A stretch of 64,000 nucleotides of DNA, taken from NCBI GenBank assembly GCA_014872785.1, contig WKFJ01000011.1, forward strand, positions 1-64,000, written 5' to 3'. This document shows positions 1 through 64,000 of the stretch, piece by piece. The notes below the pieces were generated by a model, which did no database searches, was not told where the DNA came from, and saw only the letters and a list, made by a program, of their open reading frames with translations. A program made the translations under genes and the position numbers. This stretch comes from Alteromonadaceae bacterium (GTDB lineage: Bacteria > Pseudomonadota > Gammaproteobacteria > Enterobacterales > Alteromonadaceae). Within the stretch, counting starts at the first letter, position 1. Each line of letters opens with the position of its first letter.

Positions 1-2
1 AA

Positions 3-56
3 TCGATAGGTCATTTAACATGGGTAGATTTACGGGCAAAGCCCTTTCATGAATGA
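3..56 (+). other. Possible C-terminal end of an ORF entering from the left edge
   Basis: One plus-strand frame is open from the window edge to TGA at 54-56, followed at once by a second stop, TAA (57-59). The last residues read WVDLRAKPFHE. It is too short to identify, and an open stretch of this length can occur by chance. A strong hairpin begins right after the stop, which would suit the end of a gene or of an IS200/IS605-type element. Confidence 0.2.
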
Positions 57-57
57 T

Positions 58-81
58 AACCACCTACTGAAGTAGGTGGTT
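58..81. other. Perfect hairpin, 10-bp stem with TGAA loop
   Basis: Positions 58-67 (AACCACCTAC) pair perfectly with 72-81 (GTAGGTGGTT) around a TGAA tetraloop. No clear T-run follows. It could be a terminator for whatever enters from the left, or a subterminal hairpin of an IS200/IS605-like element. No second copy was noticed in this window. Confidence 0.5.
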
Positions 82-92
82 TAGGGCTGAAA

Positions 93-122
93 ACAAAAAG
101 GCCGATGCAATGCACCGGCCTT
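93..122 (-). terminator. Rho-independent terminator of the metalloprotease gene
   Basis: AAGGCCG...TGCA (98-109) pairs with TGCA..CGGCCTT (111-122) with one internal mismatch. On the minus strand the hairpin is followed by TTTTTGTTTTC (the A-rich run at 93-99 on plus). It lies 25 bp beyond the stop codon of the minus-strand gene ending at 147. Confidence 0.8.
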
Positions 123-146
123 ATAATTATCGCTTATTTAAACGAC

Positions 147-2714
147 TTACGCTTTGGCTTTGTGAAATGCCTTATTGATCGTGTCGTTCAAGAAACCTCT
201 ATGAATCTTAGTAGCATTGTCACCGCGTTTCATATTTAGTTCATCTTGAATTTTACGAAGTTCATGCGTTGCAACCGCTTGAGTGAAGCTATCCACTTTG
301 CTCGCACCTTCCAGACCAGATAAACCGATAAGCTTCTTAACATAATGGACTTGCAGATTACGTCTGAAGCTGTTTACCGTGCCTTTTTTATCAGCATCGA
401 AGATAGCCGTTGTCAAATCAGACATGACTTTATCAAGCGTGTATTTGTTGCCGTACAAACTTGTGTCGGTGATACGCTTCAACACATTTGGATGAAGAAC
501 ATGAGCCAATACTCCGCCCTGCGCTTTGAGCACCATGTCGTGGATCTTAGGATCTTCGTTTTGTCCGAACATATTAAATGAACGACGCTGGCGCTGCATA
601 AGCGGATATACATCGTTCATTGCTTCATACGCGTCAGGTGCAAACACGTAATCACTCAGTGTTTTCATCGCTGATTTTTGCATTTCCATAGGTGTTGGTG
701 TGTACGGTTGAGTAGCGCCCTCCTGTCCAACGTGGGCACGGTCAATGTAAACACCACCGATGTAACGCGAAGCGACATTAGCCTGACGTGTGAACTCAGT
801 GAACATTGCGTTTACACCAACCACTAGATCGTTGTAACTATCACCTTCGTTAAGAGAATTCTCTTTGATTTTACCAAAAGAATCTTTGATAAGTTCGAAG
901 CGATCACGTGCATAAGCAACCGCATCACCAGACATATCAAAGATATTGATACGAGGGTCAATGTGACGACCAGGTGCGCGCATGTCATCTGCGTCATTAC
1001 CAAATGCAAGAAGAGGATCCGTTGAACGCGAAAGGATCTTGTTCAGTCTTTCTTCCTCTGCAGCGGCATCATCAACTGCTGGAGAGTACCCATATTCGAT
1101 TACCCAGTCATCATATGGTCCTGGACGGTCAGTGTAGAAATCACCTTGCTCTTTGCCAACAGGCGCGAAGTTAACAGACGGATAGTCCATAACAGAACCT
1201 GCCAAAATACCTTGAGTAACTGACTCATCGTGAACTACGTCGTTTGAATGAATTTGAGTGGCGCGCATGTTGTGATTCAAACCGAGTGTGTGACCCACTT
1301 CATGAAGAATTAGGTAATACATAGTTTGACGAAGCATCTTATCTTTTGCGATATCGCCCATACCTTGTGCAAGCGCGGTTGCCTGACCGAAAAGTATATT
1401 GGCATTTAGTGCGTGACCTAACGAACAATGCAAGCCTTCAATGTGGTGATTATCTACCAGTTCGCTCTCTGAGAAACCATCACTCAAGAAGTTAGCTAAA
1501 ATCCAACGACCTTTCATGAAGGTGTATTCCAACATAATGTCAGCCGCGACAATTTGCCCGGTGTAAGGGTTTGCCACACTTGGACCATAGCCACCAAATG
1601 GAGGTCTTGGTGAACTCGTCCAGCGCATTACGTTGTAGCGTACATCATCAGCCGTCCAGTCTGCGTCATCAGGCTGTACTTTAACCTCAATTGCGTTACT
1701 TATACCTGCTTTTTCAAACGCGGTATTCCACGCTAATGTCGCGTCTCTAATAGTGTCTCGCCACTCTAGAGGGGTTGTATTTTCAATCCACCAAGTAATA
1801 GGCTCAACCGGGTCTGAAACCGCCGCACTTGGGTCTTTCTTAACTAGGTGCCAGCGATTGATAACATCGCGGAAGTTAGCCGTTCTATCTGAAGTAAGGT
1901 CGTTTACTTGTTGCGTAAAATAACCTACGCGGGGGTCATCACGACGAGGAACAAAATCGTTATCCGGCAGTTCAATAAACGCGTGTTGTAATTCCACAGA
2001 TACATAACGTGGATCTGCTAGCTCACGGTTACCAAATGCTTTGGGGTTGCTGTCTTCAAAGACGTAGTCAACCGATACATGAGTGTTTTCTGGGAAGTTA
2101 GAAATATTGGTGATACGTGATTTCTTATCACTAAACTTGCCCAACTTATAGCGCTTTTTATCTTTAGCCGCAGCAGGATTAAACCAGGGCGATACCTTGT
2201 GAATCGCTTCATTCATGAACAATTCTTTAAGGCCGATAGTATATTTACCTTCGTCTTGCTCTTTGATAGCAGCTGTTAACAGCACTGCTTCGCTGATGTT
2301 AGCATCTGCGGCTTTGCTTACTGCGCTGTTAGGGTCAAAGTAGAAACGTGGATTAAGCGCGACCACATCGATGCGGTCGTAATATTTGCGAAACTCAACG
2401 AGTTTACCTCCGCGATAGGCGCCTTTAAAATGCCCCGCATCTAGCGCGCCATTTACGGTAGAAGCAAAATAAAGATAAGGCTTGTTCAACATATTTTCAG
2501 TGATTAAAACCAAACCTGAACCGTCTTTTTCATCTTGGTAGATGCTAAAAAGACCTTCCATCGCCGTTTTCTCGGCCATTTTCTCGTCAAAAGTTTTCTC
2601 TTTTTCTTCTTCTACTTGCTCTTCTGCGTCTTTAGCTTCTTCCTCTGCCCAAAGTGGCGGTGCGAAAGTGAGTGACATTGCGATGAACAAGGACGAAAGT
2701 TTTAATTTCCTCAT
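147..2714 (-). CDS. Secreted zinc-dependent metalloprotease (DUF5117/DUF4953 type)
   Basis: Predicted secreted or periplasmic zinc endopeptidase of about 855 residues. The N-terminus is a signal peptide (MRKLKLSSLFIAMSLTFA, cleavage near WAEEE), followed by a very acidic E/K-rich spacer. The catalytic metzincin-like motif HEVGHTLGLNH is plain around residue 475 and gives three histidine ligands and the catalytic Glu; a Met-containing stretch (GSVMDYPS) lies downstream as expected for a Met-turn. Length and layout match the large proteins annotated as zinc-dependent metalloprotease with DUF5117 upstream and DUF4953 around the active site. I chose the ATG at 2712-2714 because GAAGGA sits six bases before it, while the ATG at 2718-2720 directly abuts that Shine-Dalgarno. 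The substrate is unknown. It appears monocistronic, with a terminator downstream. Confidence 0.9.
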   Translation of the reverse strand: MRKLKLSSLFIAMSLTFAPPLWAEEEAKDAEEQVEEEKEKTFDEKMAEKTAMEGLFSIYQDEKDGSGLVLITENMLNKPYLYFASTVNGALDAGHFKGAYRGGKLVEFRKYYDRIDVVALNPRFYFDPNSAVSKAADANISEAVLLTAAIKEQDEGKYTIGLKELFMNEAIHKVSPWFNPAAAKDKKRYKLGKFSDKKSRITNISNFPENTHVSVDYVFEDSNPKAFGNRELADPRYVSVELQHAFIELPDNDFVPRRDDPRVGYFTQQVNDLTSDRTANFRDVINRWHLVKKDPSAAVSDPVEPITWWIENTTPLEWRDTIRDATLAWNTAFEKAGISNAIEVKVQPDDADWTADDVRYNVMRWTSSPRPPFGGYGPSVANPYTGQIVAADIMLEYTFMKGRWILANFLSDGFSESELVDNHHIEGLHCSLGHALNANILFGQATALAQGMGDIAKDKMLRQTMYYLILHEVGHTLGLNHNMRATQIHSNDVVHDESVTQGILAGSVMDYPSVNFAPVGKEQGDFYTDRPGPYDDWVIEYGYSPAVDDAAAEEERLNKILSRSTDPLLAFGNDADDMRAPGRHIDPRINIFDMSGDAVAYARDRFELIKDSFGKIKENSLNEGDSYNDLVVGVNAMFTEFTRQANVASRYIGGVYIDRAHVGQEGATQPYTPTPMEMQKSAMKTLSDYVFAPDAYEAMNDVYPLMQRQRRSFNMFGQNEDPKIHDMVLKAQGGVLAHVLHPNVLKRITDTSLYGNKYTLDKVMSDLTTAIFDADKKGTVNSFRRNLQVHYVKKLIGLSGLEGASKVDSFTQAVATHELRKIQDELNMKRGDNATKIHRGFLNDTINKAFHKAKA

Positions 2715-2876
2715 TATCATTCCTTCGTTATTTTTAGTGTTTTAGTTGTCGTTAAGTACTTAGTGTCGATGTTTTAGTAACTGAACATGGGCACTTGGTT
2801 GGCAGTTTATAGCACAATGTGCAACACATTTTCAGTTCATGTAACGTCTTTGAAGCATTTTGTTACGCAAATCTTG

Positions 2877-3359
2877 CTATTCCAGATCGGATGGTTGTAT
2901 CGATTCATAGGTTTGGGCACAGCCTTGGGCAACGTCAATCCACCGGTCAATGTCAAGTACTAGCGTTACTCGAGAGGAAGTGACCATATTGGGTTGGTCT
3001 CGACCGGTAATAAAGGTAAACAACTGATTAAACCCCGGGTTATGACCGAACAGCATGACGCTTTTATGTGAATCGTCTAGGTTTGAAATGAAATGTATTA
3101 ATTCATCAAGTGAGGCTTCGTAGAGTGTTTTGTCGAGAATCAAATCGCCTATATTCCACAATTGCTCTTCGAAGTACAATAAAGCTGTAGCGTAAGCACG
3201 TGATGCAGGAGAAGACACTATCAAATCCGGTTTTGTGATGGGGTGTGCGGCCACAATAGCGCCTTGTCTGAGCCCTCTCTCGTTAAGAGGTCGATAAATA
3301 TCTTTACAGGGGAATTTCCAGCTAGATTTGCTGTGGCGACACAATATTACCGTTTTCAT
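2877..3359 (-). CDS. SixA-like histidine phosphatase (COG2062)
   Basis: Cytoplasmic phosphatase of the histidine phosphatase (RHG) superfamily, 160 aa, close to the length of E. coli SixA (161 aa). The phospho-accepting motif is CRHSKSSW at residues 7-14, matching the RHAKSSW of the family with Ala to Ser after the His. PLNERGLRQG and PDLIVSSPASRA are the conserved Arg and SPA motifs, and GHNPGF carries the second catalytic His. SixA removes phosphate from histidine-phosphotransfer proteins such as the HPt domain of ArcB. Its position just downstream of a hybrid sensor kinase transcribed in the same direction is suggestive, but the 86-bp gap does not prove an operon. AGGT lies about 7 bases before the ATG. 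Confidence 0.8.
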   Translation of the reverse strand: MKTVILCRHSKSSWKFPCKDIYRPLNERGLRQGAIVAAHPITKPDLIVSSPASRAYATALLYFEEQLWNIGDLILDKTLYEASLDELIHFISNLDDSHKSVMLFGHNPGFNQLFTFITGRDQPNMVTSSRVTLVLDIDRWIDVAQGCAQTYESIQPSDLE

Positions 3360-3445
3360 ATATTGTACCTGCTAGTGTTTAATTGCGATGCGTAAGAAGA
3401 GTCGGTATTCAAAGTTTTCGCGTTGCAACTATAATTAAAAACTCA

Positions 3446-5692
3446 TCAACCTGCTTTAGTATTGTCCAACCAATACACCATTTTATCCAATAGCGCTTCT
3501 CTAATAACGGGTTTAGCTAGGTAATCATTCATGCCAAGTTCCTTGGCTTTAGCGACTTCTTCTGGCAACACATTGGCGCTTAATCCCAGTATGGTGACAT
3601 CACTTTTCAATGAATTACGTATTTTCTCTGTCGCTTCGTATCCATCCATTACCGGCATTTGCACATCCATAAGAATCAATTCAGGCATAGACTCACGCAA
3701 TGCATCAATCGCTGCAGCACCATTTTCCGCATGGCGTATATTGAGTTTAAATTCCGACAACATTGCCAAAATAACCTCTGCATTTATGCTGTTGTCTTCG
3801 ACTAACAAAATATCTCGATTAACCAGTACATTCTTGTGGTGATTAAGCGAAGCGTCGGCAACCGACTGTTCCTCACTTATGCGATATAACAAATCGATTA
3901 AAGACTCACGATTGAGCATAGTAAAAAGCGGGTAAATATGCGTAGGAAGCTCTACATTCTGGATTAAATTTTGCTCTGCACCAAGTATGACGACCTCTCC
4001 GTTTGGCAGTGGAGTGCCCTCGGCTTCGCGTTCTAAGAATTGTGACAACGTAAGGAAAGTGACCAGTTTGCTGCCGCGATTAAAGGTTTTTATCCGACCG
4101 ACGAGCTCTTTAAACGGCGTAGAAAAGGTATTCGCCAGTTCACCTTCAAAATTAATATCAAGATTCATCAGGACTTCCCGTAGTCGCTGCTGACTTGCGT
4201 TTTGCTGCGCTATCTCGACTGGGAAAGAAGCGGTAAATACACTTCCCTCGCCTTTTATACTTTTAACATCAATGGAACCACCCATGGTATCGATGATCTT
4301 TTTACAGATTGAAAGACCCAGGCCGGTGCCACCAAACTTACGTGTCGTTGAACCATCTTCTTGTACAAACTCATCAAACAAATGTTCGAGTTTGTCGCGA
4401 GCGATACCAATTCCCGTATCTTTGACTGACACTATTAAGTTCATCTTGTCGTCAAATGGGACAACCTCTACCTTAATGGTCACCTGTCCATGCTCGGTAA
4501 ACTTAATGGCGTTATTGGTAAGATTCAATAAAACTTGTTGAATGCGAAGTGGATCGGAAGTGATGGCCAATGGCATCTTTTCTGGAAGTTCTACTTGAAG
4601 CATGAGTTTTTTCTCTTGCGCCGCATATTCACAAAGTTCCAGTACTTGCTCAAAAATCATATCGGGACAGAAACTGACCTGTTCAATACCGACTTTCCCA
4701 GCGGACAGCTTAGAAAAATCCAGAATGTCATTAACAACCCCAATCAAGGTTTTACCTGATAGAAAAATCTTTTCGATATATTGTTTTATTTGTTCAAGAT
4801 TATTACTTCGCTGCGCGACCTGCACTAAACCCAATATACCGTTAATAGGTGTGCGGATTTCATGGCTCATGTTCGCAAGAAATGCAGATTTTGCGTCCGC
4901 GGAGGCTTCTGCTTTCTCGCGCGCTTCTTCCATGCGTTTAAAGCTCTCCTGCTCAACCAAGTGCATTTCCGTTAACGCATCATTTAACATATGCAATTCA
5001 TCGTTGTACTTGAGCTTGGGTGGTTCGAAAGGTTCTCCCCTATTTTTACGATTGATACTATCTGCAATTTTTTGCACTGGCCGAAGCACAAAATAACGCA
5101 TTAACACATAGCCAAATACACCCAAAAACAACACACTCAACCCGATCGCAATAGCAATAAGAAGTCGCATTTCCTCGACAGTTTTATGCATTTTTTCGCC
5201 CGTGAAGCGAATCAGCATCAGATATTCTTTAACTATTGCACTCCGATTGGGAATAGTCTTGATTGTGTAACTAAACCAAAAATCGTGAGAAGATAACTCG
5301 GCGAATATCGGTTCAGGCGAGGTCATAGCTTGCGCTATGTAGGGCTTCACCTCATCAGGCAGCAACGTCAAATCACGCCTGTACACAAATGAACTAGAGG
5401 CAACAATCCTCTCAGTCCCCTGATCTACAAAAATCACATAATCGATTTCCTGGCTGCTCGCAAGACTAGAGGCAACTCTTAAAAAGTTACTCTTCATTAA
5501 ATTACCTTCCAGAGCAAGGGTTGCACTATCGGCAATTTCAAAAGCGCGTGACTCGGTCATATTTAAAAGCAGACGCTTAGAAGCCTCTGACAGAATCGCG
5601 TTCACAGCAAAAAACACCACAATCAACAACAAAGAAAGCGGGAACAGCACTTTAAAAGCAACAGTTTTTATTCGCCAGCGAAGCAATTTCAT
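3446..5692 (-). CDS. Membrane hybrid sensor histidine kinase
   Basis: Inner-membrane hybrid kinase, 748 aa. TM1 is near residues 13-35, a periplasmic sensor loop spans about 36-175, and TM2 about 177-202, followed by a HAMP linker. HisKA has the phospho-acceptor in NMSHEIRTPINGILG (His near 277). The HATPase_c domain has N box LLNLTNNAIKF, DTGIGI and GGTGLGLSI. About 120 residues resembling a degraded receiver follow, then a true receiver at about 630-745 with LLVEDN, LILMDVQMPVMDG (phospho-Asp) and LAKP. There is no HPt domain, so phosphotransfer must use a separate HPt protein. It starts 4 bp after the stop of the substrate-binding lipoprotein gene, so the two are almost surely co-transcribed, and the lipoprotein may feed its sensor domain. 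Confidence 0.92.
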   Translation of the reverse strand: MKLLRWRIKTVAFKVLFPLSLLLIVVFFAVNAILSEASKRLLLNMTESRAFEIADSATLALEGNLMKSNFLRVASSLASSQEIDYVIFVDQGTERIVASSSFVYRRDLTLLPDEVKPYIAQAMTSPEPIFAELSSHDFWFSYTIKTIPNRSAIVKEYLMLIRFTGEKMHKTVEEMRLLIAIAIGLSVLFLGVFGYVLMRYFVLRPVQKIADSINRKNRGEPFEPPKLKYNDELHMLNDALTEMHLVEQESFKRMEEAREKAEASADAKSAFLANMSHEIRTPINGILGLVQVAQRSNNLEQIKQYIEKIFLSGKTLIGVVNDILDFSKLSAGKVGIEQVSFCPDMIFEQVLELCEYAAQEKKLMLQVELPEKMPLAITSDPLRIQQVLLNLTNNAIKFTEHGQVTIKVEVVPFDDKMNLIVSVKDTGIGIARDKLEHLFDEFVQEDGSTTRKFGGTGLGLSICKKIIDTMGGSIDVKSIKGEGSVFTASFPVEIAQQNASQQRLREVLMNLDINFEGELANTFSTPFKELVGRIKTFNRGSKLVTFLTLSQFLEREAEGTPLPNGEVVILGAEQNLIQNVELPTHIYPLFTMLNRESLIDLLYRISEEQSVADASLNHHKNVLVNRDILLVEDNSINAEVILAMLSEFKLNIRHAENGAAAIDALRESMPELILMDVQMPVMDGYEATEKIRNSLKSDVTILGLSANVLPEEVAKAKELGMNDYLAKPVIREALLDKMVYWLDNTKAG

Positions 5693-5696
5693 TGAA

Positions 5697-6719
5697 TTAC
5701 TGATTTCCTCGCATTTGCCCTGGTTTAACTAACATCATAGATTTGACACTTTGACCGTCTATATAAAGTTTATCGAAGGCATCAATGCAAGATTTCATGT
5801 TGGTTGGATTCACTCCACATGCTAGATTGAAAGTGTTAATTAAGTCTCCTTTCATAAACCATTCTTGCCTGTCTTTGGGAATCAAACGTACACCGCTCAT
5901 TTCTTGCTTTGCAGTTTCTTTATCACTGTTAATTTGCAGTGCAACAAACTCTGCGTAAGCCTCCGGATCTTGCTCAATTAAGTCAATCGCCGACCACCAT
6001 ATCTGCTTCAGTAACTCAGCCTTATCCTTACGTGACTCTTTAAGTACCATGATGTCAGATACTAAATAAGGTATTTCTGAGGAGTCAAAGACGGCATGCA
6101 GCCCATCATGCTCTTCAATTAATTGCGTCGAAATAGGCGGATATGTCGCGTACGCCTCCAATTCCCCTTTGGCAAAGCTGTCACCAGCACTAACTTGTTC
6201 GATATTTACGAATTTATAATTAGGGTCATGAATTTCTACCGTAGAAAATGCAGCATTGACAAAGTAGTGCCCCAGCGCATCCCATTCAAAGCCGATTCGT
6301 TTACCATTTAAATCTTCCATAGATTTTATGTCTGCAGTGGCAATAATGACGTCTCCGCCGTTAGAGTAATCTGCCGCTAAAACATAGACGAGAGGCTCGG
6401 CGATTAACATATTGGACTGTGCTAGTTCCATGTTTGAACTGATAAACCCGTCGACATGAGATTTTAGATTGGCGCGCCTAAAGTCCTGTACCGACATAGT
6501 TTCAACAATGTTTACATCGGCATTAAAACGTTCGGGTATCCCACGAGCTACAGCATAATACAAAGGATAGTATCCGACCCAAGGGGTCATCGACATCGAA
6601 ATAACGGTTTTACTGCGCTTCGTATCCAGGCAAGACGATAAAAGAGCACATGCGATTAGCGTTATTCCCACTTGCGCAAATCTTTGAAGCAATTTTAACT
6701 TTTCCTCTCTTAACAACAT
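5697..6719 (-). CDS. Substrate-binding lipoprotein, NMT1/SsuA-like
   Basis: Predicted periplasmic lipoprotein, 340 aa. It has a hydrophobic leader and lipobox ALLSSC with the lipidated Cys at residue 30. The rest looks like an ABC-type substrate-binding protein of the NMT1/SsuA/ThiY group: WVGYYPLYYAVARG near the start is the typical ligand-site opening, then VDGFISSNMELAQ and a domain-crossover region including LNGKRIGFEW. No ABC permease or ATPase gene is next to it. Instead, a hybrid sensor kinase begins 4 bp downstream. I infer a sensory rather than a transport role, with ligand-bound lipoprotein contacting the periplasmic loop of the kinase. The ligand cannot be told from sequence. Confidence 0.85.
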   Translation of the reverse strand: MLLREEKLKLLQRFAQVGITLIACALLSSCLDTKRSKTVISMSMTPWVGYYPLYYAVARGIPERFNADVNIVETMSVQDFRRANLKSHVDGFISSNMELAQSNMLIAEPLVYVLAADYSNGGDVIIATADIKSMEDLNGKRIGFEWDALGHYFVNAAFSTVEIHDPNYKFVNIEQVSAGDSFAKGELEAYATYPPISTQLIEEHDGLHAVFDSSEIPYLVSDIMVLKESRKDKAELLKQIWWSAIDLIEQDPEAYAEFVALQINSDKETAKQEMSGVRLIPKDRQEWFMKGDLINTFNLACGVNPTNMKSCIDAFDKLYIDGQSVKSMMLVKPGQMRGNQ

Positions 6720-6968
6720 GACTTATTGAAGAATTATTCACAACAGCTCATTTGTCTAATTATAGTCGCAACTATTACATGAGTGGACGATAGTTAATAC
6801 AGATTTTTGGATAATTTTATATGTAGTTCAGAAACTTAAAGGGAATATGCAGAACAGCCAAAATTCCTGAGGCGTAGCAAATACCAGAAGTGAAAAACGC
6901 TTATAGTATCTTAGCGTTCGACAACATTGAAAATTAGCCTGTTTGTTTTGGGTATGTATTACTCAACT

Positions 6969-7859
6969 TCAATTCATTTTTCTAAATTGTGCAGCAAGAA
7001 AGTCCACCAGCACTCTCACCCTTACCGATAGGTGTTTTCGATGAGGGTAAAGCGCATAAACGCCCATTTCATTGGCTTCCCATTTATCAAATAAAATCGT
7101 TAACTTTCCACTGATAACATCCTGACTGATGACATACATTGGACAAAAGCCAATACCAACGCCGGCAAGCGCCATTTGACGAATAGCTTTAGGTGAATTA
7201 CCCGTGAAATAACCATTAACCTCAACTTTTTGTAGTTCACCATCTACATTGAACATCCAATGTCTGCCTCCCCTGTAATTTGCATCAATCAAACAATTGT
7301 GAGTTTTAAGATCCTTTGGAAGCTTAGGAGTACCTTTATTTACTAAGTATTCCGGAGATGCACACAAGCACAATCTCATAGGCGCGAGTTTTCGGGCAAC
7401 AAGTGCAGAATCTGGTAAGTTGCCAATACGAATTGCTAAATCGACTCCCTCATCCACCAGAGACACCTTTCGATTGGACAGATCCACATCAAGACTGATG
7501 TCAGCGTATTTTCGTTGGAATTGAGCAAGTGCCGGCAGTAAATGCAACTCCCCAAAAGCAGTAGGCGCGGTAATTCGGATACGACCTTGGGGGGTACTGT
7601 TTTGTTGTTTTACAGCATTTTCAATTTCATCAAACTGGCCGATCAAATCGTTACAGCGTTCTAAATACGCGGTTCCTGTCGCATTGAGATTTACTTTTCG
7701 AGTGGTTCTATCGAACAACTGTACATCTAGTCTCTCTTCAAGCGCCTTTACGTATTTACTGACAGTTTGCACCGCCATGTCCAGCTCTTCAGCCGCTGAA
7801 GTGAATGACCCTCTCCGTGCGACCACACTGAACACACGCATCATTTCGATGGAGTCCAT
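6969..7859 (-). CDS. LysR-family transcriptional regulator
   Basis: Cytoplasmic DNA-binding regulator, 296 aa, of typical LysR length. The winged HTH occupies residues 1-60 (FTSAAEELDMAVQTVSKYVKALEERLDVQLFDRTTR), and the LysR substrate-binding domain spans about 90-290. It resembles the CrgA/DmlR-like subgroup (VSLVDEGVDLAIRIG, LVARKLAPMRLCLCASPEYL). It is divergent from the GST/oxidoreductase genes with 126 bp between starts, and a perfect inverted repeat (7874-7894) sits 14 bp upstream of its ATG. The usual LysR pattern of self-repression and control of the divergent operon is likely but inferred. The co-inducer is unknown. Confidence 0.93.
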   Translation of the reverse strand: MDSIEMMRVFSVVARRGSFTSAAEELDMAVQTVSKYVKALEERLDVQLFDRTTRKVNLNATGTAYLERCNDLIGQFDEIENAVKQQNSTPQGRIRITAPTAFGELHLLPALAQFQRKYADISLDVDLSNRKVSLVDEGVDLAIRIGNLPDSALVARKLAPMRLCLCASPEYLVNKGTPKLPKDLKTHNCLIDANYRGGRHWMFNVDGELQKVEVNGYFTGNSPKAIRQMALAGVGIGFCPMYVISQDVISGKLTILFDKWEANEMGVYALYPHRKHLSVRVRVLVDFLAAQFRKMN

Positions 7860-7873
7860 TTATTTTCTACATT

Positions 7874-7894
7874 TTGTGGATAGTCATTCCACAA
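7874..7894. promoter_or_regulatory. Candidate LysR operator dyad
   Basis: TTGTGGA (7874-7880) and TCCACAA (7888-7894) form a perfect 7-bp inverted repeat around a 7-bp AT-rich spacer. It lies in the divergent region between the LysR gene and the GST gene, close to the regulator start, as expected for a LysR autoregulatory site. Confidence 0.5.
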
Positions 7895-7985
7895 TACGCC
7901 TATTTTTAAACAAAATAAATGGATATAGATTAATTACGTAGCTTGAGTTAGCTCTCAAGCACATCACCAAACTCAGGAGATAACT

Positions 7986-8612
7986 ATGAAACTATACGAT
8001 TTAACATTATCAGGTCATGCCCACCGTGCAAGGCTGATGGCAAGCTTACTCAATGTCGAGTTGCAGCTTATCCCCGTCGACTTGCTCAATGGAGCACACA
8101 AACAACCAGAATACCTAGCAAAAAATCCATTCGGTCAAGTACCTACTTTGGAAGACGGTGAGACGACAATTTATGATTCAAACGCAATATTGGTCTACCT
8201 TGCCACAAAATACGATAGCACGCGCACCTGGTACCCAGAAGACCCTGCAACCGCTGCTCTGATCCAAAATTGGCTCTCGCGCGCAGCCAATGAAGTCGCC
8301 CACGGTCCGGCTAAAGCCAGACTAGTAGAAGTGTTCAATGCGCCTTTTGAGAGCGAACCGCTAATCGCAAAATCAACTGAACTACTCAACATTATGGACG
8401 CACACCTCAGTGAGCGTGAATGGTTCGTTACGCAACACCCAACAATCGCTGATGTGGCACTTTATTCATATATAGCCCACGCGATCGAAGGTGGAGTAAA
8501 TGTTCCAGCCTTCCCAAACGTAACTGCATGGTTGAATAGAGTCGAATCTCTTGATGGCTTCTTAGCTATGCCAAAAACAGACACTCTTTTAAAAGCCCAA
8601 TTAGTTGCTTAG
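7986..8612 (+). CDS. Glutathione S-transferase family protein
   Basis: Cytoplasmic GST, 208 aa. The N-terminal thioredoxin-like domain (1-80) has LSGHAHRARLMASLLN at the usual catalytic position, with Ser in place of Tyr or Cys, PFGQVPTLEDG with the cis-Pro, and DSNAILVYLA as the glutathione-binding turn. The C-terminal helical domain contains PTIADVALYSYIAHA, the N-capping motif. It probably conjugates or reduces electrophilic substrates with glutathione; the substrate is unknown. AGGAG lies 7 bases before the ATG. It is the first gene of a probable three-gene operon with the 66-codon ORF and the flavin/ferredoxin fusion, divergent from the LysR regulator. Confidence 0.9.
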   Translation: MKLYDLTLSGHAHRARLMASLLNVELQLIPVDLLNGAHKQPEYLAKNPFGQVPTLEDGETTIYDSNAILVYLATKYDSTRTWYPEDPATAALIQNWLSRAANEVAHGPAKARLVEVFNAPFESEPLIAKSTELLNIMDAHLSEREWFVTQHPTIADVALYSYIAHAIEGGVNVPAFPNVTAWLNRVESLDGFLAMPKTDTLLKAQLVA

Positions 8613-8650
8613 TCAATCAAATTTAGTGATCTCAAATACGGAGCCAGACG

Positions 8651-8851
8651 ATGAAACAATATCCATTACCAAACTTAACTAAGGTACGTGAATTTTTTCG
8701 CAAACTACACCCAGGAAATTGCGGTTATGTAAATTGTCATCAACTGGCTCAATTTGAGTTGCACTCATGGCCATTGGAGTCACTTAACGAAATAACCCGC
8801 AGAAACGATACTAGTAAGGCTTCTGACATCTGTGTGGAGAAAAAGTCATGA
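8651..8851 (+). CDS. Small hypothetical protein, 66 aa, coupled to the oxidoreductase
   Basis: Not recognised. It is a 66-residue cytoplasmic protein with two Cys near the middle (NCGYVNCHQ) and one near the C-terminus (DICVEKKS), and no signal peptide or membrane segment. GGAG lies 6 bases before its ATG. Its TGA overlaps the ATG of the next gene by four bases (ATGA), so the two are translationally coupled. That overlap and its own ribosome site are the main reasons for calling it real. A role as a partner or regulator of the downstream flavin/ferredoxin fusion protein is inferred from position alone. Confidence 0.6.
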   Translation: MKQYPLPNLTKVREFFRKLHPGNCGYVNCHQLAQFELHSWPLESLNEITRRNDTSKASDICVEKKS

Positions 8852-10953
8852 CCTTCTCTAGCGACGAGGCCATTTTTCACGAAGGCGAAATTGCGATACA
8901 AACGCGTTTAGGAATATCAGATCGCATGGAAAAGTTTGGGCGAAAAATGATCCGCAGTTTTATGCCTGAACAACACCAAACGTTTTATCAGCAGCTCCCT
9001 TATTTATTTGCAGGCTACCAAAATAAGCAAGGTGAAGTGTGGGCGTCCGTACTTACTGGTGACAAAGGATTTATTTCACCCCAGAACGAATTTCAATTAG
9101 CAGTTTCCGCGCAAAAAATTAACGGAGACCCCATTTATGATGCAATACAGCAAGATCCCAATTTGCGAATTGGGTTATTGGGCATTGATTTAAGCAATAG
9201 GCGTCGCAATCGAATGAGTGCACAACTTAGTAGCGTGAACTCCAATTCGTTGATGCTGAACGTGCTTCAAGCCTTTGGTAATTGCCCGCAATATATTCAA
9301 ACTAGAACACTGCAGAAAATAACGCCCCCCTCGGGTAAACAGCAAGTTCAAAGGATAACCACATTTAATGAAGCTATCACCAAACTTATAGAAAATGCAG
9401 ATTCCATGTTTGTCGCTAGTAGTAGTCAAAACGCCATTAACAAGACAGCTGTTGGTGCAGAACATGGTGCAGATATGTCATATCGAGGTGGGCAGCCCGG
9501 TTTCATCCGCGTTGATAACAACAACACGCTTACTATCCCTGATTTCTCTGGAAACAATCATTTCAATACGCTGGGCAATATAGAAGTGAACCCAAACGTG
9601 GGTTTATTGTTTTTAGATTTTGAAAACGGAGACATTATTTCTCTAACGGGTACAGCCAAAATATTATGGGACTCCGACGAGTACAAATTATTCAAAGGGG
9701 CACAAAGACTGTGGCAATTCCAAATGCAACGAGGAGTTGTACTGCCAAAAGCTTTACCTTATCGTTGGACACTCGAACAAACATCTCCCAATAGCCTTAT
9801 GACCGATACTTGGTTGGAATCTCGACAACGCGTAGAGTCTGCTAAAACAATAGCGAAGAGCGATTGGCTAACTGCAAAAGTAAGTCAAATTAGCGATGAA
9901 TCTGCACCCATACGCTCCTTTTATCTAGATTGGCCTACGACACAAGCTCCCGATTTTAAAGCAGGTCAATTTGTCACGATTAAAGTCACAATAGACAATC
10001 AGACCTATATTCGAAATTACACCATTTCGAGCGCGCCGGATGACAAGAATTTTAGAATAAGTGTGAAACGCGAGAAGAGTCGTGATGGCTTGAGCCCTGA
10101 CGGCAAAGTATCGAGCTATCTACATACTCAAATAAAGGTTGGCGACGAGATTAGTGTGCGCCTTCCTCAAGGACAATTCACAATAGACCCGAGTGAAACG
10201 CGAACAGTTGTAATGTTATCTGCTGGCGTCGGTATTACTCCAATGGTGTCGATGCTCAAAGACGTGTTTAACCACGGTATTAAACACCGACACTGTCGCC
10301 CGGTGATTATGCTCAATAGTGTTCGAAATGGTTCAGAGCAAGCATTTGCCGAAGAATTACAGACGATACAAGAGAATAGTCAAGGCTCAATTGCGGTGCT
10401 GTGGAACTTCACTCGTCCAAGTGAACAAGACGAAAATCAGAAGAAATTCCACCTCAATACCCGATTAAACAAAGCGCTTTTGCAACGACTTTTACCAATC
10501 GATCATTATCAATTCTATCTATGCGGCCCTGCAGAATTTATACAAGACACTTATAACTTGTTGTTATCTTTAGGCGTAAGAGATGAAGACATTGAAGCCG
10601 AGGCCTTTGGTCCTGCTGGTTTAAAACGGCAAAAACCAAAACTAAGTAAACAACAACAGCAAAACCAAGTTGCTCCGAATGCGATTATTGAATTCGCTAG
10701 CAGCAAAGTGGAACAGAGTTGGGACAATACCCATGATGATTTATTGAGTTTTGCTGAAGCACACGGTTTAGAGCCAGTTTACGGATGTCGTACGGGTCAA
10801 TGCGGCGCATGTGCGGTAAAAATTAAAGCTGGCAAAGTCATGCATTCTGATTCAGCGACAGCCACCATTGGTAAAGATGAAGCCTTGTTGTGCTGTGCCA
10901 AGCCCAAACGATCTGTAAATGGCGAAATACCAGTGCTGACATTACGTGCCTGA
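8848..10953 (+). CDS. Fusion: FMN-binding PNPOx-like, ferredoxin-NAD(P) reductase-like and 2Fe-2S domains
   Basis: Cytoplasmic redox protein of 701 aa carrying three modules. Residues about 40-330 are a pyridoxamine-5'-phosphate-oxidase-like split-barrel (GADMSYRGGQPGFIRV, NPNVGLLFLDFENGD). Residues about 340-590 are an FAD-binding FR domain plus a NAD-binding domain (RNYTISSAP flavin motif, LSAGVGITPMVSML pyridine-nucleotide loop, FYLCGPAEF). Residues about 620-701 are a plant-type ferredoxin with CRTGQCGAC and a distal LLCC. Electrons should run from NAD(P)H through flavin to the 2Fe-2S cluster. The physiological acceptor is unknown. It is the third gene of the LysR-flanked operon and ends before a bidirectional hairpin. 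Confidence 0.92.
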   Translation: MTFSSDEAIFHEGEIAIQTRLGISDRMEKFGRKMIRSFMPEQHQTFYQQLPYLFAGYQNKQGEVWASVLTGDKGFISPQNEFQLAVSAQKINGDPIYDAIQQDPNLRIGLLGIDLSNRRRNRMSAQLSSVNSNSLMLNVLQAFGNCPQYIQTRTLQKITPPSGKQQVQRITTFNEAITKLIENADSMFVASSSQNAINKTAVGAEHGADMSYRGGQPGFIRVDNNNTLTIPDFSGNNHFNTLGNIEVNPNVGLLFLDFENGDIISLTGTAKILWDSDEYKLFKGAQRLWQFQMQRGVVLPKALPYRWTLEQTSPNSLMTDTWLESRQRVESAKTIAKSDWLTAKVSQISDESAPIRSFYLDWPTTQAPDFKAGQFVTIKVTIDNQTYIRNYTISSAPDDKNFRISVKREKSRDGLSPDGKVSSYLHTQIKVGDEISVRLPQGQFTIDPSETRTVVMLSAGVGITPMVSMLKDVFNHGIKHRHCRPVIMLNSVRNGSEQAFAEELQTIQENSQGSIAVLWNFTRPSEQDENQKKFHLNTRLNKALLQRLLPIDHYQFYLCGPAEFIQDTYNLLLSLGVRDEDIEAEAFGPAGLKRQKPKLSKQQQQNQVAPNAIIEFASSKVEQSWDNTHDDLLSFAEAHGLEPVYGCRTGQCGACAVKIKAGKVMHSDSATATIGKDEALLCCAKPKRSVNGEIPVLTLRA

Positions 10954-10957
10954 TAGA

Positions 10958-10989
10958 TAAGTTAGCTACGCTAACGCGCAGCTAACTTA
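10958..10989. terminator. Bidirectional terminator-like hairpin between convergent genes
   Basis: TAAGTTAGCT (10958-10967) pairs perfectly with AGCTAACTTA (10980-10989) around a 12-base loop. It lies between the convergent oxidoreductase and subtilase genes. The flanks are AT-rich but there is no long T-run. Confidence 0.5.
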
Positions 10990-11003
10990 ATTATTAATGC
11001 TGA

Positions 11004-12635
11004 TTATTGATAACTGTAATTCATAGTCACGCCGCTGTAGGCGCTGTAACCACGGATACCAACATGCCACGTACCGGCAGCTGGATTGTTAAATGTACAG
11101 GTTTCCTCGTTGCCACTGGCATATGGACGACAATCCCAATTGCTGGTTGTAGGCTGTGATCCAAAGCGCATGTAAAGATCTGCATCGCCTGACCCACCAG
11201 TAATAGTGACCTGCATAGTTGTTACACCAGCAGGAATTTCCCAAGTATATCTATCCCATGCACGGCGAGCACCTGATAGGTTGCTTAGCGAGCCATTTAC
11301 TGGGTCAACGTTGCCGCCGTTATCACCGTCACCGTTGTCACCACCACCATTACCGTCGCCTGAACACCCATAAGTATTTAAGTAGTTGTAAGCGTCCGCT
11401 GATTGCACAATCCCATAACCGTAAAAGTTATCTCTACCTGACGAACCTTTGTCTTTCGATGTTACCTGCAAGGCACTTCTGATTTGTTCATTGGTACACT
11501 GAGGGAAAAAACTCCATACTAAAGCTGCAACACCTGCCACGTGAGGCGTAGCCATCGAGGTTCCGCTTAACGTAGCGTAGGTATTATTGGGATAAGTCGA
11601 ATATACCGAAGAACCTGGGCCAGCAAGTTCGACTTGACTGTTGTATTGAGAATAACTGGCATGCGATTCGTTAGAACCAACCGCAGCTACTGATATAACC
11701 GCATCGTAAGACGCCGGATATGAAAAAGTGCTATTTCCGTCGTTACCCGCTGCCGCAACTAACATAACACCTTGATTAACAAAGTTCTGCATGGCATTTG
11801 ATTCTGAAGTTGAAGAACTGCCACCACCCAAACTCATATTAACTACATTTGCGCCCGCATCAGCACATTGCTGAATACCCGCAATTAAGTCAGAAGCAAA
11901 CGTCCAACTACCGGAATCATCAAATATTTTAACCGTATGGATATCAACTCCCGGATAAACCCCAACAACACCTTCGTTGTTTGCAAGTGCAGCAATGGTT
12001 CCCGCTACGTGTGTTCCATGGCCATTGCCGTCGTTGTACCAGTTACCAACACTGCCATTATTTGCCTGACCTGTTGCGCCATTGTTTTGGTCTGGTAAGT
12101 CAGGGTGACCCAGGTTATATCCTGTATCGATAACACAGACTTTACGTGCGCTTAAATTGTTTTGAGATAACTGATTAGCCTGCACCATGGGAATTCCATA
12201 TGGCGTCGTTTGTGCCATCAAATAACGTTTTGGATCCGTTTCCACCGTTGCAACATAGTGACTGGCTGAAACCGTATTAAAGGTTTTTTTATCCATATTA
12301 GCGACAATGATGTTGTGCTTAGCGAGCGCTTTTATTGGCTGGGCTCCCATTGTAGAAAGAAACTCAGAAGCAGCATCTACCAGTAGTTCGCCCTGACTGC
12401 CGAACAGCGATTGCTTTTTACCCATTGTTACCGCACCATCTAATTTTGGCGCTGATTTTTTAAACACAACGATATAGCGCTCTTGTGTTGCTTCTTGAAT
12501 TAACAATGGCGCAAGCTCTGTTGCGTTGTTATCAGATTCAGCCGGCACCATTGAACCGGCAGCCATAACGCCCGACGCAACAAGTGATAACGTCGTTGCA
12601 CCAATTACCTTCAAAACACTTGATTGATTTTTCAT
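11004..12635 (-). CDS. Secreted subtilisin-like serine protease (S8) with PPC domain
   Basis: Predicted secreted serine endopeptidase, about 543 aa. It has a signal peptide (KVIGATTLSLVASGVMAAG), an inhibitor-I9-like propeptide (ERYIVVFKK... about 50-140), then the S8 catalytic domain with Asp in VCVIDTGYNLGHPDL, His in GNGHGTHVAGT, oxyanion Asn in VAAAGNDG and Ser in SGTSMATPHVAGVAAL. A Gly/Asp/Asn-rich linker leads to a C-terminal bacterial pre-peptidase C-terminal (PPC) domain (about 455-543), usually cleaved during maturation. A longer reading from 12764 is possible, but the ATG at 12633-12635 has AGGAAC at proper distance and begins directly with the leader. It is divergent from a defective sensor gene. 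Confidence 0.92.
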   Translation of the reverse strand: MKNQSSVLKVIGATTLSLVASGVMAAGSMVPAESDNNATELAPLLIQEATQERYIVVFKKSAPKLDGAVTMGKKQSLFGSQGELLVDAASEFLSTMGAQPIKALAKHNIIVANMDKKTFNTVSASHYVATVETDPKRYLMAQTTPYGIPMVQANQLSQNNLSARKVCVIDTGYNLGHPDLPDQNNGATGQANNGSVGNWYNDGNGHGTHVAGTIAALANNEGVVGVYPGVDIHTVKIFDDSGSWTFASDLIAGIQQCADAGANVVNMSLGGGSSSTSESNAMQNFVNQGVMLVAAAGNDGNSTFSYPASYDAVISVAAVGSNESHASYSQYNSQVELAGPGSSVYSTYPNNTYATLSGTSMATPHVAGVAALVWSFFPQCTNEQIRSALQVTSKDKGSSGRDNFYGYGIVQSADAYNYLNTYGCSGDGNGGGDNGDGDNGGNVDPVNGSLSNLSGARRAWDRYTWEIPAGVTTMQVTITGGSGDADLYMRFGSQPTTSNWDCRPYASGNEETCTFNNPAAGTWHVGIRGYSAYSGVTMNYSYQ

Positions 12636-13142
12636 TATAAGTTCCTGTCGTAGAGTTTTAATAAAGGCATCAAATGAGGACTTGTCTTTAGCCCTTTCTA
12701 GATGCCGATTAAAATACTTACCATTAAAAAATATTTTTGAAGGACAAATTGCGTCGCTTAACACTGGTATGACCTCGATTACAATTAGTTACAAATAACT
12801 GCAAACTATTGTTTTTATTGATTATTACATTGGTCACTAGTCTTATAATGTGCTGTAGGAGTCGCTAGCTGACTTGTCAACCTAGGTTTGCGCTGTATAA
12901 ATTTTGCACGCTTGTAATGTGAACATTTTGCTTGCAAAGAAGGAGGGATTATTGTTAATTGTTTAATGGGTTATTATTTTAACCCCTTAATCTACTGGCG
13001 ATGAGCAAAAACAATAACAATCTCTTCGCTATTCACAATCAACAACAAGTGAAGAATATGAAAGCTACAAAACTAAATTCTTTTGCCTATTACATTTTTG
13101 AGAAAATTAGCGCGTAAATTAACAGTCGAGTCTTAATTTACA
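12636..13142. other. 507-bp AT-rich divergent intergenic region
   Basis: This lies between the divergent subtilase and the sensor-like gene, so it should hold both promoters. A strong Shine-Dalgarno-like AAGGAGGGA is at about 12941-12949 with no good start codon nearby. A 20-codon ORF (13058-13117, MKATKLNSF...) follows GTGAAGAAT and could be a leader peptide, but support is weak. A short GGGTTA/TAACCC inverted repeat lies near 12968-12985. Nothing else was recognised. Confidence 0.4.
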
Positions 13143-14741
13143 ATGCTTATTCGTCTGATTTTAACAATCAGCCACGGTTTTCTATTGCTTAAAAATCGTG
13201 TAGCTAGAACTTATTACCAAGCTTTGGTGGTAGGTCTACTAGTGTTATTACCGAATGCGTCAACGGCACTTGAAAAAACACTAACGGACATACCAAACAC
13301 ACGTCTGTCAGGCCCTATTGCCCTAAATAATGAGCATGCCCTATCAGCGAATTCTGGTACCGAATACTTGGTGACTTCGTTTTTATTACTGATGATTACA
13401 ATACCGACAATCATCAGCTTGTATATGAGTGTCAGGCACTATAAGCACAAGTACTACACAAATCAGAAGGCCTTGATTCAAGCCAACACACATCTATCAG
13501 AACAAAGTAAAAGCTTGCGAGAGTCACTCGCTAGTAGTGAGAATCAATTGACGCAATTGAAAAAAGAACAGGCAAGTTATTTTTGTGATTTAGGAAATGA
13601 ACTGCGCAACTCGCTTACTGTTCTAAAAACCATTCTGGATAACCAGTCCAACGCATCATTTCAAAAAGCCAATACAGTAAGCGAGTTATGTTTAACAAGC
13701 AGCTTGTCTACACTTGAACGGGTTAGTCAACGTTCGCTGTTAATATCTGAGTTAATGCAAAATCAGCCGCTTGCTTGGTGCGATGCAAGCTCACTTGCGA
13801 TACAAATATCGGAACACTTCTACAACCAGTTCCCGCACTCGTCTTGTCAATTACACACAAAAATAGAAGCTAATTGTGAAGTGTTCGCAAATGAAAGAGC
13901 GCTGAGTGCACTATTAGAAACACTCATTGCAGACGCTTATATGGCATCACCAGATGAATCTGAAATTTATATTTTTATGAAATTCGAAGATGACAGGCTT
14001 GTGTTAACGGTTGCGGATCAAGGTTCGCATCACGGTAGCAACGATGACGCATTTAGTTTTAATCAATTGCTAAAACAACAGCTATTCCAAGCATGTTCCG
14101 CTACGGCTACGTCAATTGTTAAGCCCGACATTGGAAAACGTCTTAGCATTATTTTCACAAAAGCGCGCAAATCCGAAATGGGTAAATGTGAACTAGGTAG
14201 TTTTACTTGCCAAACGGCACATGTAACACGTATTCACAAGCCGTTATTTGAATATGAAAGCTCAACTCCAAATGCGCCTCGATGTGTACTTGTAGAGAAT
14301 AACCCAGAAGTTCAATTATCGTTTTCCGAATTGCTTAGTGAACACTTTCACGTCGCCGCCACCTCTGATTACGACACGGCTTTAGCGCAAATAACTGAAG
14401 CGCCTCCACGCATTATCGTGATGGATATCTCTGTACAAGGAAAGATGGGATTTGAATTTATAAAAAGCATCAGGCAAAACCCTGACTTTCTCGATGTCCC
14501 GATACTGGTTGTAACCGCGAATAGCTTGGCACATGTTCAACTCAAAGCAATTGAACTAGGTGCTCAATTATTTCTATCAAAGCCCATCACTAGCGAGTTT
14601 TTAAAAAATGCTGCTTTGACATTGTATCGGCGCATTAGCCCCTCATTGAGCGTAACTAACAACGCAAGTGAACTCGCATTCACTCAATCAAAAGACGCCA
14701 TTTTCCTAGCTCAGCTAAATAGTTTGATTCAAGAAAACTAG
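13143..14741 (+). pseudogene. Sensor/receiver half of a split hybrid regulator (kinase-dead)
   Basis: 532 aa with a short N-terminus holding a hydrophobic segment (about 26-40), a TM helix (about 75-97) and a coiled coil (110-145). The HisKA-like region reads GNELRNSLTV where active kinases have SHEIRTPL, so the phospho-accepting His is Asn152. The ATPase region keeps ADQG but its N-box (LLETLIADAY) lacks the Asn. A receiver at about 380-500 keeps Asp428 (VMDISVQGKMG), the Thr/Ala of VVTANS and Lys480 (LSKP), but has ENN in place of the usual acidic pair. It ends at TAG 14739-14741, and the same frame continues without another stop into an AraC HTH. The parent gene was therefore a hybrid sensor-REC-HTH regulator of about 616 aa. 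It is divergent from the subtilase. Confidence 0.75.
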
Positions 14742-14993
14742 TCTAACAAAGATTTTCATTTTGAAGATTTTTTTGAAGATTTTGCGCTATCCAAAAGACA
14801 GTTTTTTAGACGAGTTAATACATTGACAAGGTGCACACCAAAACAGTATTTAATCGAGCGTAGACTTGAGCTAGCCAAGTATTTACTGACAAATGGATTA
14901 CAAATAACAGAAGTCGTCGAGCGCACAGGCTTTAAAAACATCAATAGTTTCAAAAAGCTTTATGCCGTTCATTTTGGACATGAAATTATTTAG
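14742..14993 (+). pseudogene. AraC-type HTH remnant in frame after an amber codon
   Basis: Eighty-three codons continue in the frame of the upstream gene directly after TAG. They read as a near-complete AraC/XylS HTH: SKRQFFRRV (first recognition helix), TPKQYLIERRLELAKYLL (linker helix), then GFKNINSFKKLYAVHFG (second HTH). No ATG, and no GTG or TTG with a ribosome site, precedes the domain in this frame, so it should be made only by readthrough. In this family a Leu is common where the stop now stands (IQEN-[stop]-SNKDF), and TAG is one base from TTG. I read it as the severed DNA-binding domain of the preceding gene. Confidence 0.75.
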
Positions 14994-15094
14994 GCAAGTA
15001 TTCATTGCGACGTGTTAGATATGTCATCTATCGAAATTCACTCAGTTTTTGCCCATTCTTATTTTATATTTTCAGAATATTTTTGGGGAACAGC

Positions 15095-15808
15095 ATGAAA
15101 AAACCTATCATTCGAACACTCTTCATCGCTTTGCTTATTAATTTTCAGGTTAATGCAGTGCCCAAAAGCGCTGACTCAATCCTTCAAAAAAGTATCAGCG
15201 TACACGACCCAGAAAACCAATGGTCGAGGACTATATTAGAACTGCACATTCAGGAGCCTCGCGTTGGCAACCCGGCGAGATTTTCAAAAGTTACCCTACT
15301 GCCAAAAATCGGTGAATTCACACTTATCCGAAACCGAGAGCAATCTCTCGCAACCTACCAAATCAAAGCAAATGGAGACACCCAAGTCTATCTAGACGGG
15401 CAACAGGTGGATTCTGAGGAGATTATACGGAAATATCGCTAACAACCTGAAAGAGTCGCGTCATACAGACATTTTTACCTGCATATGATTGGGCTACCCA
15501 TGAGTTTGCCTTCTAATGTAAAAAGCATAAGTCGCACTGACGATGTTACCTTCAACCAAAGGCAAGCGTATGCCCTTGATATTACATTGCACTCCCCAGT
15601 ATTTACGGACAACTGGATAGTGTATGTGGACAAACAGGATTATCGATATCTAGGTATGGACATTATTGATAATTCTATGGCCGAAAACAGTGAAAGGTTG
15701 ATTTTTGAGGGTGATTACACGTACGAAAATATCAACCTACCCCGTTTTAGGCATTGGTATTATTTGAATTCGAATAGGTATTTGGGTAGTGACATCATTG
15801 TCGAATAG
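15095..15808 (+). pseudogene. DUF6503-like exported protein interrupted by an ochre codon
   Basis: Translation from ATG 15095 (GGGGAA eight bases upstream) gives a signal peptide (KPIIRTLFIALLINFQVNA) and the first half of a DUF6503-like protein (SISVHDPENQW, a hallmark). TAA at 15440-15442 stops it after IIRKYR. The same frame then continues without a further stop to 15808 and gives the second half: ERVASYRHFYLHMIGLPMSL, then LPRFRHWYYLNS and YLGSDII, all typical of the family. One T-to-A change in a Leu TTA codon would explain the break. Total length would be 237 residues. The function of DUF6503 proteins is unknown. The call rests on remembered family patterns, not a search. Confidence 0.75.
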
Positions 15809-15922
15809 CGATTTATTGAACGCTCTGCAAACTATCTCGAACGCACTGCAAAACAAGAAGCGACAGCACCGAATAAACTGACCTCAAGTTAATCAGCATC
15901 TAATAGCAAAGAGGTCAGCACG

Positions 15923-16750
15923 ATGCCAAATACTATTCAACATCTCATTATTGGAGCTTCTGGTAAAACGGGTTCACGTATCCACGCTAAACTAACGAAG
16001 CTAGGCTTCCAACCAAAAGCAGCGTCGAGAGACGGTGAAGTCAAATTTGATTGGAATGATCCTACCACATGGTCACAAGCACTAACCGGTATCGACAGCG
16101 TTTATCTAACCTATTTCCCCGACCTTGCTATTGCCAAAGCACCGGAGGACATATCCAGATTTTGTGCATTGGCTAAAATAAAAGGCGTCAATCACATTAC
16201 TTTATTGTCAGGGCGCGGCGAGCCTGCTGCACAAGTGTGTGAAAACATCGTTAAGCAATCTGGAATGAGTTGGACCATTGTTAGAGCATCCTGGTTCAAT
16301 CAAAACTTTAGTGAAGGGCTTTTTAAGCATTTCATCATGGGTGGCCACATTGCACTACCGGTAAATGCGGTCACAGAACCTTTTATTGATATTGACGACA
16401 TTGCCGATGTCGCCTGCGCGAGTTTAATCGAACCAGGGCACAGCGGACAATTATACGAAGTGACCGGACCTGAACTGCTGAGCTTTGCCGAACTAGCTTC
16501 GCGTTTTTCTCGAATTTTGGGACGAAAAATCGACTTTACACAAATCACCTTGGAAGATTTCAAACAAAAGCTAGCAAAAGACCAAATCGATATTGGCATT
16601 ATAGAAGCACTTAGCTATTTGTTTACTGAAGTACTTGATGGCAGAAATGAATACTTAACCGATGGCGTAAAACGCGCTCTTGGTCGAATGCCGAAAAGCT
16701 TTGACCAATACATTGTAGACAATGCACATCATTTCACGGAGGGTAAATAA
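15923..16750 (+). CDS. NmrA-like NAD(P)H-binding oxidoreductase
   Basis: Cytoplasmic atypical short-chain dehydrogenase, 275 aa. The N-terminal Rossmann motif IIGASGKTGSRI binds NAD(P)H. SVYLTYFPDLA and WTIVRASWFNQNFSEG are typical of the NmrA/YtfG/azoreductase-like subgroup, as is EPFIDIDDIADVA with the following YEVTGPE. The catalytic Tyr-x3-Lys is not evident, as usual in this group. The substrate is unknown. Its TAA shares one base with the ATG of the following DUF1772 gene (TAATG), so they form a coupled pair, followed by an AraC regulator in the same direction. Confidence 0.88.
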   Translation: MPNTIQHLIIGASGKTGSRIHAKLTKLGFQPKAASRDGEVKFDWNDPTTWSQALTGIDSVYLTYFPDLAIAKAPEDISRFCALAKIKGVNHITLLSGRGEPAAQVCENIVKQSGMSWTIVRASWFNQNFSEGLFKHFIMGGHIALPVNAVTEPFIDIDDIADVACASLIEPGHSGQLYEVTGPELLSFAELASRFSRILGRKIDFTQITLEDFKQKLAKDQIDIGIIEALSYLFTEVLDGRNEYLTDGVKRALGRMPKSFDQYIVDNAHHFTEGK

Positions 16751-17190
16751 TGACAACATTATCTTTATTGCCCCTTATTGAGACAGTTATGCAAACATCA
16801 ATGTTAATCATGACTGGCCTGTATTTTGTGTTTTCCAACACCATAATGAAGTCACTTATACAGCATGAAAATGGGGCAGATGTCATGGTTACGATTAACA
16901 TAGTCATCTTAAACCCTCTATTCATGAGCCTGTTTATTGTATCTGGATTGAGTGCATTTTATTTTGTCGCATTTTCAAACGGTGCAATTCGCATTAGCGG
17001 TATCGTATTTTTTGTCGGAACGACCTTGGTTACCATCATGAAAAATGTCCCCCTGAACAATCAATTAAGAGATTCGATAGCCAGTTCAACAAGAGACGAA
17101 ACCTGGCAGGTCTATTTATCAAAATGGGTATTTTGGAATCATATTAGAAGCCTTTCAGCTATTACCTCCGGTTTTTTGATGGTGCTGTGA
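16750..17190 (+). CDS. DUF1772 (anthrone oxygenase-like) membrane protein
   Basis: Small integral membrane protein, 146 aa, with about four hydrophobic helices (near 10-30, 50-75, 80-97 and 125-146). The motif MKNVPLNNQL and the spacing of WVFWNHIRSLSA match DUF1772, whose fungal relatives include anthrone oxygenases. It is coupled to the upstream NmrA-like reductase by a one-base stop/start overlap, so the two may act on the same compound. The biochemical role in bacteria is not established. Confidence 0.82.
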   Translation: MTTLSLLPLIETVMQTSMLIMTGLYFVFSNTIMKSLIQHENGADVMVTINIVILNPLFMSLFIVSGLSAFYFVAFSNGAIRISGIVFFVGTTLVTIMKNVPLNNQLRDSIASSTRDETWQVYLSKWVFWNHIRSLSAITSGFLMVL

Positions 17191-17237
17191 ATAGCAGATA
17201 TAGTGTGTGCCTAACACGATGAATTGAAAGTTCTAGT

Positions 17238-18221
17238 ATGAGATTTGACTACAAAAAACGTGCAGCGACCCAAATTGAGGATCAACCTATAGGCAAATTG
17301 CTTGATACCTTGAGGATGGAGAGCGCGTTTTTTACAAGTTCTACCTTTTCAAGCCCTTGGTCTGTAGGCATGCCTCCAATGTCTAATTGCATGATGTTTC
17401 ATCTCATTGTGGAAGGACAAGCTATGTTTCAACTCGGGGATAAGCACATTACGTTAACAGCTGGTGGCTTCATTTTATTCCCAAAAGGCAGTGGTCACAG
17501 TTTTTCAGACGGCACTTGCAAAGTCGTTACGCCATTATCGGATCTCCCCATCAAAGCCATTACTGAGCGTTATGAAACGTTAGATTTTGGTGGTGATGGC
17601 GCAATAACCAAATTGGTTTGCGGCGTTCTGCTGTTTCAACATCCTTTAGCTTTGAAGTTACTCGGCGTTCTTCCGCAGCACATTATTATCGATAAAAGTG
17701 ACGATACAGGCGCCAGCGTGGTAACAACCATCAGTGATTTATTGCAGTCGGAAACTCAACGAGTATCAGTAGGTGCCGAAGCTGTGATAAGTCGGCTTGC
17801 CGATATACTTGTTATTGCTGCGATGCGACAATACTTAACAGAGCTGCGTGAAGATTCACTAGGATGGTTATCGGCACTGAGCGATGATCGTATTGGTAAG
17901 GCTCTAAAACGCATTCACGATCAACCTGATAAACACTGGTCGTTAGAAGAACTCGCTCATGAGGTGGGGATGTCGCGAACTAATTTTGCACAACAGTTCA
18001 AGCGACTTATCGGCAATACCCCTATGGAATATTTAACCGAATGGCGCATGTCTTTGGCCTTTTCTCGTCTCCAACTCACCAACGACACAGTCTTGGCCAT
18101 TGCCTTGGATATTGGTTATCAATCAGAAGCATCCTTCTCTCGAGCCTTCAAAAAGGTCATTGGTAAAAGTCCAGGTGAGGTGCGCAAAGACTACATGGCG
18201 CTTACCGCATCCTCTACGTAG
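17238..18221 (+). CDS. AraC-family regulator with cupin sensor
   Basis: Cytoplasmic transcription factor, 327 aa. Residues about 20-200 form an AraC_binding/Cupin_6 sensor (VEGQAMFQLGDKHITLTAGGFILFPKGSGH). Residues about 225-320 form two HTH motifs (WSLEELAHEVGMSRTNFAQQFKRLIG and VLAIALDIGYQSEASFSRAFKKVIG with SPGEVR). Both are intact, unlike the severed AraC domain 2.5 kb upstream. It lies 47 bp after the DUF1772 gene in the same direction and probably controls the NmrA/DUF1772 pair. The effector is unknown. Confidence 0.93.
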   Translation: MRFDYKKRAATQIEDQPIGKLLDTLRMESAFFTSSTFSSPWSVGMPPMSNCMMFHLIVEGQAMFQLGDKHITLTAGGFILFPKGSGHSFSDGTCKVVTPLSDLPIKAITERYETLDFGGDGAITKLVCGVLLFQHPLALKLLGVLPQHIIIDKSDDTGASVVTTISDLLQSETQRVSVGAEAVISRLADILVIAAMRQYLTELREDSLGWLSALSDDRIGKALKRIHDQPDKHWSLEELAHEVGMSRTNFAQQFKRLIGNTPMEYLTEWRMSLAFSRLQLTNDTVLAIALDIGYQSEASFSRAFKKVIGKSPGEVRKDYMALTASST

Positions 18222-18381
18222 CATTTGATGCAACAATTGCATTCTCAATAAAATGACAGTGCACCTCGCGAAACAGTAACTCCATCACTACTCCGCTTTT
18301 TCTGCACAGGTTCTGCGATTTTGAAAATTATCATCTGCAAACATAACTCAGGTTCATTGATTACATTGCATGTGAATAACA

Positions 18382-19074
18382 ATGCTACAAATACGTACGT
18401 TTTCGAAAAGTCTGATTGTGACGGGGGTATTGTCACTCGTTACAGCATGCGACGGCTCATCTGGTGATAATGAAGTCGTTGATAACGGTCAAACATCGCC
18501 GACAACGCCCACTACACCAACGACTCCAACAACCCCCGTTACGGATACCTCGTGCGAAAATCCTGTTTCGACGCTGCCAACGATATTTTTGGAATTTAAC
18601 TCTTCCCCAAATGTAACAGCGGTTCTTTCAGAGGATGGATGCTATGTCACTATTGAGTCAAACGGTAAGCCAGATCACACCTCTTCATATTGGGATGCGG
18701 GCAATGCTAGCGGTTTGTACGTCGAACCTGAAGATCCCGAACTATTCGAGCGGCAGCGTTCACCGGGAGATATCGAAGACTATATTAATGTCTATCAATT
18801 GACGGTACCCATTGAGCCCGAATTAGCAGAAACATCCTCATCAACGCCCTTAGGCGCGATTGGAATTGCGATAAGTGGCGCGCCTATTTTCAACGATTCA
18901 GAGGGTAATGGCGATGTATCATTGGGAGTCATTCAAGGCGTCCTACTATGGGGGGTTATCCACAAGTACCTCTTGCCCTATCTTTTTTATTTGGTATTTG
19001 GCGCACATATATTAGGCGTGCTCAAGCACCAATTTATCGATAAGAAAAAAGTATTACGCCGCATGGCATCATAA
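18382..19074 (+). pseudogene. Chimeric ORF: YHYH lipoprotein N-terminus joined to cytochrome b561 C-terminus
   Basis: 230 codons. The first part is a lipoprotein leader (GVLSLVTAC, lipid Cys near 23), a Thr/Pro linker with TTPTTPTTP repeats, then a YHYH-domain N-terminus (YWDAGNASGLYVEP, TPLGAIGIAISGAPIFND). The diagnostic YHYH signature that should follow is missing. From about residue 180 the sequence becomes a hydrophobic helix reading GVIHKYLLPYLFYLVFGAHILG then LKHQFIDKKKVLRRM, the last helix and tail of a bacterial cytochrome b561, with His residues at the haem-ligand positions. A deletion that joined two genes in frame is the simplest reading. The start is ATG at 18382 with no good ribosome site. 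Confidence 0.7.
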
Positions 19075-19092
19075 CCTTTTAGGGGTGTATGG

Positions 19093-21933
19093 CTATGCGC
19101 GGGAATTATCAAATAAAGTCGCAATTCGGTCTTGCAACGTCGTCAAACGAAATGGCTTACTTATCGTCGTCGCTACACCGAGCTCGACCATTTCAGTAAG
19201 TGAATTCCCCGCGGTGTAACCGGAAGCAATCATCACTTTTACGTTTGGGTCAATGTTACGAAGCGCCAAGTAGACCTCTTTACCTGACATTATTGGCATA
19301 ATCATGTCGAGAATGACGAGATCAATATTGTTCTTTTGTGATTTGAATATCTCTAGAGCTTCTACACCATCGGGGGCTAAAATGGTTTCGTACCCTAGCG
19401 CCGCCAGGGAATCTTTGAACAATTGACGTACTGCTTCTTCATCATCCACGACTAAAATAGTCTTGTTGTTTTTATTGGCCGTGTCAGTGTCGGCAACACT
19501 GATGGTATCAGATTCACCCTGAGCATTGACGATAGGAAAATGCACAGTAAAGCAGGTGCCTTCATTCGGTTGGCTGGAAACCTCAATATGACCACCTAAT
19601 TGTTTGATTGCACCGTACACAGACGCTAAACCCATACCAGTGCCCTTGCCCACCTCTTTTGTGGTAAAGAAAGGTTCAAATACTCTTGGCAGTACATCGC
19701 TGTTAATTCCGTGCCCTGAGTCTGTAAATGTAAATTTAACTGCAGAGCCCGATACGATATTTTGTTCAGCATCGGTAACGTGACAATCCGCCACAAATTC
19801 TGTAGCAAGTATGATTGAGCCACCTTCTGGCATAGCATCCCGCGCGTTTAAGCCTAAATTTAACAATGCATTTAATATCAGTGACTTGTCACCATTAATA
19901 TGGCTGTATTGTGACGTAAATTCAGTAGCAATGAGAATACGTTTATCTATTGAACGTTTTAACAAACTCACAAATTCTGTCAGTAACTCATGTAAATCAA
20001 CCACTTCTAAATTGAGATTCTGTTTTCTAGAAAAGGTCAGTAGTTGATTGGTCAAGTTACCCGAATTTTCCGCTGCCGAAATGATTTGGTTAACGTACTT
20101 TTGTAGTTTGGGTTCATCGAGTTTACTGGCCAATAACTCCGCAAACCCCATAATACTGGCTAGTTGATTATTAAAGTCATGTGCAATACCGCCGGCAAGA
20201 TGTCCGATGGCTTCCATTTTTTGTGACTGCCTTAGCTCTTCTTCTAACAATTTGCGCTCGGTAACGTCAACATGCGAGCCGATCATTCGAATGGGCTGAC
20301 CAGATTCATTGGTTATTACTGAACCATGTGACAAGATCCAGCGATAATTACCATCTTTATGCATTAAACGAAACTCTCTTTCATGATTAATGTTTCGCTC
20401 AGCAATACTCTTATTTACAGCGTCTAATGTGGGTTGCAAGTCATCTGGGTGGATACGACTGGCCCATTCATTAAAATCATTTTGGAACTCCTGTTCGGTA
20501 TAGCCTAACTGTTGCTTGTATTCTTTTGAAAAGGTAACGTCATTGGTGATGATATCCCAATCCCAAATCCCGATATTCCCAGCCTTTACGGCTTCGTCTC
20601 GGCTAAGCACGCTGTTTTTCAGTTCCACTTCGGCTTTTTTACGCAGCGTAATATCTTGAACCACAGACCATATTGACTCCTTGCCGTCCAGCCCAATCAT
20701 TTTTACACCAGAGAGCAAAACAGGGTAACAGTGTCCTTTTTTATGAATATACTCTTTTTCGTAAGGGCCATAGTGTCCGCGCTCCGATAACATCTGAAGC
20801 TGCAGCTGTTCTTGCGCCTCATATTTCTTAGGTGTTAATTGCCAATAGTCCATGGCATTAAGCTCATCAATATCGTACCCGGTGAAATCGCTAAATACAT
20901 GATTGACGTATTGAAACTCTCCCGTGTCCATGTGATTTATCGCGATGCCCACCGGCGCCAAGTTGACAAACTGTTCAAATTTCTCTTGCTCAAACTTATA
21001 AGCTGCTTCGAGCTGTTTTTGCGTATGAATATCTTCAAGACTACCTACCATATAGACAGGTTGATTTTCGTCATTGAATTCGGCTTTACCCTTAACTAAA
21101 AACCACCTGAATTCGCCGTCCTTACATAACAAGCGAAACTCGGTTTCATATTTACTTTTATTACAAAGATGCGCGTTTAAGGCGTCAAAGACTCTATCTT
21201 TATCCTCTGGATGTAACCGAGCTTCCCACTCATCGAAACTGGCTTCGATTTCTTCGTTTTCATAACCTAGTAGTTCGTAAAACTTCGCAGTCCAATAATT
21301 GTCATTGGTTGGCACATCCCACGACCACAATCCAACACCTGTGCCCTCTATCGCTAAGTCATAGCGATGCACACTTTCCTCTAACTGTTTTGCATATTTA
21401 GCTGTGAGTTCTTTTTCCTTTACCAATTCAGCAGTTTTTAACGCTACTTCTGCGGTTATTTTTGAGTTAACTGCTTCTAGTGTGGCTTCCTGGCTTTTGG
21501 TTTTGCTAATGTCGGTTACATAAGCAAAGGCAAATTCTTCGTTCTTATGGGTGAAAAAATGAGCTTTTATTGAAATAGGGAAAACTGTTCCAGACTTGCT
21601 TTTGTGTTTACTCTCAAGTTGTTTATGTTTTTCAGCCTTTAACTCACGCCAAAAATCTATCCAAACACTTTCGGGAAACAATGGGTCTAGCTCCCAAACA
21701 AACTTGCCGGTTAACTCTTGTTTGGTATATCCCAGTTTTAGACAGGCTGCCTCGTTAACGTAGAATATTTGTGCGTTTGCACGCAGCCAAAAGACTTCGT
21801 CGGCCGCTAACTCAACCGATAGCTTCAAAAATGAAAGAAGATCTTGTGAATTCAAAAAATCGGGAAATGACGTTTGTGCTTCGGCATTTTCTGCCTTGTG
21901 AATAGCTACGTTAAGACCTTTGCTGTCGCCCAT
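19093..21933 (-). CDS. Cytoplasmic multi-PAS hybrid histidine kinase
   Basis: Soluble hybrid kinase, 946 aa, with no membrane segment. It has four PAS/PAC repeats (about 30-150, 190-310, 320-440 and 450-565): two near-identical modules end in YRWILSHG and FRWFLVKG, typical of PAS_3. HisKA has the phospho-acceptor in LAGGIAHDFNNQLASIMG. HATPase_c has NLGLNARDAMPEGG (N box), FTDSGHGI and GTGMGLASVYGAIKQLGG. A receiver at about 825-940 has LVVDDEEAVRQLF, LVILDMIMPIMSGKEV and ISKPFR. This is the architecture of many sensors that pass phosphate within the protein. No partner regulator gene is adjacent. A PAS cofactor is not evident. Confidence 0.93.
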   Translation of the reverse strand: MGDSKGLNVAIHKAENAEAQTSFPDFLNSQDLLSFLKLSVELAADEVFWLRANAQIFYVNEAACLKLGYTKQELTGKFVWELDPLFPESVWIDFWRELKAEKHKQLESKHKSKSGTVFPISIKAHFFTHKNEEFAFAYVTDISKTKSQEATLEAVNSKITAEVALKTAELVKEKELTAKYAKQLEESVHRYDLAIEGTGVGLWSWDVPTNDNYWTAKFYELLGYENEEIEASFDEWEARLHPEDKDRVFDALNAHLCNKSKYETEFRLLCKDGEFRWFLVKGKAEFNDENQPVYMVGSLEDIHTQKQLEAAYKFEQEKFEQFVNLAPVGIAINHMDTGEFQYVNHVFSDFTGYDIDELNAMDYWQLTPKKYEAQEQLQLQMLSERGHYGPYEKEYIHKKGHCYPVLLSGVKMIGLDGKESIWSVVQDITLRKKAEVELKNSVLSRDEAVKAGNIGIWDWDIITNDVTFSKEYKQQLGYTEQEFQNDFNEWASRIHPDDLQPTLDAVNKSIAERNINHEREFRLMHKDGNYRWILSHGSVITNESGQPIRMIGSHVDVTERKLLEEELRQSQKMEAIGHLAGGIAHDFNNQLASIMGFAELLASKLDEPKLQKYVNQIISAAENSGNLTNQLLTFSRKQNLNLEVVDLHELLTEFVSLLKRSIDKRILIATEFTSQYSHINGDKSLILNALLNLGLNARDAMPEGGSIILATEFVADCHVTDAEQNIVSGSAVKFTFTDSGHGINSDVLPRVFEPFFTTKEVGKGTGMGLASVYGAIKQLGGHIEVSSQPNEGTCFTVHFPIVNAQGESDTISVADTDTANKNNKTILVVDDEEAVRQLFKDSLAALGYETILAPDGVEALEIFKSQKNNIDLVILDMIMPIMSGKEVYLALRNIDPNVKVMIASGYTAGNSLTEMVELGVATTISKPFRLTTLQDRIATLFDNSRA

Positions 21934-22084
21934 AAAAGTGTGAGTGAATCTGTTTTATCATTTATATCTTCAAAAAATATAGAACAAAAAATGACAAAGC
22001 GATGAGTAGCCACACAAGATTTATGGCTTTTGCTCAATTCTTTGCTTGTGAGATAACAATGAGCTCGGAAAAAATTCATTGTTG

Positions 22085-22110
22085 AAAACGGCGACAAAAG
22101 TCGCCGTTAA
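22085..22110 (-). terminator. Rho-independent terminator of the M14 carboxypeptidase gene
   Basis: AACGGCGAC (22087-22095) pairs perfectly with GTCGCCGTT (22100-22108) around AAAA. On the minus strand the stem is followed by TTTTC. It lies 19 bp past the stop codon of the M14 gene. Confidence 0.85.
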
Positions 22111-22126
22111 TTGCAAGTGAATTCGA

Positions 22127-24769
22127 TTAGTTTATAACCTCATCGTCATCCTGCATCTCGTACTCTTCCTCAACCACTGGAATAACCTCGGTAGAGGTAT
22201 AGTAAACCGTGTTTGGCACCGAATAATTGGGCACATCATCGTACGAGAAAATGGAATAATATTTAGGGATATTAGGGTTGCCAAAGTTATCGTAAGTGTA
22301 TTCGTCTTTCCCACCATATAGTTTTACACCGTCAAAAGGTGATTTTGGCGGGTGAAACCGATTGCGAACCACAAATGTACCCACGTGATCTTTGTCTTCT
22401 GGATTTTTCCAGGTCAGTTTTACCTGATTACCCTCATAGTTCACCTGCAGGTCTGACGGCGCATTTAATGGTTTTTTACGCCTTTCGATATATTTGATGA
22501 CGAGACGCGCTTCGTTATCACTATCTTTTGCATGCCAGTCCACTAGTGCACCTTGCTCATCCGAGGACGCGGTTGCCCGAATAATAAAATAGAAGGGTTT
22601 GTTCTGCTCATGCATGTCTTCAAGCTGCTGTTTACAATAACTATCAAAAATAAAGTGATGTTCTTTGCGCTCATTTAACTGCGCATTACTTACCTCGTAG
22701 CCAATAAACTCTTTTTTCTGGCGCGCTTTTACACTTTGATAATCAAAATCCTGAAGTTCCGCCAACTCAATCGTAAATCGAATATCGCGATTGGTGTTCA
22801 ATGCGCGTTTGTTTTTCATCACTAAATAGGCATCAGTGATCACAGTGCGGTGGGCATCAGGTAATTGCTCCAAACCAAATGCCATTTGTCCGTATACAAT
22901 GTTGCCATCTATATCAAAACCAGAGCAAAGTTCTGTTTCTACGACCTCATTGCGGTATATGGTATTGAGCGCCGCTGGTGCCATTTCAATTTCTCTGGGT
23001 TGTCGAGAATAGATAACCTCAATGTTGGGGCGATAGTGAATTCCAGAACCGAATTTGCCGTAGCCAATATCAAATTGCATCATTTGCGAATCGGCGCCCA
23101 AAGGCAATTTCCATGGTCCTTCAATGCGAAATAGCAGCTTGCCATCTTTGATAGCATTTTTAAGGATTTTTCGCTCTGCCACATTAAACTGCCACTCTGA
23201 CCACATTCCCTGTGTTAATTTATCCGACTCAATTGAATCACCTAAAGTTTGAACCGGTGTCGCTTGATGAATTTGATTAAAATCAGTGAAATCAGACACG
23301 TCGTTTGTATCCAAAATTGACACTGTCCACTCGCCAAAGTTTTCGACTTTCGCATTGACTCGGTTCATTGGATACAGTGAAAAACGCGCAGCCTTTACTT
23401 TTGCATCTTCAGGCAAGCTATCCAAAGAAAAACAGATGACACCGTAACACACCCCTTTGCGCTTATTCACTCCCACAAACAAGGAGTTATAACCGAAGTG
23501 TTCACGGTTTTTCTCAATGGTGTATTGCCCTACATAACCCACTTGAGTCTTTGCAGGAAAAAGCGAGCGCGCGTACTCGTCGTGTGACAATCTTGTCTTT
23601 AGTTTCACCTCTGGCGAAAATGGGGATTTGATCTTGGTGACCCGGTCAACCGCGCGAATGTTATAAAAGTATTTTTGACCACTTTTAAGCTGTTTATCGG
23701 TGAACTCCAGGTTACGCGTAACAGCTACTAAGGTTTCGTCACGACAAGCATTTTTAACGGTTTCAGAACGATAAAGCTCAAAATAGACGTCTTCTGTTAA
23801 GTCGTAGTCCCAGGAGAGTGTTAAATCGTAAATTCCCAGTTCTAAAATACTGAAATTATCGACTCTACTAGGCGCAAATTTGGAATAATTAGTGGCCTCA
23901 GAAAGTGCGTAAGTTAACGCAGGAATGTTCTCATCAACGCTCTGAGACATGTTGGTGAGATAGTCAGGAATATTGCGTGTGCCAACCTCAACAACTGTCG
24001 CAAGTATGCCTAACGAATAGTAGTACTCTCGGCCACTGCCATGAATCAAGTTAGTGGGTGGCTTACCGCGATGGATACCGTATTTCCGCCCAGTCACCTT
24101 GTGAATTTCTCGATTCATATTAGCGCACAAAACGTTTAAATCGGTTCCTTCGATTTCCGATTCGTGATTAAACTTGTGCGCCGGAAAAAACACATTACCT
24201 TGGGAGTGGTAGTCTAAGGCAATGGTAATATTCTCATGATCGTGAACAAAGTCTCGTATTGCAGCTGTTTCAGGCTCTGAAAATGCTTCCGGGCCACCAT
24301 AAGTATTCAAATGGGTTTCGGTACTACGCTTAAAGCGCACGCCAAAGTTACGGTTTAAATCGACACCGAAAGTACCATCGCCATTATCCCTTCTATTTTT
24401 ACGCCAAAAAGAAAAGTGATTACGAGAGAATTCAAAACCATCAGGATTAAGGCAAGGCACCATATAGAGGGTATTTCGAGTTAACGCCTCTTTTAATTTC
24501 GGGTCGACGCGGTAATTTTCGATGACATACTCAATGAATTTAATCGCCAACTCGTTGCCAATCCACTCACGAGCATGAATAGTGCCCGTATACAACATGG
24601 CCGGTTTTTGATCCGCGTATTCAACATCCAAAGAAATTGTCGCCATCATGATGGGACGACCTTCCCAAGTCGTTCCAATGCTGCTCACACGGATTAAGTG
24701 TGGGTGTTCTCCCACGGCTTTTTCCAAAAAAGCGATAGTTTGCTGGTATGACGTATATTGTTTTTTCAT
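22127..24769 (-). CDS. M14 zinc carboxypeptidase with FN3 and repeated C-terminal modules, no signal peptide
   Basis: 880 aa. The M14 catalytic domain is residues 1 to about 300: zinc ligands His65 and Glu68 (HAREWIGNE) and His188 (LDYHSQG), substrate-binding NPDGFEFSRN and VDLNRNFG, and catalytic Glu261 (VVEVGT). C-terminal to it lie an FN3 domain (about 310-395), two repeats of a beta-sandwich module (about 410-590 and 600-770), a second FN3 (about 785-860) and an acidic tail. A stop three codons before the ATG in the same frame excludes an upstream signal peptide, so the enzyme is predicted to be cytoplasmic, which is unusual for this architecture. It is downstream of two ATP-grasp genes in the same direction; a terminator lies between, so it may have its own promoter. 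Substrate unknown. Confidence 0.88.
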   Translation of the reverse strand: MKKQYTSYQQTIAFLEKAVGEHPHLIRVSSIGTTWEGRPIMMATISLDVEYADQKPAMLYTGTIHAREWIGNELAIKFIEYVIENYRVDPKLKEALTRNTLYMVPCLNPDGFEFSRNHFSFWRKNRRDNGDGTFGVDLNRNFGVRFKRSTETHLNTYGGPEAFSEPETAAIRDFVHDHENITIALDYHSQGNVFFPAHKFNHESEIEGTDLNVLCANMNREIHKVTGRKYGIHRGKPPTNLIHGSGREYYYSLGILATVVEVGTRNIPDYLTNMSQSVDENIPALTYALSEATNYSKFAPSRVDNFSILELGIYDLTLSWDYDLTEDVYFELYRSETVKNACRDETLVAVTRNLEFTDKQLKSGQKYFYNIRAVDRVTKIKSPFSPEVKLKTRLSHDEYARSLFPAKTQVGYVGQYTIEKNREHFGYNSLFVGVNKRKGVCYGVICFSLDSLPEDAKVKAARFSLYPMNRVNAKVENFGEWTVSILDTNDVSDFTDFNQIHQATPVQTLGDSIESDKLTQGMWSEWQFNVAERKILKNAIKDGKLLFRIEGPWKLPLGADSQMMQFDIGYGKFGSGIHYRPNIEVIYSRQPREIEMAPAALNTIYRNEVVETELCSGFDIDGNIVYGQMAFGLEQLPDAHRTVITDAYLVMKNKRALNTNRDIRFTIELAELQDFDYQSVKARQKKEFIGYEVSNAQLNERKEHHFIFDSYCKQQLEDMHEQNKPFYFIIRATASSDEQGALVDWHAKDSDNEARLVIKYIERRKKPLNAPSDLQVNYEGNQVKLTWKNPEDKDHVGTFVVRNRFHPPKSPFDGVKLYGGKDEYTYDNFGNPNIPKYYSIFSYDDVPNYSVPNTVYYTSTEVIPVVEEEYEMQDDDEVIN

Positions 24770-24829
24770 AAGTAGTCAATCTAATCCGAATAAGCAGTTA
24801 CCTGCTCTAACTTGTTCAAAATACTTCGA

Positions 24830-24886
24830 TAAACGAAAAACAAAAATGCACCTTACCGGGCTAAAGACCCAAACCGTAAAGTGCAT
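24830..24886 (-). terminator. Terminator-like hairpin between the HhH ATP-grasp and M14 genes
   Basis: TGCACCTTACCGG (24847-24859) pairs with CCGTAAAGTGCA (24874-24885) with two mismatches. On the minus strand it is followed by TTTTTGTTTTTCG. It lies just downstream of the ATP-grasp stop, so part or all of the M14 transcription may start separately within 24770-24830. Confidence 0.65.
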
Positions 24887-24914
24887 TGCGGGTTGAAGAG
24901 AATCTTGCTCGTAT

Positions 24915-26318
24915 TTACAAAGTCACTCGAAACTCGTCCCAATGTGACATAATCGCTTCGTATTTTTTCTGTTTAACATTCTTAACCGCGAGTAGTTTCG
25001 ACGGATCTTTCATTAGCGCCTCGCTGGTTCCTTTAACACCTAATGTATCTAGGATCGCGCTTCGCATTTTAGGACCAACCCCTTTGACACCCGCGAAAAA
25101 GCTAAACAGTTGTTCTTGGGACAGGCTCAGTTCGCGCTGAGGCTCAATCTCGATGCTCCCCGTTTCTGACTCAACATCTTCCAGACCTACATCTTCGTGT
25201 TCCAAGTGCAAATCAACTACTCTGCTTTGCAATGCCCTTGGGACATAATTGTCTTGGCGATTCCAAATCTCGCTAGGCCATTCTTCGCCTAGGCGCAATT
25301 CAACTGGCAATAGTGGATACATTTCCCGATTCATCGACTCCAAGCTATCGGCACAGTCATAACTGGGCGTGTATTCACCAAACGTGATATGACGCATTGT
25401 GCGCAATACCGAACTGCGGATCTTGCCGAGTTCTTCCCAGTTGAAAGCTGGAATATAAGGATTTTTTATTTTGCCTTCAGAGAAAAGACTCATCAGATAT
25501 TGCCCAATCCAATCGCGAATGTAAGGGAAGGCGGCAAACGCCGTGGCACATTCTAATATTCTGAACTTACCGTCTTCTCCCAACGCAATGTCACATGCCC
25601 AGTATTCGGCGTTGGCCGCCACTGATGCTTTCACCGCTATATCAAGTGCTTCTTGCGGGACATTTTGATAATCCATTGTGCCGCCCTGACTGGTATTGGT
25701 AAGCCACTCCCCCTCTGGAGGACGACGCCAAAACGCACACATTGGACGATGCCCGACAACCATTACTCTAATATCGGCTTGCATCGGCACGAATTCTTGC
25801 ACATAGACTGGGTAATACTTCTTTTGTGCCAGCAACGCCTTAGCTTCGGTAATATCATCTACCTTATGTACGAAGTAGCCACCGTAATTGGAAGGGCCAT
25901 AAGACTTTTTGATTATCTTGGGAAACGTTGTTTTTTCTAGAAACGCAATGGCTTCATCTTTTTCGTAAAAGATATCGGTTTTCGGAATAGGTAAATCGTG
26001 TTTTTCACAAAAATGGGTAACATTCTCTTTCGACTTATTCGCAAACTGGGCATCGAGTGAAGGTACAAAACGCACTTCAGGCAACTCTCGAGATATTTCA
26101 CGAAAGGTTTCATATGCAGTTGCGGGAATATTGCCAATAAGTACATCAATTTTTTTGCGTTTTACTTCTTTGATAAAGCGTTTTTTATCGTTACCCCAGT
26201 GATAAACCACTTTTTCTATTTTGTTAGGCCAACCTTTAAAGTTGGAGTTATCGAAAAATCGCAGTACGTGATCCAGGTATAAAAAACCTAATTTAGGAAG
26301 CGCCTTTTTTTTAGCCAT
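24915..26318 (-). CDS. ATP-grasp ligase with C-terminal helix-hairpin-helix domain
   Basis: Cytoplasmic, 467 aa from the ATG at 26316-26318; a TTG five codons upstream would overlap the preceding gene. Residues about 1-90 are a basic pre-ATP-grasp region. The ATP-grasp fold follows: IIKKSYGPSNYGGYFVHK (phosphate loop), YPVYVQEFVP (adenine hinge), RVMVVGHRPMCAFWRR and CDIALGEDGKFRILECATAFAAF (metal site). The metal-site Asn of the usual E-x-N is replaced by the CAT stretch, so the chemistry should be verified. A linker of about 120 residues leads to a C-terminal helix-hairpin-helix (FAGVKGVGPKMRSAIL, about 410-435), normally a DNA-binding motif and rare on an ATP-grasp. It starts 4 bp after the upstream ATP-grasp gene, so they are one operon. 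Confidence 0.85.
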   Translation of the reverse strand: MAKKKALPKLGFLYLDHVLRFFDNSNFKGWPNKIEKVVYHWGNDKKRFIKEVKRKKIDVLIGNIPATAYETFREISRELPEVRFVPSLDAQFANKSKENVTHFCEKHDLPIPKTDIFYEKDEAIAFLEKTTFPKIIKKSYGPSNYGGYFVHKVDDITEAKALLAQKKYYPVYVQEFVPMQADIRVMVVGHRPMCAFWRRPPEGEWLTNTSQGGTMDYQNVPQEALDIAVKASVAANAEYWACDIALGEDGKFRILECATAFAAFPYIRDWIGQYLMSLFSEGKIKNPYIPAFNWEELGKIRSSVLRTMRHITFGEYTPSYDCADSLESMNREMYPLLPVELRLGEEWPSEIWNRQDNYVPRALQSRVVDLHLEHEDVGLEDVESETGSIEIEPQRELSLSQEQLFSFFAGVKGVGPKMRSAILDTLGVKGTSEALMKDPSKLLAVKNVKQKKYEAIMSHWDEFRVTL

Positions 26319-26322
26319 GGGT

Positions 26323-27264
26323 CTAGTTCTCAAATTTTAAGGATTGTTGGGTCTTAGAGTGTTCTTTTGCTTTGCGCTCGATAAGATCGACAACGCGGTC
26401 AATTTTGGCGTCATTGAAATTGAGGCCGATTACTTCTTGCTCTGGGGTAGCAAATGCTGGAATACCATTAACTTCTAGCACCACGTATTCTTCGCGATCC
26501 ATATCGTAAATAATGTCGACACCAGCTATTTCTAAACCGACAATGCTCGCGGCTTTTTTGGCCAAGGCGATAATCTCATCATTGGGTTCACGAGCGATGA
26601 CTTTGCCGCCGCTGGTAACGTTAGTTTTCCAGTCGTCTGAGGGAGCCTGACGGCCATAACAACCGACATAATGACCATCTACAATATCAATGCGATAGTC
26701 CGTCATGTCGTAGTTCACAAAACGTTCTACGTAGTAAAATGGAATGTTTGTATGGTCGAGAAACGGGATCAACATATCCAACGAACGTTCATTTTCAATT
26801 TTTACGATCCCCATACCGCCCCAACCATCCGTGGGTTTATAGATCAATCGACCATCCCATTCACGAATGGTGTTTTTAAGTGTATTTTTTTCAGTTTTGT
26901 TGCACAGGCGATAATCTGCGGTTCGAACGCCGGCTCTATTGAGCATATGGGATGTGCGGAACTTATCTTCACACAGTGCAAATGAGGCATAATTGTTCAA
27001 GCATGGTAGTGATTCATTCAACACTTGATACATGTACATCTGATAGGATGTTTGCGCCCCGGCGTTGTAGGAATAAAAAGCGTCTAACTCTTCCATTACA
27101 ACGTTGTGACAGGTAATTTGCCCATTGTGGGCTTTAGCATGGGCGAGGTTTAAGTCCGTTATTACGGCGATATCCCTCTCTCTTAATTTATTAACAATCT
27201 TTGCTTGGATGACTTCTCCGCCACCATTTTTGTACATCCACATACCAACGGTATATTTCAACAT
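26323..27264 (-). CDS. RimK-like ATP-grasp ligase
   Basis: Cytoplasmic, 313 aa, glutathione synthase/RimK-type ATP-grasp. The N-terminal domain is about 1-95. The ATP-grasp has KFRTSHMLNRAGV (lead helix), LIYKPTDGWGGMGI (Gly-rich phosphate loop), YYVERFVNYDMTDYRID (hinge and substrate side), NVTSGGKVI, and VVLEVNGIPAF with the Glu and Asn metal ligands intact. This family makes carboxylate-amine bonds with ATP, often amino-acid or peptide ligation. GAGGT lies about 10 bases before the ATG. It is the first gene of the ATP-grasp pair and faces away from the M20 peptidase across a 476-bp promoter region. The acceptor and donor substrates cannot be told from the sequence. Confidence 0.9.
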   Translation of the reverse strand: MLKYTVGMWMYKNGGGEVIQAKIVNKLRERDIAVITDLNLAHAKAHNGQITCHNVVMEELDAFYSYNAGAQTSYQMYMYQVLNESLPCLNNYASFALCEDKFRTSHMLNRAGVRTADYRLCNKTEKNTLKNTIREWDGRLIYKPTDGWGGMGIVKIENERSLDMLIPFLDHTNIPFYYVERFVNYDMTDYRIDIVDGHYVGCYGRQAPSDDWKTNVTSGGKVIAREPNDEIIALAKKAASIVGLEIAGVDIIYDMDREEYVVLEVNGIPAFATPEQEVIGLNFNDAKIDRVVDLIERKAKEHSKTQQSLKFEN

Positions 27265-27740
27265 GTTTGCTCACACCTCAAAAACCATTTTATCCTTGTG
27301 TCGTAGGGTCAATCTTCAAATTGCTTGAAGACGCTTTTTACGCAATGAGATAAAAGTCAAAAAGTTATAGTCAAAAAGTTCCTGTTTTATTCCGCCTTTC
27401 CAATGGCGAAGGACCTACAAGTCATCCGTACAAAATGCGAAAGCCGTTTAACCTGAACGGGGTCAAACGGCAGACAAAGTTTATTGTTATGAGTTATGTG
27501 ATTTGTCTCAGGATCCCAGCACATCCCGAAAACTTGTATAAAAACGCGGCTAGTAAATAGCACTACTGTGACCCTTTTATTACCGTCACAAAAACGCCAT
27601 CAAAACTTAATTTCTCTGCAACTTTAATTGGAAAATGACAACTCAATGACAATCGTTTTGTTGCCATAAATATGTCATTTACCCGCAATACAATCGCGGC
27701 GCATTTTTTAACCAAAGCCATACATTAGCGAGACCCTACA
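27265..27740. other. Divergent promoter region with 14-bp-period direct repeat
   Basis: 476 bp without a gene, between the ATP-grasp operon (minus) and the M20 peptidase (plus). AGTCAAAAAGTT occurs twice, at 27355-27366 and 27369-27380, spaced 14 bp. GCCGTTT (27443-27449) and AAACGGC (27465-27471) form an inverted repeat. Both could be regulator sites shared by the two divergent units. No promoter hexamers convincing enough to place were found. Confidence 0.45.
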
Positions 27741-28841
27741 GTGAGCAGCGATTACGATTTTTCAGAACTAAAACGCATCATCGAAATAAATTCCTACACC
27801 AAGAACAAGGCGGGTGTAGATAGAATTAATGACATCTACAGCGAATGGATGCAGACACTTGGCTTTAACGTGCACATTCACAAGCGAGAAGACATTGGCA
27901 ATCATGTGCATTACACCAGTGCTAAAACAGAAGGGTTAAAAATCCTTTTATTAGGTCATCAAGATACGGTTTTCCCACAAGGCAGTTTTGAACAATTCAA
28001 TGAGGATGATGAGTGGATTTACGGCCCGGGCGTATGTGACATGAAAGGCGGTAACTACATTGCTATTCAAGCACTTCGCAACATCAAAAAAACTCACGGT
28101 GAAATTAAAAATATAGATGTTTTAATGGTCAGCGACGAAGAAACCGGCAGCGATGATAGTAAGGCATTGTCTCGCGAGTTAGCCAAGCAATATGACCTTT
28201 GCTTAGTGTTTGAAGCGGCAGGGAAAGATCACGATGTCGTCATCGCCCGAAAAGGCATTGCCACTTATCACATTGAATTTGAGGGTAAAGCCGCACACGC
28301 GGGTAATCATTATGTAGAAGGTTTAAACGCCAATCTCGCGGCAGCACATGTGCTAATCGAATTAACCAAGCTAACTGATTTAGCAAAAGGTACCACCGTA
28401 AATGCGGGCAAAATGAAAGGTGGTATTGGCGCCAACACAATCTCACCTAGTGCGAGTTTAGTGGTAGAAGCAAGGTTTACGCAATCAGATGAAAGAGACA
28501 GAGTGTTGTCTGCATTTCCTGCCATTTGTGCTGCCCCATTTGTCGAAGGCGTAAAAGTAACGTTAAGCGGTGGTTTACAAAGAGATGTCATGCAGCCAAG
28601 CGAAGCACAAGCCGAATTGGTGAAACAAATCGAAGAAATCCTAGGTTATCAGCTTATTCTAGAAAAACGTGGTGGTGTCAGTGATGCCAATGTAGTTAGC
28701 AGTGTTGGCTGCCCTACACTTGATGGTTGGGGGCCTTTTGGTGATGGTGACCACACCGTTCACGAGCGAGCATTGAAATCTAGTTTTGTGCGCCGCGAGC
28801 AAGAAGTTACCCAAATACTCGATGCGTTTTGTCCTCAATAA
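27741..28841 (+). CDS. M20 zinc peptidase, glutamate carboxypeptidase-like
   Basis: Cytoplasmic dinuclear-zinc peptidase, 366 aa, resembling carboxypeptidase G2 and other M20A enzymes. The metal and catalytic sites are visible: His-x-Asp in LLGHQDTVFP, bridging Asp in GPGVCDMKGG, catalytic Glu and metal Glu in VSDEETGSDDSK, FEAAG, and the last His in GDGDHTVHERA. The dimerisation lid (about 180-290) includes KAAHAGNHYVEGLNA. It starts at GTG (27741). Relatives release C-terminal glutamate or split small amidated amino acids. It stands divergent from the ATP-grasp/M14 group, which supports a linked role in turning over the ligase product, though this is inference. There is no signal peptide. 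A hairpin follows the gene. Confidence 0.88.
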   Translation: MSSDYDFSELKRIIEINSYTKNKAGVDRINDIYSEWMQTLGFNVHIHKREDIGNHVHYTSAKTEGLKILLLGHQDTVFPQGSFEQFNEDDEWIYGPGVCDMKGGNYIAIQALRNIKKTHGEIKNIDVLMVSDEETGSDDSKALSRELAKQYDLCLVFEAAGKDHDVVIARKGIATYHIEFEGKAAHAGNHYVEGLNANLAAAHVLIELTKLTDLAKGTTVNAGKMKGGIGANTISPSASLVVEARFTQSDERDRVLSAFPAICAAPFVEGVKVTLSGGLQRDVMQPSEAQAELVKQIEEILGYQLILEKRGGVSDANVVSSVGCPTLDGWGPFGDGDHTVHERALKSSFVRREQEVTQILDAFCPQ

Positions 28842-28851
28842 AGAGTTAAAA

Positions 28852-28880
28852 ATACGCCATAAAAAGTAACTATGGCGTAT
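28852..28880 (+). terminator. Hairpin after the M20 peptidase gene
   Basis: ATACGCCATA (28852-28861) pairs perfectly with TATGGCGTAT (28871-28880), 10 bp after the stop codon. The sequence beyond it is CATTTAC, not a strong T-run, so termination is plausible rather than sure. Confidence 0.5.
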
Positions 28881-28993
28881 CATTTACAAAAAACTGGTCA
28901 AAAAAAGGCTTGGCATGATGTGTTTCGCCAAATAAAATAGCCGACGTTGAATTAAAGTTCACTTTTTTGGAATCACATTTTAAAGGATTAAAC

Positions 28994-29472
28994 ATGAAAC
29001 AAATTGCTATTGTACTTTTTCTACTTTTACTCACACCTTTTCAAAGCAAAGCAGATGCCGACACCCGTGCGGCAATTGAAAGAATGTTTGCGCTTACCGA
29101 TATGCAAGCGATGCTAGATAGTACTTACGCACAGATGGACGCAATGTTTGGGCGCATGGCACAGACACAAAATATGAGCGCCGAAGAACGCGCAATATTT
29201 GAAAGCTACATCACTAAGTTCTCTCAAGCCACGCGAGAGTTGATGAGCTGGGAAGAGATGAAAGAACCTATTATCGATGCTTACGTGCAAGTTTATACAA
29301 AACAAGAAGTAGAAGAATTGATTGCATTTTATCAATCGCCGACTGGCAAAAGATGCCCGAACTTATGCAAGCGACAATGCAGACAATGCAAAGTTTTTCA
29401 CAAAAACTAATGCCGAAAATGCAACAGCTGCAACAAGAGCTACAAGCTGAACTAAAAGCAGCCAAGAACTAA
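28994..29472 (+). pseudogene. DUF2059 exported protein, frameshifted
   Basis: Translation from ATG 28994 (AAAGGA upstream) gives a signal peptide (KQIAIVLFLLLLTPFQSKA) and a DUF2059-type helical protein (IERMFALTDMQAMLDSTY... YTKQEVEELIAFYQSPTGK). After SPTGK this frame turns into Cys-rich nonsense and stops at 29410. Another frame gives the expected end, MPELMQATMQTMQSFSQKL and a Gln/Lys-rich helix, stopping at 29470-29472. The family usually has a few residues between SPTGK and the MPELMQ helix, so a small deletion near 29345-29353 that also lost frame is likely. DUF2059 proteins are secreted and of unknown function. Confidence 0.75.
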
Positions 29473-29551
29473 GCTTTTAATAACAAAAGGGGGAAGCGTT
29501 TTTTCTTACCTCTCCTCATTTTCTCTTTTCCTTCATATTTATTAAGAACCA

Positions 29552-29910
29552 TTGAAAACGTTAACCCTCAAAATAATTGCTGCTTTAGCCTCACTGTTAC
29601 TTTCGTTCCCAAATCAAATGCGCGCTAACGAATCTATGCAAGGTATCTGGCAACATGCAGGTAAACCGGCTGAACTACTCATCAATTTGCAATCAGGTTT
29701 GGTGACAGTGCACTCTCATCAGTTAAGTCCAGATTCGATTGGCTTAACCGTTATGAAGAATATTGTTGTAACGAACAAAAAACAGAAGCTCAAATGTTTA
29801 ATGGCTACAAAGGTGATTTTGAAACGGTGACACTACATTTTGATGGCTCATCGACAATAATTGTTAGAAATCAGAATGAAAATGAAGTGTTGAGACTCAT
29901 AAGGCCGTAA
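29552..29910 (+). pseudogene. Small exported protein, frameshifted in an A-run
   Basis: Starting from TTG 29552, a signal peptide (IIAALASLLLSFPNQMRA) precedes a compact domain (GIWQHAGKPAELLINLQSG, then GLTVMKNI). At AAC AAA AAA CAG (about 29776-29787) the sense switches frame: one more A, or a -1 slip, gives N-K-K-T-E-A-Q-M-F-N-G-Y-K and continues to EVLRLIRP with TAA at 29908-29910. The original frame instead stops at 29830. The end fits a small family of exported proteins I recall from related genomes but cannot name. A single-base deletion in a homopolymer is most likely; a sequencing error or slippage at C-AAA-AAA is also possible. Confidence 0.65.
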
Positions 29911-30017
29911 CGCCTGTTCATTTGTCCTTGTTATTATCACTCAAATTTCGTCGCTTTAACGTTTATCAGTCACTATAAGTTCACTAGAATCGATTACAAC
30001 TAAGATGGTCTGGAAAA

Positions 30018-30467
30018 TTGGAATATAGAAAAGCAAAGCCACAAGATAGTATCGCAATTATTGAAATGCGTGACAAAACCCGAGAAAACCCGGCAACACC
30101 TGAACAACTAGCCGCAATAGGTATAACGGTTGACTCCTGGACACAAGCAATTAGCGAGAATGCCATTTTGGGATATGTCTGCTGCGATGCGAATACAATG
30201 CTTGGTTACTGCTTCGCAGATTGCGAGACAGGCGAGATACTTGTTGTCGCGATACGGGCTGAAGCCGAAAACAAAGGGCTTGGCAAAAAACTCATGCAGT
30301 TAACCATTTCTGAACTGGCAACTATCGGACATAAGCGCTTGTTCTTAGCCTGCAACCCCAATCCCAAAGGACGTTCTTATGGTTTCTATCGACACTTGGG
30401 TTGGACATTAACCAACACGTTCGATCAGCATGGCGATGAAATTTTAGAGAAGTTTGTAGATTCATAG
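30018..30467 (+). CDS. GNAT family N-acetyltransferase
   Basis: Cytoplasmic acetyl-CoA-dependent acetyltransferase, 149 aa. The N-terminal strand-helix YRKAKPQDSIAIIEMRDKTRENP is typical, followed by GEILVVAIRAEAENKGLGKKLMQL (acetyl-CoA pyrophosphate loop) and KRLFLACNPNPKGRSYGFYRHLGW (motif B). The substrate is unknown. The start is TTG at 30018; no in-frame ATG fits the fold better. It ends 7 bp before the next gene, beginning a compact run of small genes on the plus strand. Confidence 0.85.
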   Translation: MEYRKAKPQDSIAIIEMRDKTRENPATPEQLAAIGITVDSWTQAISENAILGYVCCDANTMLGYCFADCETGEILVVAIRAEAENKGLGKKLMQLTISELATIGHKRLFLACNPNPKGRSYGFYRHLGWTLTNTFDQHGDEILEKFVDS

Positions 30468-30474
30468 TTCAACT

Positions 30475-31035
30475 ATGCATTACCTAGTCATTTCAGATAT
30501 TTTTGGAACAACCGACGCTTTGCAAAGTTTGGTAGGTACGCTAGACATCAAAGCGACGATAATAGACCCGTATTGCGGGCAATCTATGCATTTTGCTGAT
30601 GAGCATGAGGCCTATACTTATTTTACTGAAAATGTTGGGCACGACACCTATCAGCAAACTATAGCCAAACACTTAAATTCAGTGTTTGAATCGGTTGCAG
30701 TTGTTGCATTTAGCGTAGGCGCCTCTGCGGTATGGGCACTATCGGGTTCGACAACAGCTAAAGTGTGCTGTGCCTTGTGTTTTTATGGTTCTCAAATACG
30801 CCATTTCAGGGACACCAAACCCAATTTCCCTATACAATTATGGTTTCCTCAACAAGAGCCACATTTTGATGTGGATAGCCTCAAAAACGCGTTACAACTT
30901 ACGCCAAATGTCCAAGCCAAAACGCTGCCTTATTTACATGGTTTTATGAATAGACTTTCCGCTAACTATGACGAAGAAGGGTATCGCTTAGGTGTAGAGC
31001 TAATACAGTCTTTTTTGAACGAGAATAATGGATGA
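30475..31035 (+). CDS. Dienelactone-hydrolase-like alpha/beta hydrolase
   Basis: Small cytoplasmic hydrolase-like protein, 186 aa. It begins with a strand-nucleotide-like stretch (YLVISDIFGTTDAL). FSVGASAVWAL resembles a nucleophile elbow with Ser, and a late His (LHGFMNRL) fits the catalytic His of the dienelactone hydrolase family. It is shorter than the usual 230-plus residues of that family. The substrate is unknown. Its TGA overlaps the ATG of the following GNAT gene (ATGA), so translation is coupled. Confidence 0.65.
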   Translation: MHYLVISDIFGTTDALQSLVGTLDIKATIIDPYCGQSMHFADEHEAYTYFTENVGHDTYQQTIAKHLNSVFESVAVVAFSVGASAVWALSGSTTAKVCCALCFYGSQIRHFRDTKPNFPIQLWFPQQEPHFDVDSLKNALQLTPNVQAKTLPYLHGFMNRLSANYDEEGYRLGVELIQSFLNENNG

Positions 31036-31532
31036 CGCCCTTATTAAGAACTTTTAAACAAGAAGACGCCACGAGACTTCAGCAGATATTAAACGATGCA
31101 GATATGGTTAAATTTTTATCAAGTAGGATTCCTTTCCCCTACACCTCTGAAGATGCGACATGGTGGATTAACGAAGGCAGCCACAATGGTTTTGTTAGAG
31201 CCATCGACATTGACGGTAAACTCGTAGGTTGTGTTGGTGTCACACCGGGCATATTTGAATATAGCCATTGCGGTGAAATCGGCTATTGGCTAGCAAAGGA
31301 CTATTGGGGTAATGGCATCATGACCAAAGCAGTCAATCAATTAGTGGAATTTATATTCACACAAACCGACATCAGCAGACTGTTTGCAGTTGTATTTAGT
31401 GCTAACCGCAATTCGCAGAACCTATTAAAGCGCTGTGGTTTTGAACGAGAGGCCATATTGAAAAAAGCAATTTGTAAAAATGGCGTGTATTATGACAATC
31501 ATCAATATGTAAAGCTCAAATCATCGGTGTGA
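31032..31532 (+). CDS. GNAT acetyltransferase, RimJ/RimL-like
   Basis: Cytoplasmic, 166 aa, acetyltransferase_3 (RimJ/RimL) type. Typical signatures are LLRTFKQEDATRLQQILND, EIGYWLAKDYWGNGIMTKAV (acetyl-CoA loop) and FAVVFSANRNSQNLLKRCGFEREAIL. Related enzymes acetylate N-terminal residues of ribosomal proteins or small amines; the target here is unknown. It overlaps the upstream hydrolase gene by four bases and ends 6 bp before the next gene. Confidence 0.9.
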   Translation: MTPLLRTFKQEDATRLQQILNDADMVKFLSSRIPFPYTSEDATWWINEGSHNGFVRAIDIDGKLVGCVGVTPGIFEYSHCGEIGYWLAKDYWGNGIMTKAVNQLVEFIFTQTDISRLFAVVFSANRNSQNLLKRCGFEREAILKKAICKNGVYYDNHQYVKLKSSV

Positions 31533-31538
31533 CATAAA

Positions 31539-31826
31539 ATGGACATGAAGCTTGCTCAATCTTTTCTGCAGAAATTAAGAGAACAATACTTAGAAACCGA
31601 AGACGATGCTCTTTTTTGCGAAAATCGAGTTATCGCTATTAAAGGTGAAGATTATAAACTCAATGTCTGGCAGGACTTTTTAGGCACCGACATGTTGGTA
31701 ATGTTTCAATTAAAACCAAACTCGATACTGAGTCCAGATAGCTACTCCATCGCTATTCGCTATTTAAGCGGCATTAATCGACAAGAGCTATCACATTCCC
31801 AATTGCAAGACTTGGGAGTCGTCTAA
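31539..31826 (+). CDS. Hypothetical protein, 95 aa
   Basis: Not recognised. It is a soluble, mildly acidic protein of 95 residues with no signal peptide, membrane segment or clear motif; the middle (YKLNVWQDFLGTDMLVMFQLKP) suggests a beta-rich fold. Its TAA shares a base with the ATG of the downstream nucleosidase (TAATG), and it begins 6 bp after the GNAT gene. The tight spacing on both sides is the main support for it being real. Confidence 0.65.
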   Translation: MDMKLAQSFLQKLREQYLETEDDALFCENRVIAIKGEDYKLNVWQDFLGTDMLVMFQLKPNSILSPDSYSIAIRYLSGINRQELSHSQLQDLGVV

Positions 31827-32824
31827 TGAGAGCCGTCGTTCAGGTTGTATTACTTGTCTTATTAACCTTTACAAACATTGAATTATTGGCTTCTGAGCAA
31901 CAGAATTTTGGGCCGAAGAGCTTTGCTCATATAAGTAACAAATGGACAGCCATTGTTGCCGCGTATGAACCAGAAATTAAAGCCATTGATGCAGCTTTTG
32001 CCAAAATTGACGCAGCACAAATTAAAGAGACGCGCTATTTTCGTGGTGTTAAATACCAACTGGGTGAATACAAAGGTGAGCCCATTGTGATTTTTAGCAC
32101 TGGTGTTAGCGTGCCCAATGCCGCCATGACGATGCAAATGGCGCTCGATTATTTTCCCATTGATCGCGTCATCATGATGGGAATAGCCGGTGCAATTAAT
32201 CCCAAATATGTCCCAGGTGATATCGCCGTACCAGAAAGGTGGTATTTTCACGACGAATACGTGTACGCCAACCCCAAAAAAGATGGCTCTTCCGAATATG
32301 AACTGCCCCACTATTACCTGAACATGCAAAACACCTATAACAATCGCAAAGATGATCATGCTCCAAATTATGTAAATTTTGGGTTTATTCATCCTAATGA
32401 AGTGTCGATAGTCAAAGATGGATGGGAATCACGCCGCAAAGTCCCCTACTTTTCAGCTACTTCTGAATTGCTTTCTCAATTAAAAACCGCTATTGCCAAA
32501 ATGCCGCCAATTAAATTGCCATCTGGCAAAGCCATTAACGTTGATATTGGTGGTAATGGTGTGACCGGCTCCATCTTTGTAGATAACGCAGAATATAGAG
32601 AGTGGTTACGCAAAGTTTATCTTGCCGATGTCGCGGAAATGGAATCGGCAGCAGTAGCTCAAGTGTGCGACATCAATGAGGTTGATTGGATCGTTATTCG
32701 TTCTGTTAGCGACCTTGCGGGAGGTCAAAAAGGCAAAAATGCAGAAAACGTATTTGATGCTATAGCCTCGGGAACCGGAGCAACCTTACTTGTAGGTCTG
32801 TTAGACGAGCTTACAAATAAGTAA
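31826..32824 (+). CDS. Exported nucleoside phosphorylase/MTAN-like nucleosidase
   Basis: 332 aa. An N-terminal signal peptide (VVQVVLLVLLTFTNIELLAS) precedes a PNP_UDP_1-type domain. VIMMGIAGAINPKYVPGDIAVPE resembles the GSAGGL..GD region of MTA/SAH nucleosidases. VAEMESAAVAQVCDINEVDWIVIRSVSD matches their MEGAAIA...R.SD motif, with the ribose-binding Glu and the base-binding Asp. A family normally found in the cytoplasm is here predicted to be exported. The substrate (purine nucleoside or S-adenosyl compound) is not determined. It is coupled to the upstream 95-aa gene. Confidence 0.85.
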   Translation: MRAVVQVVLLVLLTFTNIELLASEQQNFGPKSFAHISNKWTAIVAAYEPEIKAIDAAFAKIDAAQIKETRYFRGVKYQLGEYKGEPIVIFSTGVSVPNAAMTMQMALDYFPIDRVIMMGIAGAINPKYVPGDIAVPERWYFHDEYVYANPKKDGSSEYELPHYYLNMQNTYNNRKDDHAPNYVNFGFIHPNEVSIVKDGWESRRKVPYFSATSELLSQLKTAIAKMPPIKLPSGKAINVDIGGNGVTGSIFVDNAEYREWLRKVYLADVAEMESAAVAQVCDINEVDWIVIRSVSDLAGGQKGKNAENVFDAIASGTGATLLVGLLDELTNK

Positions 32825-32865
32825 TGTCCACTGTTTAGAAACACAAAAAATGGACGTAAAAGTAG

Positions 32866-33210
32866 ATGCAAATTATTCAACAACGTATCCAGCAAGACAC
32901 TGACACACTAAAGAAGTTACAGGCCGCGGGTGATGATGAGCAATTGGTAAGGTATGTAGATCACAGTTTCGAGTCTGACGACGAAAACAAACTTACCCAG
33001 TTGCAAGAACAACTTACTTCAATAGGTTTTGAAAACTTTGACCTGCACTCGCCAAAAGAGACGTCCCAGTTTCTGCTTGAATGTACATCAATTGATTGCA
33101 CTGAATTTCACAATATTGCGAAAACCAGTGTATTAATGGCGTTGCTCGCTGAACATTACCAAGTCACCTACTCTGGTTGGGGCTGCGCAGTCGCAAGCGA
33201 GTCAGTTTAA
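32866..33210 (+). CDS. RraB-family protein (ribonuclease E regulator-like)
   Basis: Cytoplasmic, 114 aa, RraB-family: an N-terminal helix LKKLQAAGDDEQLVRYVDHSFES, a long amphipathic helix and a C-terminal YSGWGCAVA, all characteristic. E. coli RraB (138 aa) binds RNase E and inhibits RNA decay; this protein is shorter and lacks its acidic tail, so function should be taken as similar only. It stands 41 bp after the nucleosidase gene and shares its direction. Confidence 0.75.
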   Translation: MQIIQQRIQQDTDTLKKLQAAGDDEQLVRYVDHSFESDDENKLTQLQEQLTSIGFENFDLHSPKETSQFLLECTSIDCTEFHNIAKTSVLMALLAEHYQVTYSGWGCAVASESV

Positions 33211-33240
33211 GCAACACAATAACTAATCAAGGAGAGTGAC

Positions 33241-33648
33241 ATGTACAAGGCGAGTTGCCTGTGTGACGCAGTTCAAATCAATATCAAAGGACCTATCAAG
33301 GACATCATTCACTGTCATTGCTCTTTGTGCCGAAAATCAAGTGGTACTGCTTATGCAACCAATGGATTTGTAAATGCCGAAGACCTTGTCATTGAAAAAG
33401 GCGAGGATGAAATAAAAGCATTTGAACTACGTCCCGGTAAAAAACGACACTTCTGTGGAAGCTGTGCATCCCCAATATACAGTTCTAATGCAGCTGATCC
33501 ATCTAGATATAGGCTTCGTTTAGGCATTTTAGATAGCGATATTACAGAGCGCCCTATTTCTCATAACTTCGTGACTTCCAAAGCCAATTGGGAAGACCTC
33601 GATGCAGAAATGCCACGCAATGAAAGGCATGAACCGGGAAGAGTCTAA
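33241..33648 (+). CDS. GFA-family (Mss4-like) zinc protein, copy 1
   Basis: Cytoplasmic, 135 aa, glutathione-dependent formaldehyde-activating (GFA) fold. The zinc-binding pattern is visible as CLCDAV, HCHCSLCRKSSG and FCGSCASPIYSS. Members such as Gfa combine formaldehyde with glutathione, but most are uncharacterised. AAGGAG lies 7 bases before the ATG. It ends before two consecutive hairpins. A second GFA gene lies 3 kb downstream. Confidence 0.9.
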   Translation: MYKASCLCDAVQINIKGPIKDIIHCHCSLCRKSSGTAYATNGFVNAEDLVIEKGEDEIKAFELRPGKKRHFCGSCASPIYSSNAADPSRYRLRLGILDSDITERPISHNFVTSKANWEDLDAEMPRNERHEPGRV

Positions 33649-33681
33649 CAGTAGAGTTAGTTCCTCTTTACGAATCTAATC

Positions 33682-33703
33682 TACTCGCTAAATATAGCGA
33701 GTA
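33682..33703 (+). terminator. First of two tandem hairpins
   Basis: TACTCGCTA (33682-33690) pairs perfectly with TAGCGAGTA (33695-33703) around AATA. It has no T-run and stands 8 bp before a stronger hairpin. Confidence 0.4.
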
Positions 33704-33711
33704 CTAAACCG

Positions 33712-33745
33712 AAGGCGCTATTTTCTTGGAATAGCGCCTTTTAGT
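33712..33745 (+). terminator. Rho-independent terminator
   Basis: AAGGCGCTATT (33712-33722) pairs perfectly with AATAGCGCCTT (33730-33740), followed by TTAGTTTT. It is a clear terminator for the run of plus-strand genes from the GNAT to the first GFA gene. Confidence 0.8.
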
Positions 33746-33873
33746 TTTATCTTATTTATTTTGCTATGGGTCTCGTTTGGGTATATATTTATCCCGAGTT
33801 AACTTTTAACCTGCATCAGCGGCATTTTTATGAGCGGTATGCCATTCGTATATTTCAAAATGGAAGACTCATT

Positions 33874-34887
33874 ATGTTGGACAAGTTATTCAAGTTTATT
33901 GTTGAAAAATGGCAGCAAATGCCAAGAGAAGTTCAAGTTTTCACCTATCTGTTGTTCGTTTTTCTATTCAGTTACCTGCTGCTAGTTCCACAATATGTGG
34001 ACGGAAAGTTAATGGGAATTGATGAGCAAAACCGAGAATTTGCGATCCAACATGAAACATTCGAATTAGATGTTGATGGACGCACGATAAGATTTGTCAC
34101 CAATAGTCGCGGACGCTTTGCGATACCCAAACCTGGTAAATTGCCGGGTAACCAAATAGCCCTTACTTTTTTTCCAGATGGTACGGGACACGGAGCTCAT
34201 GAGGTAGACGTCATCATTCCATTTGTTGATACTCTGCTAGGTCGCACGAAAATCCTTGTGAAAAAAGGAGAATATTACACTGCGAATTATCAGCCCAGTA
34301 ACTTACCGAGTCTATTTCCAAAAGCCTACGCACAAGATGCTATGCAGGCCGACAATAATACTCATATCAGCGCGATTGATACGATAAAAAAGGCTTTTCC
34401 CGTACCTATAACGGCCGAAAATAAATCCCTTGCAGAATTAGATTTATCTGCCATGCAACTTTCAGAAGTTTACGCACAAATTGAACGTGAACACGATATC
34501 GTTATTAACACTGACCGCAATCAGATAAAGTCAATTTCTGACCTTGCCAATCTGATTGAACAGCAAAAAGCTCCACAAAGTTGGGAAAGTATTATGTCTT
34601 CAGCTTGGGTTAAACCAAAAGGTGTTTTTGGACAGCAATATGTTTTACCTATTACTGGCACTGATTATCAAATAAAGCCCATGAAATTACTTGATGACTC
34701 AGTTCAATTTCAAGTCGCATCGGCGGACGGCAATCCCTTATTTACCGGTAATTTATATCAAGGTGAAAGAGTGAATTTTGAATTGGAGGGACAAACTTAT
34801 TCCGTTGAATTGGAAAAAGTTGATAACGCTGGCTTAGACTTTTTATTCAATCCCAAAGCGGCGTACTTCAACGTCAATAAAAATTAG
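33874..34887 (+). CDS. Membrane-anchored hypothetical protein, 337 aa
   Basis: Not recognised. A single TM helix (VFTYLLFVFLFSYLLLVPQYV, about 21-41) anchors a mainly extracytoplasmic protein. The following part (about 45-150) reads like a small beta-domain (FELDVDGRTIRFVTNSRGRF). The middle is helical (EVYAQIEREHDIVINTDRNQ), and the C-terminus (about 260-337) is another beta-rich domain. The ATG at 33874 has GGAAG 7 bases upstream; translation from 33766 would add 36 unlikely residues. It has its own transcription unit, bounded by a terminator upstream and a hairpin downstream. Confidence 0.75.
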   Translation: MLDKLFKFIVEKWQQMPREVQVFTYLLFVFLFSYLLLVPQYVDGKLMGIDEQNREFAIQHETFELDVDGRTIRFVTNSRGRFAIPKPGKLPGNQIALTFFPDGTGHGAHEVDVIIPFVDTLLGRTKILVKKGEYYTANYQPSNLPSLFPKAYAQDAMQADNNTHISAIDTIKKAFPVPITAENKSLAELDLSAMQLSEVYAQIEREHDIVINTDRNQIKSISDLANLIEQQKAPQSWESIMSSAWVKPKGVFGQQYVLPITGTDYQIKPMKLLDDSVQFQVASADGNPLFTGNLYQGERVNFELEGQTYSVELEKVDNAGLDFLFNPKAAYFNVNKN

Positions 34888-34902
34888 CCTTTACATAAAG
34901 CC

Positions 34903-34945
34903 GAATCCACTGCAGGTCACCTCATCTGTAAGACGCAGTGGATTC
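34903..34945 (+). terminator. Hairpin after the membrane-anchored protein gene
   Basis: GAATCCACTGC (34903-34913) pairs perfectly with GCAGTGGATTC (34935-34945) with a 21-base loop. It lies 16 bp past the stop codon. No T-run follows, so termination is only likely. Confidence 0.45.
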
Positions 34946-35176
34946 TGTCATTGCGTTATCTGATTACCATACTCATAACAGCGACTCAGAATATCGTACC
35001 TAGAAAATTGTTGTTGTCCCGGTCAAATGCGCTGTACAGCAGTACCATAAATTAATGGTGAATGCTCAAGTGACTTAAAAAGAGGGCATCCCCCCTAAGA
35101 CTAATACTTTCAGATGATTGCAATAAACTAGCGTCATCATATAGCATGTCGCCAACAAGAATACATGGAAAATATT

Positions 35177-36346
35177 ATGCGCAAGTCAATTATTGGATTA
35201 TTCGTCGCACTGAACACTACAAGCGTGCTTGCAGATGAGAATAAAGCTCAAGGCTTCTATGTCGGTGCTGATTACGTACTTTATTCAGCAGATAATAGCC
35301 GCAAATTACAAAATGCCCCCCTAGCCCAAGCTGACGATGGAGATGGCGTTGGATTCAGGCTCGGATACACCTACTCTGAGTTATGGGACTTCAGGCTCAG
35401 TTACTCAGACATTCAAGTTGAATCTTCTGGGACCGGCAGTTATGACTTCGATGGCTCAATTTTAACACTCGATGCGCTGTACTCTCCGTGGGAAGCACCT
35501 ACCTTTTTAAGTTTTGGTGTCAGCCAACTAGACATGGAATCTAAAAACGAGGCATTCAGTATCGGTGCCGGGTTAAAACAACATCTAAGTGAGAGACTTG
35601 CCGTCACCGCAGAAGCAAAACGCTACTTCGGTATTTCAGACTCGCTCAACAGTGATGTCTCTTTACACTTCGGTATTGACTACAAGTTTGGTGAGACTAG
35701 TAGTGTAGCTAAAACCGCACCAGCAGATGGCGATCGTGACGGTGTCGTGAACTCACTAGATAACTGCCCGAACACTGTCTTTGGAGCGCCAGTGAATGGC
35801 AGCGGCTGTGCAGACAGTGACCGAGACGGGATATTAGATATTAACGATCGCTGCCCGAATACAGCACGCGGCACTCGCGTCGATGGCAATGGTTGTAAAG
35901 TAGTTCTGGACACTGACAAAGATGGCGTATTAGACAATGTTGATGCCTGCCCTAATAGCATCTCAGGCGCAACAGTTGATTCGCGTGGCTGCATGGTTAA
36001 AGCTGAAAGCATTGAATTAGAGGTGCTCTTCGCACATGACTCTAGTGAGGTAACAGCACAATACATGACGCAATTAAGAGAAGTTGCCGACTACTTGGCG
36101 CGCCACCCTAAAGTCACCTTAGAGTTAGGTGGGCATACCTCAATCGTTGGATCTGACACTTACAATCAAGGTCTTTCTGAGCGCAGGGCAAACGCGGTTA
36201 AAGCTATTCTTGTTGAGCAATTGGGTGTTTCTAGCGCCCGTATTGAAACCGTGGGCTATGGCGAGTCGCAACCAAAACACGCAGGTTCTAGCGAACAAGC
36301 TCATCGCAAAAACCGCCGTATTGAAGCTACTTTCAGCGACCAATAA
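35177..36346 (+). CDS. OmpA-family outer-membrane protein with thrombospondin type 3 repeats
   Basis: Outer-membrane protein, 389 aa from the ATG at 35177. It has a signal peptide (KSIIGLFVALNTTSVLA) and an eight-strand OmpA-like barrel (about 20-170, ending YKFG). Three calcium-binding TSP type 3 repeats of the form DGDRDGVVNSLDNCPN, DSDRDGILDINDRCPN and DTDKDGVLDNVDACPN follow (about 185-275). The C-terminal peptidoglycan-binding OmpA domain has LGGHTSIVGSDTYNQGLSERRA, with the Asp and Arg that bind diaminopimelate. GGAA lies upstream of the second ATG, which begins the signal peptide directly. It probably links outer membrane and cell wall. Confidence 0.92.
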   Translation: MRKSIIGLFVALNTTSVLADENKAQGFYVGADYVLYSADNSRKLQNAPLAQADDGDGVGFRLGYTYSELWDFRLSYSDIQVESSGTGSYDFDGSILTLDALYSPWEAPTFLSFGVSQLDMESKNEAFSIGAGLKQHLSERLAVTAEAKRYFGISDSLNSDVSLHFGIDYKFGETSSVAKTAPADGDRDGVVNSLDNCPNTVFGAPVNGSGCADSDRDGILDINDRCPNTARGTRVDGNGCKVVLDTDKDGVLDNVDACPNSISGATVDSRGCMVKAESIELEVLFAHDSSEVTAQYMTQLREVADYLARHPKVTLELGGHTSIVGSDTYNQGLSERRANAVKAILVEQLGVSSARIETVGYGESQPKHAGSSEQAHRKNRRIEATFSDQ

Positions 36347-36365
36347 TAGTTAACTATCAAGTAAT

Positions 36366-36394
36366 GACAGTGGTGCGCTTCTTGCGCCACTGTC
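36366..36394 (+). terminator. Terminator-like hairpin after the OmpA-family gene
   Basis: GACAGTGGTGC (36366-36376) pairs with GCGCCACTGTC (36384-36394) with one G-T wobble, 19 bp past the stop codon. The following sequence is GCATCTCC, so a T-run is lacking. The remaining bases to the next gene (to 36645) hold nothing recognised. Confidence 0.45.
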
Positions 36395-36645
36395 GCATCT
36401 CCTGCTTAAAAGATATCACTGTTCCATCAACTGTCTAAATAACACGACCATCATCTCGTCGGTAACTCGACATCACTTAGGTCAAAAACGTCTACAGCGA
36501 ACAAATAATTTCACTAGTTTTTATATTCCCCCATATAATACCGGTCACATTGTCTAATGCGTAGAATGCATATTAGCGCTTAAACGATGTTTGCAAGCGC
36601 ATCTGATGATGCATTTTCAAACGTAGCCAAATTGGAGCAATTGCT

Positions 36646-37080
36646 GTGACGGAGTCCAACAGCCAAAACACTACACTGACAGGACAATGCAACTGTGGAA
36701 GCGTTAAATTTGAAGCCTCCCAAAACAATGGTGATGTTTACATTTGTCATTGTTCCATATGCCAACGCAAAAGTGGTGGAAATGGCGTTGCCGTTATCAT
36801 TGTGCCCAAGGAAACCTTTAATTTTTCTCAAGGTTCCGAACATATTACCCGATGGCAAAAACCAGGACACGACTGGATAAATTGTTTTTGTCGTTCCTGT
36901 GGTTCGCCTGTTCCAGGGGAGAATAGTGCAGAAAGTTTATTTATCCCGGTCGGGCTCATCGATAAATCGACACAACCGCTATTGGTAAAAGGCCATATTT
37001 GGGTAGATTCAAAAGCGAACTGGGAAACCATCGCTGACAATGCCGTTCAATACCCCAAAGACTTTGGTTCCAATGCCTAA
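36646..37080 (+). CDS. GFA-family (Mss4-like) zinc protein, copy 2
   Basis: Cytoplasmic, 144 aa, GFA fold with zinc-binding CNCGSVKFEA, CHCSICQRKSGGNG and FCRSCGSPVPGE. It starts at GTG 36646. It differs considerably from the copy at 33241, so it is not a recent duplicate. Its stop overlaps the ATG of the downstream lipoprotein gene (ATGCCTAA), which suggests co-translation. Function unknown beyond the family. Confidence 0.88.
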   Translation: MTESNSQNTTLTGQCNCGSVKFEASQNNGDVYICHCSICQRKSGGNGVAVIIVPKETFNFSQGSEHITRWQKPGHDWINCFCRSCGSPVPGENSAESLFIPVGLIDKSTQPLLVKGHIWVDSKANWETIADNAVQYPKDFGSNA

Positions 37081-37606
37081 ATTGCTATTGGTATTTTTGT
37101 TGTGTTTTGGCATTGGCAGCTGCGCAAACATGCCTCTAACCACTCTTTTAACACTATCGAGTTACAATCAAATCGACTTGTTAAACATCCCCCCTGAGTC
37201 GCTTGAGGTGGGTGTCATTTTGAGCGGACGCGATATTGGCATAAACTCAGCTAATTTAGAGATTAAATTTCAACAAAGTAACCAAACCTACAGCTACTTA
37301 CTAACCCAAATTAGTAAATCAAAACGTGACAAAACCTGGTATTCATCTTTAAAAACGCAATACAACTTTAAATTGGATGACGATAGCGTCTTAGCATATC
37401 GAAAACTACTAAGCTTTCTCGAAAAAGAACCCAACGACAATTTAGACAAAGCAGCCCCCAATTTCTCAGCAGCAATATACTTTAATGAGCCAATTCGCCC
37501 TGATGAAGTAATTTTATTGAGCGTGACACTTTCGCACCCTCACTTTGAACAACCTTTGACGTTATTTAATGAAGTGCCAATCAAAACAAATGCTAGCGAT
37601 CAATAA
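37073..37606 (+). CDS. Hypothetical lipoprotein, 177 aa
   Basis: Not recognised beyond being a lipoprotein. The leader PKLLLVFLLCFGIGSCANM has a lipobox ending GSC. The mature part (about 160 aa) looks beta-rich (ESLEVGVILSGRDIGINSANLEI) with a short helical segment and resembles no family I can name. The ATG at 37073 overlaps the last codons of the GFA gene; a start at 37040 is possible but would hide the leader behind 11 residues. Confidence 0.7.
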   Translation: MPKLLLVFLLCFGIGSCANMPLTTLLTLSSYNQIDLLNIPPESLEVGVILSGRDIGINSANLEIKFQQSNQTYSYLLTQISKSKRDKTWYSSLKTQYNFKLDDDSVLAYRKLLSFLEKEPNDNLDKAAPNFSAAIYFNEPIRPDEVILLSVTLSHPHFEQPLTLFNEVPIKTNASDQ

Positions 37607-37641
37607 GTACCCTCACTGGGTTAATTTTCAATCGTAACGTA

Positions 37642-37766
37642 ACTAGAGCCTGTTGATCTTTGTTGTTGCTTTTTGACTTAGCCCACTAGGCATGCAAAGC
37701 AATGCCGAGACCCAAAAGCGTTCAGATTGAACAAAAGTTATACCGCAAGTATCAACAGGCTCTAGT
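37642..37766. repeat. MITE-like element with perfect 16-bp inverted ends
   Basis: ACTAGAGCCTGTTGAT (37642-37657) and ATCAACAGGCTCTAGT (37751-37766) are perfect inverted copies 93 bp apart. Read as AGCCTGTTGAT ends flanked on both sides by CTAG, this fits a short non-autonomous element with a 4-bp YTAR-type target duplication, as in IS5-group elements. No transposase is encoded inside. It sits in an intergenic gap and may alter expression of the gene at 37857. Confidence 0.65.
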
Positions 37767-37856
37767 AAAATTGATACCTTTGTCTAACATGAATGAAAAA
37801 GAGTTTTTGGCTATAATAGTCAGCAATTCTCCTGCTAACCGGATGCATTAACGTTA

Positions 37857-38531
37857 ATGAAAAAGCTCATAACATTAATGGCTTTATTGATTTCTTTTTC
37901 GCTAAGCGCGAATGAAGCTGCAAAAGAGCCACCGCTAGACCCTAAGTACATGGGTGTGCATAAGTTTGTATTGCTTGCCAACAACACAACCATTTACGCG
38001 TACAATCTGGCGACTTACGACAAACCGAAGAACTACCAGATCCTTTATAAGGTAACCAGCATTCCAACTGCTTTGCGCATTATGGTGCGCGATGCACAAG
38101 CGGATGGTAATCAGGTTACTGTTATTACCAAGCCGTTCAACCTGGAAAGAATGCTCAGAGGTCACGATTTCGAGGTTACTGGCGAGGTATATTTAGGTCA
38201 TTTCGATCGTGGCGGCATGTCTGTGTACCCAGAACTAACCATGAGTCTAAGCGAAAAGCTTTATGTGCGAGAGCTAACTGATTTGGAACCATCAAGCAAC
38301 CGTCACATATATGACGAAGTGCGTTTGGATCCGACCACCAAAATATTAGTCAAACAAGTGACAATGGCACCGAGTTTTGCCAATGTAATATTATTTGATG
38401 ATGATCGCAGCTGCGTGAAAGAGTTCTATACATCAAGTTCTACCCCCTCACAAAACGAATTATTCATGAAGCTCACGCTGTGTGGCTCTATAAAGCCGAT
38501 GTACTTTGAAGTAGAAGATTTCTCAAGCTAA
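37857..38531 (+). CDS. Exported hypothetical protein, 224 aa
   Basis: Function unknown. A signal peptide (KKLITLMALLISFSLSA) is followed by a beta-rich mature domain. FNLERMLRGHDFEVTGEVYLGHFDRGG and YVRELTDLEPSSNRHIYDEVRLDP look like conserved segments of a family seen in related marine gammaproteobacteria (from memory). Two Cys (RSCVKEF and LTLCGS) may form a disulfide. Monocistronic; the hairpin at 38550 follows. Confidence 0.75.
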   Translation: MKKLITLMALLISFSLSANEAAKEPPLDPKYMGVHKFVLLANNTTIYAYNLATYDKPKNYQILYKVTSIPTALRIMVRDAQADGNQVTVITKPFNLERMLRGHDFEVTGEVYLGHFDRGGMSVYPELTMSLSEKLYVRELTDLEPSSNRHIYDEVRLDPTTKILVKQVTMAPSFANVILFDDDRSCVKEFYTSSSTPSQNELFMKLTLCGSIKPMYFEVEDFSS

Positions 38532-38549
38532 GTATTTTTGCCGTTGGCG

Positions 38550-38580
38550 AGGCTCACTTTTATCACTCAAAAGTGAGCCT
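38550..38580 (+). terminator. Terminator-like hairpin
   Basis: AGGCTCACTTTT (38550-38561) pairs perfectly with AAAAGTGAGCCT (38569-38580), 19 bp past the stop codon, with a 7-base loop. AATTCAC follows, so there is no clear T-run. Confidence 0.55.
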
Positions 38581-38731
38581 AATTCACAAAACCTTTCAAT
38601 TCTGTCTCCCGTTTGCGTCCTTATTCTGCATAACCACGATAATGCGTTGAATAATATAAGAAAAAACAAAGTTTCCGCTTACACATGGACGCGCCCTGTA
38701 TTACTCTATGGTTCAGGAGGCATAACCACTA

Positions 38732-39949
38732 ATGAAAACCATAGAAAAGTCCACAAAACTCAATAATGTGTGCTACGACATTCGTGGCCCAATATTGACC
38801 GAAGCAAAGCGTCTCGAAGACGAAGGCAACAAAATCCTCAAGTTGAATATAGGCAACCCTGCCCCTTTTGGTTTTGAAGCCCCAGAAGACATCCTCAAAG
38901 ATGTCATCCATAATTTGCCCAATTCCCAGGGGTATGCTGACGCCAATGGACTTTATGCCGCCCGAGTGGCCGTAATGCAATATTATCAACAGCGCAATAT
39001 CAAAAACATTCGGATAGATGATGTGTTTATTGGCAATGGCGTCAGTGAGTTGATCGTGATGGCGATGCAGGCGCTTTTGAACAACGGTGACGAAGTGTTA
39101 TTACCGGCTCCAGATTATCCATTGTGGACAGCTGCGGTCAGCCTATCCTCTGGTACTCCAGTGCATTATATGTGTGATGAAAAATCCAATTGGTTTCCGG
39201 ATATTGAGGATATCAAAAGCAAAATCACACCTAATACCAAGGCGATTGTATTAATTAATCCAAATAACCCTACTGGTGCGGTTTACAGTAAAGAATTGCT
39301 ACTACAAATTATCGATGTTGCGCGCGAGCATGGATTAATGATTTTCAGTGACGAAATCTACGACAAAATCATCTACGACCGTGCCAAACACATATCAATA
39401 GCATCATTAGCCGACGATATTTTCTTTGTAACCTTCAGCGGCTTGTCGAAAAACTCCCGTGTCGCCGGTTTCCGTGCCGGCTGGCTATTTATCAGTGGCA
39501 ACAAACGCCTAGGTCGCAGTTATATTGAAGGCCTTAATATTCTCTCGTCTATGAGGATGTGTGCCAATGTTCCGAGTCAACACGCAGTACAAACGGCGCT
39601 TGGTGGCTATCAAAGCATCAATGAATTAATCGTAGAAGGTGGGCGACTGCGCGACCAAAGAGACGTGGCTTGGCAAAAACTCAACGATATTCCTGGAATT
39701 CGCTGCGTAAAACCCAAAGGGGCTATGTACTGTTTTGCCAAAGTGGATGCTAAGAAATTCAATATTCAAGATGACGAAAAAATGATTTTGGACTTGCTGC
39801 GCCAGCAAAAAGTACTGTTAGTTCACGGTTCGGCATTTAACTTACAGGCTGGTATTTATTTCCGCTTGGTATTTCTACCCCATGTTGACATTCTCGAACC
39901 GGCTTTAGATGGGATCAGTAAATTTTTCGGTACTTATTCGCAAAGTTAA
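38732..39949 (+). CDS. alaA: Alanine transaminase AlaA
   Basis: Cytoplasmic PLP-dependent class I aminotransferase, 405 aa, the exact length of E. coli AlaA, which makes alanine from pyruvate and glutamate. Very similar blocks include [53 protein letters not shown] and [11 protein letters not shown]. The PLP Lys lies in [15 protein letters not shown]. coli has SKTYR, so Thr-Tyr after the Lys is Asn-Ser here. AGGAGG lies upstream of the ATG. It is followed 1 bp later by yfbR and then dgt, so alaA-yfbR-dgt forms an operon-like run. Confidence 0.95.
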
Positions 39950-39950
39950 T

Positions 39951-40550
39951 ATGAAGTCGTCAACCCAAAGTCATTTTTTCGCACATTTGGCCAGAATGAA
40001 GCTGATTCAGCGCTGGCCATTAATGCGCAATATTCACTCTGAAAACGTGCAAGAGCATAGTCTTCAAGTGGCCATGGTTGCCCACGCATTAGCGCTTATT
40101 AAGAACCGTTTTTACAACGGTGATGTTGACCCCTATCGCATTGCGACCATCGCCATGTTTCACGATGTTTCTGAAGTACTGACTGGAGACTTACCTAACC
40201 CAGTTAAATATTTCAACAACGCAATTAAGAACGAATATAAGAAGATTGAAAAGGCAGCTGAAGAAAAGCTTGTGGCAATGGCGCCAGAAGAGTTTCGCGA
40301 AGACTATGCGCAGTTAATCGATCACAAATATCACTCGGATGAAGAAGCTTTCTTAGTAAAGGCGGCAGATGTAATTTGTGCTTACTTAAAAACGCTTGAA
40401 GAGCTTTCAGCCGGAAACCAAGAGTTTAAGCTGGCAAAAAAGCGACTGGACAAGACATTACAGGATTACCAATCGCCTGAAATAAGCTATTTCATGGAAA
40501 AATACGTAGACAGTTTCAATCTTAGTTTGGACGAAATCACACAAGAATAA
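39951..40550 (+). CDS. yfbR: 5'-deoxynucleotidase YfbR
   Basis: Cytoplasmic HD-domain metal-dependent nucleotidase, 199 aa, like E. coli YfbR (199 aa), which dephosphorylates dNMPs. The HD motif reads [15 protein letters not shown] and [20 protein letters not shown]. The Trp-Pro-Leu-Met-Arg-Asn region near the N-terminus matches E. coli. The ATG at 39951 follows the alaA stop by one base. Next to dgt, it suggests joint control of dNTP pools. Confidence 0.95.
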
Positions 40551-40553
40551 ATA

Positions 40554-41894
40554 ATGACAGAAAACGTCTGGCATCAACGCCGATTTAAGAATAACCCTCA
40601 ACGCCAAGGCGACCACCGTTCTCCTTTTCAGCGTGATAAAGCCAGAATTCTGCACTCCGCTGCTTTTAGACGATTACAGTCCAAAACGCAGGTTTTGGGC
40701 GTTGGTATTGGTGATTTTTACCGCACTCGTCTGACTCACTCTCTTGAAGTGTCACAAATTGGTCAAGGTATCGCGGCACAACTCGCCATTAAATTCCCTG
40801 AACTTACACAAACCTTGGGATTAGATTCCAATTTAATAGAGGCATTATGCCTCGCTCACGATATTGGACATCCCCCCTTTGGTCACGGCGGCGAAATCGC
40901 TTTACATTACATGATGCACAAACACGGTGGGTTCGAAGGCAATGGACAAACATTCCGCATCATTACGCAACTTGAACCCTACACCGCTCACAACGGGATG
41001 GATTTGAGTAGGCGCACCGTTTTAGGTTTAGTCAAATACCCAAACACTATCGAAGCGTTGAGTGCCAAAGTAACGCCAAGCCCTTGTATTGATCATCGCA
41101 GTGTTCAGGCTGGACAATGGCACCCGCCCAAAGGGCTTTATCAAGATGATAAAGCCGCCTTTGAGTGGTTACTTGAGCCCTTCTCCTCTAGCGACAAAGC
41201 GCTTTTTACCAGTATTCGACCGCAACACAATGAAAACAAACACGCTAAGACGCGTTTCAAATCCTTCGATTGCTCAATTATGGAATTAGCGGATGATATC
41301 GCCTACAGCATTCATGATTTAGAGGACGCTATTGTAATGGGCGTAGTGCAGCAGCGCGCATTCGAACTTGAACTAGTGGAGCCGATTTGTGCACTTGCTG
41401 ACAGCCAATGGTTCCGAGAGAATTTACCTGTATTAACGGCCAAACTCTTCAGTCAACTCCACCACGAGAGAAAAGACGCTATAGGCGCGTTAGTAAACAC
41501 CTTTATTACGCATATTGAGATTGCCGAAAGAGACAACATGTTCAATGACGAGTTGTTGCGATACAACGCCGTGTTCCCGGAAAACTATAGTCATGCACTC
41601 GATTGCTTCAAACGCTTTGTTTTTAAATGGGTCATCAGAAAATCAGATATTCAACAACTTGAATATAAAGGGCAACAAGTTGTTATGGAACTATTCACCG
41701 CGTTTGCTTCAGATCCAGAACGACTTTTACCAGAAAACACGAAAAAGCGCTGGCAAATAGCGGAACAAGAACAAAGGGGCTTACGCGTCATATCTGACTA
41801 TATCTCTGGGATGACAGACGAGTTTGCCTCTCGCATGCACAGTAATTTATTCATGCCAAAGAGCCAAAACATGAATAATGGACAATTATATTAA
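40554..41894 (+). CDS. dgt: dGTPase (deoxyguanosinetriphosphate triphosphohydrolase)
   Basis: Cytoplasmic HD-domain enzyme, 446 aa, that releases tripolyphosphate from dGTP. N-terminal motifs include SPFQRDKARILHSAAFRRLQSKTQV and the RLTHSLEVSQIGQGIA block. The HD signature is LAHDIGHPPFGHGGE. A later MELADDIAYSIHDLEDAI gives the other metal ligands. It begins 4 bp after the yfbR stop. Dgt homologues can also take part in phage defence, but nothing here shows that. Confidence 0.94.
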   Translation: MTENVWHQRRFKNNPQRQGDHRSPFQRDKARILHSAAFRRLQSKTQVLGVGIGDFYRTRLTHSLEVSQIGQGIAAQLAIKFPELTQTLGLDSNLIEALCLAHDIGHPPFGHGGEIALHYMMHKHGGFEGNGQTFRIITQLEPYTAHNGMDLSRRTVLGLVKYPNTIEALSAKVTPSPCIDHRSVQAGQWHPPKGLYQDDKAAFEWLLEPFSSSDKALFTSIRPQHNENKHAKTRFKSFDCSIMELADDIAYSIHDLEDAIVMGVVQQRAFELELVEPICALADSQWFRENLPVLTAKLFSQLHHERKDAIGALVNTFITHIEIAERDNMFNDELLRYNAVFPENYSHALDCFKRFVFKWVIRKSDIQQLEYKGQQVVMELFTAFASDPERLLPENTKKRWQIAEQEQRGLRVISDYISGMTDEFASRMHSNLFMPKSQNMNNGQLY

Positions 41895-42000
41895 CCATTT
41901 ATAACTAAAATAGCGCTTCAAGTGTGACTTGAAAACCATGTATTTAAAGTTTTAGCTATAATGGCAGATGTAGTCTTTACAATCAGTTAAACAATTTTTC

Positions 42001-42852
42001 ATGGCTATTCACGACATCGAACAAGAACCATCAATTGGCCTCGACGCTCAACCGATTTTCGAATTAGAAGATGAGGTAACATTAGTCGAGCCGGTAGAGT
42101 TTGAGTTAGAGCAAGCTAATGATGAACCTTCGCAAGAATTCGAACTTGAAGAACCCGAACTTATTATTGAGTCGGTAGTAACTAAGTCGAACGATGAAAT
42201 CGAAGAAATCAGTGAAACGGGCGCCCCCGCACCGGAGACTGAGACGCCGCCTGAGGAGCCAGTACTTTCAGCGACTGATGAATCGATAGTCGCTGATGAC
42301 ATCGAGAAAACGCACACATCAGGCCTCAAAGAGACATTAAACAATCCTGATTCGCCTAGTGATGTTTTGACGTCTGTTGAAGCTGAACACCCGCATACCG
42401 AAATTACCCACGACCTCGAAGCACTTAAACAAGCACAACTGCATCAAAGAGAACTTAATTTAGTCGCCAAAGTCGATGAATTGATTGAAACCCTAAAAAA
42501 GCGAACAGAACGCAATAAAATTCCCGAACAATCAGCCGGTAAACAATTCTCAACGGGAATTCACTACATTAAGTATGAAGACAATCATTACTTGGGAGCA
42601 AAGTGGTTTCGAAAAGCAGGGCTACAAGGGCATGCTAAAGCACAACTTTATTTAGGCTTGATGTTCATTAAAGGCGAAGGTGTTCCTAAAAGCCTATTTC
42701 ACGCCTATGCCTGGATCACCCTAGCTAATTGTCAAAAGCTTCCCGAAGCTGAAAACGCTATTAAACAGCTAGCTCAGCACCTTACAGCGAAACAGAAAAG
42801 TGCGGCTTCAAAGCACGCTGCCGACCTTTTAGAGCAAATTCACACGCTGTGA
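42001..42852 (+). CDS. Acidic protein with Sel1-like repeats
   Basis: Cytoplasmic, 283 aa. Residues 1 to about 140 are a strongly acidic, probably disordered region of repeated E/D/P/T-rich segments (FELEDEVTLVEPVEFELEQ). A charged helix follows (about 140-175). The C-terminal half (about 180-283) contains one or two Sel1/TPR-like helical repeats (YLGAKWFRKAGLQGHAKAQL, then YLGLMFIKGEGVPKS). Sel1 repeats mediate protein contacts. No partner is evident. It stands alone on the plus strand after dgt. Confidence 0.8.
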   Translation: MAIHDIEQEPSIGLDAQPIFELEDEVTLVEPVEFELEQANDEPSQEFELEEPELIIESVVTKSNDEIEEISETGAPAPETETPPEEPVLSATDESIVADDIEKTHTSGLKETLNNPDSPSDVLTSVEAEHPHTEITHDLEALKQAQLHQRELNLVAKVDELIETLKKRTERNKIPEQSAGKQFSTGIHYIKYEDNHYLGAKWFRKAGLQGHAKAQLYLGLMFIKGEGVPKSLFHAYAWITLANCQKLPEAENAIKQLAQHLTAKQKSAASKHAADLLEQIHTL

Positions 42853-42941
42853 TACTTTTTTGAAGTTTCCGTTGGGAATTTTTCCGATCTTTTCACGTTC
42901 AATACTGTACAAAAGAAGCTGTATATTTTGGGAAAATCATT

Positions 42942-43946
42942 ATGTTTAAAGAGCAATCAATCGGTAAAGTATTAACTGAAAACGATGTCACCGATGAGAA
43001 TATCTTCCTCAATAGGCGTAAGATGCTGAAACGTATGGGATTTGTTGGTGCAGGTTCTCTACTAGCAACAAGCCAAAATGCAAACGCAATAAGCTTGTTC
43101 GGCAAAAAGAAAGAAAGCTTCGTCACTGCACCTGTAGCGCATACTAAAAATACCGAGTACCAAATAACAGAAACACTCACCCCTGAGTCTAAGGTAACCA
43201 CCTACAATAATTTTTATGAATTTGGTACCAGTAAAAGCGACCCGGCAGAAAACGCTCAATCACTTACAGTCAATCCGTGGGAAGTAAAAATTACGGGCGC
43301 TGTAGAAAAGTCTTTTACTCTGTCTTACGACGACCTCTACAACATGTTCGACATTGAGGAAAGAATCTATCGATTTCGATGTGTTGAAGCATGGTCAATG
43401 GTAATTCCATGGTTGGGTTTTCCTTTATATAAGCTAATCAAAAAAGCTAAACCACTCAGTAAAGCGAAATATGTTGCTTTTAAAACCTTGTATCGCCCCT
43501 CAGAAATGCCTGGGCAAAAGAGTCGATTTGTTGGTGGCGGAATTGATTATCCGTATGTAGAGGGATTGCGCATGGACGAAGCAATGCATCCACTGACCTT
43601 AATGTCGGTTGGTGTATATGGCAAAACCCTGCCCCCACAAAACGGTGCTCCCATTCGCCTTGTGGTACCTTGGAAATACGGCTTTAAGAGTATTAAATCG
43701 GTTGTTGAAATAAACTTCACTGAGAAAGAACCTCCGACCACATGGAACATTTTAGCACCACAAGAATACGGTTTTTACGCCAATGTAAACCCTGCTGTTT
43801 CTCACCCACGCTGGTCACAAGCGTCTGAGCGCAGAATTACCTCTGGCGGTTTATTGACTCGAAATAGAATCGACACCTTACCATTTAATGGTTATTCAGA
43901 GGTCGCTAGTCTCTACGATGGTATGAACCTGAGGAAATACTATTAG
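42942..43946 (+). CDS. msrP: MsrP molybdopterin methionine-sulfoxide reductase catalytic subunit
   Basis: Periplasmic Mo-cofactor enzyme, 334 aa, that repairs oxidised methionine in envelope proteins. A Tat signal ([19 protein letters not shown]) precedes the molybdopterin domain. The Mo-ligand Cys is in [38 protein letters not shown] and [21 protein letters not shown] match the family. GGGAAA lies 7-8 bases before the ATG. It is followed 13 bp later by its haem-membrane partner MsrQ. Confidence 0.95.
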
Positions 43947-43959
43947 GAAGCATTAGCGA

Positions 43960-44568
43960 ATGGTACGGATAACCCCAAAGCACGTACTTTTAATAAAGTG
44001 CGTTATTCATCTAGTTGCATTGAGCTATTTGATTGTGCACTACTACTGGGCTTTTACTGACAATCTAGGCGCTGATCCAGTTAAGGCCATTATTCATTTT
44101 ACCGGCATGGGTTCCATTAACCTGTTATTAATTACGTTATGTGTTTCGCCAGTGGCTAAAAAATACCGACAAGCTAACCTAATGAAAACACGCAGATTAT
44201 TGGGTTTGTACACTGCATTTTACGCGCTTTGCCACATTAGTAATTATCTGTTTTTTGATTTGCAATTCGATTGGGGAAATCTATTACAAGATATTATCAA
44301 ACGTCCTTACATTACCGTTGGTTTCTTATCGTTTGTCATTCTTGTGGCACTATCTATTACCTCCCCTAGTGCGATTCAAAGAGCAATGAAACGAACATGG
44401 CAAAAGCTGCACAACTATGTATACCTATCGTTAGTATTGGGAATTACCCATTACCTCTGGTCTCTCAAAACTCTCACCACAGAGCCACTTATTTACCTAC
44501 TTATGAGTTGCTTTTTACTGTACTTAAGAAAAGACAAAATCACTTTATTTAAGAGACGAGTCACTTAA
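43960..44568 (+). CDS. msrQ: MsrQ haem-binding membrane subunit
   Basis: Inner-membrane b-type haem protein, 202 aa, ferric-reductase-like fold with about six TM helices. Haem-ligand His candidates are in IHFTGMGSINLLLI, ALCHISNYLFFDL and LHNYVYLSLVLGITHYLWS. It passes electrons from the quinone pool to MsrP. It is in an operon with msrP. Confidence 0.93.
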   Translation: MVRITPKHVLLIKCVIHLVALSYLIVHYYWAFTDNLGADPVKAIIHFTGMGSINLLLITLCVSPVAKKYRQANLMKTRRLLGLYTAFYALCHISNYLFFDLQFDWGNLLQDIIKRPYITVGFLSFVILVALSITSPSAIQRAMKRTWQKLHNYVYLSLVLGITHYLWSLKTLTTEPLIYLLMSCFLLYLRKDKITLFKRRVT

Positions 44569-44708
44569 ACATCATTAACTCAGCAAGAATTTACAGTCAC
44601 GGTTAACTTAGCAAAAAAACCAACATTTAATTCACTAGTACAGTTTGCCTTCGCATTTTGTATAAAAAATTAGCAAATTATGCTTGCATGTTTTTCCATA
44701 CAGCATTA

Positions 44709-44724
44709 CTGTTTGTTTATACAG
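44709..44724. promoter_or_regulatory. LexA box upstream of sulA
   Basis: CTGTTTGTTTATACAG matches the consensus CTGT-N8-ACAG perfectly at its outer bases. It lies 20 bp before the sulA start, and a possible -35 (TTGCAT, 44684-44689) is about 20 bp upstream of it, so bound LexA should block transcription until the SOS response. Confidence 0.85.
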
Positions 44725-44744
44725 TTTTATACAGGTATTTATCC

Positions 44745-45209
44745 ATGCTTACTGAAAACGTACAAAACAACGCTACAACGCCATTAACAAGCGCTCCTAA
44801 TCTGTACCTTTGCGAAGAACAGTTAGAAATGGCGGACAAACAGTTGGAAAACGAATTTGCAAAACTAACCAAAGACCGTTTTTTCATCTGGGCAAACTTT
44901 ACCCAGCAACAAAAGTTGAATGCTTTGTTTTTGAAATTAGTTAAGCAAAACCGTTGGATATACTTTGTACATGATGAAATTAAGATTAAAGCGGAAGAGC
45001 AACCCATTTTACAAGTAAAGCTAAAGCCTCATCATAGTCAGTTTGAATGTTTAACTAGAATTGCGCAATGCGGGCACACCAGTGCGATATTGGTGGAAAA
45101 GCTAGAAATGAACGCAGCTGAGTTTATGGCGTTAAATCAAATATGTGCAGAAGCAAATGTTTTATTGGTGCTATTGGATCAAAATCGTACTTCAGCTAAA
45201 GTCCACTAA
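44745..45209 (+). CDS. sulA: SulA-like SOS cell-division inhibitor
   Basis: Cytoplasmic, 154 aa, resembling SulA, which binds FtsZ and stops division during the SOS response. The C-terminal half has the family's layout: ALFLKLVKQNRWIYFV, then TSAILVEKLEMNAAEFMALNQICAEANVLLVLL. The long acidic N-terminus diverges from E. coli. The ATG at 44745 is preferred because the LexA box lies directly before it; an ORF start at 44658 would place the operator within the gene. Sequence similarity is moderate, and the LexA box strengthens the call. Confidence 0.85.
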   Translation: MLTENVQNNATTPLTSAPNLYLCEEQLEMADKQLENEFAKLTKDRFFIWANFTQQQKLNALFLKLVKQNRWIYFVHDEIKIKAEEQPILQVKLKPHHSQFECLTRIAQCGHTSAILVEKLEMNAAEFMALNQICAEANVLLVLLDQNRTSAKVH

Positions 45210-45235
45210 TTGCGAGTAGTTAATCGAAAGACTGT

Positions 45236-45706
45236 ATGAAGTGTTATTGCTGTAGTGGGAAGAGTTTTAATGAATGTTGTCACCCCTTCCTTGAAGGAAG
45301 CAATAAGGCAGCAACTCCCGAACAGCTAATGCGCTCTAGATTCAGTGCGTATTGCTTAGAAAACTACGAATATGTGCTTAACACCTATGCCCCATTAAAC
45401 AGGAAGGGGTTGTCAGTAGTAGAATTGGCCAACTCTGCCAAGGACACGTTTTGGTTAGGGTTACAGGTATTACAAAGCCACAATCGAGACAGCGATGGAA
45501 TCGTGGAGTTTATTGCTACCTATGCGTCCGGTAAGTCTATTTACAGCATGCATGAGCGTTCTTCCTTCGCAACAATACATGGGACGTGGTATTACACGAC
45601 GGGGGAAATGCTGGAGCAAACGGGTAAGGTCAAGATCTCCAGAAATGATCCATGTCCTTGCCAAAGTGGCAAGAAGTTTAAACAGTGCTGTTCACGCAAA
45701 CTTTAG
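45236..45706 (+). CDS. ychJ: YchJ/UPF0225 family SEC-C-motif protein
   Basis: Cytoplasmic zinc-binding protein, 156 aa. The N-terminal CYCCSGKSFNECCHPF and the C-terminal SEC-C motif RNDPCPCQSGKKFKQCC frame a YchJ-type middle domain (ATPEQLMRSRFSAYCLENYEYV). SEC-C also occurs at the C-terminus of SecA, where it binds zinc and SecB. The exact role of YchJ is unknown. It lies 26 bp after sulA, but is probably not controlled by it alone. Confidence 0.9.
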   Translation: MKCYCCSGKSFNECCHPFLEGSNKAATPEQLMRSRFSAYCLENYEYVLNTYAPLNRKGLSVVELANSAKDTFWLGLQVLQSHNRDSDGIVEFIATYASGKSIYSMHERSSFATIHGTWYYTTGEMLEQTGKVKISRNDPCPCQSGKKFKQCCSRKL

Positions 45707-45768
45707 CGAGATATTAGTTCCCTCAAACCGCGTTATTCCACACACTGAAACAGCGCTGCTCCACCGAA

Positions 45769-46278
45769 TCAAATTGCCGCTAAGCCCATTTCTTGAGTCT
45801 GTTTTATTTGTTCGTATAACATTGTTTCGTCAACGTCGACGGTTTCACTAATAGCTTTCATCATTCTCAGTTGAGTATGTACTTCACAATTTGCGATAAC
45901 TTCATCAGGAATTTTTTTAGCATCGTTGTTTAAAGACAAGGGCGTTGGATGCATGCACGCCAACAGGTGTGCCGTTTTTAAATCGTTCTTATTCACCGCA
46001 TTGGCAAATTCCGATTGTATTTTGTAGTGCTCTGGTTTGGCACTCAAGGGGACTTCAGGATAAAAATTGAATTGTTCGATGGGAATTAACCCAACTGGAG
46101 CTTGTTCTTCTTCCGCTTCTTTCAATGCCAGACGCTGGGTAACGTCTTGCTGCATCATCGCCAGTAATAAAGCAAAATCTACTTGGCCACCTTTTCTCAG
46201 GGTCGACGAGACATCAGAATTAAACTCCGCCTTGCGAATGCTTAAATTGTTAACTGCTGTAGTTTCTGTCTGCGCCAT
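45769..46278 (-). CDS. VC2046/SO_2500-like conserved protein
   Basis: Cytoplasmic, 169 aa, function unknown. The pattern GGQVDFALLLAMMQQDVTQ is like the VC2046/SO_2500 family of Vibrio and Shewanella, as I recall it. The mid-region is acidic (KEAEEEQAP), and the C-terminus is helical. It is convergent with ychJ, with 62 bp between stops. Confidence 0.65.
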   Translation of the reverse strand: MAQTETTAVNNLSIRKAEFNSDVSSTLRKGGQVDFALLLAMMQQDVTQRLALKEAEEEQAPVGLIPIEQFNFYPEVPLSAKPEHYKIQSEFANAVNKNDLKTAHLLACMHPTPLSLNNDAKKIPDEVIANCEVHTQLRMMKAISETVDVDETMLYEQIKQTQEMGLAAI

Positions 46279-46459
46279 TTTATAGACTTAAGGTTGTGCT
46301 AACTTGTTATCGTAGTTGCAAAAGAAAACCTTTAGATTTTTCTGACAAAGCGTGAAATTCCATGTCTTTCAAGCTCTTATTCGCTATATGACTTGCTTTC
46401 CTGCATATTCTCAGTCATGTTTAACACGAAGTTACAAATGCATGACGAACTGCGATTAA

Positions 46460-48112
46460 ATGACCACCACTGATTACTCGGACAAGTCAGTTTTAATAGT
46501 AGATGATCAAAAACCTTTTTTGATTATGCTCAAAGGCATCATTAGTAGTTTAGGTGCCAAACAAATCCAATCCGCCGGAAGCGCCGAAGCAGCGTTAAGT
46601 GCCTGTCGCAAAGAAAAGTTCGATTTCATCATTGCCGACTTGCATCTAGGTGCTAACAAAAAGAACGGGTCCCAACTCCTCGAAGAAATAAGAGTCAGCA
46701 AAAAAGCCAAGCCCGATACTGTGTTTATCATGGTCAGTGGTGACAGTCATCGCCCCATAGTGTTGGGGAGTATTGAACGAAGTCCCGACGATTACATCAT
46801 TAAACCCTTCTCTCAGGCGCAACTGAGTAATCGACTCAGCAAAGCGCACAAGAAGAAACAAATTTTAAAACCAATTTATGTCGAGATCTTTAAAGAAGAT
46901 TATCAAGAAGCCATAAACGTTTGCTTAGATTTGATAACCCAAGGCTGTAAATATCGCCAAACCTGCGCGCATTTATTAACCGAACTGTATTGGAAACAAG
47001 AGCAATTCGATGCCGCTAAACACATGCTGGCCGCAATTCTAAAAAATAAACCCGTAGCATGGGCTCAGGTAGCCATGGCAAAAACCGAATTCTTTATGGG
47101 TAACTATGAAGAATCAATCGAATTGGCCAAGAAAGTATTGGCGGCACGCCTGCACTTACTAGAAGGTCATGACATTCTCGCAAATTGTTATCTCGCTCAA
47201 GAACGCATCGAAGATGCGCTCAGAGAAATACGTTTTTCATTGGATCTGTCACCGTTCTCCATGGAACGTCAATATATGGGGGCAACAATTGGCAGAGTTT
47301 CCAGAGACTTTGAATTTGCGAGACAATGTTGTAAGGAGCTTTTTGAGCAGAGTAAACGCTCCGTTTATAAAGACCTATCACATATGTGCAATTTTGTTAG
47401 AAGCATTCTGGATGCGGCACAATACGCTGAGGACAAAGGCAAACGCAATAAGTACCAACAAGAAGCATTGTTGACTCTGCAAAGACTGAGAAACGATGAA
47501 CTCGTCATCCGTAAAAGCGATGAATTCGATTACAGCATTTACGAGAATATTGTCTCAGCAAGAGTCAATATGCTTGATGGAAAAGCACTGGACGCGAAAA
47601 GACTCTTGGCTGAATCGCAAATGGAAATAGAACAGAAATTCCCTTCATTCCCCATGGTATATGCACCGGACTCTATCAAGGTAATGACCGACTTAGGCGA
47701 ATTTGCAGATGCACAAAAGCTAGCCTCTAAAATGAAAGAAAGCGATTACCCGGTGGACGACAATATTCAATTTGTCTTAGATAACCTAGACGAAGTCGCC
47801 AACAATCAACTCAACGAGTTTACCCGATACAATGAGCAAGGTATTCAACACTTTAACGAAGGCAAATATCAGGCAGCCATGGACGATTTTAGCAATGCGT
47901 TGAAATACTCGCCTGTTAATGCAGATGTTGCTATTAATTTGCTGCAGTGTTTACGCAGACTAATGTCTCAAACACAAAAACCTGAACTTGTGATGATGGT
48001 AGAATGTAAAAAGACATTTAGACTAGTCGAGGGTATACCCTTATCAGAAAAGCAAACGGCTGAGTTCATTGAAATTAAAGAAGACCTATCAAAATATATG
48101 GATCTTAAATAA
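46460..48112 (+). CDS. Response regulator with TPR output domain
   Basis: Cytoplasmic, 550 aa. Residues 1 to about 125 form a receiver with VLIVDDQKPF, phospho-Asp in FIIADLHLGA, the Ser of MVSGDS and Lys in IIKPFS. The rest is about ten TPR-like helical repeats (for example YRQTCAHLLTELYWKQEQFD, NEGKYQAAMDDFSNALKYSP). Proteins of this layout have no DNA-binding domain, so signalling works through protein contacts. No kinase gene is adjacent. Its TAA shares one base with the ATG of the following lipoprotein gene, so they are coupled. Confidence 0.9.
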   Translation: MTTTDYSDKSVLIVDDQKPFLIMLKGIISSLGAKQIQSAGSAEAALSACRKEKFDFIIADLHLGANKKNGSQLLEEIRVSKKAKPDTVFIMVSGDSHRPIVLGSIERSPDDYIIKPFSQAQLSNRLSKAHKKKQILKPIYVEIFKEDYQEAINVCLDLITQGCKYRQTCAHLLTELYWKQEQFDAAKHMLAAILKNKPVAWAQVAMAKTEFFMGNYEESIELAKKVLAARLHLLEGHDILANCYLAQERIEDALREIRFSLDLSPFSMERQYMGATIGRVSRDFEFARQCCKELFEQSKRSVYKDLSHMCNFVRSILDAAQYAEDKGKRNKYQQEALLTLQRLRNDELVIRKSDEFDYSIYENIVSARVNMLDGKALDAKRLLAESQMEIEQKFPSFPMVYAPDSIKVMTDLGEFADAQKLASKMKESDYPVDDNIQFVLDNLDEVANNQLNEFTRYNEQGIQHFNEGKYQAAMDDFSNALKYSPVNADVAINLLQCLRRLMSQTQKPELVMMVECKKTFRLVEGIPLSEKQTAEFIEIKEDLSKYMDLK

Positions 48113-48396
48113 TGAGAAAACTAATTACATGCGGCGTTATTTCCAGTGCAGTCTTTTTATCAGGTTGCAGCATTAACGATAATCCTTGTGAAGAAATCGT
48201 TGAGGTGAATAAACAAGAAAGGATGTGTATGGATTTAAAGAAGCAGATGAATAATTCCAAGCGCCCTCAAATTGCCCTCACCGCTCGAAAGAGATATGAA
48301 GAAGCTTGCGTCAACTTTCGTTACTATAGAGATGAATTTGACACCATTTGTAAAGGCGATGAAAAAACGACGACGAATCGAAACGAACAGCAGTAG
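48112..48396 (+). CDS. Small lipoprotein, 94 aa
   Basis: Predicted lipoprotein with lipobox LSGCSIND (Cys at about 19) and a helical, Cys-rich mature part (NPCEEI, RMCMDL, EACVNF, DTICKGD). Not recognised. The coupling to the REC-TPR gene by a TAATG overlap suggests that the two are made together. It ends next to a hairpin shared with the convergent transporter gene. Confidence 0.75.
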   Translation: MRKLITCGVISSAVFLSGCSINDNPCEEIVEVNKQERMCMDLKKQMNNSKRPQIALTARKRYEEACVNFRYYRDEFDTICKGDEKTTTNRNEQQ

Positions 48397-48430
48397 ACTT
48401 GTAAAGTCCTAAACAAGTCAAAGCCTACTG
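48391..48430. terminator. Convergent-gene hairpin
   Basis: CAGTA(48391-48395)/TACTG(48426-48430) and GACTTGT(48396-48402)/ACAAGTC(48413-48419) form one extended hairpin that overlaps the ends of both convergent genes. It lacks a T-run. Confidence 0.4.
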
Positions 48431-49336
48431 TCGCTTTCTTCCCAATGTGGTGATCATTGAACCGATTACCACCAAAAGCGCGCCAGCATAGGCAAGTCGT
48501 GTTAGCTCAGATGCAACAAAATAATCGGGAAATAGGCTTATCGCGATAGTCATTGTCAAAATAGTAAATATTGGTGTTAGTGTGATGACCGCGCTTACAT
48601 TCGCCGCTTGCCACACAGAAATTGCCTTGGTGAAGGCACCATAAGCAATCAGCGTATTTACGCAACAAAAAAGTAACGCCAATCCCGTTAACCAATCTAG
48701 TTTGCTGATGGCAGACAATTCACTACTCGGCAGCAAAAACAAAGCACCTAAAAAATATATCACCAACGTTAATTGTTTTGCTGTGAAGGTATGCAGCAGC
48801 CATTTTTGCAATAGCGCGTATGCGACCCAGGCGATGGCGGCCAAAAACACAATTAACACCCCTTCAGTGTACTGTCCCATTCCAGAAAACAACACGCCGA
48901 GGTTGTCATAGAAAAACATGATGAACCCGAGCAATAACACAAAAGTTCCCAATATTTGCATTTTTGAAAATGTTTCTTTGAAAAATATCACCCCGCCCAA
49001 CATTAGTAAAAACGGCGCAAATTGCATAATAACCTGCACAGATTCGGGATCGATTAGTGCCAGCCCTACTACATTTGCAACATAATTAATGGTTAGTCCC
49101 AAACCAGAGGCGAATAGCACCCACACAATCTTCTTCGAAAATTGTCGTTTATTAGGTAGTTGTTGCAAGAAGTAGGATGTGCCTAACACAAATAAAAAGG
49201 CGAATATGAATCGATAAAAAGTAATCGTCGAGGCATCTAGTGTGCTTAATGTTATTTGTAGAAAAAGAGGTAAAACACCCCACATGAATGCGGTCAATAA
49301 CGAAAGTAAAAAACCTTGTAACGGTTTAATTGGCAA
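48425..49336 (-). CDS. DMT-family (EamA) transporter
   Basis: Inner-membrane protein, 303 aa, with about ten TM helices in two EamA repeats (about 10-140 and 155-290). The first repeat has FYRFIFAFLFVLGTSYFL, the second YALLQKWLLHTFTAKQLTLV and YGAFTKAISVWQAANVSAV. The family exports metabolites and amino acids; the substrate is unknown. It lies 19 bp downstream of the DUF6279 gene in the same direction. Confidence 0.9.
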   Translation of the reverse strand: MPIKPLQGFLLSLLTAFMWGVLPLFLQITLSTLDASTITFYRFIFAFLFVLGTSYFLQQLPNKRQFSKKIVWVLFASGLGLTINYVANVVGLALIDPESVQVIMQFAPFLLMLGGVIFFKETFSKMQILGTFVLLLGFIMFFYDNLGVLFSGMGQYTEGVLIVFLAAIAWVAYALLQKWLLHTFTAKQLTLVIYFLGALFLLPSSELSAISKLDWLTGLALLFCCVNTLIAYGAFTKAISVWQAANVSAVITLTPIFTILTMTIAISLFPDYFVASELTRLAYAGALLVVIGSMITTLGRKRQ

Positions 49337-49355
49337 AGAAGTAGTCCTTTTAAGG

Positions 49356-50213
49356 CTAGCTGCCCTCCTGTAAATCGCCTAAATCTTCAAGCAGATCATC
49401 AATTTTACGGAGTAGCCTAGTTTTTTGTTTACGGGTCAGTGTGTCTTTAATCACCATCACCATTTCGGCGTAGATTTTACGGTTTATCTCAGAATTAGCG
49501 ACCAATAAATCATGTTTGTAATCGTCAGGATTTGCTAATAGAGCCGTCAACGCTTGCTCAAATACAACACCTCTATCCTCTAAGAGAAACAACTGCTTTG
49601 CCTCTGCCTGTACCGTTCGTCTGTACTTGAGCCACTCAGGTCGGTTCACCGCGAAACGAGGGGCAAAGTCAGATATGATTTGTTTTTGCGCCTTGGTCAA
49701 TTTTCCGATGTACTCTTTTACTCGCTTATTTAGTTTTTTATCTAGTTGTTCAATGCGTTCCTCTTCTGAGTCGTAAGTGATTTCCTCTTGCGACTCTTCA
49801 TTGCGTTCCTCGAGTGCATCAAACATAGCAGTTACTTGCTTTGAAGATAGGCTCTTCGCCATATCCACCAATTCCGGCGCAACCCGCGATCGCAACCTTT
49901 CCCAGTGCATTCTGGCCAATTCAGTTTCGCGCTGAAAAACATCTTCATTGATACCGTCCGTTTCCACTAAATCACGAACTCGCAATAACTGCGTTTGGTA
50001 ACGTTTAAGCTCTTCTGTGCGATGCCATTGTTGCCAGACAACAAATTGCGCATCAAATTGGGCTTTTTGAGGCTTGTCTAAATCAATAAAATCATCAATA
50101 TACCAATGGATGAGCCAATCCAAATTATTGTAGGCAAATTGCGAACTACAACCCGCCATCAACACTAGCAAGATTGAAAAACAAGTGAATTTGAATTGTT
50201 TCAATGAAAACAC
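49356..50213 (-). CDS. DUF6279 lipoprotein
   Basis: Predicted lipoprotein, 285 aa, with lipobox LVLMAGCSS and the family's N-terminal FAYNNLDWLIHWYIDDFIDL. The rest is a long, charged helical region (EERNEESQEEITYDSEEERIE) that suggests a coiled coil. DUF6279 function is unknown. It is in a minus-strand run with the DMT transporter downstream and pirin upstream. Confidence 0.88.
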   Translation of the reverse strand: MFSLKQFKFTCFSILLVLMAGCSSQFAYNNLDWLIHWYIDDFIDLDKPQKAQFDAQFVVWQQWHRTEELKRYQTQLLRVRDLVETDGINEDVFQRETELARMHWERLRSRVAPELVDMAKSLSSKQVTAMFDALEERNEESQEEITYDSEEERIEQLDKKLNKRVKEYIGKLTKAQKQIISDFAPRFAVNRPEWLKYRRTVQAEAKQLFLLEDRGVVFEQALTALLANPDDYKHDLLVANSEINRKIYAEMVMVIKDTLTRKQKTRLLRKIDDLLEDLGDLQEGS

Positions 50214-50256
50214 TGGTTAGAACCTCATTCTTAAATACTGTGTTGGATGAATCACT

Positions 50257-51114
50257 TTACTTTCCTGGCTGTGGAATAAATTCGCTGTCATCGCCAGGAA
50301 TTTTCGGAAACTGGCCGTTAGCCCAGCGCTGTTCTGCTTCTTGTATTTTCGCCTCGTCGTAGGCAACAAAATTCCAACGTAAAATAGGCGCCTTCTCAAG
50401 TTTCTTGCCGCCTAATAAAAAATATCGACTGTTTTCTATGGTCTCAATGGTTTGTTCATCTTCAAGAATAATAAACTGTCCCGCAGAAAACGTATCTTCA
50501 CCAATTTTGACACTGCCAGACACAACATACACTGCTGTCTCAGACTCGTGGCACGGTCTGTCCACCAATGCTCCTGTTTCAGTAATGGCATCGAGATAAA
50601 ACATGGGTGAATAAGTTTTCACTGGCGATGTATAGTTGTAGGCTTCACCTGCAATCAATCGCATTAATAACTTTTCCTTGTGAATGTAGGGCAATTGCGC
50701 TCGATTGATGTGGATGAAGCTTGGTTCCATTTCTGTTTTTTCTTCGGGTAATGCTATCCAACATTGCAACCCATCCAACACGTGATCTTTACCACGGGTT
50801 TCAATAGTCTCGCGTTCAGAGTGGACGATTCCCTTGCCTGCGGTCATCCAGTTCACGTCGCCGGGGTTTATCTCTTGGATTGACCCCAAACTGTCACGGT
50901 GCAACATGGAGCCTTCCATAAGGTAACTAATTGTCGCCAACCCAATATGCGGATGAGGTCGTACATTAATTCCCTTGCCGGCGGGAAATTCAGCAGGCCC
51001 CATGTGGTCAACAAATACAAAAGGCCCGATAAAGCGTTGTTTAATATTGGGAATAATACGAGCAACAGAAAACCCGCCTAAGTCCTTGCGCGAAGATTGT
51101 ATTACAAATGCCAT
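50257..51114 (-). CDS. Pirin-family cupin protein
   Basis: Cytoplasmic bicupin, 285 aa. Metal ligands are in RPHPHIGLATISYLMEG and GKGIVHSERE, and the N-terminal VFVDHMGPAEFPAGKG is typical. Some bacterial pirins have quercetin dioxygenase activity, while others bind regulators; the role here is open. It is divergent from pfkA with 249 bp between the starts. Confidence 0.92.
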   Translation of the reverse strand: MAFVIQSSRKDLGGFSVARIIPNIKQRFIGPFVFVDHMGPAEFPAGKGINVRPHPHIGLATISYLMEGSMLHRDSLGSIQEINPGDVNWMTAGKGIVHSERETIETRGKDHVLDGLQCWIALPEEKTEMEPSFIHINRAQLPYIHKEKLLMRLIAGEAYNYTSPVKTYSPMFYLDAITETGALVDRPCHESETAVYVVSGSVKIGEDTFSAGQFIILEDEQTIETIENSRYFLLGGKKLEKAPILRWNFVAYDEAKIQEAEQRWANGQFPKIPGDDSEFIPQPGK

Positions 51115-51297
51115 TAACTACCCCTTTTTGATGCTAATTCGTTTACGGAGGCTAGGTATATCTGAGATCAATTATTTATCCGAATTAATGAACATGAAAG
51201 AAATAATTAACGAAGAGTGCAACCGGATATAAATGACGAAAGAAAACCGATGAATAATCGATTTGAAGGCTATTTTCGATTTTTGAAACAATAATAG

Positions 51298-51327
51298 TTG
51301 TCATTTTTCAACATATAACCATATAGT
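51298..51327 (+). promoter_or_regulatory. Candidate sigma-70 promoter of pfkA
   Basis: TTGTCA (51298-51303) and TATAGT (51322-51327) are separated by 18 bp, and lie about 37 bp before the gene start. Each hexamer has at least four consensus bases. Confidence 0.5.
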
Positions 51328-51363
51328 TTTATGCATCAATGAAGTAGGTATTTGAGTCAATCC

Positions 51364-52356
51364 ATGAAAAGAATTGGCGTATTAACATCAGGTGGTGACG
51401 CGCCTGGAATGAACGCATGTATAAGAGCAATTGTACTCACCGCAGAACATTTTGGCATTGAAGTGGTCGGTTTTAAACACGGTTATTACGGTGTTTTAAA
51501 CAGTGAACATAAAGAACTAACGCCAGAAAGGGTTAGTAATATCATCCAAAGCGGTGGCACGATCCTTCATAGCGCGCGCTGTCTAGAATTCAAATCGGAT
51601 ATCTCAGGTGCTAAGGCAGCAAATTGCTTAGATGCGTTGGGAATTGAGGCACTCCTCGTCATTGGTGGCGACGGATCGTTTCGTGGCGCTCACCACCTAG
51701 GCAATTTTTGGAACAAACCAATTATTGGCCTACCCGGGACTATCGACAATGACATTGTGGGTACAGACGCAACCATAGGCTATTTCACTGCCATTGAAAC
51801 AGCACTGGAATCGATTGACAAAATTCGAGATACCGCCGATGCGTTTGAGCGGATATTTCTCATTGAAGTTATGGGACGACACGCTGGATTTATTGGGTTG
51901 AGCTCAGCAATTAGTTCAGGCTCTGACCAAGTACTTTTGCCCGAAATTAATAGTGATAATCAAATTGCCTTAAGCAACATCGTACGACGCATTGAAACCA
52001 CTCGCGAAGTCAAAGGAAAGTGTAGTTACATTATTGTTGTTGCGGAGAATTTATGGCCAGGAGGCGTCACCGCCTTGGCCAGCACGCTTACAGAAGAAAT
52101 GGGCATCGACTGTCGTCCAGTGGTATTGGGGCATGTTCAGCGAGGTGGTTCCCCCGTTGCCCAAGATAGACTACTTGCCACCAAGCTGGGGGCTTACGCC
52201 GTAGAATGTGCCATGCAAGGCAAAACCGATATCATGGTAGGCGAGCAAAACCATCAACTCGTTGAAGTGCCACTCGAGCAAACCTGGTCAGGCCAAAAAG
52301 AACTAGACCCTTATCTGGTGCGGATCCAAACCGAGCTATTCGATATTATTGGTTAA
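51364..52356 (+). CDS. pfkA: ATP-dependent 6-phosphofructokinase
   Basis: Cytoplasmic glycolytic enzyme, about 330 aa, which phosphorylates fructose-6-phosphate. N-terminal IGVLTSGGDAPGMNA, the ATP-site GGDGSFRGA (Gly after GGD as in ATP-dependent enzymes) and the catalytic PGTIDNDIVGTDATIGYFTA with its Asp are clear. EVMGRHAGFIG and VLGHVQRGGSP bind substrate. I chose the ATG at 51364, with GAG 7 bases before it; a TTG at 51352 has AGGT too close and is less likely. It is transcribed alone; the next gene is convergent. Confidence 0.93.
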   Translation: MKRIGVLTSGGDAPGMNACIRAIVLTAEHFGIEVVGFKHGYYGVLNSEHKELTPERVSNIIQSGGTILHSARCLEFKSDISGAKAANCLDALGIEALLVIGGDGSFRGAHHLGNFWNKPIIGLPGTIDNDIVGTDATIGYFTAIETALESIDKIRDTADAFERIFLIEVMGRHAGFIGLSSAISSGSDQVLLPEINSDNQIALSNIVRRIETTREVKGKCSYIIVVAENLWPGGVTALASTLTEEMGIDCRPVVLGHVQRGGSPVAQDRLLATKLGAYAVECAMQGKTDIMVGEQNHQLVEVPLEQTWSGQKELDPYLVRIQTELFDIIG

Positions 52357-52363
52357 TGTACTG

Positions 52364-53158
52364 CTAGGCTAACACTGTTGGTTGGAACGCCTTCATCCAA
52401 GGTGCTTGATCAGGACATAGCAAATGGATAGTCCGGCGCGTTGATAACGATAAACCTGTGATAATGTCGCCGTAATAGGCATCATACAAACGGCTCCATT
52501 CACCATTACTGGCTATCTTGTCGAGGCCAGCTTTGATACGTTCCGCCAATTCTTGTTGCTCTGGATGAACATAAAACACCAAAATAAGCGGACAATACAG
52601 CATCACGTCAGGCACGATTACCACAGAGCACTCACTCGCGGAGAATTGTTCCAATATGGCTTCAACTTCATTCATCCCCAAGGACGAAAAGTCAAAGCGG
52701 TCTCGTTGTAGGCGTTCAAAGTGATCATCCAAGCTACCCTCTTCCACTACAGACAATCCATTGTGACGAAATAGCTCAGCGTCAACCCAAGTACTCGGTA
52801 CCCCAACCTTATGTTCACGTAATTCAGTAAGTGACGTCACTGACGAAAACTTCGCTGCGTTTGGTTTACAACACAATAGTGCGCGGTATCCCAACAAACC
52901 TTTGTCCAGTGCAATCGGTACCACTATTTTATCGCGGTTGGCAAACTTTTCATTGCCTGCGACTGTCACAATCACATCTGTACCGTTAATAAAAATGTCG
53001 CTTTCATCAAGGGCTACAGGATAATCAGTATTATCAACCTCAAGCGAATAAGCGCCATAATCAGCGGCTGTTGCCTGCAAAACTGCACTGATAATTTCAG
53101 GCTCGTAGCGGCCTCTTATTTGTGATTTATTGCCATTCCAAAATTTAATTGTACGCAA
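52364..53158 (-). CDS. Signal-less SBP_bac_3-like protein
   Basis: 264 aa with the fold pattern of extracellular solute-binding protein family 3: a first lobe (KFWNGNKSQIRGRYEP), TSLTELREHKVGVPSTW and RLQRDRFDFSSLGMNEVEAIL as the ligand clamp, then KAGLDKIASNGEWSRLYDAYYGD. No signal peptide is present: the TTG start at 53158 has a strong GAGGT seven bases upstream, and the first residues (RTIKFWNGNK) already belong to the domain. It could be exported by another route, or work in the cytoplasm as a binding domain. It is convergent with pfkA. Confidence 0.75.
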   Translation of the reverse strand: MRTIKFWNGNKSQIRGRYEPEIISAVLQATAADYGAYSLEVDNTDYPVALDESDIFINGTDVIVTVAGNEKFANRDKIVVPIALDKGLLGYRALLCCKPNAAKFSSVTSLTELREHKVGVPSTWVDAELFRHNGLSVVEEGSLDDHFERLQRDRFDFSSLGMNEVEAILEQFSASECSVVIVPDVMLYCPLILVFYVHPEQQELAERIKAGLDKIASNGEWSRLYDAYYGDIITGLSLSTRRTIHLLCPDQAPWMKAFQPTVLA

Positions 53159-53264
53159 AGCTTTACCTCGAGGTTAGTTGTGCGCCACTTTCAATCACAA
53201 TTGCCGCTTTAAAGCACTGAGAAATTTGTTACGCTAAAGGTTCAGAATGAAAAATGGAATAATA

Positions 53265-55388
53265 ATGAAAAAACTAATTGGATTACTTTCTTTATCATTA
53301 CTCTCAGCATGCACCCTGCATGACCAAAACGTGAATGCCGACGCAGAGGATAACAAAATCACTCAACAAATTGAAAAAGACAGCTTTGCTTGGTTAGAAG
53401 ACGTGGAAGGCGAAAATGCCATGACCTGGGTCAACAATCAAAACAGATTGTCTGAAAACGAATTGACCCAAAGTGCCTTTTTTGAGCCAATCAAAAATGA
53501 GCTTCTAGATATTTACAATTCGAAAGAAAAAATCAGATATGTGCGTATCTTAGGTGACAAGGTTTACAACTTTTGGCGCGATGAAGATCACCCTAGAGGC
53601 CTCTACAGAGAAGCACTCTTAGTCGACTATGTGGCCAATAAACCCAAATGGGAAACCGTGTTAGATATCGGGAAGTTAAATCAGGAAGAAAACGAAAATT
53701 GGGTATACAAAGGCATGAGTTGTTTGTTCCCAGATTATGAAAAATGCTTGGTTAATTTGTCACGTGGCGGTGCTGACGCCAAAGTCACTCGCGAGTTTCA
53801 CATGCCAACAAGAACCTTCGTACAAGATGGTTTTTATCTGCCAGAGGCGAAGTCGCAAGTTTCATGGAAAGACGAAAACACCCTCTACGTAGGAACCGAT
53901 TTTGGTGAAGGAAGCATGACTGATTCAGGTTATCCCAGGCTCAGTAAGTTGTGGCAACGAGGTACCGACCTAACTGATGCAGCGCCCGTTTTTGAAGGTA
54001 AAAAGGAGTCGGTTTCAGCAGGTGCCTATCGCTACTTTAGTATTCACGGCAACTTTGACTTTGCATATGAATCAACCTCGTTCTACACCAATAAGTGGTA
54101 CATAATCGATGATGACAAGCAAATTGAAATTGTAAAACCTGATGATGCTAGCCTTTCTGGCATATACAAAAACCAAGTATTTATTACCTTAAAATCTGAT
54201 TGGGACTATCAGGGTAAAGCATTTAAACAAGGCTCGGTAATCAGCGCCAGTAAAGACTCTTTGTTGCAACAAAAACCAAACTATAAGGTGTTTGTTGAAC
54301 CTAGCGATGAGAAAGTTGTTGAAGACATCTCCTTTTCTAAAAGTTACATCTGGGTCAATTGGATGAATGATGTGAACTCAGAAGTTGAGCGTTTCACCAT
54401 GGATGATGATGGTAACTGGAGCGCCACTAAATTGCCGTTTGATGGAAAAGGCTCACTTTCACTTATCGGTATGCAAGAATCCAGTGATGCGTTTTTCGTT
54501 AATTACAGTAGTTTTTTGCAGCCCAGCACCCTTTATTACATGGACGGTGCAGAGCTAAACAAAACAGAATTACAAAAATTACCTGATTGGTTTGACGCAG
54601 ATAAATTCAAGGTAGAACAGCACTTTGCCACCTCGAAAGACGGTACTAAGGTTCCCTACTTCCTCGTTATGGCAAAAGATGCCAAATTAGACGGCAAAAA
54701 TCCCACTTTACTCTACGGATACGGTGGCTTTGAAATCTCACTACAACCCTATTATTCAGCCACGGTCGGTAAAGTGTGGTTGGAGCGAGGCGGTGTTTAC
54801 GCCTTGGCCAATATTCGTGGCGGTGGTGAATACGGCCCGCGCTGGCACCAAGCGGCACTGAAACAGAATCGCAACAAATCCTATGAAGACTTTGAAGCCA
54901 TTGCCCAAGACTTGATTGCTAAAAAAGTAACGTCTCCACGTCATCTGGGAGCGCAAGGCGGCAGCAATGGAGGCTTATTAATGGGTAACATGATTACGCG
55001 CAGTCCAGAACTGTTTAACGCCATTGTTTGCCAAGTGCCACTGTTAGACATGAAACGCTATAACAAGCTACTTGCAGGTGCTAGCTGGATGGCGGAATAC
55101 GGTAACCCTGATATTAATGCCGAATGGGAATTTATTAAAACCTTCTCGCCGTACCATAATCTAGACGCCGACAAGTCTTATCCAAAGGTTTTCTTCACTA
55201 CCTCAACACGTGATGACCGAGTACACCCGGGACATGCTCGCAAGATGGTGGCTAAAATGCTATCGATGAATAAAAATGTTTTGTACTACGAAAACATTGA
55301 AGGTGGTCACGCAGGTGCCGCCGATAATGTTCAGCGAGCTCACCTAAGCGCAATGGCATACACCTACTTATTTGAACAACTCAAATAA
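53265..55388 (+). CDS. Prolyl oligopeptidase (S9A) lipoprotein
   Basis: 707 aa from ATG 53265 with a GGAATAA ribosome site. Lipobox LLSAC gives a lipidated Cys at 16, so the enzyme should sit in the envelope. The beta-propeller (about 80-430) precedes the alpha/beta-hydrolase domain: catalytic Ser in GAQGGSNGGLLMG, Asp in TSTRDDRVHPGHA, His in IEGGHAGAAD, and YGGFEISLQPYYSATVG of S9A. It cleaves short peptides after Pro. It ends in a terminator shared with the RND adaptor gene. Confidence 0.93.
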   Translation: MKKLIGLLSLSLLSACTLHDQNVNADAEDNKITQQIEKDSFAWLEDVEGENAMTWVNNQNRLSENELTQSAFFEPIKNELLDIYNSKEKIRYVRILGDKVYNFWRDEDHPRGLYREALLVDYVANKPKWETVLDIGKLNQEENENWVYKGMSCLFPDYEKCLVNLSRGGADAKVTREFHMPTRTFVQDGFYLPEAKSQVSWKDENTLYVGTDFGEGSMTDSGYPRLSKLWQRGTDLTDAAPVFEGKKESVSAGAYRYFSIHGNFDFAYESTSFYTNKWYIIDDDKQIEIVKPDDASLSGIYKNQVFITLKSDWDYQGKAFKQGSVISASKDSLLQQKPNYKVFVEPSDEKVVEDISFSKSYIWVNWMNDVNSEVERFTMDDDGNWSATKLPFDGKGSLSLIGMQESSDAFFVNYSSFLQPSTLYYMDGAELNKTELQKLPDWFDADKFKVEQHFATSKDGTKVPYFLVMAKDAKLDGKNPTLLYGYGGFEISLQPYYSATVGKVWLERGGVYALANIRGGGEYGPRWHQAALKQNRNKSYEDFEAIAQDLIAKKVTSPRHLGAQGGSNGGLLMGNMITRSPELFNAIVCQVPLLDMKRYNKLLAGASWMAEYGNPDINAEWEFIKTFSPYHNLDADKSYPKVFFTTSTRDDRVHPGHARKMVAKMLSMNKNVLYYENIEGGHAGAADNVQRAHLSAMAYTYLFEQLK

Positions 55389-55404
55389 TCAAAGTTGTGC
55401 ATAT

Positions 55405-55433
55405 AAGAAAGCCCATCAATGATGGGCTTTCTT
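55405..55433. terminator. Bidirectional rho-independent terminator
   Basis: AAGAAAGCCCATC (55405-55417) pairs perfectly with GATGGGCTTTCTT (55421-55433) around AAT. A T-rich tail exists on both strands. It separates the convergent prolyl oligopeptidase and RND-adaptor genes. Confidence 0.9.
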
Positions 55434-55452
55434 AATTTATAACCTTATATTA

Positions 55453-56529
55453 TTAATTGCGTGCGGCGATTTCTGTAGTTTCTTCAAAGCGAACTTTCTG
55501 ACCGGGACGCAATCTCTCCGCCCCACGAATAACCACATTATCCGCATTTTGCAGGTCACCCATAACTTCTACGCGATTCCCCAATCCAATCCCTGTGGTA
55601 ACTGGAACTTGATGCGCATTATTTTCTTCGTCAATCATGTACACAAAGGTACCTGCTTGACGCAAAACCAAGGCATCGCGCATAACAGTAGTTGCCTCGT
55701 GGGCTTCGCTATGCGGTAATGCAACGCGAACCGCACTACCAATGGGGAAATCCCCAGGTTCTAATGCCACTCGAATCTCCATCATTCGAGAGCCAGAATT
55801 TCCAACTGGAACAATGGTACGAATGGACTCTGTTTTTTCTGAGTTGCGATTTTTAACAACCACCTCAGCGCCTTTCTCTATAAAAGGTACTGCGGAAAGA
55901 GGCGCTTTAATACTGGCTTCAACATTTGAGGTATCCACAATGCGCAACAGGTCGTTTCCAATAGAAGTAAACTCGCCTGGTGTTTGTAAACGTTCGACTA
56001 CCATCGCAGTAAAAGGGGCTTTCACTTCAGTTTGTGACAAGCGGTACTCCGTTTGACGTTTCGCGATATTTGCTCGTTGTACTTCTTGCTTGGCGATTTC
56101 AAGATCAGATATTACCTGATCTAACTCATCCCTAGAGGAGTTATTGAGTTTCGCCATCTGGCTAATACGCTTTTTCTTGCGCTCCAAAAGCTCAACACTC
56201 GACTCCCACTTCGCGATGTTAGACACGTTTTGCTCAAACTCGAGTTTTAAAAGCGCATCATCTAACTTAGCAAGTACCTCACCCTTTTCTACCACATCAC
56301 CCACGTCAGCAATCCAGTCAATGCGACCAGATACCTCAGATGCAATATGAGAATCAGTGCGACTCATGACGGTTCCAGGTACCCAAATAGTTTGAGACAC
56401 CATTTCCACAATAACATCATCGACTTCTACCAGTGCAGGAGGCGGCCCTTGGTTTTCTTCTTGAGCCAATGCCACTGACGCTGCACCAAATAAAGTGACG
56501 GATAAAACAAGACGTTTAAAAGTTTTCAT
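55453..56529 (-). CDS. RND efflux periplasmic adaptor (MFP)
   Basis: Periplasmic membrane-fusion protein, 358 aa. A signal peptide (KRLVLSVTLFGAASVALA) precedes a lipoyl half-domain (VSGRIDWIADVGDVVEKGEVLAKLDDA), an alpha-hairpin (about 95-165), the second lipoyl half (VKAPFTAMVVERLQTPGEFTSIG), a beta-barrel and a C-terminal membrane-proximal domain. It links the pump to an outer-membrane channel; no channel gene is next to it. It lies 17 bp downstream of the pump gene, so the pump gene comes first. Confidence 0.93.
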   Translation of the reverse strand: MKTFKRLVLSVTLFGAASVALAQEENQGPPPALVEVDDVIVEMVSQTIWVPGTVMSRTDSHIASEVSGRIDWIADVGDVVEKGEVLAKLDDALLKLEFEQNVSNIAKWESSVELLERKKKRISQMAKLNNSSRDELDQVISDLEIAKQEVQRANIAKRQTEYRLSQTEVKAPFTAMVVERLQTPGEFTSIGNDLLRIVDTSNVEASIKAPLSAVPFIEKGAEVVVKNRNSEKTESIRTIVPVGNSGSRMMEIRVALEPGDFPIGSAVRVALPHSEAHEATTVMRDALVLRQAGTFVYMIDEENNAHQVPVTTGIGLGNRVEVMGDLQNADNVVIRGAERLRPGQKVRFEETTEIAARN

Positions 56530-56546
56530 AGTTCAATCCCGTAAAA

Positions 56547-59500
56547 TTAAATTTTGTCGTTAAGTTTCTGGCTTTTTGCCAGGTGCAGAGCACCACCTGC
56601 GGATACTTCCTCAGATTTACGCTGCGTGAATGTTAGTTGTAATAAAGTCGGCAAAAGAATGAGTGTAAACACCGTACTGATAGTCATCCCACCGACGATA
56701 ACGGCGGCCATGCCTCGATAAATTACGCTCCCAGCACCTGGAATAAGTAAGAGTGGCAACATGCCAAATATGGAGGTCAAGGTACTCATAAAAATAGGAC
56801 GTAGACGAAGTAACAATGCTTGATGCACTGCATCGCGACGATTCAACCCTTCTGACTCAGCTAACCTCGTTTGATGTACCAATAAGATTGCGTTATTCAC
56901 CACCAGACCCAGTGCAATAATGAATCCAATCATGGTCAACAAGTCCAATGGCTGGAAGGTAACTAAGTTAAGTAAGCGAATAGCCGCTACACCACCGACC
57001 GTTGCCAACGGAATACTTAATACGACCATGAGACTGTCTTTCGCGGAGCGGAATAGACCAGCCATCAAGATGAACAGTAGCGCCATAGCAAAAGCAAAGT
57101 TTTTAGTCATGGTATCGATGACTTTATTTAAGCTGTCAGCGCTGCCACCATAATTAATCGCGCCATCAGCCGGTAGCATTGACTTGATTTCCGGCTCAAC
57201 TTTTTCTTTCACCAGCTTCATAGCTTCTTCAAGCGACATATCATCAGGTGGATTAAGAGACAACGTAAGGGTTCTGCGACGGTCAATACGCTGAATTTGG
57301 CTCGGTCCAACTTTGCGCTGCACATCCACAAGTTCGCCTAATTGCACCATTTCACCCGATGGCGTCATAATTGGCATTACTGAAAGTTCTTCTGGCGTCT
57401 CCCATTGCTGTGAGCGGAAAATGATATTCATACGCTTGATGCCATCAAAATACTCACCAACATACATACCGTCGCCCATCGTACGAACAATATTGGCAAG
57501 ACGTGGACGGTCATAACCGACTTCCATCATGCGCGTATCGTTAGGGATCATGCTCAAAAGCGGCTCAGATTGCTCCAGAGAAGGTCTAGGCTGAACATTA
57601 GAATCAGGGAACACTTCTTTAAGTACATCCATGCCATGCACAGCTGCGTTGGCAAGCGCTTGTTCATTTGTAGACTGAAGATAGATATTGATATTTCGGC
57701 CACTACCAAAGCCGCCAAAAAGGTTGCCTTGCATCGCAAATGCTCTTGTATCTGGTAAGTCCTTAAGTACTTCATTGCGCATGACTTCTTCGAGCTCTTT
57801 CACTTTACTTTGGTCTTTAGCGCGCACACCAATTGTGCCGCCATTTGGCCAAGTAATAATGTAATAGTTCTTAAGTGCCGGCTCTTTCATTCCATCCATG
57901 TATGGCTGAATACGTTCAACTACCAGATCAACCACTTCCTCTTCAACAAACTTACTGCTAGCTCCCGCAGGAAGGTTAAAGAATGCATCCACGGCGTCAC
58001 GCTTAACCGGCGGTAAGTAGTCTAGTTTGGGAAACAGCAAATAAGTCGCAATCAGCGGTATCCCCATCAATGCTGAGGCAAGACCAATGCGACGTTTGTT
58101 TGTCTTTGTGGCACGCATTACAGTGCCCGCAATCTTTTGCCACACAGGCTCAAGACGGTCTTTAGGTACGTCCTGGTTTAACCAGCGGCTCGCCGCCACC
58201 GGCAGAATAGACACAGCGACCGCGAAAGAAATCATTACGGCAATGGCAATGGTTAGTGCAAGGTCTGCAAACAGCTGCCCTTCAACGTCTTTCAAGAAAA
58301 TAACGGGAATGAATATAGCGACGGTGGTTGCAGTTGACGCCATTAACGCGCCAAACACTTGTTTAGTGGCTTTTTCTGCAGCTTCAATGCTACTTACATC
58401 ACCGCTTCGCGTTCGCACGATATTTTCTAACACGACTATCGCTGCATCCAGTACCATGCCTACAGCAAAAGCAAGCCCTGCAAGTGATATAACATTCAGC
58501 GAACGTCCAGTAATTTGCAGGACGACGAATGTGCTCAACAAACAAATTGGAATAGATAAGGCAACGATAAGGGTGGCGCGACGTTGACGCATGAACCACC
58601 ACAAAATACCGACCGCAAGTAGCACACCTAGTATCAGGTTACTGGTAACCAGGTTAATCGCGCGATAGATAAATACTGAGGCGTCAAAAGATTGCACCAT
58701 CGTGAGTTGTTGTTCGGCAAGGATCTGTTCATTAATCTCAGCAACTTTAACTTTTACCGCTTCTAATGTTGAAAGCACGTTAGCTTTACTTTCACGGTCA
58801 ATACGGATAGATATTGCTGGGTTGCCATTTTGTACGCTAGCATAATTTTCATCGCCGCCCTGAATACGGATTTCAGCAATATCTCCAAGGGTAATAGGAC
58901 TGCCATTACGCCACTCAAGTATTAACGAACGCATTTCTTGCGGCGCGTATTTGCCCTCAAAACGCAAGGTGTATTTGCGACGACCAACATCAACAAAACC
59001 ACCAGACACATCATTTGCCGACCCTAAAAGACGAGAAATATTGGTGATATCTATGCCCAGTTCAGCTGCGCGATAAGGGTCGAACAAAATTTGGAACTCT
59101 TCTTCACTGCCGCGTCCACTTTGCATTTGGGCACGGGAGACCCCTGGTATGCCCTCTAACTGCGGACGAATAACATCGTCAAAGTAATTAACGTATTCAG
59201 TGATTTCTTTGTCGTTGCCAGGCAGCTTTTGCAAAAAGAAATACGTTAAGGCCGGCGTACCGCCTCCCCAGCCGCCCATCATAATATTTGGCGCCAATGC
59301 GTCACGAGGCAGTGGCGGAATACGGTTCATTCTGCTGATAACGTCGATAAGTGTTTTTTGCATATCGGTATCAAGGCCGAATTCCAGGTTAATCCAAGCA
59401 CCGCCTTGGTTTGCCCAAGCACTAAAACCGCGCAGTCCAGGAATACCCTGTAAGACTTCTTCTTGCGGTTCTAAAATTTCAGATTCGATTTCTTGAGGTG

Positions 59501-59663
59501 ACGCCGCACGCCATGATGTTTGAATACTGATTTGCGGTCTTTCAATATCAGGAAATAACTGAATAGGAAGGTTGGTCAGACTATACAGTCCTAGAAACGT
59601 AATTATGCCCACGAGTATTGCAACGCCGGATGCGTTTTTTAAGGCCGCTTTTGTGATGTCCAT
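56547..59663 (-). CDS. RND-family efflux pump (AcrB/MdtB type)
   Basis: Inner-membrane proton-driven exporter, 1038 aa, with 12 TM helices in two halves and two large periplasmic loops. TM4 carries the proton-relay Asp in FAVGMVLDAAIVVLENIVR. Near the N-terminus, QLFPDIERPQISIQTSWRAASPQEIE is a typical porter start. LNPPDDMSLEEAMKLV and IALGLVVNNAILLVHQTR mark the second half. The substrate is unknown. It is the first gene of an operon with the adaptor; a palindrome lies 82 bp upstream of its start. Confidence 0.95.
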   Translation of the reverse strand: MDITKAALKNASGVAILVGIITFLGLYSLTNLPIQLFPDIERPQISIQTSWRAASPQEIESEILEPQEEVLQGIPGLRGFSAWANQGGAWINLEFGLDTDMQKTLIDVISRMNRIPPLPRDALAPNIMMGGWGGGTPALTYFFLQKLPGNDKEITEYVNYFDDVIRPQLEGIPGVSRAQMQSGRGSEEEFQILFDPYRAAELGIDITNISRLLGSANDVSGGFVDVGRRKYTLRFEGKYAPQEMRSLILEWRNGSPITLGDIAEIRIQGGDENYASVQNGNPAISIRIDRESKANVLSTLEAVKVKVAEINEQILAEQQLTMVQSFDASVFIYRAINLVTSNLILGVLLAVGILWWFMRQRRATLIVALSIPICLLSTFVVLQITGRSLNVISLAGLAFAVGMVLDAAIVVLENIVRTRSGDVSSIEAAEKATKQVFGALMASTATTVAIFIPVIFLKDVEGQLFADLALTIAIAVMISFAVAVSILPVAASRWLNQDVPKDRLEPVWQKIAGTVMRATKTNKRRIGLASALMGIPLIATYLLFPKLDYLPPVKRDAVDAFFNLPAGASSKFVEEEVVDLVVERIQPYMDGMKEPALKNYYIITWPNGGTIGVRAKDQSKVKELEEVMRNEVLKDLPDTRAFAMQGNLFGGFGSGRNINIYLQSTNEQALANAAVHGMDVLKEVFPDSNVQPRPSLEQSEPLLSMIPNDTRMMEVGYDRPRLANIVRTMGDGMYVGEYFDGIKRMNIIFRSQQWETPEELSVMPIMTPSGEMVQLGELVDVQRKVGPSQIQRIDRRRTLTLSLNPPDDMSLEEAMKLVKEKVEPEIKSMLPADGAINYGGSADSLNKVIDTMTKNFAFAMALLFILMAGLFRSAKDSLMVVLSIPLATVGGVAAIRLLNLVTFQPLDLLTMIGFIIALGLVVNNAILLVHQTRLAESEGLNRRDAVHQALLLRLRPIFMSTLTSIFGMLPLLLIPGAGSVIYRGMAAVIVGGMTISTVFTLILLPTLLQLTFTQRKSEEVSAGGALHLAKSQKLNDKI

Positions 59664-59744
59664 GACAATTAACCGAAAGTAAATTTAGCTGGTTAAAGCA
59701 TAAGTCGTTAGCAGGACGAAGAAAGTTTAAATCCGTTAGCAGCC

Positions 59745-59762
59745 TATTTATCACGATAAATA
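59745..59762. promoter_or_regulatory. Palindrome upstream of the RND pump
   Basis: TATTTATC (59745-59752) and GATAAATA (59755-59762) are perfect inverted repeats around AC. Their position, 82-99 bp before the pump start on the minus strand, suits an operator of a TetR/MarR-type repressor. No regulator gene is adjacent. Confidence 0.45.
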
Positions 59763-59866
59763 ACATACGCCGTGAAAGGTGTTACAAACTGTGTTTTTTG
59801 ACACAAATGCACATAAATAAAGGTTTGCGCTAAACCTTACAAATTGTAGGGTAAATAACTTTTTGA

Positions 59867-61423
59867 CTATTGATTAATCGCAGAAATCAGGATACAGCTG
59901 AAAAAGATGACAAAAAACCATGCCCCTAAAATAAACGCGTCTTTTGCACGTCCGAACCGAATTGGTAATTGCCTCGTGACAAGATTTCCATGTTTTGCAA
60001 CGTTCAATAAAAGATATGCCACACTTATAGTGACTAAGGCGCCTGATACATTCCACCAAAACCAAAAGACCTGAGTGACATTTAGCCAGAGGTAAACATT
60101 GGTGAGAACACCCAATGCAATTCCAATATTAATGTGCACAGCTTTAATACGCGAATCGAAATACGCCAAAAAGAAACAAGCTAAAATAGGCCCGTAAAAC
60201 ACGCTCCCGACTTTGTTAATTGCCTCTATTACGGTGGGTGCAATATCTCCGGCATAAAACGACAAGAGTAATGTAACAGAGCCCCAAAAAACACCTGCGA
60301 AACGCCCCATCAGCACCGAATCTTTATGCTTTAATCTGAGCAATCGTGAGGTGTCCTGCACACTCACCGCAGACAGGCTGTTTATGGCAGAGCTTAAACT
60401 TGACATCGCCGCTGCCAGCATTGCCACCAACAGCAACCCGGTCAGTCCCGCTGGTAGGTAATTTGCGATAAAAATAGGCATCATCCAATCTGGTTTATCA
60501 CTCGGTATTTGGGCAGCGAACTCAGGGGTCATACTGACAAATGTGCCAATTACTATGCCTGCCGCACAGTAAATTAGGGTAATCGGGAATCGCAATATCG
60601 ACGCAGCCAACAGCATTTTTCGCTGCTCATCTAGATTCTTTGCTGAAAGTGCGCGCTGCGCTTCAGACTGATCACAGCCGTAGTAACTGGCGTAGAGAAC
60701 AAATCCACCAAAAAGCATTGGCCAAAAACCGAAACCCTGTCCATCAAATCCGACCGAACTAAAGTTAATCGCCGTTAATCGTTCAGCATCGACATTATTG
60801 ACCAATGACTCTATACCGCCGAGCAAATGTAACCCCATAAATAAACAAATAAGAGCACCCGCGATAATCAATACCATTTGCACAGCGTCGCCGTACACGA
60901 CCGCTTTCATTCCCCCCTGCAGAGAATAGATAATTGTAACCACACCAATAAGAATAACACTGGCAATAAAGTCGATGCCCATAGTGCCTTGTAACACGAT
61001 TGAAATAGCGTAAATCATCATCGCGGTGGCAAAAGAGCGACTCACTTGAAACACCAAGCTAATAACTAATCGCGTCGACAATCCGTAGCGCTGTTCAAGG
61101 TAGTCATAAACACTCACAACGCCTGCTTTATGCAACATTGGCAGTATCGTCCAAAGTAAAAACAACATAGCCAGAGGCAGAGCGAGTTCATAAGATAACC
61201 AAATTACCCCCCCGCCTTCGCGCAACCCGACAAAGGCTGGCGCAGAAATAAAGCTGATAGCGGACAACTGCGTCGCCATTATAGAAAGGGTTAAGGGTTG
61301 CCAACCGAGGGTTCGTCCTGCGAGAAAATAATCTTTTGAGGAGCGGTTATTGTTGCAATAAACGCCCAAAGCAAGCAGTCCAATTAAATATATCGCCATG
61401 ACGGCGTAGTCTATTCCTGACAT
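59867..61423 (-). CDS. Sodium/solute symporter (SSS family)
   Basis: Inner-membrane protein, 518 aa, with about 13 TM helices. SSS patterns are visible: DYFLAGRTLGWQPLTLSIMATQLSA, IYSLQGGMKAVVYGDAVQM and MLAAAMSSLSSAINSLSAVSVQD, which holds the sodium-site Ser residues. The substrate is unknown (sugars, amino acids and organic acids are all known in the family). Transcribed alone; the terminator at 61518 lies upstream. Confidence 0.92.
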   Translation of the reverse strand: MSGIDYAVMAIYLIGLLALGVYCNNNRSSKDYFLAGRTLGWQPLTLSIMATQLSAISFISAPAFVGLREGGGVIWLSYELALPLAMLFLLWTILPMLHKAGVVSVYDYLEQRYGLSTRLVISLVFQVSRSFATAMMIYAISIVLQGTMGIDFIASVILIGVVTIIYSLQGGMKAVVYGDAVQMVLIIAGALICLFMGLHLLGGIESLVNNVDAERLTAINFSSVGFDGQGFGFWPMLFGGFVLYASYYGCDQSEAQRALSAKNLDEQRKMLLAASILRFPITLIYCAAGIVIGTFVSMTPEFAAQIPSDKPDWMMPIFIANYLPAGLTGLLLVAMLAAAMSSLSSAINSLSAVSVQDTSRLLRLKHKDSVLMGRFAGVFWGSVTLLLSFYAGDIAPTVIEAINKVGSVFYGPILACFFLAYFDSRIKAVHINIGIALGVLTNVYLWLNVTQVFWFWWNVSGALVTISVAYLLLNVAKHGNLVTRQLPIRFGRAKDAFILGAWFFVIFFSCILISAINQ

Positions 61424-61517
61424 ATGAGCCCGTTAGGGTAAGCTTTTGGATACCTCTACAAGACTAAAAAAGCGACACTAGGTCAAGTAATTTCATTTCT
61501 GGACAATATTCAGACGA

Positions 61518-61547
61518 AAAAAAACGGCTTTTAAAAGCCGTTTTTTT
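61518..61547. terminator. Rho-independent terminator (bidirectional)
   Basis: CGGCTTTT (61525-61532) and AAAAGCCG (61533-61540) with flanking A8 and T7 runs make a strong stem. It ends the LytTR regulator gene on the minus strand, 14 bp past its stop. Confidence 0.9.
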
Positions 61548-61560
61548 CAAATATCTGTGA

Positions 61561-62391
61561 TTAGACCTTAATCATATCTTTAACGCGGTCTCTATGGCTG
61601 CGACTGACTTTGAGTTCAGTGCCATTGTGCAGCACCAGATGGTATTCACCGCTTATATGGCTAATTAACTTATTAACAAAGTTGATATTTACAATGGCAG
61701 AGCGATGCGCGCGCACGAATTTTTTCGGATCCAGCTCGTCCTCCAGCTCTTTCATCGTTCTGCGCATAATATGTGTACCATCTTGCGCGTGCACACACAT
61801 ATAATCACCCGCAGCATCAATCCATTGGATACTATCCACCGGTACTCTAGTTACTTCAGAGCCGTCTTTAATTGCCAGTACTGACGGGTAAGGGTTGGTA
61901 TGAATCGCCTCACCTTCCGCGAGTTTTCGCAAAATATCTTCGCAATCATCACCCGTAAAATCTGAAATAAGGCTTACCAGTTTATCCTTATGTCTCTCTT
62001 GTTGCTGCATCTCAAACGTCTGCTCGACTTTAGTTATCGCATCTTGCAATCGTCGGTCGTCTACTGGTTTGAGTACGTAATCAAGCGCGTGTATATCGAA
62101 GGCCTTAATGGCATAACTGTCAAAGGCAGTAACAAACACGATTAGAGGTAAAGTCACCCCATTTTCTCGCAGTTTATTAATTACTTGAAAGCCATTGAGC
62201 CCCGGCATTTGTATATCTAGAAACACCAAGTCGGGCTTGAGTAAAGGCACTTTTTCAACCGCCTCATTGCCGCTGGTGCATTCTCCAATCACCTCCACCT
62301 GGTCAAAACTGCCCAAGCGAATCGATAGTCCTTTTCTCGCTAACGGTTCATCGTCGACGATTAATGCTTTAATCTTCTTAGCCATTGTCAT
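61561..62391 (-). CDS. LytTR-family response regulator
   Basis: Cytoplasmic DNA-binding regulator, 276 aa. The receiver (about 5-125) has ALIVDDEPLARKGL, phospho-Asp in DLVFLDIQMPGLNGFQV, VTAFD and YVLKPVDDRR. The LytTR domain (about 175-276) has VPVDSIQWIDAAGDYMCVH, RRTMKELEDELDPKKFVRAHRSAIVNINFV and LKVSRSHRDRVKDM. It overlaps the upstream kinase gene by 14 bp, so the two make a standard two-component pair. Targets are unknown. Confidence 0.95.
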   Translation of the reverse strand: MTMAKKIKALIVDDEPLARKGLSIRLGSFDQVEVIGECTSGNEAVEKVPLLKPDLVFLDIQMPGLNGFQVINKLRENGVTLPLIVFVTAFDSYAIKAFDIHALDYVLKPVDDRRLQDAITKVEQTFEMQQQERHKDKLVSLISDFTGDDCEDILRKLAEGEAIHTNPYPSVLAIKDGSEVTRVPVDSIQWIDAAGDYMCVHAQDGTHIMRRTMKELEDELDPKKFVRAHRSAIVNINFVNKLISHISGEYHLVLHNGTELKVSRSHRDRVKDMIKV

Positions 62392-63463
62392 TTATTTCAT
62401 AGGGTATTCTAATGCTCACCTTGATCCCTGCAGGGTCATTGTGAGACACAACAAAGGAGTAGTTATTGCCATATAAGGAATATAGTCGTTCCTGTATATT
62501 GGTCAATCCAACTCCGCCACTGCTGCTAGAGCGTTCCATCTGCCCATTAACAATATTTGCGCCTGGGCCGTTATCGGATACTTCTAGCAATAAGTCTCGA
62601 CCAAACAATTTAGTCGCGACACAAATTTGCCCGCCGTTTTCCATTTTTGAAATTGCATACTTGATAGCGTTCTCAATCAGAGGTTGCAAAATTAAGCTGG
62701 GAACAAGTGCGTGCATTGTTTCGTTGTCGGTTTTCCAAACCACATCGAGTCTTTCGTCAAAGCGCACTTTTTCGATATCTAAATACAACTCTAATGCTTG
62801 CACTTCTTGCTGTAATTGCACTTTCTTGATGGGGTCTTTGTCTAATGAATAACGCAAAAAGTCACTCAACCTACTAACCATCCCCTCTGCCGTTTGATTT
62901 TCTTTCATCAAAATCAACGTTGATATGGCATTCAATGTATTAAACAAAAAGTGAGGATTCAGCTGATATCGCAGCATTTTAATATGTGCTTGGTGCGCCA
63001 TTGCACTTGCGGTAAGTGCATTTTGCTTTTCCTTCTGTAACATCTGATAGTTTTTTATGCCGAAATACAAACCACTCCAACACATCAAAATAAACAGAGA
63101 ATCGGCGCTATTAGACAAATACATATACCATTCGTCAGGTTGCCAGCCGTGCTTGTAAATTTCCCAATAATGCAGGTTTTTAACCACCTGCCAAATGGTG
63201 CCAAATACAAAACTGGCACTCACGATGACAATAACCATTAACCAAGGCGGCTTTGCCCATACCATTCTGTATATGTATCTCAAAGGTATAGTCAGAAACC
63301 AACCAGCTAGCGCATTTAAGATTATGATGAATATCCATATGCTGCGCATGTCATGGAGAAAAGAGCCAATATAATAGACTAATGCAAAGCCAATCCAGCC
63401 CCCAGTATGGAGTGTCCAGAACAGCTTTTCCCTATCCTCAAATATCTTTTGCAACTGAATCAC
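62378..63463 (-). CDS. LytS/YehU-like sensor histidine kinase
   Basis: Inner-membrane kinase, 361 aa, with about four TM helices (about 20-40, 45-65, 75-95 and 115-135). The His_kinase domain has the phospho-acceptor in RYQLNPHFLFNTLNAISTLI, and HATPase_c has LILQPLIENAIKYAI and SDNGPG with GVGLTNIQERL. No extra sensor domain is seen. It is the first gene of the operon with the LytTR regulator (14-bp overlap). Confidence 0.95.
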   Translation of the reverse strand: MIQLQKIFEDREKLFWTLHTGGWIGFALVYYIGSFLHDMRSIWIFIIILNALAGWFLTIPLRYIYRMVWAKPPWLMVIVIVSASFVFGTIWQVVKNLHYWEIYKHGWQPDEWYMYLSNSADSLFILMCWSGLYFGIKNYQMLQKEKQNALTASAMAHQAHIKMLRYQLNPHFLFNTLNAISTLILMKENQTAEGMVSRLSDFLRYSLDKDPIKKVQLQQEVQALELYLDIEKVRFDERLDVVWKTDNETMHALVPSLILQPLIENAIKYAISKMENGGQICVATKLFGRDLLLEVSDNGPGANIVNGQMERSSSSGGVGLTNIQERLYSLYGNNYSFVVSHNDPAGIKVSIRIPYEINDNG

Positions 63464-63650
63464 AGTGCATCACCTTCATAACTTTGATATTAAAATTATA
63501 CGCAAATGCTAGGCGGAGCGTTTGTCACTAATCGTAGGACAAACGTCATCCATCGCATAAATCGAGAAAAGTTCTGAATATCAGACTGATATCGGCAACA
63601 TGGTGGCCATTTTTTTACACCAATGTAAAGCAATCATCGGCAAAATTGGC

Positions 63651-64000
63651 TTACTTGTAAGAAATATTGAAACGCTTAAACCAATGCACCCACCACCAGG
63701 CAGGCCCCACCAGTAAGAATTGTAAATCCTTTAGAAACGATGGTTTCTTGCCTTCAATATGATGTCCTACAAATTGCAGGATCCACATAACAACGAACAA
63801 CGCCAAGCTGAATTGCCAGACTTCAATGCCCGCTTGATACACCATATCAATGGTGACAAAGACCCCAATGGTTAACAATGTCATAGCGGCGCCAATAGGG
63901 CCAGATAATTTGAAGTAGTAATAAAGCACTGGAATAACCAATACGTGTGCCCAGGTCACGTTAAAAAAGGCCAACATCTCAGGGGTTGGAATTGACCATA
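63651..64000 (-). CDS. Mpo1-like (DUF962) membrane protein, 5' end outside the window
   Basis: The visible 116 codons have no start needed before the edge: the frame stays open past an internal ATG at 63977 to position 64000 (…WSIPTPE), and the family normally has about 45 more residues, including the N-terminal HxxP region. Three or four hydrophobic helices and the C-terminal QFVGHHIEGKKPSFLKDLQFLL and GPAWW are the DUF962 hallmark. Yeast Mpo1 is a dioxygenase that breaks down 2-hydroxy fatty acids; the bacterial role is inferred only. Confidence 0.85.
   Translation of the reverse strand, partial: WSIPTPEMLAFFNVTWAHVLVIPVLYYYFKLSGPIGAAMTLLTIGVFVTIDMVYQAGIEVWQFSLALFVVMWILQFVGHHIEGKKPSFLKDLQFLLVGPAWWWVHWFKRFNISYK

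Follow-up and report, generated by a model that had tools for sequence, protein, structure and literature searches.

We analysed a stretch of 64,000 nucleotides (the window) from an Alteromonadaceae bacterium, in which the products of four genes between positions 22,127 and 28,841 were assigned by domain profile search to two RimK-type ATP-grasp proteins (here G1 and G2), a Peptidase_M14 and a Peptidase_M20 with an M20_dimer domain. The predicted first ATP-grasp ligase, G1, lies on the reverse strand (26323..27264; 313 aa; RimK PF08443, E 6.7e-17), and the second ATP-grasp protein, G2, follows on the same strand (24915..26318; 467 aa from its ATG; RimK PF08443, E 2.1e-14). G2 residues are numbered from a TTG at 26333, an alternative start further upstream that would give 472 aa, and not from the ATG. 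Downstream lies the M14 metallocarboxypeptidase (22127..24769, reverse strand; 880 aa; PF00246, E 4.1e-56). The M20 peptidase, which is carboxypeptidase G2-like, is encoded on the forward strand (27741..28841; 366 aa; PF01546, E 8.4e-21) and shares with G1 a divergent promoter region (27265..27740, no strand assigned); this divergent arrangement was found in 90 of 119 loci. The sequence-only reading had described two ATP-grasp genes 4 bp apart with a divergent M20 gene, and the ORF coordinates and strands agree with this description. It had also noted an in-frame stop upstream of M14 and the lack of signal peptides on all four proteins. Indeed, a TGA at 24776-24778 precedes the ATG of M14 in frame, so that a signal peptide cannot be added, and Met1 and Lys2 are invariant in an alignment of 23 M14 sequences. 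Judged by eye, the N-termini of the four proteins carry no hydrophobic leader. Features beyond the sequence-only reading are a C-terminal helix-hairpin-helix tail on G2, the long beta-rich C-terminal part of M14 and invariant residues with a bearing on function.

The four genes form a real conserved unit. Of 119 distinct G2 loci, 106 unite M20, G1, G2 and M14, 105 of them in identical order, and their bearers belong to the Gammaproteobacteria, to further Pseudomonadota and to the Campylobacterota. Among 298 Campylobacterota genomes, 30 held full G2, G1 and M14 jointly, three held a partial set and 265 had none in full; the three genes coincide in 30 of the 33 genomes with any of them in full. 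In genomes G651 and G771, G2 was relocated next to efp and dnaE while G1 and M14 stayed paired elsewhere, and in G651 M20 adjoins this separate pair. Genome G679 keeps mere fragments of G2 and M14 and has no G1. At the thresholds used, two of the 298 genomes retain M14 otherwise, one without G1 (G860) and one without either ATP-grasp gene (G898). In a single genome M14 and M20 are fused in one ORF. Mirror-tree correlations among the four proteins ranged from 0.66 to 0.86 (97 loci), values that include shared species history, and agree with joint inheritance. Mean identities place the Campylobacterota group A closer to group C when G1 is compared and closer to group B when G2 is (groups set by hand from locus numbers), which makes some exchange of parts likely. 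The link between the four genes, formerly drawn from position alone, is now strong through order, co-occurrence, joint decay and the M14-M20 fusion; homologues mostly lie together, contrary to the outcome that had been named as speaking against it. In keeping with the earlier view that the set is not a described system, the literature searched held no pathway with these four genes, leaving aside the survey by Iyer et al. (2009; Mol Biosyst 5:1636), probably the most relevant one.

Most gene families around the module are lineage-specific. The commonest neighbours, ABC-type ATPases, were found in 24 loci from both phyla at a median distance of 3.2 kb and represent a huge family lumped by similarity. 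Response regulators (15 loci) and a 661-residue sensor-like family (11 loci), likewise large families lumped by similarity, also occurred in both phyla. A rimM-trmD-rplS group lies near the module in five loci that span both phyla, two of them from one genome. On these grounds extra partner genes were rejected. Scored against a Pho-box consensus, the M20-G1 gap did slightly better than chance, matching on average 13.0 of 19 positions versus 11.8 in mononucleotide shuffles (91 regions), and TGTCACA-like repeats recur in gammaproteobacterial module loci. Because the sequences are related this signal is weak, and we claim no regulator. A phage or viral origin was rejected, since one pattern scan of IMG/VR confirmed no G2 homologue and the matches in phage records were two distant partial ones. 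Among plasmids, a Photobacterium replicon of 2.1 Mb was the sole bearer, and the stretch carries no annotation on it. Anti-phage defence was also set aside, as none of the four proteins matched a PADLOC-DB family at E 0.001.

Both ATP-grasp proteins are members of the RimK superfamily, reaching 62.1 bits (G1) and 54 bits (G2) against a PF08443 gathering cut-off of 21. The catalytic metal site of ATP-grasp enzymes consists of an Asp and a Glu-x-Asn motif. G1 retains D250 and an intact E264-x-N266 in 109 of 109 sequences, and its closest PDB relatives among the matches listed, RimK and ArgX, are both glutamate ligases by name. In G2 the place of Glu-x-Asn is taken by Glu-Cys-Ala (E261-C262-A263; 25545..25553, reverse strand) in all 118 distinct sequences, and the usual metal-binding Asn is absent. 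Given this altered metal site, G2 may be no ligase at all; its closest folds among the Foldseek matches listed are ArgX, Ddl and LysX. At its C-terminus G2 carries a helix-hairpin-helix tail (residues 410-465; 24939..25106, reverse strand) that matches HHH_5 with E 9.1e-5, below the curated cut-off. G2 proteins often have such a tail, which scored above cut-off in loci L163 (HHH_5), L178 and L183 (both HHH_3) and below it in L070, and domain profiles gave no helix-hairpin-helix match in G2 of L012, L100, L176 and L177. Being undetected or missing in some G2 proteins, the tail is not essential. Where present, it suggests contact with nucleic acid or with a nucleic-acid-bound partner.

The catalytic domain of M14 (residues 1-297; 23879..24769, reverse strand) has the fold of A/B metallocarboxypeptidases together with their HxxE...H, Asn-Arg and Glu residues (H65, E68, N139, R140, H188 and E261, all invariant). 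Its best structure matches, among 50 listed by Foldseek/VIA, are carboxypeptidases B, A and T (Z 20.9-23.8, about residues 1-297). In a HMMER alignment Arg247 (codon 24029..24031, reverse strand) stands opposite residue 255, the S1' specificity position, of an engineered CPB (4uia) and of CPA4, and it was invariant in 107 of 107 sequences. Paralogues from relatives were compared across 30 loci (L205-L234), where only sequences passing a motif filter were kept, namely three module M14s and seven others; all seven others had Asp, Gln or Asn at this position in a MAFFT alignment. Carboxypeptidase O, an M14 A/B enzyme that prefers acidic C-terminal residues, owes this specificity to Arg255, and Xenopus Cpo.1 cuts a Glu-Glu substrate, according to the available part of the source (PMC9925722). 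The module M14 shares this Arg by sequence only, and Arg247 makes it likely to be specific for acidic C-terminal residues; the active-site loops have a pLDDT below 50 in the model. Its remaining C-terminal part of about 580 residues (22130..23878, reverse strand) is beta-rich, with strands in the predicted model, and includes stretches that resemble Fn3 and, weakly, DNRLRE (NF033679 at E 3.5e-6, which is under the cut-off; phrog_31 at residues 290-381). M20 has the M20 and M20_dimer domains, zinc ligands and binding Asn and Arg residues of a CPG2-like enzyme, with H73, D100, E133, E134 and E158 as well as N232, R245 and R281 conserved in 107 of 107 sequences. Its best solved relative is CPG2 itself (1cg2, E 1.5e-40).

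Our best reading, to which we give about an even chance, is a cytoplasmic module that would add and remove acidic residues, probably glutamate, on an acceptor. At the expense of ATP, G1 would attach an acidic amino acid, glutamate being the likeliest, to a carboxyl group on the acceptor. G2, as an obligatory second ATP-grasp protein, would carry out a second, different ligation or would recruit and regulate G1. M14, acid-specific by Arg247, and the CPG2-like M20 would take the residues off again, leaving a reversible acidic tail, and the divergent M20 gene would let removal be set separately. The evidence in hand is conservation, co-occurrence, family and catalytic residues; from it we infer which residue is added, which way each step runs and what the acceptor is. 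Glutamate within the acidic class is a guess and aspartate fits equally well. A macromolecule is slightly favoured over a small molecule as acceptor. The cytoplasmic building and trimming proposed from the sequence is partly supported: the residues fit it, and a likely acidic chemistry has been added.

By analogy, the module would work like RimK/RimB or tubulin TTLL/CCP, yet belong to neither. RimABK, which polyglutamylates ribosomal protein S6, likewise pairs an ATP-grasp glutamate ligase with a glutamate-removing peptidase, as described in the available parts of PMC11957791 and PMC12239564. However, G1 and G2 reach 43.0 and 22.9 bits against the cut-off of 331 of the RimK equivalog NF007764, and the peptidases of the module are of the M14 and M20 types, whereas that of RimABK is a retropepsin. 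Of 16 module genomes examined, 7 also have a RimK above cut-off, and we therefore rejected the module as a general RimK replacement; the genome of the window has no RimK above cut-off (assembly 93.86% complete) and G400 has only pieces. TTLL and CCP combine writers of the ATP-grasp fold with M14 erasers of acidic tails. Here the likeness lies in the enzyme types, but G1 and G2 are RimK-like, the module M14 is of the CPA/CPB/CPT type among the matches listed, and the module is bacterial and encodes two writers jointly with an M20. No CCP was found among the 55 sequence matches or the 50 structure matches (VIA) listed for M14. Carboxypeptidase O is an animal, extracellular enzyme; it resembles the module M14 in A/B type and in the Arg at position 255, whereas the latter is bacterial, lacks a signal peptide and has a long beta-rich extension. 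In the rlo operon of Pseudomonas aeruginosa the gene of a cytoplasmic ATP-grasp protein also adjoins a peptidase gene, but the secreted retropepsin-like protease and the membrane transglutaminase-like protein described in the available part of PMC12239564 are absent from the module. An M14 carboxypeptidase of Burkholderia cenocepacia is, as far as the available part of PMC3940198 goes, possibly a cytosolic enzyme, for which action on polyglutamate has been proposed; unlike the module enzyme it is of the CCP type by title ('M14-type cytosolic carboxypeptidase'), and this part mentions no ligase module.

A small-molecule cycle, in which G1 and G2 would make an acidic peptide or glutamyl conjugate (an osmolyte, reserve or cofactor form) for recycling by M14 and M20, is a possible but doubtful alternative. 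The NAGGN osmolyte cluster couples a synthetase with a peptidase, many bearers of the module come from marine genera, and M20 resembles CPG2, an enzyme that acts on small folates. G1 also scores above chance with the MptN, CofF and NAGGN synthetase models; the scores of G1 and G2 nevertheless lie far under their cut-offs, as with NAGGN synthetase TIGR03103 (41.9 and 12 bits against 569). Moreover, the extended beta-rich region of M14 and the helix-hairpin-helix tails on G2 seem suited to large partners, and genes for biosynthesis or transport do not accompany the module consistently.

We consider it very unlikely that the genes serve a carrier-protein pathway like LysW-LysX/ArgX-LysK, in which the amino acid is held on the acidic tail of the carrier and set free by an M20 hydrolase. 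The two share RimK-like ligases and a hydrolase of the M20 type, ArgX and LysX are the best or nearly best matches of G1 and G2, and M20 weakly matches the [LysW]-lysine hydrolase model NF003367 (43.3 vs 363 bits). However, LysX TIGR02144 requires 275.6 bits where G1 and G2 reach 96.7 and 77, the pathway has no place for an M14 exopeptidase, and short ORFs ending in EDWGE, the LysW-type C-terminal motif, were found neither in the window nor in the 122 module loci. The ATP-grasp model of the GAK system (TIGR04356, cut-off 300 bits) gave 67.6 bits for G1 and 44.9 for G2. Still less do we expect a peptide natural product, whose ribosomal precursor the ATP-grasp pair would modify and the peptidases mature. 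The graspetide ligase PsnB is among the Foldseek matches of G2, but small ORFs that could encode a precursor do not recur near the module in different taxa. Of the 515 small ORFs that lie within 400 bp, the most widely shared has relatives in 10 other loci, and 10 of these 11 are Pseudoalteromonas. That four unrelated housekeeping genes are neighbours by accident has nothing in its favour past initial doubt and is refuted by conservation across phyla amid mostly different flanking genes, with co-occurrence and the M14-M20 fusion also against it.

A bolder form of the reversible acidic tail, which we regard as unlikely, would be a bacterial writer/eraser code, the prokaryotic counterpart of tubulin glutamylation made from other enzymes. 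One of the two ATP-grasp writers would be anchored through helix-hairpin-helix domains to nucleic acid, or to a protein bound to it; both would place glutamate onto DNA- or ribosome-associated proteins, and the two carboxypeptidases would erase different linkages, e.g. chain versus branch point. Ribosomes (RimK/RimB) and tubulin (TTLL/CCP) already offer examples of a ligase and a peptidase that together write and erase amino-acid tails. The module would be a four-enzyme version, kept across at least two phyla, in which individual residues point to acidic chemistry, and it reduces genes with only generic family matches to a single testable question: what bears the acidic tail?

The four genes lie as the sequence-only reading had described them, and both their open reading frame positions and their Pfam families agree with it. 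The M14 metallocarboxypeptidase gene (22127-24769, Peptidase_M14) and the genes G2 (24915-26318 from its ATG) and G1 (26323-27264), both RimK-type ATP-grasp, are on the minus strand, while the M20 peptidase gene (27741-28841, Peptidase_M20 with M20_dimer) is on the plus strand. G1 and G2 are indeed separated by 4 bp, and the M14 ATG is preceded by an in-frame TGA with two codons in between. That reading had not included the C-terminal helix-hairpin-helix tail of G2, an HHH_5 match that falls short of the cut-off in the window, or the long, beta-rich C-terminal region of M14, whose sole family signals are a sub-threshold DNRLRE match and tail-fibre-like matches. Among the NCBIfam matches listed (the best 25 of 26 families for G2, of 30 for G1 and of 55 for M20), none reached its cut-off.

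Adjoining the module, an open reading frame at 28967-29410 covers only positions 1-34 of the 60-position DUF2059 model; its tail is unusually rich in Cys and Lys and looks like the product of a lost reading frame. Elsewhere in the window, an open reading frame at 18382-19074 has a lipoprotein-like start, and its match to cytochrome b561 is confined to the end of that family (E 9.8e-6, below cut-off); it looks like a fusion or a decayed gene. TGTCACA/GGTCA-like repeats occur at 27265-27740 and in the homologous M20-G1 gaps of several gammaproteobacterial loci, and are a possible site for a shared regulator.

Occurrence of the module genes is rare and patchy. G2 relatives are encoded by 177 stretches of the genome collection, and bearers among the best 80 of these 177 include Alteromonas, Pseudoalteromonas, Colwellia, Photobacterium, Veronia, Shewanella, Halomonas, Endozoicomonas, Sulfurovum, Arcobacteraceae and others. 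Strong matches, with E under 1e-170, occur in 9 of 295 genomes of the window's order and in 5 of 398 genomes of a wider phylum sample, its own included in each. Within the genus of the window, two genomes lack an M14 match of module strength: their best E-values are 3.9e-24 and 2.4e-23, where the window's own M14 gives 6.6e-57. Genome G639 carries the Sulfurovum locus L100, and its phylum, which we take to be Campylobacterota, has a G2 match in 32 of 298 genomes, one of the 32 being a fragment.

The gene content of 122 loci, 119 of them distinct, was re-annotated from tblastn matches scoring at least 90 bits. All four genes were together in 106 of the 119, a figure conditional on G2, since loci were picked for possessing it. 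M20 is divergent in 90 of the 106 and co-directional with the same order in 15, and the set is rearranged in one (L122). Among the 13 exceptions, five have G1, G2 and M14 without M20 (L084, L091, L101, L105, L113) and L099 has G1 and G2 only, several of these six being on short or truncated records. M14 is missing from L088 and L102 (M20 divergent) and from L095 (M20 co-directional), G1 and M20 are missing from L174, and G2 is by itself in L163, L164 and, as a fragment, L189. L088 and L165 read as one genome, whose M14 is on another contig. Flanking genes are common mainly within lineages.

Genome-wide co-occurrence was counted in the 298 genomes of the G639 phylum for G1, G2 and M14, paralogues of M20 being common. 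Full-length M14 (A3 profile) was present in 32, and G2 and G1 (E up to 1e-50) in 31 each; 30 genomes have all three and 3 only some: G860 has G2 and M14 without G1, G898 has M14 only, and G747 has G1 only, with M20 adjoining on a contig of 4,156 bases. None of the three is complete in the remaining 265, of which G679 and G896 hold fragments. We attach no probability to this co-occurrence, because shared ancestry makes the genomes non-independent.

The genes can also be split, decayed or fused. In G771 and G651, G2 lies between efp and dnaE while G1 and M14 are together elsewhere, next to M20 in G651. G679 retains a G2 fragment and a 46-position M14 piece, with no G1 found by search, and G896 a 59-position M14 piece behind rplS, the same neighbour as that of the split set in G651. 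The names efp, dnaE, rplS, rimM and trmD are our presumed assignments, made by reading the sequences by eye. In three Campylobacterota genomes (L163, L164, L189) G2 or a remnant lies between efp and dnaE, apart from the other genes, and rimM-trmD-rplS genes adjoin the module or a remnant in L051/L126, L191, L177, L185, L238 and L239, across gammaproteobacteria and Campylobacterota. Such neighbours might point to a connection with translation, or to a shared site of insertion. A second G1 copy in G639 (L235:11626-12561, 56% to the window's G1) is separate from the module, and the large genes next to it are type I restriction-like by eye. In G328, a single 1,243-codon open frame (L122:559-4290) encodes both M14 and M20, a natural fusion that, if the assembly is right, links the two hydrolases physically and directly.

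The M14 zinc ligands and catalytic glutamate are kept in all 107 distinct sequences. Its invariant Arg247 aligns with an Asp of engineered carboxypeptidase B and an Ile of carboxypeptidase A4 (profile-to-PDB, E 8e-6 and 2e-5), a position which we take to be residue 255 in carboxypeptidase numbering. Six CPA-like paralogues of neighbouring genomes (L208-L213) have Asp (five) or Gln (one) at this site, and the more distant paralogue L217 has Asn. According to one report, Arg255 confers acidic C-terminal specificity on carboxypeptidase O, Xenopus Cpo.1 cleaves a Glu-Glu substrate, and other pocket residues matter too (PMC9925722). In the predicted M14 model (mean pLDDT 77.9, active-site loops poorly modelled), residues 1-297 match carboxypeptidases of the pancreatic type (about 260 residues aligned, VIA Z about 23, rmsd mostly 3-4). 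The nearest solved relative of M20 is carboxypeptidase G2 (1cg2, E 1.5e-40); the M20 zinc ligands, N232, R245 and R281 are invariant in 107 of 107 sequences, and H338 in 106, with one gap.

The best PDB matches of G1 are Pseudomonas RimK (7qyr), Sulfolobus ArgX (3vpb) and two more RimK entries, and D250, E264 and N266 are kept in 109 of 109 sequences. G2 (numbered from an upstream TTG) keeps D248 and E261, but Ala263, within a strongly conserved stretch, replaces the Asn in all 118. This altered site suggests that G2 may be a scaffold or the catalyst of a different reaction. Its model is weak (pLDDT 68.9), with ArgX, D-Ala-D-Ala ligase and LysX as nearest folds. The tail varies by clade: HHH_5 is over cut-off in L163 and below it in the window and L070, L178 and L183 have HHH_3, and L012, L100, L176 and L177 gave no Pfam match.

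Identity with RimABK was rejected, since the proteins fall short of the model cut-offs, the peptidases are of other families and RimK coexists with the module, being over its equivalog cut-off in 7 of 16 module genomes. The window assembly has no RimK over that cut-off; in its genus, G940, which lacks a module-type M14, has one, and G941 falls just under (325.5 of 331 bits). The module proteins also miss the LysX, NAGGN and GAK cut-offs, and PADLOC defence models gave no match. We found neither a precursor peptide nor a LysW-type carrier near the module genes. Titles and abstract openings among the literature matches listed do not describe the four-gene combination, which may have been mentioned before, for example in the survey of Iyer et al. 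(2009).

Reversible addition of acidic residues is the simplest reading of the module, since two of its proteins are related to ligases that add glutamate, one is a carboxypeptidase whose arginine is predicted to select acidic residues and one is a relative of glutamate carboxypeptidase; all four appear to be cytoplasmic. G1, with G2 as a second ligase or as its recruiter or regulator, would add acidic residues and M14 and M20 would take them off again, each perhaps clearing a different linkage, or one trimming and the other finishing. The product could instead be small, in a less likely cycle in which G1 and G2 build a small acidic peptide or glutamyl conjugate that M14 and M20 recycle. The helix-hairpin-helix tails of G2 differ between clades and are missing or undetected in some, but together with the long C-terminal extension of M14 they make us lean towards a macromolecular acceptor for the reversible acidic addition.
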